Positions 1 to 25,630 of a DNA stretch of 25,630 nt are shown piece after piece; position 1 is the stretch's first letter, and every line of letters begins with the position of its first letter. Source of the stretch: a bacterium. Its GTDB lineage: Bacteria; UBA9089; CG2-30-40-21; SBAY01. The position numbers and the translations under genes are program-made. The stretch spans positions 1 through 25,630 of the forward strand of contig JBFLYA010000034.1 in assembly GCA_040757115.1 (NCBI GenBank). The letters run 5' to 3'. Below the pieces are notes generated by a model, which made no database searches, had not been told where the DNA came from, and was given only the letters and a program-made list of their open reading frames with translations.

Positions 1-112
1 ATTTTTTTCGAGACGATGGCAAGAAGGGAATATTGTGTGTTTTTAAGAGAAAAGGTAGTTTAAATCTCTCATCTTTATTACAAAACATTAGTAATTACAA
101 CAACTTACAAAC

Positions 113-165
113 ATTTTCAGGAGAAACACCCATGAACCGTGGGTTCACAAATGAGGATGAAAATA
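113..165 (-). repeat. Dispersed ~53-bp repeat with TGAACC palindrome, copy 1
   Basis: Read on the minus strand this is TTTTCATC, then TTTGTGAACC, CGGTTCATG, and TTTCTCCTGAAAAT. The centre is an imperfect palindrome (TGAACC...GGTTCA). The same ordered blocks recur at 13376-13431 and 13541-13595 on the plus strand. The conserved outer blocks and variable 3-nt centre suggest a small hairpin-forming repeat rather than coding sequence. Function unknown. Confidence 0.7.
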
Positions 166-194
166 GTAGGTAGGAGATAGAAGGTGGGAGATAG

Positions 195-260
195 GGAGAT
201 AAGCGTGAGGAGTGGTGTTTTCTTTACTTTCTACTCTCTACTTTCTACTCTCTACTTCCT
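195..260 (+). repeat. Pyrimidine-rich repeat, inverted partner at 25387-25445
   Basis: The block runs GGAGATAAGC, TGAGGAGTG, TGTTTTCTTTACTTTC, then heptamer-like CTACTCT units and CTACTTCCT. The reverse complement of 25387-25445 gives the same blocks in the same order with a few substitutions and one fewer heptamer unit. This is one dispersed element in two inverted copies about 25 kb apart. Confidence 0.75.
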
Positions 261-302
261 ATGAAATTTGCGGATTATTTTTAACAGGAAGAAAAAATTT
301 TT

Positions 303-659
303 ATGCTGACTTTAGCCGATAAAATTCTAATTGGGACTATTTTAATCGCCGCTGGTCTAAGTACCTGGTGGGTATTTGAATCCAGTATAGGTGAAATAGT
401 AGAAATTCAAACTCCTACGGAAGTAAAAAGGGTGAGTCTTTCTAAACAGCAAACTATATTCGCTCATGGAGCGTTAGGCACAACCACAATCGAAATTAAA
501 GAAAAGAAAGTCCGAGTAATAAATTCCCCCTGTCTACAAAAACTATGTGTCAAGATGGGTTGGAAGGATAAAAATGGACAGATAATTGCCTGTATCCCTA
601 ATAAAATTGTCGTGAAGATAATTAGTACAACTCGAAAACAAAAAGTAGATGCGATGTAG
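303..659 (+). CDS. NusG domain II-containing membrane-anchored protein
   Basis: This 118-residue protein has one N-terminal membrane segment (about residues 8-25) and then a small beta domain of the NusG_II type. The family signature is visible as SPC-x4-LC at residues 76-82 followed by a W and then ACIPNKIVV at 96-104, giving cysteines 77, 82 and 97. In many bacteria this family is encoded beside isoprenoid or FMN-related genes, but no such neighbour is seen here. The start has a purine-rich AGGAAG about ten bases upstream. The domain faces outside the cytoplasm if the N-terminal segment is an uncleaved anchor. The biochemical role of the family is not established. Length is normal for the family. 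Confidence 0.8.
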   Translation: MLTLADKILIGTILIAAGLSTWWVFESSIGEIVEIQTPTEVKRVSLSKQQTIFAHGALGTTTIEIKEKKVRVINSPCLQKLCVKMGWKDKNGQIIACIPNKIVVKIISTTRKQKVDAM

Positions 660-952
660 TAGAGCTGTAAAAAAAACACCAGATATGAATAAACCAGATA
701 CGAAGTTCACGAAGAAGTATTCATCCTCTGTTAAGGCAATGTTAAATTTATTGGTAACTATTCAGCCACCAAGGCACCAAGACACAAAGAATATAAAAAA
801 TAAACATAGTAGAAGAATCTATTGCCAAAGAAAAAGATTTATCTGCCATTAAGACATGAAGGTTAAAACCTTGTTTTTAATTTGATTTTCTTAGTGCCTT
901 AGTGTCTTTGTGAGTGAACAGTTACATTTATTGTTAGGCAAAAGGATAGAAA
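660..952. other. Intergenic region holding a miniature element
   Basis: An open frame across 649-852 is not believed to be a gene because it runs through the inverted-repeat element. The stretch consists of AT-rich sequence, the element at 754-925 with its target duplication, and the short left flank of hicA including GTTAGGC at 933-939. Confidence 0.6.
754..925. mobile_element. MITE-like element, 172 bp, with 8-bp target duplication
   Basis: The ends are inverted repeats: the left end starts GTAACTATTCAGCCAC and the reverse complement of the right end starts GTAACTGTTCACTCAC. About 29 of the first 38 positions match. The element is flanked by a perfect 8-bp direct repeat, ATTTATTG, at 746-753 and 926-933, as expected for transposition with target duplication. 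It has no credible coding content. Similar ends recur at 1508-1668, 8030-8354, 9927-9940, 18572-18585 and 20387-20421. A non-autonomous element moved by a transposase elsewhere is the likeliest explanation. Confidence 0.7.
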
Positions 953-1171
953 ATGACAAGGAAGATTAGAGATCTCATAAGAGATTTACAAAGAGCAGGT
1001 TTTGTTGACAGAGGAGGCAAAGGAGATCATCGTAACTTTGCTCATCCAAATGTCACGAAGCCGATTACTATTTCAGGGAAAGAAGGCGATGACGCAAAGC
1101 ACTATCAAGAAAAAGCTGTCCGCCTTGCCATAGAGGAGGCTAAGAAATGGATGAGGAATATAGGTATGTAA
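953..1171 (+). CDS. hicA: HicA-family mRNA interferase toxin
   Basis: This 72-residue protein shows the HicA double-stranded-RNA-binding-like fold signature: the N-terminal RDLIRDLQRAGF helix, then GKGDHRNF (about residues 22-29) holding the catalytic histidine, then a strand with PITISG. The family cleaves mRNAs independently of ribosomes when released from HicB. It is a little longer than the usual ~60 residues through a charged C-terminal helix (AVRLAIEEAKKW). AAAGGA lies upstream of the ATG. Its 3' end overlaps hicB by 25 bases, giving tight toxin-first coupling as usual for hicAB. Confidence 0.9.
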   Translation: MTRKIRDLIRDLQRAGFVDRGGKGDHRNFAHPNVTKPITISGKEGDDAKHYQEKAVRLAIEEAKKWMRNIGM

Positions 1172-1386
1172 AGATTGTGGAATGGTCTGATGAGGACGGC
1201 TGCTTCATAGGCAGTTGTCCAGAGCTTTTCTACGGAGGGTGCCATGGAGATAATGAATACAGGGTTTTCGATGAGTTATGCCAGATTGTAGAAGAAACGA
1301 TAAGAATTTATCGGCAGGATGGTAAACCGCTACCTTCTCCACTTTCTGGTAGAGAGTTGGTGAATACACTCCAGAAGGTTGCCTAA
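1147..1386 (+). CDS. hicB: HicB-family antitoxin
   Basis: This 79-residue protein has the HicB partial RNase-H fold: a first strand YVKIVEWSDEDGCFIGSCPEL, then a glycine turn (GGCHGDN), then a helix (FDELCQIVEETIRIYRQDG) ending KPLPSP. The family neutralises HicA by covering its active site. No separate C-terminal ribbon-helix-helix or HTH domain is visible, so this is the short form and may not repress on its own. The ATG lies inside hicA. The stop codon TAA at 1384-1386 sits within GCCTAAC, the first box of the attC-like site, which argues that gene and recombination site travel together. Confidence 0.88.
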   Translation: MDEEYRYVKIVEWSDEDGCFIGSCPELFYGGCHGDNEYRVFDELCQIVEETIRIYRQDGKPLPSPLSGRELVNTLQKVA

Positions 1387-1514
1387 CCAGGCGTTGCAGA
1401 CGGACGGCGGGGGACTGTGCTGTGATTGAAAGTTTTGTAGTATCTCAAGGGGTAATCGTGCTTATAAAGTTTAGTGGTAATCCTCCCCGCCACCGCTGAA
1501 CTCTGTCGTTAGTA
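1381..1514 (+). other. attC-like integron recombination site
   Basis: R'' box GCCTAAC (1381-1387), a short spacer, then L'' GTTGCAGACGG (from 1392) leading into GGCGGGG. The other half is CCCCGCC, ACCGCTGAAC, a spacer, and R' GTTAG (1508-1512). The two halves fold: reverse-complemented L' reads GTTCAGCGG, matching L'' except for one extra G and one extra A in L''. Such extrahelical bases on this arm are the hallmark of true attC sites. The loop between the stems is about 65-70 nt. The two last bases of R' deviate from the consensus. Confidence 0.7.
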
Positions 1515-1668
1515 TTTAGCCAGAGATTGGCACGGATAGATAGAATGGGTTTAAAAGGATGAAAAGATACTAAACAAGAAAAGCGATTTGCTTTTTAAAG
1601 GTTGAATTTAGATGATATGTCTTAAAAATCAGTGTTTCATCCGTGTGTATCTGTGGCTGAATAATTAC
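1508..1668. mobile_element. MITE-like inverted-repeat element, 161 bp
   Basis: The left end (from GTTAGTATTTAGCCAGAGAT) and the reverse complement of the right end (GTAATTATTCAGCCACAGAT) match at about 23 of 30 positions, both continuing into CACGGAT. It belongs to the same family as 754-925. No target duplication is visible. Its left end coincides with the 3' box of the attC-like site, so either the element used that site or the resemblance of GTTAG to GTAAC is fortuitous. Confidence 0.55.
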
Positions 1669-1720
1669 TATTATCTTTGTATCCTCGTGCCTTCGTGGCT
1701 AATTTTCAAAGGAAGAGAAA

Positions 1721-3517
1721 ATGGAACTTTCGCATATCCGTAATTTTAGTATTATTGCCCATATTGACCATGGAAAATCTACCCTGGCAGATAGATTATT
1801 GGAATATACCAATACGATTGATAAGCGTCAGATGCGAGACCAGGTGTTAGACAATATGGACCTGGAACGAGAACGCGGAATTACGATTAAGGCTCATCCG
1901 GTCAGAATGGAATATACCGCCTGGGATGGAAAAACCTACACTTTGAATCTTATTGATACACCAGGACATGTTGATTTTACTTATGAAGTATCTCGAAGTC
2001 TGGCCGCAACGGAAGGAGTATTACTTTTAATCGATGCCTCTCAAGGCGTAGAAGCTCAAACATTAGCCCATACATTATTAACCAGAAGTCTAAATAAGGC
2101 GATTATTCCGGTCATTACAAAAGTAGATTTGCCAAATATTGATGTTCCTTTAGTAAAAAAACAACTTGCGGAGATTTTAAAACTAAATCCCGATAAAGCC
2201 ATTTTAGCCAGTGGCAAGGAAGGTATTGGTATTGATGAAATATTAGAATCTATTGTTGATGAGATTCCACCACCTACGGGCGATGCGAATAAATCCTTAC
2301 AGGCATTGATTTTTGATTCATGGTTTGATGTCTATCGTGGTGTCGTCGTCTATATTCGGGTATTTCAAGGACAAATAAAACCTGGAATGGAGATTAAATT
2401 AATGTCTAATGATAAGACATATCTCGTGAGTGAAGTTGGCTCATTAAAATTAGACCTGATTCCAACAGATGTCTTGAAAGCCGGGGAGGTAGGATATGTC
2501 ATTGCCGGGATAAAAAATCTTGCTGATGTCAAAATCGGGGATACCATCACCACGGTATATTTTGCGGCAAAAGAGCCTTTACCCGGATACCGTGAATTAA
2601 AACCTATGGTTTTCTGCAGTATTTATCCTGGGGTTAATTCGAGTTTCCCTGAATTACAAAATGCAGTGGAGAAATTAAGATTAAATGATGCCTCCTGGAT
2701 ATATGAGCCAGAAACCTCAACGGCATTAGGATTTGGATATAGATGTGGGTTTTTAGGATTATTACATATGGAGATAATTTCTGAACGGCTTTATCGAGAA
2801 TACGAATTAGATTTAATCTCAACCGCTCCATCAGTTCCATATCGGATTACGAAAAAAAATGATGATGTCGTAATGATTGATACCCCGATTCATTTCCCAA
2901 ATATCGCAGAAATAGCTAAGGCTGAAGAACCTTATATTAAAGCCACAGTGTTAGTTCCTAATGAATATGTTGGGGGGGTATTAAAACTTCTCCAGTTAAA
3001 ACGAGGCATCCAGAAATCATTAAATTATCTCGAAGGAAATCGAGTAATGATTATTTATGAATTGCCACTCTCGGATGTTTTGTTTGACTTTTATGATAAA
3101 TTAAAATCTGTAAGTAGAGGATATGCCTCTTTAGATTATGAATATATGGATTATCGGCAAGTCCGGTTAGTCAAGGTCGATATTTTATTAGCCAATGAAA
3201 TTGTTGATGCGTTATCTTTTTTTGTGCCACAGGAAAAGGCATATCAACGAGGTAAGGACCTGGTGCTTAAATTAAAAGAGGTTATTCCCAGACATCAGTT
3301 TGCCGTGGCGATTCAGGCGGCTATTGGTGGCAAAATCATTGCTCGTGAGACTATTCCCCATCTCGGAAAACATGTCACGGGCAAATGCTACGGCGGTGAT
3401 ATTACCCGCAAAAGAAAACTATGGGAAAAACAAAAAGAAGGGAAAAAGAAAATGAAGTCATTTGGCAGGGTAAATCTGCCTAAAGAGGCATTCCATGCCA
3501 TCCTTAAGATTGAATAG
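1721..3517 (+). CDS. lepA: Elongation factor 4 (LepA) GTPase
   Basis: This 598-residue translational GTPase of normal family length binds the ribosome; the family is implicated in back-translocation and 30S biogenesis. Visible G motifs are G1 AHIDHGKS (13-20), G2 RERGITIK, G3 DTPGH (79-83), and G4 TKVD (133-136), where NKID is usual. G5 is ASGKEGIG instead of the common SAKTGIG. Domain II, the EF-G-like domain III with GFGYRCGFLGLLHMEI, and domain V follow. The LepA-specific C-terminal domain carries CYGGDITRKRKL and KQKEGKKKMKSFG. An AAGGAAG site precedes the ATG. It stands alone between the hicAB region and a convergent gene. Confidence 0.97.
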   Translation: MELSHIRNFSIIAHIDHGKSTLADRLLEYTNTIDKRQMRDQVLDNMDLERERGITIKAHPVRMEYTAWDGKTYTLNLIDTPGHVDFTYEVSRSLAATEGVLLLIDASQGVEAQTLAHTLLTRSLNKAIIPVITKVDLPNIDVPLVKKQLAEILKLNPDKAILASGKEGIGIDEILESIVDEIPPPTGDANKSLQALIFDSWFDVYRGVVVYIRVFQGQIKPGMEIKLMSNDKTYLVSEVGSLKLDLIPTDVLKAGEVGYVIAGIKNLADVKIGDTITTVYFAAKEPLPGYRELKPMVFCSIYPGVNSSFPELQNAVEKLRLNDASWIYEPETSTALGFGYRCGFLGLLHMEIISERLYREYELDLISTAPSVPYRITKKNDDVVMIDTPIHFPNIAEIAKAEEPYIKATVLVPNEYVGGVLKLLQLKRGIQKSLNYLEGNRVMIIYELPLSDVLFDFYDKLKSVSRGYASLDYEYMDYRQVRLVKVDILLANEIVDALSFFVPQEKAYQRGKDLVLKLKEVIPRHQFAVAIQAAIGGKIIARETIPHLGKHVTGKCYGGDITRKRKLWEKQKEGKKKMKSFGRVNLPKEAFHAILKIE

Positions 3518-3596
3518 TGTCGTGTTAAGGGGGGTATCATTAGGTTTCGTAACCTGCAAATGCAATAGCCTTATAACCTCTTAGCTAAAATCAGCG

Positions 3597-4988
3597 TTAC
3601 TTTACAGAAGAAGCACCACCTTCTCCCACTGCCTCTAAATAGCAAATATAGACGCCGATTGGTAGAATATCTCCGTCTTCATCTTGACCATTCCAGGTAA
3701 TACGATGGTCTTCCTTTGCTATTTTATATTCTTGTTCGATTAATCTTTTAACTAATCTTCCTCGAATATCATAGATTCTGATGGAAACATAGCTGGATTT
3801 TGAGAGTGAGTAAATAAGGCTAAAATTCTTTCCTTCTTCTGGACATAAGGTTTTATTTATTATCGTTACTATCCTAATTTCAGGAGGTTTTTCCGCAGAT
3901 GAAATTATCTCATTGGGCAAACCTGAAGTCGGTATAGAAACATACCAATCATTTTTAGAGTTGGTATCTGAAAGGGCATTTCTTGCTATTGACTGCCCGG
4001 CAGAGACCTTTGTGCTATCTATTGCCTCTCCTTGCCATTTCAAAGAGTTAATCAGCTCATTTCTATCTTTATCTTCATCTGCGGGTGGGGTATCATTTGC
4101 CCAACAAACTCCATCTATTATCTCATCGAGGAGATTAAAAAGAACCATCTGGTCAGTAGTTGAGGTAATGGATTCCTTATCTGTAAAAAGGTTTATCCGA
4201 CCATTAATTCCAAAGGTATCATCTTGCCCGGCGAGCCCATAATGTAACAATAAAAACTCACCTGTTTTAATCGTGCAACTCCCAATTATCTTATCTTCAT
4301 CACCATCTAAATCGTTAAAATAAAACCCTTTTATTTCGGCACCATTACCTTTATTCCCATCATCTACACAATAAACTTCAACCCAATCATTGCTCGTAGA
4401 AAACATTATCTCATTGATAAGTAATTTAACCCCTTGAATACCAGGAACATCTAAATAAACACTATTTTGTTTTCCAGGAGTCCCATAAGGGGTTTTCGAG
4501 GAATCCCAATAGAAGTCAGTATTTGAGCCCGATGGATAAATCTTTTCTAATGTCCGACCACTATTAACGGTGCCTGCACCCCAATCATTATCATAAGTTA
4601 ATATATTGACCGGAGTTAAATTATCCTTTAAAGTTAAGGTATCCGTGTTATCATCTAACGAGAAATTCCCTAATTCAACTATATTTATTTGGTCCGGGTA
4701 ACCATATTTATTAAATGTATCTTTATCTTCTATTAGCACTAAATAGTCATAGGATTTAATAGTTGTGGCTGCAGGAATGATTTTATCCTTTGAGCCATCA
4801 TTAAATATCCATTTAGAAATATCAATCTCCTCTTGTGTAGGATTATAAAGTTCTACCCATTCACCTTTAAAGTCTCCGACAAAAGAGGGGGCATCAAACA
4901 TTACTTCATTAATGATGACCGTATCTTGTCCCCACACTATCTCTATTTTTAAAAATACAAGGAGAATAATTATTACCTTTCTCCACAT
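3597..4988 (-). CDS. Secreted lamin-tail-domain protein with FlgD-like C-terminus
   Basis: This 463-residue protein has a signal peptide (1-20, MWRK then a hydrophobic run ending VWG). It then has two LTD (lamin tail) domains: one begins with VIINEVMFDAP and has GEWVELYNP near residues 24-52, the second begins LLINEIMFSTSNDWVEVY near 190. The last ~75 residues form a FlgD-type immunoglobulin-like domain (RIYDIRGRLVKRLI, then GQDEDGDILPIGVYICYLEA), common as a terminal cassette on secreted proteins of FCB and candidate-phylum bacteria. Likely a cell-surface or matrix protein; no enzyme motif is seen. A GAGAGAGG site precedes the ATG, and the start lies within a transposase remnant. Confidence 0.85.
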   Translation of the reverse strand: MWRKVIIILLVFLKIEIVWGQDTVIINEVMFDAPSFVGDFKGEWVELYNPTQEEIDISKWIFNDGSKDKIIPAATTIKSYDYLVLIEDKDTFNKYGYPDQINIVELGNFSLDDNTDTLTLKDNLTPVNILTYDNDWGAGTVNSGRTLEKIYPSGSNTDFYWDSSKTPYGTPGKQNSVYLDVPGIQGVKLLINEIMFSTSNDWVEVYCVDDGNKGNGAEIKGFYFNDLDGDEDKIIGSCTIKTGEFLLLHYGLAGQDDTFGINGRINLFTDKESITSTTDQMVLFNLLDEIIDGVCWANDTPPADEDKDRNELINSLKWQGEAIDSTKVSAGQSIARNALSDTNSKNDWYVSIPTSGLPNEIISSAEKPPEIRIVTIINKTLCPEEGKNFSLIYSLSKSSYVSIRIYDIRGRLVKRLIEQEYKIAKEDHRITWNGQDEDGDILPIGVYICYLEAVGEGGASSVK

Positions 4989-4989
4989 A

Positions 4990-5109
4990 ACCTCTCTCTA
5001 TACACTCTAAAAATCGTAGATAGTCCTCATCCGTAAGAAAGATTGTTCTTCTTTCAATACCTACGGTTACCAATAAAAAAGTCGGGGAAGAGCTGAGATT
5101 AGTATACAA
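4990..5109 (-). pseudogene. Y1 (REP-associated/IS200-like) transposase N-terminal remnant
   Basis: A reading frame contains LVTVGIERRTIFLTDEDYLRF followed by LECIERGY. This resembles the start of REP-associated tyrosine transposases, where a VTxRGNxRxxIF block and then DEDxxRFLExL are conserved. The catalytic HUH and tyrosine motifs downstream are absent: the homology stops near codon 40 and the LTD gene begins there. It is a truncated remnant. A strong hairpin (5144-5179) lies just upstream, as REP sequences often do around such genes. Confidence 0.6.
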
Positions 5110-5143
5110 AATGTTGAAACAAATGTCAATGAGATTTTACGCA

Positions 5144-5179
5144 ATTAACCCCGTTAGAATTTTGTCTAACAGGGTTAAT
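5144..5179 (-). terminator. 15-bp hairpin downstream of glnA; terminator or REP-like
   Basis: ATTAACCCCGTTAGA and TCTAACAGGGTTAAT form a 15-bp stem around a 6-nt loop. The only imperfect pair is C-A on the plus strand but G-U on the minus strand, so the RNA form fits minus-strand transcription, that is, read-through from glnA. There is no T tract after it, so it may protect the 3' end or be a REP-type sequence linked to the adjacent transposase remnant. A second small hairpin GTAAAGG/CCTTTAC overlaps the glnA stop. Confidence 0.5.
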
Positions 5180-5228
5180 CTACGGTAAAGATTATCTATA
5201 TCTCAATGGTTATCGTAAAGGTATTCCT

Positions 5229-6554
5229 TTACAGAATCGAAAGATACTTATCTAACTCGTACTGAGTTACCTGAATCCGATAATCTTCCCATTCCTTCTT
5301 TTTCAAATTAATGAATCTTGGGAAGATATGGTCGCCAAGTGTCTTTTTGACTAATTCGCTCTTTTCAGCAATGGATACTGCCTCTCCCAGACTACCTGGT
5401 AATGATTCAATCCCCAATTCTTTCCTTTCGTCATCAGTTAAATGATAGAGATTTTTCTCCATTGGCTCTGAGAGTGTATATCCTTTTTCAATGCCATCTA
5501 AGCCTGCCTGAAGCATCACGGCGAAGGTAAGGTATGGATTGCAAGCAGGGTCAGGACACCTTAACTCTGCCCTGGTGGCTTGCTCCTTGCCTGGATGATA
5601 GACCGGGATTCTCATTAACGCTGAGCGGTTACGATTACTCCAGGCAATATAAACAGGTGCTTCATAACCCGGGACAAGCCGTTTATAAGAATTCACCCAC
5701 TGGGCAAAAATAGCGCTCATCTCTTTAGCATAGGTTAATTGTCCGGCAATAAACTGTTTGGCGACATTGCTTAAGTGATATTTATCGTTTGGGTCAAAGA
5801 AGGCGTTCTTATTTCCTTTAAAGAGGGATTGGTGGGTATGCATACCACTACCATTTATCCCAAAGACTGGCTTGGGCATAAATGTGGCATAGACTCCATA
5901 TTTCTGAGCTATTTCCTTGACCACTAAACGATAGGTCATAACATTGTCTGCCATCTTCAGTGCATCTGCATACCTCATATCAATCTCATGTTGGCTATGG
6001 CCTACTTCATGGTGACTATATTCAATATGAATACCCATTGCTTCTAAAGCCAGAATGGTTTCGCGCCGCAAATCACTTCCTGCATCAAGGGTAGTCAAAT
6101 CAAAATAGCCTCCTTCGTCAAGCACATCAGTAGCATCAGAGGAATTGAAGTAGAAATACTCAAGCTCTGGTCCAAGATAATAATGGTCAAAACCCATCTC
6201 TTCCATCCTCTTTAATGCCCTTTTCAAGACATATCTTGGGTCTCCTTCATATTTTTTACCTCCAGGCACCAAAATATCACAAAACATCCTGGCTACAGCA
6301 TTCTCTTTTGGTCTCCAGGGAAGTAATTGGAATGTCTCTGGGTTAGGCATAGCAATCATATCGCTTTCCTCAATATCTTGATAGCCGGTGATTGACGAGC
6401 CATCAAACCCCATTCCATGGTCTAAGGCATTCTCAATCTCCTTGTCGGTTATGGCAAAACTTTTTAACTGACCGAGAACATCTGTAAACCATAACCGAGT
6501 AAACTTTACATTGTTCTCCTTGACTAATTTGAGCACATCATCTTTGGTTAGCAT
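5229..6554 (-). CDS. glnA: Glutamine synthetase type I, copy 1
   Basis: This protein makes glutamine from glutamate, ammonia and ATP in the cytosol as a dodecamer. The start is placed at the second ATG, giving 441 residues, because GGAGGTG lies six bases before it; the upstream ATG at 6569 has no ribosome site. Visible motifs are GFDGSSITGY, GPELEYFYF, the metal-binding HHEVGHSQHE, NGSGMHTHQSLF, the active-site NRNRSALMRIP and RAELRCPDPACNPY. The length and lack of the ~25-residue insertion fit the GSI-alpha class, which is not adenylylated. The arginine that mediates feedback inhibition in Bacillus (FVRIEESD) is Asp here (YQDIEESD). A paralogue lies at 14365-15687. Confidence 0.95.
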   Translation of the reverse strand: MLTKDDVLKLVKENNVKFTRLWFTDVLGQLKSFAITDKEIENALDHGMGFDGSSITGYQDIEESDMIAMPNPETFQLLPWRPKENAVARMFCDILVPGGKKYEGDPRYVLKRALKRMEEMGFDHYYLGPELEYFYFNSSDATDVLDEGGYFDLTTLDAGSDLRRETILALEAMGIHIEYSHHEVGHSQHEIDMRYADALKMADNVMTYRLVVKEIAQKYGVYATFMPKPVFGINGSGMHTHQSLFKGNKNAFFDPNDKYHLSNVAKQFIAGQLTYAKEMSAIFAQWVNSYKRLVPGYEAPVYIAWSNRNRSALMRIPVYHPGKEQATRAELRCPDPACNPYLTFAVMLQAGLDGIEKGYTLSEPMEKNLYHLTDDERKELGIESLPGSLGEAVSIAEKSELVKKTLGDHIFPRFINLKKKEWEDYRIQVTQYELDKYLSIL

Positions 6555-6673
6555 ATCTAACACCTCCATCTTTATTTTTTACCCTGTATAACGAGGGATA
6601 TATATTAAAGTAAAAAATCAGCCCTTTTGGTAACCTCTTTTCTCATCTTAATCCGTGTGACAAACTTTTAATA

Positions 6674-6741
6674 GTAAGCGGATTTAGCAGATTGAGCGGA
6701 TTTTTTTATTTTTTTCCGCTCAATCCGTTCAATCCGCTTAC
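6674..6741. repeat. Long imperfect hairpin of GCGGATT-type repeat
   Basis: GTAAGCGGATTTAGCAGATT plus GAGCGGA pairs with TCCGCTCAATCCG, TTCAATCCGCTTAC: about 27 positions with a few mismatches, around a T-rich loop of ~14 nt. It could act as a bidirectional terminator or a small hairpin repeat. A degenerate echo (GTAATCTG...CAGCTTAC) follows within 12 bases. Confidence 0.6.
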
Positions 6742-6783
6742 AATAAAAAATGTAATCTGTTTAATCAGCTTACAAAAAAATTA

Positions 6784-6812
6784 TTGACAAATAATAAAAA
6801 TAGTGTTATAAT
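6784..6812 (+). promoter_or_regulatory. Consensus sigma70 promoter of fic
   Basis: TTGACA (6784-6789), a 17-base AT-rich spacer and TATAAT (6807-6812): both hexamers match the consensus exactly. Transcription would begin near 6819, about 50 bases before the Fic start codon. Confidence 0.85.
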
Positions 6813-6825
6813 TGTATCAAATATT

Positions 6826-6852
6826 GAAGCGATTAGTGAGATTAATCGCTTC
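6826..6852 (+). promoter_or_regulatory. Inverted repeat in fic 5' leader; operator or leader stem
   Basis: GAAGCGATTA and TAATCGCTTC form a perfect 10-bp inverted repeat around a 7-nt centre, directly downstream of the predicted start of transcription and 17 bases before the start codon. Its place suits an operator for autorepression by the C-terminal winged helix of Fic, or an mRNA stem near the ribosome site. No T tract follows. Confidence 0.55.
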
Positions 6853-6869
6853 ATGGGGTGGCATAAAAC

Positions 6870-7985
6870 ATGAAATATATCTGGCAATGTTCGTTATGGC
6901 CGAAATTGACCTGGGATAGTGATGCTCTTGTGTTTTTATTGGGACAAGCAAGGTTTGCCCAGGGGGCTCTTCTTGGACGCATCAAAGGCCTTGGTTTTAA
7001 GTTGGGAGAAGAGGCTCAGGCGGATATCCTTACGGAAGAAACCATTAAAACTGCCGCCATTGAAGGGGAGCAATTAAATCCTCAAATGGTGCGTTCATCA
7101 GTTGCTAGACATTTAGGATTACGAATGGCAGGTTTGATTCCATCTACCCGACCTATAGACGGATTAGTTGAGGTTATTTTAGATGCGACACAAGGGTATG
7201 ATAAAAGTCTTTCTGCGGACAGGCTAAAAGGATGGCAAGCGGCATTATTTCCATCAGGCTACTCTGGTTTTCATAACATCCAGATTGGGCAATGGCGTAA
7301 AGAAGGGCTTATGCGCGTAGTATCCAGTCCGGTAGAACGAGAGAAAATTCATTTTGAAGCACCTCCAGGCGAAATGGTAGAGGCTGAAATGCAGAAGTTT
7401 CTCCACTGGTGGGAATCAAGTCTTAAAACCACAGATGGTATTTTACGTGCGGGCATTGCACATTTTTATTTTGTTACCATCCATCCGTTCGAGGATGGTA
7501 ATGGCCGTATTGCCCGCGCATTGACAGATATGGCGCTTGCTCAGGACGAAAAACTTAAGCTCCGTTATTACAGCCTTTCGTCTCAGATTATGGAAGAAAG
7601 GGATGGGTATTATGATATTCTCGAAAAATGTTCAAAGGCAGACAGTACTGATGTGACCAAATGGCTTGTGTGGTTCTTAGGATGTTTCCAGCGAGCCATT
7701 AAAAGGTCCAATAAGATTATCGGCAATGTATTAACAAAGGCAGAGTTTTGGCATCAGCACGCTCAAACTGAACTTAACGAACGCCAAAAAAAGGTTATAA
7801 ACCGTATCCTGGAAGTTGGACAGGAAAACTTTACCGGTGGACTAACCACGCGTAAATATGTGAGTATGGCAAAGGTTAGCCGTGCAACAGCATTTCGTGA
7901 AATTGCAGATATGCTTGAGAAAAAAATATTGCAACCGCTGCCAGGGAAAGGACGCAGTGTTCACTACGATTTGGTGTGGCCATAG
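6870..7985 (+). CDS. Fic-family AMP transferase with DUF4172 and C-terminal wHTH
   Basis: This 371-residue protein combines an N-terminal DUF4172-like region (YIWQCSLWPKLTW), a Fic core and a C-terminal winged helix (about 300-371; RQKKVINRILE, then SRATAFREIADMLEKKILQPL). The catalytic loop is HPFEDGNGR at 205-213, matching the HPFxxGNGR motif, so His205 is intact. The inhibitory motif TAAIEG (61-66) matches [S/T]xxxE[G/N] and precedes the core, marking a class II, self-inhibited Fic. Such enzymes transfer AMP to protein side chains; the target cannot be read from sequence. Its own promoter, the palindrome before it and the DNA-binding domain suggest autoregulation. No partner antitoxin gene is seen. 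Confidence 0.9.
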   Translation: MKYIWQCSLWPKLTWDSDALVFLLGQARFAQGALLGRIKGLGFKLGEEAQADILTEETIKTAAIEGEQLNPQMVRSSVARHLGLRMAGLIPSTRPIDGLVEVILDATQGYDKSLSADRLKGWQAALFPSGYSGFHNIQIGQWRKEGLMRVVSSPVEREKIHFEAPPGEMVEAEMQKFLHWWESSLKTTDGILRAGIAHFYFVTIHPFEDGNGRIARALTDMALAQDEKLKLRYYSLSSQIMEERDGYYDILEKCSKADSTDVTKWLVWFLGCFQRAIKRSNKIIGNVLTKAEFWHQHAQTELNERQKKVINRILEVGQENFTGGLTTRKYVSMAKVSRATAFREIADMLEKKILQPLPGKGRSVHYDLVWP

Positions 7986-8029
7986 GAATAAACATTGCAG
8001 TAAAAATGTAATAAAGGGATTATTAATAG

Positions 8030-8354
8030 GTAACTATTCAGCCACAGATGGACACGGCTGAAACACTGAAAATTCGTGAATCGTGTCCGGTATCCGTGTC
8101 CGTAGTCAGGCTGAAGGGTTCTTCTGAAAATCGGGACTCGGGAAGGCTGGTAGCCGCACGACCCATGCTCTGCATGGGTGCCCCGAGCCTGATTTCACCT
8201 GTGCCAGTGGAAGAGATTTCCACCCCCTTAATCCCCCGCCAGCGGGGGACAACCTGCCTCTGACCTCTATCTTCTGCCCTCTGCCTTCTGACCTCTGCCT
8301 TCTGCCCTCTGTCTTCTGCTATTTATCCGTGTTAATCTGTGGTTGAATAATTAC
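8030..8354. mobile_element. MITE-like element, 325 bp, compound
   Basis: The left end GTAACTATTCAGCCACAGAT and the reverse complement of the right end (GTAATTATTCAACCACAGAT) match at 18 of 20 positions. Inside are a perfect hairpin ACCCATGCTCTGCATGGGT, a CCCCCGCC-AGCGGGGG palindrome that also occurs at about 13474-13490, and a purine/pyrimidine tandem tract. The flanks ATTAATAG and TGGAATAG agree at 5 of 8 positions, which may be a decayed target duplication. The mixed contents suggest several small repeats nested in one element. Confidence 0.55.
8255..8322 (+). repeat. Tandem CCTCTGCCTTCTG-type tract
   Basis: About 68 bases of imperfect 6-7-base units (CCTCTG, CCTTCTG, ACCTCTG) lie inside the larger element. 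The array is degenerate, so the copy number is only approximate. Confidence 0.7.
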
Positions 8355-8443
8355 TGGAATAGTTACCATATTTTTTCTTCGTGGTCTTCGTGCCCTTCGT
8401 GGTTTACCTTAACTGCACAGGTCGAAATTTTCCTTTTGATTTT

Positions 8444-8704
8444 TTATGGATTTTTCAATACTTTATTATGAACTCCAATCTTTCTTAAAATTATAGTATC
8501 ATTTTCAATTTGAAATGTCATTCTATATTTAACAGTAACATATGCCTCCCATTTATCTCTGGTGCCCTTAATCTTATGAATCTGCAAAGAAGGATGTTTA
8601 AGATTAGTTGCCAAAAAAACAATTTGTTTATCTGCCACCTTCTTTATCTCTTTAGGCAAAGCCTTATAATCTTCCTTAAAAGGTTCTGGAATTCTCAATC
8701 TCAT
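8444..8704 (-). CDS. RelE/ParE-superfamily toxin
   Basis: This 86-residue protein has the RelE/ParE layout: an N-terminal helix pair (PFKEDYKALPKEIKKVADKQIVFL), then HPSLQIHKIKGTRDKWEAYVTVKYRMTFQIENDTIILRKIGVH. The KIKG, W-EAYV and YRMTF strands and the terminal IGVH-x-LV-like strand are characteristic of this fold, which includes mRNA interferases and gyrase poisons. Which activity applies cannot be judged. It starts within the stop of the upstream antitoxin gene (ATGA, 4-base overlap), so the two are translationally coupled. Confidence 0.82.
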   Translation of the reverse strand: MRLRIPEPFKEDYKALPKEIKKVADKQIVFLATNLKHPSLQIHKIKGTRDKWEAYVTVKYRMTFQIENDTIILRKIGVHNKVLKNP

Positions 8705-8943
8705 TTATTTAACCACTCTAAAGCCTGATTTGGGGCATCAAAATCACAGTATCTGCCTTCATGAAGTGCCATATCAACCAGTTTTTCTCCCTTTTGCCAT
8801 TCTTCTGTCCAAAAATATGCTTGTTCGGGCTCAGTTGTTTTAAACCTTAAAAAATGGATGAAATCTACCACCTCACAAACAGCATAATCGGGCAATCTTT
8901 CTAATTCTTTCAATATCTCTTTTTGGGCAACACTTTCTACCAT
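8701..8943 (-). CDS. Antitoxin partner, DUF2281-like
   Basis: This 80-residue acidic protein precedes the RelE-like toxin. Its N-terminal half (ILKELERLPDYAVCEVVDFIHFLRFK) matches the LP-x-EVxDFIxFL pattern of small DUF2281-type antitoxins; the rest (TEEWQKGEKLVDMALHEGRYCDFDAP) is a likely toxin-wrapping tail. AAAGGGGGG lies six bases before the ATG. A GAGCTCT/AGAGCTC inverted repeat 26-51 bases upstream is a candidate operator. Family assignment is by pattern only. Confidence 0.7.
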   Translation of the reverse strand: MVESVAQKEILKELERLPDYAVCEVVDFIHFLRFKTTEPEQAYFWTEEWQKGEKLVDMALHEGRYCDFDAPNQALEWLNK

Positions 8944-8949
8944 ATTTAA

Positions 8950-9116
8950 CCCCCCTTTACTGTTAAATGAGCTCTCTCAACATCTCCAGAGCTCGGATTT
9001 GACTGAAGTTTAAACCACCCGTTCTTGTATCTTCCCCCCAATTTTTACCTTCACAACATCACCGATTTCTGATTTATTCCAGGGCACCTTCCTTTTACCT
9101 ACAAGGGAATAATGCA
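8950..9116 (-). pseudogene. Possible decayed ORF fragment between antitoxin and protease
   Basis: On the minus strand a stop-free frame reads HYSLVGKRKVPWNKSEIGD, then VVKVKIGGKIQERVV, and after a one-base shift KLQSNPSSGDVERAHLTVKGG, ending just before the antitoxin start. The composition looks protein-like and spans two frames, which suggests a frameshifted remnant, but I recognise no family and chance is possible. Confidence 0.25.
8969..8994 (-). promoter_or_regulatory. Candidate operator of the relE-like module
   Basis: GAGCTCT and AGAGCTC flank a 12-base centre in the leader of the antitoxin gene. Antitoxin or complex binding to such palindromes is usual for type II modules. No clear promoter hexamers were recognised around it, so this is tentative. 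Confidence 0.35.
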
Positions 9117-9132
9117 CCCTTTTATATCAACC

Positions 9133-9366
9133 TTACCTATCCATTTGTTGAGAAAGCTCTCCAACTGATTTATCTGCACGCCTCAGTCTGCTTACCTCAA
9201 GCCCCGTAACTTCTACATCCTTATCCAACAAGATGGTCATAGAGGCTCCGGTGTCAGCCAAAAAACTGATTTCTTCTGTAACCCCAATCGTTTCTGAATA
9301 TATCACTGCATCAACAAAAGGGGCTATTGGCTTAAACGAGTAATCAAAGTATCCTTCTATCCTCAT
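9133..9366 (-). CDS. Retropepsin-like aspartyl protease domain, probably truncated
   Basis: This 77-residue product contains FLADTGASMTIL (about residues 35-46), the D-T-G-A active-site motif of retropepsin-like proteases after a hydrophobic strand, followed by SRLRRADKSVGEL, where family members continue into a glycine-rich flap and a second half. That second half is missing: the frame ends about 15 residues later and the sequence beyond has stops. A retropepsin acts as a dimer of ~100-residue units, so this product may be inactive. It overlaps the upstream DUF5678 gene by four bases (ATGA), indicating a shared mRNA. Confidence 0.65.
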   Translation of the reverse strand: MRIEGYFDYSFKPIAPFVDAVIYSETIGVTEEISFLADTGASMTILLDKDVEVTGLEVSRLRRADKSVGELSQQMDR

Positions 9367-9614
9367 AGAATCAACTCAATTCCCTTCCTGCTTACATATT
9401 TAATTAAAGGTTTCTCACGCTTTAGTTTGGCGGGTATTCTATCTTTAAGCTCCTCTAAATTGGAAGCATCAGCAACTATCTTTTTATTCCAGATAGCTAC
9501 GAATTCCTCAGGATACCCCTTTACTAATTCCTGATAATTTTTTAGAAACCATTCACGGTCTCTTCTACCTTTCTCAAACATCTTTCTATAAAGCCTATTC
9601 TGAGATACTGACAT
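9363..9614 (-). CDS. DUF5678-family small protein
   Basis: An 83-residue product is predicted from the ATG at 9614, chosen because AGAGGTG lies six bases before it; a GTG nine bases upstream opens the same frame without a ribosome site. The core is RDREWFLKNYQELVKGYPEEFVAIWN, then KKIVADASNLEELKDRIP, the pattern of DUF5678, a small domain of unknown function often encoded beside retropepsin-like proteases. It is the first gene of a two-gene operon driven by the promoter at 9797-9825. The arrangement resembles a toxin-antitoxin module, but no such activity is established. Confidence 0.7.
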   Translation of the reverse strand: MSVSQNRLYRKMFEKGRRDREWFLKNYQELVKGYPEEFVAIWNKKIVADASNLEELKDRIPAKLKREKPLIKYVSRKGIELIL

Positions 9615-9841
9615 TATTTTCACCTCTCAAATCATACAGACTCTTTGACTTCGTGACATTTCACACCAGCAGAACATCTCTCCTTTGATGCAAAATTGAT
9701 AGGTGACTTATCCAACTTCCTCCTTTTCTGAAACTGATAGAAATTTGCTTTTTGAGTATTTCGGATGTTACCTTCACTTTTGCCCATTATGAAAATATTT
9801 TACCAAAATCTTTCCCTATTGTCAACAAAAATTCTCGACCT
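9615..9841 (-). promoter_or_regulatory. Promoter (9797-9825) and long leader of the DUF5678 operon
   Basis: On the minus strand TTGACA (complement of 9820-9825), a 17-base spacer and TAAAAT (complement of 9797-9802) form a strong promoter about 180 bases upstream of the gene. The stretch 9737-9834 is clearly similar to 16433-16528, the promoter region of mazEF, including the TTGAC-17-TAAAAT arrangement and the sequence GGTAAAAT. The insertion sequence begins just beyond the -35 box. Confidence 0.7.
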
Positions 9842-10005
9842 TGTTATTTAAGAATTAAAAGTGAAGCGTTTTTAGTGGATTTAAGAATTAAAAGTGAACA
9901 CTTATGAAGAGCCGATATTCTCCCTTGCTGAATAGTTACCCCATAGATAAACAAGTCAATCGAATCTTTTTTCTTTTAGATTAAATGTCAATGAGAAGTT
10001 TGACA

Positions 10006-10202
10006 AAACTTATCCACATTCCGAAGCCTTGCTGGAATTCAAATCAAAAGCAAGTTAAGTGAAGTCCGTACCATCAATCGTCCACTACTACTTAAGCCTC
10101 CTGGAACTCCTTAACTAGCTCCAGGCTATTACCACCAAACGCCTATTAGGACTTCACTCTTACCCATGCTTAATTCCCAGGCTGAGGATTGTGGATAAGT
10201 TT
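10006..10202 (+). ncRNA. Candidate structured RNA inside the insertion sequence
   Basis: Segments pair in nested order. AAACTTATCCACA (10006-10018) pairs perfectly with TGTGGATAAGTTT (10190-10202). AGCCT and GGAATT (near 10025-10039) pair with AATTCC and AGGCT (near 10171-10182). AGTGAAGTCC (10058-10067) pairs with GGACTTCACT (10149-10158). CCTGGA pairs with TCCAGG in a terminal hairpin near 10094-10126. Such an ordered set of stems in AT-rich DNA is unlikely by chance. It may be a leader RNA, a transposase-binding region or a nested palindromic element. The strand is uncertain. Confidence 0.5.
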
Positions 10203-10361
10203 CCCACCATAGCTTTAATGACCGGAAGTTAGGACTTATTTAGCCTAAGATTAGATAATGAATGACATTTTATCATCTTAGAGATGAATGACTTAGTTGG
10301 ACTGTCCATTAACTTATCCATAAGAGCATCAATTGCCTCACACTATCTACCATCTTAGCTC

Positions 10362-10390
10362 TTTACCAAGGACTCTATATCTGCTATAAT
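10362..10390 (+). promoter_or_regulatory. Promoter of the transposase gene
   Basis: TTTACC (10362-10367), 17 bases, TATAAT (10385-10390); a second TATAAT overlaps at 10395-10400. AAGGAGG at 10411-10417 lies eight bases before the start codon, an unusually strong ribosome site for a transposase. Confidence 0.6.
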
Positions 10391-10425
10391 TTAATATAAT
10401 CTAAAACAAAAAGGAGGTTTTTGAT

Positions 10426-11682
10426 ATGGCACAATTGCATAAGAAATTCACGGATAATGAGGTCAAAGAACTAATTGAACGCTATCTAAAAAAGGAACTT
10501 GGAAGAAGGTATCTTCAGAAAATTCTGGATATTGGTAAGGTAAGATTCTTTGCCTTAATAAAAAATTATCGTAATGCCCCTGATTTATTTTCAATTCAAT
10601 ATGCCAGAAAGATTAAAACTCGAAAGATACAGCCAGGCATTGAAGAAAATATCATCAAAGAGCTAAAGATTGAAAAAGAGCTTATTGACAATAAAGAGGT
10701 GCCTCTTAAATCTTATAACTATACCTATATCAAAGACCGGTTAGAGACTGAGTATCAACAAAAGGTCTCCTTGCCTACCATTATCAATAGAGCTAAAAAC
10801 AATGGTTTCTATTTGGAAAAGAAACCTAAAAAATCAACCCATGACCGTCAAGTATTAACCAATTATGCAGGGGAATTGATTCAACACGATTGCTCTTATC
10901 ATTTATGGTCGCCTCCAGCTAAAGAAAAATGGTATCTCATAACTTCTTTGGATGACTTTAGTCGCTTTATACTTTATGCTGCTCTACTAAAAAAAGAAAC
11001 ATCCTGGGCTCATATTCTTGCGGCTCAAACCGTTATCCTACAGTATGGTTCGCCTCTGTCTTACTATGTAGATAACCATTCTATCTTTAGATTTGTCCAG
11101 GAAAGAGATTCCCTCTATCGTAAACATCACCTTCTCACCGATGAAGTAGACCCTCAGTGGAAACAAGTCATGAACGATTGTAATGTCAAGGTAACCTATG
11201 CCTCATCTCCTCAAGCCAAAGGTAAAATCGAAAGACCTTATGCTTGGCTACAGGATAGACTTGTCCGAACCTGTGTTAGAGAAAATGTAACTGATATAAA
11301 AATCGCACAACACCTTCTTCTGAAAGAACTTCATAGATATAACTACCGCCAGATACATTCAACCACTCAAGAAGTCCCTTATCTTAGATTTCAAAATGCC
11401 TTAAAAAACAAACAGTCCCTCTTCAGAGACTTTAAAGTCAAACTGCCTTATTTATCTGTTAAAGATATTTTCTGCTTGAGAATTAACAGAACTGTAGATG
11501 CTTACAGAAAAATCTCCATTAATAACTTACAAATTAAAGTTAATGCTAACCCAAGAGAAACTGTAAATCTTCGTATCTCTCCCATAGATAACGATATATT
11601 AGAAATCAGATTCTGGTGTAATGATAAACTTATCGATGCCCAACGAATCAAACATACTGACCTTAAAAGTGTTCACTTTTAA
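10426..11682 (+). CDS. DDE transposase with integrase (rve-type) catalytic core
   Basis: This 418-residue protein has an N-terminal helix-turn-helix region (KKFTDNEVKELIERYLKKEL, roughly 6-50) and an rve-type core. Candidate catalytic residues are Asp155 in LIQHDCSYH, Asp216 in YYVDNHSIF and Glu269 in PQAKGKIERPYAW, giving a DDE triad with the usual 50-60-residue final spacing. The C-terminal region is basic and probably binds the repeated end boxes. The frame is intact and complete, so the element may be active. The IS family is not assigned; IS481 or ISNCY-like groups are candidates. The gene ends inside the right-hand end boxes. Confidence 0.88.
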   Translation: MAQLHKKFTDNEVKELIERYLKKELGRRYLQKILDIGKVRFFALIKNYRNAPDLFSIQYARKIKTRKIQPGIEENIIKELKIEKELIDNKEVPLKSYNYTYIKDRLETEYQQKVSLPTIINRAKNNGFYLEKKPKKSTHDRQVLTNYAGELIQHDCSYHLWSPPAKEKWYLITSLDDFSRFILYAALLKKETSWAHILAAQTVILQYGSPLSYYVDNHSIFRFVQERDSLYRKHHLLTDEVDPQWKQVMNDCNVKVTYASSPQAKGKIERPYAWLQDRLVRTCVRENVTDIKIAQHLLLKELHRYNYRQIHSTTQEVPYLRFQNALKNKQSLFRDFKVKLPYLSVKDIFCLRINRTVDAYRKISINNLQIKVNANPRETVNLRISPIDNDILEIRFWCNDKLIDAQRIKHTDLKSVHF

Positions 11683-11721
11683 ATCTTAAATTTAACAAAA
11701 GTGTTCACTTTTAAATTTTAG

Positions 11722-12450
11722 CTAACAGTGTTTTTTTTCAATCTCTTTAGTCAGGATAATTGCCTCCGCAATTTCCCGCATCGACTTACGCATATTCATT
11801 GATTGATGTTGAATTCTTCGATACGCCTCTTCTTCTGAAAGCCGCCGTTCTTTCATCAGAATACCTTTGGCTTTTTCTACCAGTTTTCTGGTCTCCAATT
11901 CTTCCTGAATAATTTTAGTTTTAACCATCAAATTGGCATTTTCAATAGCTACTGCAGATTGATTTGCTACAGTGGTCAGGGTATCAATTTCACTTTTGGT
12001 GAATTTATGGGGGGTGGAGGTATAACTGGTCAAAGCTCCAATTACCTTTCCTTTAACACACAAAGGAACGCAAACTAAAGAAACCAACCCTTCTTTTTTA
12101 GCCATCTCTTTATATTTATAATCTTTTTCTTTAGTTACATCAAGCACGGTTATAGGCCTATTTTCTTTAACTACCTTGCCAGCAATTCCTTCTCCTATTT
12201 TTAGATTTGGTTTTTGATTATATGCCTCATAAAACTCCTTACTAATAGAATGAGTTGCTCGGATAACTAATTCTTGCTTTTCTTCATCCAAAAGCATTAA
12301 AGAGCATATTTTGGAAGACATTACTTCTGCGGTCACAGTGGTGATAAGACGGAGGATATCCTCTAAATAAAGGTTAGAGACAATCGCCTCACTTACCTTA
12401 GAGACAGCCTTTAATCGTTTAGCATAAGATAGTTTTGATGGACTTTCCAT
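11722..12450 (-). CDS. GAF-ANTAR transcription antitermination regulator
   Basis: This 242-residue protein has an N-terminal GAF sensor domain (about 20-175: LEDILRLITTVTAEVM, GEGIAGKVVKENRPITVLDV, VCVPLCVKGKVIGAL), a short helical linker, and a C-terminal ANTAR domain (about 188-236: LVEKAKGILMKERRLSEEEAYRRIQ, then MNMRKSMREIAEAIIL). ANTAR domains bind RNA with two hexaloop hairpins and prevent termination. A matching RNA lies upstream of the glutamate synthase gene at 18467-18520. The gene follows nadE by 52 bases on the same strand and probably shares its mRNA. The final Cys codon and stop come from the terminus of the adjoining insertion sequence; the ANTAR helices themselves are complete. 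Confidence 0.92.
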   Translation of the reverse strand: MESPSKLSYAKRLKAVSKVSEAIVSNLYLEDILRLITTVTAEVMSSKICSLMLLDEEKQELVIRATHSISKEFYEAYNQKPNLKIGEGIAGKVVKENRPITVLDVTKEKDYKYKEMAKKEGLVSLVCVPLCVKGKVIGALTSYTSTPHKFTKSEIDTLTTVANQSAVAIENANLMVKTKIIQEELETRKLVEKAKGILMKERRLSEEEAYRRIQHQSMNMRKSMREIAEAIILTKEIEKKHC

Positions 12451-12502
12451 TTAAGATTTACTTCCTTTCACCAGTAGGAACGCTCTCTCTCGTCAAACGA
12501 AA

Positions 12503-13237
12503 CTACTTCTCAAATATAGGTGGTAACATCCTTTTATGCTGGGAGGTTTCGATTAACCTCTTGACATTAGTAACAATATCCGGTTGAAAATTTAGAGGCT
12601 CACCAGACTCTAATGCTCTAAGTATTTTATCCAGATTTTCGTAGGTAATACCTAATTCCCCTTCATCTGTCTGTCCTTCCCATAATCCCGCTGTCGGCAC
12701 TCGGGTTAGAATCTCTTCTGGAATATCCAGTTCTTTAGCCAATTCTCTAACTTCTGTCTTTAACAATCCACCAATGGGCAGAATATCTACGCCACCATCC
12801 CCATATTTGGTAAAATAACCAACCATAATCTCGGATTTATTGCCGGTTCCTGCAACCAGATAGTTAAGACAATTAGCCACATAGTAAAGAGTCATCATCC
12901 TCAATCGTGGCTTGAGGTTAGCTAAAGATAGTTTATTATCTTCAGGCATACCAGCACCTTCTAATGCTCTTGTTATTGTTTGGTAGATAGCGTCTAATTC
13001 TATCCTTTTGGTTTTAATCTTCAGTCTTTGGGCTATCAATCTGGCGTGGTCTTCATCTGTGCTGGAACTGAAACAGGGCATTATTAACCCCAGAACATTA
13101 TCTCCCACAGCCTTTTTTGATAGAGTCGCTGTGACTGCCGAATCAATTCCACCACTCAATCCTACAACGATGCCTTGAGCACCTGCCTTTTCTACTTCAA
13201 TCTTAATCCATTTGCTTATTTCGTCTGATAGTATCAT
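12503..13237 (-). CDS. nadE: NH3-dependent NAD+ synthetase
   Basis: This 244-residue N-type ATP pyrophosphatase amidates deamido-NAD to NAD at the last step of NAD synthesis. The PP-loop SGGIDSA is at residues 28-34. Other family blocks are AGTGNKSEIMVGYFTKYGD, GGVDILPIGGLLKTEVRELA and VPTAGLWEGQTDEGELG. There is no N-terminal glutaminase domain, so free ammonia is the nitrogen donor, fitting a neighbourhood of ammonia-assimilation genes. AAAGGGGG precedes the ATG. The GAF-ANTAR gene follows closely. Confidence 0.95.
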   Translation of the reverse strand: MILSDEISKWIKIEVEKAGAQGIVVGLSGGIDSAVTATLSKKAVGDNVLGLIMPCFSSSTDEDHARLIAQRLKIKTKRIELDAIYQTITRALEGAGMPEDNKLSLANLKPRLRMMTLYYVANCLNYLVAGTGNKSEIMVGYFTKYGDGGVDILPIGGLLKTEVRELAKELDIPEEILTRVPTAGLWEGQTDEGELGITYENLDKILRALESGEPLNFQPDIVTNVKRLIETSQHKRMLPPIFEK

Positions 13238-13375
13238 TTTTTCCCCCTTTCCCCTGAAAATAGCGAATTAGTGAATTAGAGATTAGCGAATTAGTATAGT
13301 ATCCACAGACTCGTATCCTCTGGTGTAGAACAGATATTCCCCCTTAATAAAGGGGGTTAGGGGGTTGTTCTTCCA

Positions 13376-13431
13376 TTATTTTCATCCCCCTTTGTGAGCC
13401 GCAGACTCATGACCCTTTCTCCTGAAAATAA
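13376..13431 (+). repeat. Dispersed TGAACC-type repeat, copy 2
   Basis: ATTTTCATCCC, TTTGTGAGCC, GACTCATGACC and TTTCTCCTGAAAAT appear in the same order as in the copies at 113-165 (inverted) and 13541-13595. The palindrome centre has changed to TGAGCC...GACTCA with compensating outer pairs. Confidence 0.7.
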
Positions 13432-13540
13432 TCCGCAGATTTCGTAGATTACACAGATTTTTATTTTTTTATCTCCCCGCTGGCGGGGGATTAAGGGGTT
13501 AGGGGATTCTTTTATTCCCGAATCCCGAGCCCCGAGTCCC

Positions 13541-13595
13541 TTAATTTTCATTATCCTTTGTGAACCAACGGTTCATGCCTATTTCCCTTGAAAAG
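13541..13595 (+). repeat. Dispersed TGAACC-type repeat, copy 3
   Basis: TTTTCATTATCC, TTTGTGAACC, CGGTTCATGCC and TTTCCCTTGAAAA follow the same block order. The centre GAACC-AAC-GGTTC is a perfect 5-bp stem with a 3-nt loop. It lies 110 bases from copy 2 in direct orientation. Confidence 0.7.
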
Positions 13596-13613
13596 CAATG
13601 GTAATTTTCGCTT

Positions 13614-14105
13614 TTATATTCTTGTTGTTTTTCGAATTTCCAGGAGAGCTTCTAATCCTTTGATAACTGTAATATCTTTTTGTCGTCTAATTGATTTTTT
13701 GGCTTTAATCAATCCTTCTATTGTCAACACATTACATTCCATTCCGTAAATCTCCATTGTTTCAGAATGGTTAAGGACATCATCATAATAACCAATTCCT
13801 TGAACTTCTCCGATTAAGTCAATGTCTCCGATGTCAGTTGAAAATGTAAAATTCAATCCCATCTTAAGTGTTTTTGCATCAAAAATAAATGGTAAATCCT
13901 TTTCTGTACTTCTTAAATATGGATGGTATGGCAAAAGGGCTTTTACAATATTTTCTAAATTTTCCTTATCACGAGCATAACAGATATCAATATCTTCGGT
14001 TAAATGCACTACACCTTGAAGGATTGATGCCTGGCCACCAATTATTATAAACTTTACATTAAATAACTTTAGGTGAGATAGTATTTTCTTAACATCCATT
14101 ATCAT
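13614..14105 (-). CDS. Nucleotidyltransferase-fold protein (AbiEii/MNT-like)
   Basis: This 163-residue protein starts with a helix and strand (FNVKFIIIGGQASILQG), then LTEDIDICYARDKENLENIVKAL. The GG-x-A and later D-I-D-I pattern is that of the nucleotidyltransferase superfamily, with the metal-binding aspartates intact. A third acidic site may be DIGDIDLIGEV (about residues 91-101). Relatives include AbiEii toxins, MNT antitoxins and DUF6036 proteins, so its role as toxin, antitoxin or housekeeping enzyme is undecided. It overlaps the preceding small gene by four bases, so the two form a pair. Confidence 0.75.
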   Translation of the reverse strand: MIMDVKKILSHLKLFNVKFIIIGGQASILQGVVHLTEDIDICYARDKENLENIVKALLPYHPYLRSTEKDLPFIFDAKTLKMGLNFTFSTDIGDIDLIGEVQGIGYYDDVLNHSETMEIYGMECNVLTIEGLIKAKKSIRRQKDITVIKGLEALLEIRKTTRI

Positions 14106-14344
14106 AACACAACTTTATCCTTATAGTAATAAGGTCTGCCCATTCTGTGAAGATTTTTTCTCGCTTCTTCTAAAAACTCTAACATTTGTCTATGTATTTC
14201 CATGCGTTGGGTAGGAGATAATTGGACGCTTTCATACAACAGTGTTACATCAATTCCAAAATCAATCGCTTCCTGAATAGAGTTTTTGGCATTATATTCA
14301 TAACTTGCGGTTATATCCTCAAATTCTCTTCCCCTCTCTATCAT
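14102..14344 (-). CDS. Small partner of the nucleotidyltransferase; unknown family
   Basis: This 80-residue, mostly helical protein contains NSIQEAIDFGIDVTLLYESVQLSPTQRMEIHRQMLEFLEEARKN. The SPTQRMEIHRQMLEFLEEAR stretch resembles that in small proteins found just upstream of AbiEii-type nucleotidyltransferases. I cannot name the family. The gene begins 20 bases downstream of glnA copy 2, so it may be co-transcribed with it, and its stop overlaps the next start (ATGA). The coupled arrangement recalls a type II or type VII-like toxin-antitoxin pair. Confidence 0.65.
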   Translation of the reverse strand: MIERGREFEDITASYEYNAKNSIQEAIDFGIDVTLLYESVQLSPTQRMEIHRQMLEFLEEARKNLHRMGRPYYYKDKVVL

Positions 14345-14364
14345 TTTACATAACCCCCTAACCC

Positions 14365-15687
14365 TTATAGCATCGGCAAATATCTATCTATTTCATGGGA
14401 AGTAACCTGGATTCTATCATTATCCCATTCTTTCATTTTATTATGGAGGAATCTGGTAAAGATGTGTTCACCAAAGGTTTCTTTGACCAATCGGCTTTTT
14501 TCAGTCTCTTGTAAGGCTTCAAATAAATTCCCTGGCAGATGTTTTAATTTTCTATATTCGCGTTCTTCTGGTTCCATGTGGTAGAGGTTGGGTTCAACTG
14601 GTGGAGGAAGTTCGTATTTATTCTTAATCCCTTCTAATCCAGCCGCCAACATCACGGCGAAGGCAAGATATGGGTTACAGGCGGGGTCTGGACAGCGCAG
14701 TTCTGCCCGTGTGGCTTGCTCACTGCCTGGCCGATACATCGGCACACGAATAAGTGCCGTTCGATTGCGGTGAGCCCAGGAAATATAGACCGGAGCTTCA
14801 TAGCCAGGCACTAACCTTTTATAAGAATTTACCCATTGGGATAAAATAGAGCATATTTCGCGGGCATGTTTTAATTGACCAGCAATAAAAGACTTCGCTG
14901 TCACAGACAGATTATGTTCATCGTTTGGGTCAAAAAAGGCGTTCTTTGTGCCCTGAAATAAAGATTGGTGAGTATGCATGCCCGAACCATTTACCCCAAA
15001 CACGGGTTTAGGCATAAAGGTAGCATAAACACCTTCCTGCTGAGCAATCTCCTTTACCACCATCCGATAGGTCATAGTATAGTCAGCCATAGTAAGTGCA
15101 TCTTGATACCTCAAATCTATTTCATGTTGAGATGGTGCTACCTCATGATGTGAAGTCTCAACCGGGATACCCATCTCTTCTAATACCTTGACTGTCTTTT
15201 TTCTAAGTCGATTAGCCAGGTCATAAGGCACTATATCAAAATATCCACCTTCGTCTAACCCTTTTGCTTCCTTGTTAGATTTAAAATAAAAATATTCCAA
15301 TTCAGGCCCAATATAGTAGGTAAATCCTAACTCTGCGGCTTCCTTAATGACCTTTTTTAAGACATATCTTGGGTCTCCTGGATATGGGGAACCATCAGGA
15401 TTAAGAATATCACAAAACATCCTGCCAACAGGTTCTTCTACAGGTTCCCATGGTAACAACTGAAATGTTTCTGGTTCAGGTTTAGCCAGAATATCACTCT
15501 CTTCAGCCTCAGCAAATCCAGTAATCGATGACCCATCAAAACCCTTTCCGTGTTCAAATGCCGATTCAACCTCTCTATCGGTTATAGTTACACATTTAAG
15601 GAAACCAAGCACATCGGTGAACCAGAGTTGAATATTTTTGACATTCTTCTCCTTTATAATCTTTAAAACTTTATCTACCTCTTTCAT
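14365..15687 (-). CDS. glnA: Glutamine synthetase type I, copy 2
   Basis: This 440-residue paralogue of the enzyme at 5229-6554 shares all catalytic blocks: GFDGSSITGF, GPELEYFYF, HHEVAPSQHEIDLRY, NGSGMHTHQSLF, NRTALIRVP and RAELRCPDPACNPYLAFAV. It is also GSI-alpha in length. At the Bacillus feedback-inhibition site the arginine is replaced by Glu (FAEAEESD), unlike the Asp of copy 1. AAAGGAG lies ahead of the ATG. It sits between mazEF and the nucleotidyltransferase pair, 1.1 kb from the glutamate synthase gene, with which it would form the ammonia-assimilation cycle. Confidence 0.95.
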   Translation of the reverse strand: MKEVDKVLKIIKEKNVKNIQLWFTDVLGFLKCVTITDREVESAFEHGKGFDGSSITGFAEAEESDILAKPEPETFQLLPWEPVEEPVGRMFCDILNPDGSPYPGDPRYVLKKVIKEAAELGFTYYIGPELEYFYFKSNKEAKGLDEGGYFDIVPYDLANRLRKKTVKVLEEMGIPVETSHHEVAPSQHEIDLRYQDALTMADYTMTYRMVVKEIAQQEGVYATFMPKPVFGVNGSGMHTHQSLFQGTKNAFFDPNDEHNLSVTAKSFIAGQLKHAREICSILSQWVNSYKRLVPGYEAPVYISWAHRNRTALIRVPMYRPGSEQATRAELRCPDPACNPYLAFAVMLAAGLEGIKNKYELPPPVEPNLYHMEPEEREYRKLKHLPGNLFEALQETEKSRLVKETFGEHIFTRFLHNKMKEWDNDRIQVTSHEIDRYLPML

Positions 15688-15741
15688 TGATACACACTCC
15701 TTTATAAAAGATATGGGAATCTGTTTATCTTCCCGAAATCG

Positions 15742-15768
15742 CCTTTATTTGAATAAAAACAAGGCGGC
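15742..15768 (-). promoter_or_regulatory. Hairpin in the leader of glnA copy 2
   Basis: CGCCTT and AAGGCG flank an AT-rich centre between the mazF stop and the glnA start. There is no T tract and no A1/G4 hexaloop, so it does not match an attenuator or ANTAR site. It may be an mRNA stem or a processing site. Confidence 0.35.
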
Positions 15769-15785
15769 GAAGAAACTATGTTCTA

Positions 15786-16142
15786 TCAATCAACTTCTCG
15801 TGGCATTATAAGCAACTGGATTCCACCTAAAATTTCCTGTATGCGATTGGGTGAAAGAGTACCGATTTTTTCTACAAGATCGGATTTATCCACCGTAACA
15901 AGATGGGAAATGTTTACAACACTCTGTTTGGGAAGATTTGCCTCACCTTTTGAAAGTAAAACGTTGCCTGGTACTTTTGCCCGCTTCAAATTAGATGTCA
16001 GTGTGCAGACTACCACTGTATTTATACGACTACGATTGAATAGATTGTTCTGAATAACAACATGCGGATGCCGATAGCCAGGTGCAGAGCCGGATGGTTC
16101 ACCAAGTTCAACCCAAAAGACATCCCCTTGATTTATCACCAT
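15786..16142 (-). CDS. mazF: MazF/PemK-family endoribonuclease toxin
   Basis: This 118-residue protein has the MazF fold: QGDVFWVELGEPSGSAPGYRHP at the N-terminus with the conserved GDV-x-W and P-x-G-x-RP-like turn, then HVVIQNNLFNRSRINTVVVCTLTSN and the GNVLL and QSVVNISHLVTVDKSDL strands. Such toxins cut mRNA at short specific sites. Length is typical. It overlaps the upstream antitoxin gene by seven bases and ends about 100 bases before glnA copy 2. Confidence 0.93.
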   Translation of the reverse strand: MVINQGDVFWVELGEPSGSAPGYRHPHVVIQNNLFNRSRINTVVVCTLTSNLKRAKVPGNVLLSKGEANLPKQSVVNISHLVTVDKSDLVEKIGTLSPNRIQEILGGIQLLIMPREVD

Positions 16143-16390
16143 TGCCCCCTCACAAGTCGCTTATGCCTGGCTCGAACATTCTTTTCATATTTTCTCTCAG
16201 CTAAATCAGGTGCATCTCCATAGGCATCATTGAGTTGTTGAAGAAGTTGTTGATTCTGTTGTCGCTGGAGAAAATCCTTCACCGCCATTGCAACTAAATG
16301 ACTGCGAGATACATTCATCCTCTGTGCCAGCGATTCTATCCCTTCAAAGAGAGATTTCTGAATTGAAATTGCAGTTTTAACATTTGCCAT
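16136..16390 (-). CDS. mazE: Ribbon-helix-helix antitoxin of MazF
   Basis: An 84-residue product is predicted from the ATG at 16390, preferred over one 42 bases upstream because AGAGGA lies at suitable distance and the ribbon-helix-helix domain begins directly (ANVKTAISIQKSLFEGIESLAQRMN, then VSRSHLVAMAVKDFL). The charged C-terminal half (LAERKYEKNVRARHKRLVRGQW) would bind MazF. The promoter at 16497-16525 is about 110 bases upstream. By analogy this protein represses that promoter; no operator palindrome was recognised. Confidence 0.85.
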   Translation of the reverse strand: MANVKTAISIQKSLFEGIESLAQRMNVSRSHLVAMAVKDFLQRQQNQQLLQQLNDAYGDAPDLAERKYEKNVRARHKRLVRGQW

Positions 16391-16496
16391 TTTGTTATAT
16401 CCTCTTTCCTCCCATAAACATAACATACCCAATTGATAGGAATTGCTTTTTTAGTATTTTGGATTATTATGTCCATTTCTTGCACATTCTAACGAT

Positions 16497-16525
16497 ATTT
16501 TACCAAAAATTTTATCATAAGTCAA
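16497..16525 (-). promoter_or_regulatory. Promoter of mazEF
   Basis: On the minus strand TTGACT (complement of 16520-16525), a 17-base spacer and TAAAAT (complement of 16497-16502). The region is a diverged copy of the DUF5678 operon promoter region (9737-9834), matching in both hexamers, spacing and the GGTAAAAT context. Confidence 0.75.
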
Positions 16526-16741
16526 TAGAAAAGTGAGAAAGAGAATAAACAGTAGTAATAGTAGAGCTTGAATATCTGTTTCTTGCATTTTATTTAAACC
16601 TATTTCACAGGTCGAAATTCATTCCAAAAACAACAAAAAATGTAACCTTTTTCGAGAGGGGGGAGGGGGATGGCGTTTGTAAGTCGTCGTAAATATCGAG
16701 TTGAAATTTTAAAGATAGAAGTGTACTGTTTCTTTCCCACA

Positions 16742-16785
16742 ACAGGTCGGATGAATATCTCACCCGACCTGTCGATATTTTTTTT
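16742..16785 (+). terminator. Plus-strand intrinsic terminator-like hairpin
   Basis: ACAGGTCGG (16742-16750) pairs with CCGACCTGT (16764-16772), and eight T residues follow at 16778-16785. This is a good rho-independent terminator for a plus-strand transcript, yet no plus-strand gene lies upstream. It could end a small RNA or stop antisense transcription into the gltB-like gene. Confidence 0.5.
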
Positions 16786-16798
16786 GTTCTGGCTAAGT

Positions 16799-18391
16799 CT
16801 ATCCTTCTAAAATTTTCTCTGCTTCTTCACGGTAAGCATCCATTAAATACGGAATACCGGTAACCTTAGTGCATTCTTCCGTCAACGACATCAGTTCGTC
16901 TCTGGTAATAGCATTGATATTGAAGCAGCGAGCTCCAGCCATAAGCTGTTGTAAGCCCACTTTAATCTTCTGTGAATAGCTGTAAATGCCAAGTGCGCCA
17001 AGAGGAAGTTTCTTCATCTCATCTTTGCCCAGCATATTCGTTACTTCCTCATAGCAAACGAAGATTTCATCAATGGTAGTGCCAAACTCGCTGACAGTTT
17101 TTGGCAGGTCATCTTTCTCAATCCATTCGGCGATATTCTTGCCCACCATTCCAGGAATCATCAGTGCTCTACCCATACATACGGCTTTGACAAACGGAGC
17201 ACCTAAAGCTAATGCCTTAAATACGCCATCTTCGCTGGAAAATCCACCAGCAAAAGCAATATCTGGCACTCTTTCGCCTTTATCCGCTAATTTCTTGCAA
17301 AATTCATAGGTAGCGGCATGTAAATAGAGAGATGGCATACCCCATTCTTCCATCATCCGCCAGGGACTCATACCCGTTCCACCTGGGGCACCATCAATGG
17401 TAAGCAAATCAATCTTAGCTTTGGCTCCCCACTTTATTGCCATAGCCAATTCACGCAAGCCATAGGCACCAGTTTTCAGGGTAATTCTCTTAAATCCTAT
17501 CTTGCGTAATCGTTCTACTTCAGCATAGAATTCTTCTTCTCCGATAAACCCAAGTCGGCTGTGCCGCTCAAATTCCTTAATCGCTTTATCCCTGAATGCC
17601 GCTTGAATCACCGGGTCTGATGGGTCAGGGGTAACAATGTATCCCCGTTTTTGTAATTCCTGCGCCCGTTCTAAACTCTTTACCTTGATTTCGCCACCAA
17701 TACACTTGGCACCCTGTCCCCATTTAAGCTCAATGGTCTCAAGACCATGTTTCTTATGAACATACTCAGCTACCCCCAGTCGGGTATCTTCTACATTCAT
17801 CTGAACCAATATCTCACCATAGCCTCGATGATACCGTTTATAGATTTCAATCCGTCTATCCATATCCGGTGCATTAACAATCTTCTTATTGGCATCTAAT
17901 TCCAATTGTGGGTCAATACCACAAACATTTTCTCCACAAACTAATGTTACGCCACTGATAGCGGCGCCAACCGCAAAGTGTTCCCAATTGCGACGGGCAA
18001 TTTCAGTTGAACCAAGTGCCCCTGTAAAAATAGGCACCTGCATCTTAACTTTAATATCCCATCCATATTCGGTCTCTGTATTGACTGCGGGAAAGGTAGC
18101 TGTATCCGGGTCTCCAATTACTCCCTTTGGTAATCCTTTAGCACCCAAAGCATAACCCTGAATATTGAGATGTGAATAATCAACCGGGTAGTTTTTATCA
18201 CCACCTGCAGTTATTTCACCAAACGGACCTGGATAGATAACCTCTCTGCCACGAAAGCTTGATTTAAACACCTCGCAGTTGCCTCGACAACCATCTATAC
18301 AGCGGGTACACAAGCCACTCATTGGAACTACACTTCGAGAACGATTGGAAGTTCTGGTGGCATCATTAGCATTTGGTTGTTGTAAATTCAT
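16799..18391 (-). CDS. FMN-binding glutamate synthase domain protein (GltB-like)
   Basis: This 530-residue protein corresponds to the synthase (FMN) half of glutamate synthase large subunits, as in archaeal-type stand-alone GltB. Family blocks include VPIFTGALGSTEIARRNWEH, ELKWGQGAKCIGGEIK, LLTIDGAPGGTGMSPW, AFAGGFSSEDGVFKALALGA and a C-terminal YSQKIKVGLQQLMAGAR. An N-terminal cysteine set (C28, C31, C35, C39 in CTRCIDGCRGNC) probably binds a cluster. No amidotransferase domain or GltD gene is present here, so partners must be elsewhere. It makes glutamate from 2-oxoglutarate and ammonia delivered by a glutaminase subunit. AAGGAGG precedes the ATG, and expression appears controlled by the attenuator upstream. 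Confidence 0.9.
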   Translation of the reverse strand: MNLQQPNANDATRTSNRSRSVVPMSGLCTRCIDGCRGNCEVFKSSFRGREVIYPGPFGEITAGGDKNYPVDYSHLNIQGYALGAKGLPKGVIGDPDTATFPAVNTETEYGWDIKVKMQVPIFTGALGSTEIARRNWEHFAVGAAISGVTLVCGENVCGIDPQLELDANKKIVNAPDMDRRIEIYKRYHRGYGEILVQMNVEDTRLGVAEYVHKKHGLETIELKWGQGAKCIGGEIKVKSLERAQELQKRGYIVTPDPSDPVIQAAFRDKAIKEFERHSRLGFIGEEEFYAEVERLRKIGFKRITLKTGAYGLRELAMAIKWGAKAKIDLLTIDGAPGGTGMSPWRMMEEWGMPSLYLHAATYEFCKKLADKGERVPDIAFAGGFSSEDGVFKALALGAPFVKAVCMGRALMIPGMVGKNIAEWIEKDDLPKTVSEFGTTIDEIFVCYEEVTNMLGKDEMKKLPLGALGIYSYSQKIKVGLQQLMAGARCFNINAITRDELMSLTEECTKVTGIPYLMDAYREEAEKILEG

Positions 18392-18421
18392 TTCTTAACC
18401 TCCTTGTGAGTCAACACCTTA

Positions 18422-18475
18422 TAAAAAAACAAAAAAGGTGTCCTATCTCTTGTTAATTGTTTAGTTAGACACCTT
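18422..18475 (-). terminator. Leader terminator (attenuator) of the gltB-like gene
   Basis: On the minus strand AAGGTGTC (complement of 18468-18475) pairs with GACACCTT (complement of 18435-18442) across a 25-nt loop, followed by T6-G-T7. It lies inside the leader, before the ribosome site and start codon, so it would stop transcription unless disrupted. Its 5' arm overlaps loop and 3' arm of the second hexaloop hairpin (18467-18480), making the two structures mutually exclusive. Confidence 0.85.
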
Positions 18476-18520
18476 TGTCTTTTGATTCAATAAATCTCTC
18501 TAATACGCCATTGTATCAGA
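18467..18520 (-). ncRNA. ANTAR-type two-hairpin antiterminator RNA
   Basis: Read on the minus strand, hairpin P1 is TCTGATAC-AATGGC-GTATTAGA (18520-18499): an 8-bp stem with one G-U pair around hexaloop AATGGC. After an 18-nt linker, P2 is AGAC-AAAGGT-GTCT (18480-18467), hexaloop AAAGGT on a 4-bp stem. Both loops have A at position 1 and G at position 4, the known requirement for ANTAR recognition. P1 starts within a few bases of the predicted transcription start. The G-U pair would be a C-A mismatch on the other strand, supporting minus-strand RNA. P2 blocks the terminator's 5' arm. Confidence 0.8.
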
Positions 18521-18529
18521 CTATAAAAT

Positions 18530-18558
18530 ATGATAGCATAAGATTAAAATTTTGTCAA
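18530..18558 (-). promoter_or_regulatory. Promoter of the gltB-like leader
   Basis: TTGACA (complement of 18553-18558), a 17-base spacer and TATCAT (complement of 18530-18535). Transcription would start at about 18523, immediately before hairpin P1, giving a leader of about 130 nt. Confidence 0.8.
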
Positions 18559-19314
18559 GTGTTTTTTTGCCGGTAACTATTCACCACGAAGAGCACGAAG
18601 GACACAAAATGGAATTTAATGTCTTGTAATTTTCGGTAGTGTCTGACAATAACTACAATTTTTTGTAAGGGTTCAGGTAGGATAAAAATAAGGAGAAAGG
18701 GAGAAGATGGAGAAGTGGAGAAAAGAAGAGCTGGACTTTCGTAAATTTTATGCTACTTCTAAAGTTCTCTTTATCCTTATCAATCTGTTTATTTTGCTCA
18801 AAGATGGCAAAATTAGGCTCCAAAGCCTGATGATTTTTTTGCAACTTATCCTTTGAAGTTGAGTTGATAAAAAATGCTTTACTTATTTTCTTCCCTTTGT
18901 GCCCTTTGCGTTACTACTTTGTGCCCTTTGCGATTTATCCTTTTTTAATCGCGAAGAACGCAAAGAAATCGACCGCAAAGAACGCAAAGATTAAAGGAGA
19001 AAGGAATCATAGAAAATTCACGAAACTCCAGGATAAGTGGGAAGTATTATAATCAGGTTAGAGCATACATTAGAGCAGTGGATAAAGAAATAGGGTTACT
19101 GGTAAATTTCGCAGACTCCAGGATTGATGTCCGAAGGGTGAAGCAAGAAAAAGTTTGAGCCATTTCTCCAATTCTCCCTTTTCCCCATTTCTCCTTGTTT
19201 ACACTTCTAATGTATAGCCCTGAACGGTTACAAGATATTTTTAAAAAATTCTCGGTCAGCCTCTTGACAGCTATAAACTTTTATGATAAAGTAGTTCTAA
19301 GGAGCAATGATATT
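18559..19314. other. Long intergenic region with degenerate repeats
   Basis: I see no credible gene; two short open frames run through repeats. Contents: a MITE-family end GGTAACTATTCACCAC (18572-18587) without a visible partner; a purine-rich phrase AAGGAGAAAGGGAGAAG near 18690 with an inverted counterpart near 19165-19195; several copies of CTTTGTGCCCTTTGCG and of its complement CGCAAAGAACGCAAAG (18895-18990); and two ACTCCAGGAT phrases (near 19025 and 19118). The fumarase ribosome site AAGGAG lies at 19299-19304. Confidence 0.55.
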
Positions 19315-20157
19315 TTGCGAAAAATACAGTCACAGACAATTACAAAAACAGTAAAGGATTTATGTATCAAGGCTAATCTGGAGTTACGAGAAGATGTCCT
19401 ATCAACCCTGGAGAAAGGCTTAAATAATGAAGATAATCCCCGAGCAAAAAGGATATTGCAAATATTAATCGAAAATGCTTCTCTTGCCAGAGAGAAAAAA
19501 TTGCCTATTTGCCAGGATACAGGTGTTGCCATCGTATTTATTGATATTGGTCAGGATGTCCAGATTATTGGAGATGATTTATTTTCCGCCATTAATCAAG
19601 GAATAAAACTTGGATATGAGGCGGGATATTGTCGAAAATCAGTTGTTAATGACCCAATCATAAGAGAAAACACTAATGATAATACACCAGGAATTATCCA
19701 CTATAATTTTATCGCTGGTGATAAACTAAAGATTACTGTTATGCCAAAAGGCTTTGGTTGTGAGAATAGAAGTTGTATTAAAATGCTTCTGCCAACGGCA
19801 GAGATTGGTGAAATAAAAAAGGTAATTATTGATGCGGTAAAAGACGCCGGTCCAGATGCCTGTCCCCCTTTTGTCTTAGGCATAGGGCTTGGTGGAACAA
19901 TGGATAAAGCCGCTCAACTTTCTAAAGAGGCACTACTTTCTTCCATTGATAAATCATCTTTGCAAACTCATATTGCCAGATTAGAACAAGAAATCTTCGA
20001 AGAGGTAAATAGCCTGAATATTGGTCCAATGGGATTAGGTGGTAAGACAACGGTTTTAGGTGTCAATATCCTGACTTATCCAACACATATTGGCGGACTG
20101 CCAGTTGCCATAAATATCAATTGCCATGCGTTACGAAGCGCAAGTTGTTATGTGTGA
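19315..20157 (+). CDS. Fumarate hydratase class I, alpha subunit
   Basis: This 280-residue protein is the N-terminal half of the iron-sulfur fumarase/tartrate dehydratase family, interconverting fumarate and malate. A TTG start at 19315 is chosen: AAGGAG lies ten bases upstream and the product then begins MRKIQSQTITKTVKDLCIKA, as relatives do, at the usual length. The frame opens at 19195 but the extra 40 residues are not family-like. The three cluster cysteines are present: C66 (LPICQDTG), C183 (DACPPFVLG) and C270 (NINCHALR). Family blocks PMGLGGKTTVLGV and PTHIGGLPVA are intact. The beta subunit gene, normally next, is not in this window; only repeats follow. Confidence 0.9.
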   Translation: MRKIQSQTITKTVKDLCIKANLELREDVLSTLEKGLNNEDNPRAKRILQILIENASLAREKKLPICQDTGVAIVFIDIGQDVQIIGDDLFSAINQGIKLGYEAGYCRKSVVNDPIIRENTNDNTPGIIHYNFIAGDKLKITVMPKGFGCENRSCIKMLLPTAEIGEIKKVIIDAVKDAGPDACPPFVLGIGLGGTMDKAAQLSKEALLSSIDKSSLQTHIARLEQEIFEEVNSLNIGPMGLGGKTTVLGVNILTYPTHIGGLPVAININCHALRSASCYV

Positions 20158-20479
20158 TGTGGTGCGTATGATATACCCAAACAAAACAGGTTTGCAAAAA
20201 CTTTCCACCTGTGCGGTTAAATGTAAAATGGATAATGTCCAATGAAAATGTATAACTGAAAGGTAATGAGTCTTGCGAAGTACTAAAATTTCCCATTTTT
20301 CATTTCCTATTTTACATTTTACATTTATTTTTCCTTTGCGTCTCTGCGATGAATTAGTCTAATCGCACAGGTGGGGATTTTTCCGTGTTTCATCCGTGTC
20401 CATCTGTGGCTGAATAATTACAAAGCAGACAACCTTTTTATCTCCACATCACTTTTCTACTCACAGGAGGTGAATTGAA
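20158..20479. other. Intergenic region with large inverted repeat and MITE end
   Basis: CCACCTGTGCGGTTAAATGT (20205-20224) is mirrored by AATCGCACAGGTGG (20361-20374), enclosing a second inverted pair of AAATGTAAAATGG and TTTTACATTTTACATTT phrases, so about 170 bases can form a long hairpin. Just beyond lies CATCCGTGTCCATCTGTGG with CTGAATAATTAC, a right end of the MITE family (20387-20421) without a clear left partner. This occupies the place where a fumarase beta gene would be expected. Confidence 0.55.
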
Positions 20480-20614
20480 TTGGTTAAAAAATTGGTTTGG
20501 TTAAGTATTATTTTATGTAGTTTTGCCAGAGTGGTAGATGCGGCAGATTTGCTTATGACCACCTTATCCGATGGGAAGACGATAAAAATAGGTAAATTAG
20601 GGATAATAAAATAA
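20480..20614 (+). CDS. Small predicted exported peptide
   Basis: A 44-residue frame begins with TTG at 20480, nine bases after AGGAGG (20465-20470). The product reads VKKLVWLSIILCSFARVVDA, a good signal peptide, then ADLLMTTLSDGKTIKIGKLG and a short tail. It ends 18 bases before the DUF2723 gene, so it is likely co-transcribed. No family is recognised. The mature part would be only about 24 residues; it might also be the remnant of a longer secreted protein. Confidence 0.5.
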   Translation: MVKKLVWLSIILCSFARVVDAADLLMTTLSDGKTIKIGKLGIIK

Positions 20615-20632
20615 GGGGTGCCGTTCTAAATT

Positions 20633-22594
20633 ATGGGTAAGAAAAGCAAACAACTAACTCAAAAACAAAAAAGTAAGCATTCTTCTTTTTCTAAAATGTT
20701 AGACTTTATTATAGCCAAAGATGAACCAGTTGTTTCAAACCTATTTGGTTTTATAGATTATCTATGCGGTATTTTAGTTTTTTTAATTGTCTTTGGAATC
20801 TATCTTCATACCTTAACCCCATCTATTGCCTTACATGATGCCGGGGATATGGTAACTGCGGCGTATGTATTGGGTATCCCTCATCCTACGGGGTATCCTC
20901 TTTATTGCCTCCTGGGTAAGTTCTGGATAACTATTCTACCGATAGGTAATATCGCTTACCGAATGAATATGCTTTCGGCATTATGTGCCTCGTTGGCGTG
21001 CCTGATGGTATATTTTACCATTCTAAAGTTAGCCACAAACAGTCCACAGAGGATAAAAAATGATTTCGTTAGTTTTAAATTTATAGCCGCATCAGTAGGA
21101 GCATTTATGCTTGCCTTTGCCGTTACCTTCTGGGAACAGGCATTAATTGCCGAAAAATATACCCTTAATGCTTTATTTGCCACTCTACTAATCTTTATCC
21201 TGCTGAAATGGTATGAATCGCTTAATTCGCCAGATACACACAAGCCGCAATTCTATCTTTACCTTTTCTCTTTTACCCTGGGTCTATCTTTCACTCACCA
21301 TATGCAATCTATATTTCTGATTCCACCGGCTATTTATCTTATTGCCGTAATTACCTATCAGATGAAGAAAGAAAAGACCCAAAAAATACTTACCCCTTAT
21401 CACTTATTTAAGATGTTTATTTGCTTCTTCTTACCGTTATTATTATGGCTATATTTACCCATTCGTGCTTCTACCAATCCTATCCATAATTGGGGTGACC
21501 CTCAAACCGTAGATAGATTTATAGAGCATATCCGCGGCGGACAATATGGCTATTATTTTTCATCCTCAATCAAAGAACTCACCATTAGAATATTTACTCA
21601 TCTTACCAGGTTTTTTCCACATCAATGGACGCTTTATCTGGTTTGGGTTGGAATAGTAGGGATGATAGGACTTTTTAAGCAAAGGCGAAGGATGTTTATT
21701 TTCTTGACATTATTAGTCTTAACCGATATACTTCATTCTATCCGATACACCATCATTAACATAGAAGATTACTACATCCCGTCATTTGCTGTTTTTGGAG
21801 TTTTTACTGGATATGGTTTGTGGAACATAATGAGGTATTTAAAAAAATATTTATCCCCCTACCCGTTACTCCTTTTAGGACTCCTTCCCCTTATCCCATA
21901 TAATCTGCACTTATTTCAAAGCGATAAAAGCCAACACTTTTTTGCTTATGATTACAAAACTAATATCCTCAACCATCTGAAGCCTAATGCCATACTTTTT
22001 AGTGAAGATGACAATATTGGTTTTACCTTATGGTATCTTTGTTATTGTGAGAAAGAGCGACCGGATATTGATTTACTTGACACGGTCTTTATCCAATATA
22101 AATGGTATGCTAATCGAATAAAACCTCTGCATTCTGATTATCCAGAGCAGTTACCTCAAGCCATCTCTGGTGAGATAATCACGCGAATTAAATTAAATAA
22201 TATTATTCATAATAACATTAACTCAAGACCAATTTATGTCTTTTCTGATAACTGGGTAGATAAAAAATATGGGCTTATTCCAGAAGGGATGTGTTGGCGG
22301 GTAGTAGAACACAAGGTAGATAATAAAGAGATGTTCGATGAACTTGAAAAAAATAAGATAGAGTTTAAGATTAGAGGACTAAATAAATCTATTTACAAAG
22401 GCTGGCGAGAAGAGGCAATTATAAATAACTATGCTAATTCATATTCTACCTATGGAGGAATTTATGGAAATATGGGATTCTACGACAAGGCAATTATTGA
22501 GTTACAAAAGGCGCTTAAATTAAACCCTGAGTCTGCAAATGCACATCATAATCTTGAGATAGCTTATAAGAGGTTAAAGGGAGTCAGTCCTTGA
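20633..22594 (+). CDS. DUF2723 membrane glycosyltransferase-like protein with TPR tail
   Basis: This 653-residue polytopic protein has the DUF2723 signature LHDAGDMVTAAYVLGIPHPTGYPLY at about 67-91. It includes the acidic D69/D72 pair in the first outer loop and the GxPHPxGYP block that relate it to protein-O-mannosyltransferase-like (GT-C) enzymes using polyprenyl-linked sugars. About ten membrane segments lie between 45 and 435, followed by a soluble region and a single TPR-like repeat near the end (GNMGFYDKAIIELQKALKLNPESANAHHNLEIAYK). The acceptor is unknown; surface protein glycosylation is the family expectation. GGGGTG precedes the ATG. A terminator overlaps the stop codon. Confidence 0.85.
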   Translation: MGKKSKQLTQKQKSKHSSFSKMLDFIIAKDEPVVSNLFGFIDYLCGILVFLIVFGIYLHTLTPSIALHDAGDMVTAAYVLGIPHPTGYPLYCLLGKFWITILPIGNIAYRMNMLSALCASLACLMVYFTILKLATNSPQRIKNDFVSFKFIAASVGAFMLAFAVTFWEQALIAEKYTLNALFATLLIFILLKWYESLNSPDTHKPQFYLYLFSFTLGLSFTHHMQSIFLIPPAIYLIAVITYQMKKEKTQKILTPYHLFKMFICFFLPLLLWLYLPIRASTNPIHNWGDPQTVDRFIEHIRGGQYGYYFSSSIKELTIRIFTHLTRFFPHQWTLYLVWVGIVGMIGLFKQRRRMFIFLTLLVLTDILHSIRYTIINIEDYYIPSFAVFGVFTGYGLWNIMRYLKKYLSPYPLLLLGLLPLIPYNLHLFQSDKSQHFFAYDYKTNILNHLKPNAILFSEDDNIGFTLWYLCYCEKERPDIDLLDTVFIQYKWYANRIKPLHSDYPEQLPQAISGEIITRIKLNNIIHNNINSRPIYVFSDNWVDKKYGLIPEGMCWRVVEHKVDNKEMFDELEKNKIEFKIRGLNKSIYKGWREEAIINNYANSYSTYGGIYGNMGFYDKAIIELQKALKLNPESANAHHNLEIAYKRLKGVSP

Positions 22595-22645
22595 ATAGGG
22601 AATTTAGTCGTAAATTATATATTCAAGGGTTGCTCCTATTTTTTT
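22580..22645 (+). terminator. Intrinsic terminator after the DUF2723 gene
   Basis: CCTTGAATA (22589-22597) pairs with TATTCAAGG (22620-22628), extended by GGAG (22580-22583) with CTCC (22633-22636), and seven T residues follow at 22639-22645. The stem includes the stop codon of the DUF2723 gene. Confidence 0.75.
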
Positions 22646-22646
22646 A

Positions 22647-22675
22647 TTGACATCAGAGGAAGAAGGTATTATAAT
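22647..22675 (+). promoter_or_regulatory. Consensus promoter of the LptF/G-like gene, near-leaderless
   Basis: TTGACA (22647-22652), 17 bases, TATAAT (22670-22675), both perfect. The start codon at 22684 is only eight bases beyond the -10 box, so the transcript would begin at or within a couple of bases of the ATG. No ribosome site lies at a usual distance. The promoter begins directly after the T tract of the preceding terminator. Confidence 0.75.
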
Positions 22676-22683
22676 TCATAATT

Positions 22684-23769
22684 ATGTGGATTCTTGAGTT
22701 TTATATCTTACGGACATTCTGGAAACCCTTTGTGACGAGCCTTTTCTTCTTTAGTGGATTAATTATCATTACCCGCTTTTTTACCCAGTCAGCGTTATTG
22801 ATAGAAACGCAACTTCCTCCTTTAATCTTTACTGAGTATTTCCTCTGTCAAATACCTTTTGCTCTGGTGTTAGTCAGCCCGGTTGCGGTATTATTAGCCT
22901 GCCTGTTTTCCCTGGGGAGTCTTGCCCATCATAACGAAATTATGGCAATGAAATCATCTGGCGTCCATTCATACCGTATTATTTTACCTATTTTGTTATC
23001 TGCATTGTTCATTAGTTTCTTAATTACAGGTTTTAATAATTCTATTGTTCTAAAGGCGAACCAGAGGGTAAGTAAAATAAAATCACAAAAAATATATCGT
23101 GAAAATATCTCTTTCATCGTTGAAAATCTTTCTTTTAGAAATGATAAAGGCTGGTTTCTGATGATTAAATCGTTTGATAAAGAAAAAGGCAAAATGGAGG
23201 GGATAGAAATTAAAGCCCTGAATGATGAAGGGCACCTTTCTTTACGAATAGATGCTAAAGAGGCAAAGTGGGTAAATGGTATCTGGTGGCTTAAAAAAGG
23301 AATTTTGCGAGGGTTTAATCAACAGGGATTGGTTATCAAGGAAGAAAAGTTTGAAGAGCAAATGCTACAGATGTGGTCTCCAAAAGAAATCTGGTTAATT
23401 AGTCAGGCAGAAAGGAAACAGACTAATGATATGAGTATCAAAGAATTAGTCGCATATATCGAACTACTCAAGGAAAGTGGTTGTAAATTTAATGATAAGT
23501 TAGTTGACCTGCACCTGAAGATTTCTTTCCCTTTTGCTAACCTGATTATGGCATTAATTGGGACAAGTTTATCTTTACAAAAACCCAAAGGCAAAATAGT
23601 GGCAAGTTTTGGCTTGAGTATTCTTATCAGTTTCCTTTACTGGGAGGCAATAGGTATTGGTCGGGCTTTAGGGATGGCTGAAAATTTACCACCAGTCTTT
23701 TCTGCCTGGATTGCCAATATCATTTTTGGGATAGTCGGGATTTATTTAGCATTTAAGATTAAGAATTAG
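22684..23769 (+). CDS. LptF/LptG-family LPS export permease
   Basis: This 361-residue protein of the YjgP/YjgQ family is a membrane subunit of the LptBFG transporter, which extracts lipopolysaccharide from the inner membrane and passes it to the LptC/A bridge. Family layout is complete: three N-terminal membrane segments (about 10-35, 55-80, 98-118) with LVSPVAVLLACLFSLGSLAHHNEIMAMKSSG, the coupling region touching the LptB ATPase, then a periplasmic jellyroll (about 120-260). Three C-terminal segments follow (ISFPFANLIMALIGTSL, then IVASFGLSILISFLYWEAIGIGRALG). Whether F or G cannot be decided. No second permease gene is adjacent. The following gene is convergent, 14 bases away. Confidence 0.92.
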   Translation: MWILEFYILRTFWKPFVTSLFFFSGLIIITRFFTQSALLIETQLPPLIFTEYFLCQIPFALVLVSPVAVLLACLFSLGSLAHHNEIMAMKSSGVHSYRIILPILLSALFISFLITGFNNSIVLKANQRVSKIKSQKIYRENISFIVENLSFRNDKGWFLMIKSFDKEKGKMEGIEIKALNDEGHLSLRIDAKEAKWVNGIWWLKKGILRGFNQQGLVIKEEKFEEQMLQMWSPKEIWLISQAERKQTNDMSIKELVAYIELLKESGCKFNDKLVDLHLKISFPFANLIMALIGTSLSLQKPKGKIVASFGLSILISFLYWEAIGIGRALGMAENLPPVFSAWIANIIFGIVGIYLAFKIKN

Positions 23770-23783
23770 AAAAGAAGTTGCCA

Positions 23784-25361
23784 TTATTCCGCCAGCCAGC
23801 TAAATACTCGATTAACGAAATCGTGGCTAAATACCAGAAGAGAATTAACAAAAGAGGATGTATCACCAAAAACCAGAACTTTGCCCTGACCATAATTTTG
23901 ACAGGCTACAAGGATAATGTCTCCTAATTGTTCATTCGGGTCATAATCTAAATTCCCTAAATATGCCTGTTCGGGATTATCTTCTTTGCCCGGGTCAGAG
24001 TAACCATATTTACCCATAATGATAGGGTAGGCGGGGTGAGTAATTTTTAATGAGGCGCCAACGACAATTCCTGGTTCATCCTCAATATCCTCTAAACCAA
24101 TGGTAATCGGATGATTAAGATACTGATATGAATGAAGCCAACCACCAATGAAATAATCCGCTGAATCAAAATTATATTTAATATTTACTGGTTCTAAAAT
24201 GTCATTTAACTGGTTACTTGCACCTTTTTTATAAAATGTATGGTCTCCTAAAAGAAGTAATGAACCACCCTTTTCAACAAACTCCCAGATAGCCTTGTTT
24301 TCGTCATCCGCAATAGCCTCCTCAATATTTATCATAACTAATATCTTTGCCTCGTTTAATATCTTTTGAGTAATTGTTTTAGTCCAGATGGGTTCAAATC
24401 CAATCCTGGCAACAAACAACGGTAAATTTCCAAACATACCTCCACTGTAAGCCCCAAAATCGTTAAAAGTTGGTATGTTCCAATTTAAAAAGCCTTTTTC
24501 ATAAAAAACAACCTTTTCTTTACTTACAGATTTTTGAGAAGGATGCGGAAATGTCATAAAACCAATTGAAAAACAAACTAACAGCCCAATAATGGGGATA
24601 AAAATTTTACCACCTCTTGTTTGTTCAACCTGAAATTCTACATCTTTTAAACCAAAATAAAGCGGGATAAGAAGGAGTAATGATAAAAAAGTAGGCAGGA
24701 TTAAAATAAAAATATCCTTTTTATGAAAAATCTCTATTAAAAACGCAGCACCAATAACATAAACTATCTGAATAAATAAAACTAAAACTAAACTTAAGAT
24801 TAGAGAAAATATTTTCTTTTTCTGCGAGAAAAGGCACAAACTCAAAATGATGAAGAGCAATAACAAAGAGATAAAAAGCCCAAGAAATGTATGCCCCAGT
24901 AGAATATCCTTTCTAATGAGTGTGCTTAAAGATGCTGTGAATGATAGCGAGAGATTTTGCAATCCACACCAAACAAAAGGATGAAATTTATAAAATATTA
25001 TAAAAAACAGATAAAGGCTCGTCGCAAAAAGTAATGTTGGTATCTCTTTTGGCTGGTAGTTTAATCCTCGTAAAAATAGCCCAAAACCAAATAAAACAAA
25101 GATAACTCCTGTTAATCTTAAAATTATATCTTTGGGAAGTAATGCAAAACCCAGAAGCGAAAAAAATAATCCTGCAATTAACAACCTTTTAGCTACAATC
25201 ATTGGTTTAAATGGGAAATAACTTACCAGAAGGCATAAAAGCAAGATAGTGCCCAGATAGAGATTTAACCAATGAGTAAAAAAACCCATATTTTCTGAAA
25301 GGAAGTTAATAGAAATAAAAAAAAGAGAAAATTTAGTAAATTGGGAATGGTGTATTTCCAT
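23784..25361 (-). CDS. Polytopic membrane protein with GldG/DUF4350-like C-terminal domain
   Basis: This 525-residue protein has about nine to ten hydrophobic segments in residues 1-285, with few charged loops, followed by a soluble domain. That domain has a NIPTFNDFGAYSGGMFGNLP block and the alternating pattern AKILVMINIEEAIADDENKAIWEFVEKGGSLLLLGDH. This strand-turn-helix-GG-x-LLLLGD arrangement is typical of the GATase-like domain of GldG, DUF4350 and related proteins. The C-terminal YGQGKVLVFGDTSSFVNSLL supports it. AGGAGG lies five bases before the ATG. The protein may sense or bind a ligand outside the membrane, but function is unknown. An exosortase-like reading of the membrane half was considered and not adopted. 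Confidence 0.6.
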   Translation of the reverse strand: MEIHHSQFTKFSLFFISINFLSENMGFFTHWLNLYLGTILLLCLLVSYFPFKPMIVAKRLLIAGLFFSLLGFALLPKDIILRLTGVIFVLFGFGLFLRGLNYQPKEIPTLLFATSLYLFFIIFYKFHPFVWCGLQNLSLSFTASLSTLIRKDILLGHTFLGLFISLLLLFIILSLCLFSQKKKIFSLILSLVLVLFIQIVYVIGAAFLIEIFHKKDIFILILPTFLSLLLLIPLYFGLKDVEFQVEQTRGGKIFIPIIGLLVCFSIGFMTFPHPSQKSVSKEKVVFYEKGFLNWNIPTFNDFGAYSGGMFGNLPLFVARIGFEPIWTKTITQKILNEAKILVMINIEEAIADDENKAIWEFVEKGGSLLLLGDHTFYKKGASNQLNDILEPVNIKYNFDSADYFIGGWLHSYQYLNHPITIGLEDIEDEPGIVVGASLKITHPAYPIIMGKYGYSDPGKEDNPEQAYLGNLDYDPNEQLGDIILVACQNYGQGKVLVFGDTSSFVNSLLVFSHDFVNRVFSWLAE

Positions 25362-25386
25362 TGATTCCTCCTGAAAATAAGGAAGT

Positions 25387-25445
25387 AGGAAGTAGAGAGT
25401 AGAGAGTAGAAAGTAAAGAAAACATCACTCCTCAGGCCTATCTCC
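25387..25445 (-). repeat. Inverted copy of the 195-260 repeat
   Basis: The reverse complement gives GGAGATAGGC, TGAGGAGTG, TGTTTTCTTTACTTTC and CTACTCTCTACTTCCT, matching 195-260 block for block with one fewer heptamer unit. It lies just upstream of the membrane protein gene. Confidence 0.75.
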
Positions 25446-25630
25446 TTTTGGTCAATGGTCAATGGTCATTGACTAATGACCATTGACTCCAATCTCTCTC
25501 CCATTAATTTTCATCGTCCTCGTATAATATATATTGTTGGTCATTTTGAATGCCACAATCTTAATTCCTTATTAAATCCCCCACGATTGGGGGTTGGGGG
25601 TTGAAAATAAAATTAAAAAATTAATTATTA
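25446..25630. other. Right-edge intergenic region
   Basis: No gene is seen. GGTCAATGGTCATTGACTAATGACC forms overlapping inverted repeats at about 25452-25490, and CCCCCACGATTGGGGG gives a small hairpin near 25579-25594. These resemble other phrase-like intergenic repeats of the window. Confidence 0.5.

Follow-up and report, generated by a model that had tools for sequence, protein, structure and literature searches.

A probable IS66-type miniature element with an 8-bp target duplication beside an integron cassette

The element and its neighbours

The window (the whole stretch of 25 630 nt analysed here) contains near its left end a miniature element that directly adjoins an integron cassette encoding HicAB. 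The layout of the locus is ...GTTAA ATTTATTG / GTAACTATTCAGCCACCAAGGCACCAAGACACAAAG ... CTTAGTGCCTTAGTGTCTTTGTGAGTGAACAGTTAC / ATTTATTG TTAGGC..., and its features are as follows.

746–753, unstranded: left copy of the 8-bp target duplication ATTTATTG, read directly; the duplication length in the family is exactly 8
754–925, + strand: IS66-type MITE of 172 bp without coding capacity (orthologue L050 at 99.6% including flanks; independent 92% copy L068 in G001)
754–765, + strand: left tip GTAACTATTCAG; the identical 12-mer terminates decayed IS66 elements L112 and L133
767–793, + strand: left arm, CACNAAG words at an 8-bp period, recurring in several phyla
886–912, − strand: right arm, CACNAAG words, inverted
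914–925, − strand (reading inward on this strand): right tip GTAACTGTTCAC
926–933, unstranded: right copy of the target duplication ATTTATTG, its last G being the first base of GTTAGGC
934–1508, + strand: neighbouring integron cassette (TTAGGC...attC), outside the MITE, with relatives L324 and L325
953–1171, + strand: hicA (HicA, PF07927, 1.2e-9)
1147–1386, + strand: HicB-like ORF, from the ORF list
about 1380–1514, + strand: attC

The first-pass annotation had described a miniature element bracketed by a perfect 8-bp duplication, and the copies of ATTTATTG at 746–753 and 926–933 do flank 172 bp exactly. It was also right that the ends are imperfectly inverted, but the length of about 38 bases given there is slightly short, as the arms at 754–798 and 881–925 measure 45 nt and are 78% complementary. 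As single-stranded DNA the element forms one hairpin (z = −3.4) that was equalled in stability by 0 of 200 shuffled sequences. MITEs are short, about 50–600 bp, and carry no transposase gene; the element falls within this description, as 754–925 is free of overlapping ORFs of 80 aa or longer and a transposase gene is absent. That no IS66 transposase is encoded there is as expected for a MITE, and for this reason the element was filed as an IS66-type MITE and not as an IS66 insertion sequence. Searching the window against Rfam gave no known RNA.

The insertion had been placed next to an integron cassette boundary, and GTTAGGC at 933–939 is a real one: it opens the HicA-toxin cassette, and homologous cassettes in G005 and G006 likewise start at a GTTAGAC core. 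DNA of attC type resembling 1380–1512 repeats in relatives G001 and G003, which suggests cassette arrays in this lineage; in the window the HicAB cassette with its attC stands alone between the NusG_II gene and lepA. Elsewhere in the window, positions 93–262 hold another high-copy repeat that is unrelated to the MITE tips and has dozens of copies (roughly 80–98%) in G001, and two similar glutamine synthetase genes (5229–6569 and 14365–15687, 446 and 440 aa) lie about 8 kb apart.

Copies, target duplications and empty sites

Queried with the whole element, the host genome gave 70 matches, most of which cover the ends, and the 16-base head GTAACTATTCAGCCAC had 343 matches there with up to two mismatches against one for the reversed control. 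G001, a relative of the same genus, carries the orthologous insertion (L050), flanks included, at 99.6% over 961 bp, and elsewhere an independent copy (L068; 92% identity) that has the 8-bp repeat GATTATTC on both sides. Because L068 bears its own 8-mer, the repeat varies with the site while the element stays constant. This bears on the 24-mer made up of ATTTATTG and GTAACTATTCAGCCAC, which occurs more than 20 times and could be read as meaning that the ATTTATTG duplication is element sequence; that reading was rejected, since L068 and other copies have different 8-mers at both ends. The recurrent copies of the 24-mer also have a different right flank, TTTATTTC, and at least one of them lies inside another element, so that the duplication in the window is not undermined. 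At L086 (2682–2882) an outer element, itself bracketed by a perfect 8-bp duplication (AAAATGGG), encloses a 92-bp GTAACTATTCAG element. The recurrence of the 24-mer would be explained if one element inserted into a sister and the composite then spread, and nesting of this kind may be a source of new interiors.

Duplications were counted at inverted tips lying 50–700 bp apart, some pairs overlapping, in 1.25 Mb of the host genome; many of the contigs sampled had been chosen for carrying the 16-mer, which biases copy densities and leaves the duplication test unbiased. Exact 8-bp flanking repeats were present at 27 of the 150 pairs, where random re-pairing of flanks predicts 0.23. Flank matches of 5, 6 or 7 bp were seen at one pair only, and none reached 9 bp or more. 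Many pairs have no duplication, some of these being false pairings or nested copies, and the target sites are A+T-rich with no consensus. The earlier suggestion had been that genome-wide copies lacking consistent ends or target duplications would speak against a mobile element; what the genome holds instead is common tips and 8-bp repeats at more than 100-fold the chance level.

The proposed comparison with empty sites in relatives succeeded for two sister elements but not for the copy in the window. The sister elements (L073, 14752–15005, and L145, 3397–3645), which have other interiors, correspond in G001 to clean empty sites holding single copies of CTATTTTG and CAGACCAA. The empty sites are direct evidence that the elements inserted after the two species had split or were lost precisely from one of them, and insertion is the simpler reading because the duplication is present. 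For the window element no empty site was found: G001, the only close relative, is occupied (L050), and G002 and G003 are too diverged past the NusG_II gene. Two further candidates were set aside, L082 in G003 because the alignment is too poor to use, and the site in G000 (the host genome) corresponding to L068 because it is uninformative, the locus carrying a different, GTAAGCGTTCAG-type end. L068 also carries a block of about 147 bp, distinct from the repeat at 93–262, with dozens of occurrences in G000.

Further IS66-type ends occur in the window itself. At 8030–8366 there is a second, larger element of this type with left end GTAACTATTCAGCCACAGATGGACACGG, a doubled right tip GTAACTATTCCAGTAATTATTCAACCAC and no clear duplication, and lone tips (one end only) lie at 1668, 9939, 18573 (e.g. 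GTAACTATTCACCACGAAGAGCACGAAGG), 19231 and 20421; the lone tips are probably decayed copies.

IS66 transposases and the tip code

Ends starting with GTAA together with an 8-bp duplication suggested IS66 as the family to search. In a PF03050 search of 20 genomes, IS66 transposases were found in 12, nearly all of them of the same phylum. L109 485–2221 has GTAACTACTCAG at both ends and between them an intact 522-aa transposase (PF03050 1.5e-40; NF033517 283.7 bits, the cut-off being 180). Other elements of the family are L110 1339–2843 (tips GTAACCGTTCAC), L111 893–2455 in the host genome (tips GTAACCGTTCAG, decayed), L112 1242–2455 (tips GTAACTATTCAGCA, decayed) and L133, also in the host genome (tip GTAACTATTCAGCACA, partial and ended by the contig edge). 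The transposases of L109 and L110 are each a single ORF with DUF6444, zf-IS66 and DDE_Tnp_IS66 domains, and both score above the NCBIfam IS66 cut-off; at 25% identity to each other they represent two lineages. The first-pass annotation had advised looking for an autonomous element with GTAACTATTCA ends: IS66-family transposons were indeed found, but none is intact in this assembly, where the best transposase copy has two stops and the rest are fragments. G001 gave only weak IS66 transposase matches.

Elements with L109-like transposases (L112, L115, L121, L123 and L133) have tips GTAA[CT]TA[CT]TCA, and those with L110-like transposases (L111, L113 and L117) have tips GTAACCGTTCA. The two commonest MITE tips in the host sample are GTAACTATTCAG (143 sites) and GTAACCGTTCAG (144 sites). 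Tip class tracks transposase lineage, a correspondence that makes the assignment of partners testable, and the tip code is consistent with two lineages of mobiliser. Similarity of the window element to the IS66 elements examined stops after about 12–14 bases, with no common interior sequence. The four two-ended IS66 elements have no 8-bp duplication of their own (3/8 for L109, 1/8 for L110, 3/8 for L111 and 2/8 for L112).

A transposase ORF within the window (10426–11682) was considered as the mobiliser and rejected, as it resembles ISNCY and IS481 types below cut-offs and not IS66. It encodes a 418-aa integrase-like transposase, under the NCBIfam cut-offs of both ISNCY and IS481, and possibly belongs to an undescribed IS group.

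Identity of the element and its wider family

ISDge4 (ISBst12 group, IS66 family), for which transposition has been observed, carries tips GTGACTACTCAGCA / GTAACTGCTCAGCA and makes an 8-bp duplication (PMC12898284), and the IS66 elements ISPpa5a and ISPpa7 likewise duplicate 8 bp (PMC3281130). The ISBst12 group (e.g. ISBst12, ISDge4), among the closest known systems, shares with the window element the GTAAC...TCAG tips and the 8-bp duplication, whereas the window element has only 172 bp and no transposase.

On sequence grounds, the element is very probably an IS66-family MITE, of the single-ORF ISBst12-like group, that is mobilised in trans. Under this reading the element, which encodes nothing, would offer its GTAAC...TTCAG/C tips as recognition ends for an IS66-type DDE transposase supplied by autonomous elements elsewhere. 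The transposase would join both ends to an A+T-rich target with an 8-base stagger in the cut, and host repair would fill in the 8 bases to give the flanking duplication. We infer the chemistry of the step and, from the shared tips, the joining in trans by an IS66 transposase.

Target duplications of 8 bp are made by several families, e.g. IS256, ISL3, IS1595, ISAs1 and IS6, and a MITE moved by one of these would match IS66 tips only by coincidence. The duplication length alone is not diagnostic of IS66, the IS6 element ISPpa9 also having 8 (PMC3281130), and the assembly has no intact IS66 transposase; we nevertheless regard such a mover as improbable, since the 12-base tips are found in, and co-segregate with, two or more separate lineages of IS66, and ISDge4 has tips of the same type. 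The position of the insertion raises another possibility, that the element travelled together with the cassette boundary or was directed to it, since the duplication edge and the cassette crossover fall at one position, 933^934. This is a single case, however, and the 27 other duplications with 7–8 matching bases are A+T-rich with no core-site consensus, so we think a link to the integron very unlikely. With only this one example, we regard the ending of the duplication on the G of the G^TTAGGC crossover as coincidence.

A structural or regulatory repeat of REP/ERIC-like type, spread by recombination or copying and with an accidental 8-base repeat, would account for the stable hairpin and for the arm words that also occur without IS66 tips (matches to query 15–59 in G042 and G058). 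It is contradicted by exact 8-bp repeats far over chance that differ in sequence from site to site, and by the clean empty sites; these two observations already refute it for the family, and for the window element its probability is very low.

MITEs of bacteria are well known, and the element in the window is the MITE of a known transposon family; the greater interest lies in why arms of the CACNAAG type go with IS66 tips in several phyla. We found no published description of IS66-family MITEs in the literature, of which coverage was partial, and a string search of papers for the tips and arm words gave no relevant match. MITECca01 (IS982; PMC9769881) is, like the window element, short, gene-less and multi-copy, with inverted ends like those of a resident IS and a duplicated target, and MITEPsy1 (related to ISPsy2, 4-bp duplication; PMC3189936) has the same general features. 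Both differ from the window family in mobiliser family and duplication length, and the window family is further set apart by its hundreds of tips, by several interiors unrelated to each other and by CACNAAG arms common to several phyla. IS66-type MITEs are an abundant repeat class in the host genome, with several unrelated interiors under one tip code.

The exact 16-mer head was present in 8 of 193 genomes, three of which, belonging to the same phylum, carry dozens of copies. Elements of constant size with perfect tips and lineage-specific interiors were seen in six members of the phylum and in one genome outside it. A GTDB scan for the head with CACNRAG arms gave at least 120 stretches; the contigs among the matches listed are labelled Syntrophaceae, Desulfobacteraceae, Nitrospinae, Elusimicrobia, Neomarinimicrobiota, Cloacimonadota, Latescibacterota, KSB1 and Deferribacteres. 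Of 71 tip pairs at these loci, 28 are flanked by exact 8-bp duplications (0.06 expected; none at 9), in a set selected for arms that gives no frequency of arms among IS66 MITEs. The same build in several phyla means that CACNAAG-type repeats of environmental genomes can, in some cases at least, be given a concrete identity. A rather doubtful proposal is that the arms, instead of being passive filler, are a selected part of IS66-type MITEs, as subterminal sites for transposase or host factor or as a required hairpin; if true, this would explain the recurrence of this build with 8-bp duplications in Desulfobacterota, Nitrospinae, Elusimicrobia, Neomarinimicrobiota and others. The sister elements have arm words CAC(A/G)GAT at a 10–11-bp period.

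Follow-up and report, generated by a model that had tools for sequence, protein, structure and literature searches.

What decides whether transcription passes from the leader of a glutamate synthase gene into the gene itself is the question raised by this locus. The window (the whole stretch of 25,630 nucleotides that was analysed) carries on its minus strand a stand-alone glutamate synthase gene (gltB, 16799..18391) encoding 530 aa, in which the synthase domain PF01645 is found alone and the amidotransferase domain is absent. The same strand encodes, some 6 kb from the leader, a predicted RNA-binding regulator of 242 aa with a GAF and an ANTAR domain (11722..12450), the sole ANTAR protein found in the genome. 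Comparison of sequences indicates that the gltB leader is very probably an ANTAR-type transcription attenuator under the control of this GAF-ANTAR protein, whose binding would lead to antitermination.

The glutamine synthetase gene glnA (14365..15687, minus strand) lies between the regulator and its proposed target; a scan of the window found no ANTAR-type motif in the glnA leader. The NAD synthase gene nadE (12503..13237, minus strand) is directly upstream of the ANTAR gene, with 52 bases between the two, and the same nadE-ANTAR order is seen in a relative from the phylum (G001).

Architecture of the gltB leader

The leader elements were read base for base from the minus strand (18391-18558). 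The promoter, TTGACA-N17-TATCAT (18530..18558), is of the sigma-70 type and matches the consensus at 11 of 12 positions, with the -35 element TTGACA at 18558-18553, a spacer of 17 nt and the -10 element TATCAT at 18535-18530. It is kept in G001, G003, G009 and G017, and also in the degenerate leaders of G006 and G013. The first hairpin, P1 (18499..18520), has the sequence TCTGATAC-AATGGC-GTATTAGA and consists of eight pairs, one of them G-U, with AC/GT closing pairs around a hexaloop that has A in position 1 and G in position 4 (A1/G4). The second, P2 (18467..18480), is the predicted antiterminator, AGAC-AAAGGT-GTCT, with four pairs and again an A1/G4 hexaloop. An intrinsic terminator follows (18423..18476), in which the 5' arm AAAGGTGTC (18476-18468) pairs with the 3' arm GACACCTTT (18442-18434) and is followed by T6GT7; the Shine-Dalgarno sequence AAGGAGG (18399..18405) and the ATG (18391) complete the leader. 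The promoter, both hexaloop hairpins, the Shine-Dalgarno sequence and the ATG are thus all present on the minus strand as set out in the preliminary description. The terminator and its T6GT7 tract are also where that description placed them, with a stem of nine pairs as against the eight stated.

The 5' arm of the terminator is made up of the loop and the 3' arm of P2. P2 and the terminator therefore cannot coexist, since these bases are common to both; the mutually exclusive folds proposed earlier are borne out. In the predicted fold of an RNA that ends just past P2, the closing pair of P2 has a probability of 0.98 and that of P1 of 0.996. For the full leader, P1 with the terminator is predicted at -17.5 kcal/mol, compared with -11.1 kcal/mol for P1 with P2. 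As the full leader favours the terminator, the unaided leader should terminate, and P2 needs something holding it. The folding energy of the leader is -24.3 kcal/mol (z = -4.0 compared with shuffles).

The ANTAR dual-hairpin class was defined by Ramesh et al. 2012 (PMC3369931). The window leader shares with the class two hairpins of at least three pairs (eight in P1, four in P2) with hexanucleotide loops and a variable linker, A1 and G4 in both loops (AATGGC, AAAGGT), a terminator overlapping P2 and an ANTAR protein in the same genome. The spacing is a point against the assignment of function: the two loops are 36 nt apart and the stem-to-stem linker is 18 nt, which is longer than the 5-12 nt of the eut-type subclass. 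In the eut leaders of Enterococcus faecalis, a 14-nt linker drastically reduced induction (PMC3369931). The tolerance for spacing may differ for the GAF-ANTAR protein, because the loop spacing in the gltB leaders of relatives, counted by eye, ranges from 24 nt (G014) to about 47 nt (L047).

The GAF-ANTAR protein

The ANTAR domain of the regulator is recognized by PF03861 with an E value of 4.5e-21. This is the one match to the family in the 4.3-Mb genome (99.9% complete), and its score of 77.6 bits is to be compared with a cut-off of 27.3. Among seven compared genomes of the phylum the protein is 79-99% identical. The RNA-contacting residues described in the EutV-RNA structure paper (PMC8934654) were located by alignment to 6WSH/6WW6. 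Nine of the eleven are kept (R142, K143, K147, K149, E160, Y164, M172, N173 and R175), including the tyrosine that in EutV stacks on G4 (Y164) and the methionine that acts as the loop plug (M172) (PMC8934654). The other two are changed (R168Q and R177S), a point against the proposed reading.

The position of the ANTAR gene varies among relatives: it adjoins gltB in G003 and G009, is found directly before glnA in G002, and is clustered with both glnA and gltB in G017. The best family matches of the GAF domain, both below the model cut-offs, are to the EI-Ntr-type phosphotransferase PRK11061 (4.8e-17) and to NifA (3.9e-14). EI-Ntr and NifA have GAF domains with nitrogen sensing. By analogy with these proteins, our guess for the signal would be glutamine or 2-oxoglutarate. 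GAF-ANTAR proteins were still uncharacterised in 2012 (PMC3369931), and a literature search of limited extent found none characterised after that date.

Conservation and covariation of the leader

The preliminary description proposed a covariance-model scan and an alignment of leaders of orthologous genes as checks. A leader of the same kind precedes the same gene in five ANTAR-bearing relatives from the phylum (G001, G003, G009, G014 and G017) and in six genomes from outside it (L003, L004, L008, L039, L047 and L075), several of which are labelled Deltaproteobacteria, Syntrophobacteraceae or Desulfoferrobacter. Alignments A2 and A5 served for building the covariance models; MAFFT alignments (A1, A4), in which L039 and L047 were misaligned, were set aside. 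In all 12 leaders listed, position 1 is A and position 4 is G in both loops. Two-sided changes are seen in five of the seven aligned pairs of P1, while the inner two closing pairs (AC/GT) are invariant, and the covariation of P1 is greater than in all 500 shuffles and in all slid registers. Covariation is also present in the terminator.

A covariance model, R2, was built from four leaders from outside the phylum (two sites in L008, one each in L075 and L039) and searched against 19 genomes; in genome-wide searches a fast initial pass was made and its first 150 candidates were scored, so that weak further sites may have escaped. R2 matches the window leader with an E value of 3.9e-5, and no other scored candidate of the 4.3-Mb genome reaches E<=1. 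The model also recovers the gltB leaders of the five relatives from the phylum, and among the first 150 candidates scored it finds nothing in G006 or G013. A further model, R1, gave nothing better than E 1.6 against 691 kb of other gltB loci. Two further matches of R1 in the genome of the window, C228 (E 0.005) and C293 (E 0.075), were rejected as ANTAR sites, as they have neither a hexaloop in P1 nor a well-formed P2 stem; the two are near-identical terminator leaders, of which C228 precedes a serine-protease-like gene. Rfam, scanned at E<=10, yields no match at the leader; this carries little weight, as an ANTAR-target family may be absent from Rfam.

Co-occurrence and loss of leader and regulator

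An ANTAR gene is present in all of the gltB carriers that have the leader (12/12), and among the gltB carriers examined no gltB leader was seen without one. In one comparison set, each of the six genomes with the leader has a single ANTAR match and the leaderless genomes have none (0/9, L002 aside); the Fisher p value for this split is 0.0002, not corrected for relatedness. In a second set, ANTAR genes are present in 10 of the 48 genomes without the leader; an ANTAR protein evidently need not be accompanied by a gltB leader.

Two relatives appear to have lost the system. G006, from the same order, has no ANTAR match. The promoter of its gltB leader survives, P2 and the terminator are gone, and what is left of P1 is a relic, TTAATAT-AATAAA-GTATTAA, in which G4 is lost. 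G013 is identical to L002; its ANTAR gene carries a disruption in the GAF region, and only the promoter and P1 are left of its gltB operon leader, which lies 3.3 kb upstream of gltB. A search of the ANTAR-lacking relatives with the GAF-ANTAR protein gave many GAF-containing proteins, and the Pfam ANTAR model revealed no hidden ANTAR protein in f2. Both losses fit a terminator that would be passable only with an ANTAR protein. Taken with the single ANTAR gene of the genome and the co-occurrence of leader and ANTAR gene, this co-loss supports the protein encoded at 11722-12450 as the regulator of glutamate synthase, and it is very likely that the preliminary description named the correct one.

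A different glutamate synthase operon provides a point against this reading. In G004 (L160:8832-8897) and G006 (L189:732-795) hexaloops and a terminator are present in the leader of this operon, and no ANTAR gene was detected in either genome. Among these second-operon leaders, that of G004 has U-G closing pairs where others have C-G, and that of G006 has a broken P1; in G003 and G001 the homologous operon adjoins a second ANTAR gene. We take the leaders of G004 and G006 to be relics in decay, or else to respond to some unrecognised factor. The second ANTAR gene of G003 (contig C318, L162:2367-3158) lies between a hexaloop-terminator leader and a glutamate synthase-type gene, an arrangement in which it may regulate itself.

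Proposed mechanism and alternative explanations

RNA polymerase would start near 18523 and make P1, then P2. With the protein inactive, P2 would open, the more stable terminator with its U-tract would form, and transcription would stop short of the glutamate synthase gene. Once activated through its GAF domain by a signal related to nitrogen or redox state, the GAF-ANTAR protein would grip the A1/G4 hexaloops of both hairpins; with P2 held closed the terminator could not form, and glutamate synthase would be made. Binding by the GAF-ANTAR protein, antitermination as the direction of control and the nature of the signal are what we infer here. A more specific, tentative version, to which we give somewhat less than even chances, is a one-component switch in which the GAF-ANTAR protein senses glutamine or 2-oxoglutarate directly, has essentially one RNA target, and is kept or lost with it as a unit across distant lineages.

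The terminator could instead be that of an upstream transcript, or a constitutive attenuator, with hairpins that arose by chance. Short A/T-rich stems with hexaloops are indeed common alone: shuffled whole windows contain a mean of 1.9 dual hairpin pairs when no terminator is required. With the terminator the mean falls to 0.0, and the motif scanner, run on both strands of the window, returns one site, the gltB leader. Among 5000 shuffles of the leader (dinucleotide model, our own criteria), a dual A1/G4 hairpin pair occurs in 0.76%, and dual A1/G4 hairpins with an overlapping terminator in 0.04%. The arrangement is therefore not attributed to chance, since so few shuffled leaders show it in full. 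A strong promoter directly upstream of the leader is likewise at odds with such an origin, and the conservation of the structure with covariation across distant lineages, together with the R2 match, already contradicts it; this explanation is extremely improbable. An attenuator that is read by some other factor (a different RNA-binding protein, the translation of a leader peptide or a small molecule), the A1/G4 hexaloops being incidental, is also improbable, though less so than chance. It draws on the terminator-bearing leader of the second operon in G004 and G006, but would have to accommodate the invariance of A1/G4 and of the AC/GT closing pairs across the aligned leaders, the 12/12 co-occurrence with an ANTAR gene and the decay of the gltB leader where ANTAR is absent or disrupted; moreover, the leader has no room for a conserved structured aptamer besides its two hairpins.

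It is also conceivable that the ANTAR system is real and that binding promotes termination or acts on translation instead of causing antitermination. For some ANTAR RNAs the site of action is the ribosome-binding site (PMC8934654), and same-gene leaders in Acetobacterium, where no terminator was seen, have the Shine-Dalgarno sequence inside the second hexaloop. In the window, however, the overlap of P2 is with the terminator, not with the Shine-Dalgarno sequence, an arrangement shown to be antiterminating for EutV and NasR, and the loss of P2 and the terminator in relatives without ANTAR fits a terminator that needs ANTAR for passage. We regard such a mode of action as highly unlikely here, scarcely more credible than chance, and antitermination by the GAF-ANTAR protein as the preferred reading. 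The Acetobacterium leaders (L072, L073 and L074) have two A1/G4 hexaloop hairpins in the ~80 bases leading up to the match start (6001), ahead of the same glutamate synthase gene, for example gattgttttc-AATGGG-gaaaacaatc and attttc-AAGGGG-gaaaat. Compensatory changes were seen by eye in P1, and ANTAR genes are present in all three genomes; ANTAR may thus control translation at this glutamate synthase leader.

Relation to known ANTAR systems

The leader resembles the EutV-responsive eut leaders of Enterococcus faecalis (PMC3369931) in its dual A1/G4 hexaloops, AC/GT closing pairs, overlap of P2 with the terminator and genome-encoded ANTAR protein. It differs in the distance between the loops (36 nt here, 24 nt in the eut leaders by our count), in having a GAF-ANTAR protein where the eut system has a REC-ANTAR response regulator, and in its target, a nitrogen-assimilation synthase. 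The NasR-nasF leader of Klebsiella oxytoca (PMC7496416) likewise combines a one-component ANTAR sensor with a dual-hairpin leader and nitrogen-assimilation genes, but the sensor domain of NasR is NIT (nitrate), whereas that of the present protein is GAF, and the target operon is different.

The preliminary description took ANTAR control of a stand-alone synthase in such a lineage to be new. This was overstated, because predicted ANTAR elements had already been described for the glutamate synthase genes of Desulfotomaculum reducens (PMC3369931, Fig. 9A), and glutamate and glutamine synthases are among the ANTAR targets listed there (PMC3369931). As described there, the predicted D. reducens elements are of the same kind and lie at the same kind of gene, in another organism and lineage. 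Only the lineage and the pairing with a GAF-ANTAR protein can be called new. In an uncultured phylum, the locus offers an ANTAR pair with one regulator and apparently one target, together with natural losses in which the leader terminator tends to vanish together with the ANTAR protein. It would be a simple system in which to ask what signal GAF-ANTAR proteins respond to and what distance between the two hairpins is tolerated, given loop spacings of 24 to ~47 nt among leaders of this gene.

Additional observations

Several gltB leaders outside the phylum contain further hairpins. In L003 (5842-5942) and L004 (910-1010), three A1/G4 hexaloop hairpins (AATGAA, AGTGGG and AAAGGT), with spacings of 24 and 26 nt, precede the terminator of the gltB leader; a first scanner had taken the middle hairpin for P2, an assignment dropped when inspection showed three hexaloops. 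L039 (5771-5970) has a second dual-hexaloop attenuator after the first in its gltB leader, and L075 (4317-4530) a further hexaloop hairpin with a terminator after the first attenuator. The contig of L008 that carries the gltB leader has a second strong predicted ANTAR attenuator (3145-3215, minus strand) ahead of another transcript.

Within the window, a purine-rich stretch of imperfect repeats (167-260) attracts spurious microRNA-family matches. Between the glutamate synthase and glutamine synthetase genes (15786-16432, minus strand) lies a pair of small genes which, judged from the translations alone, resembles a toxin-antitoxin module of the MazE/MazF type.
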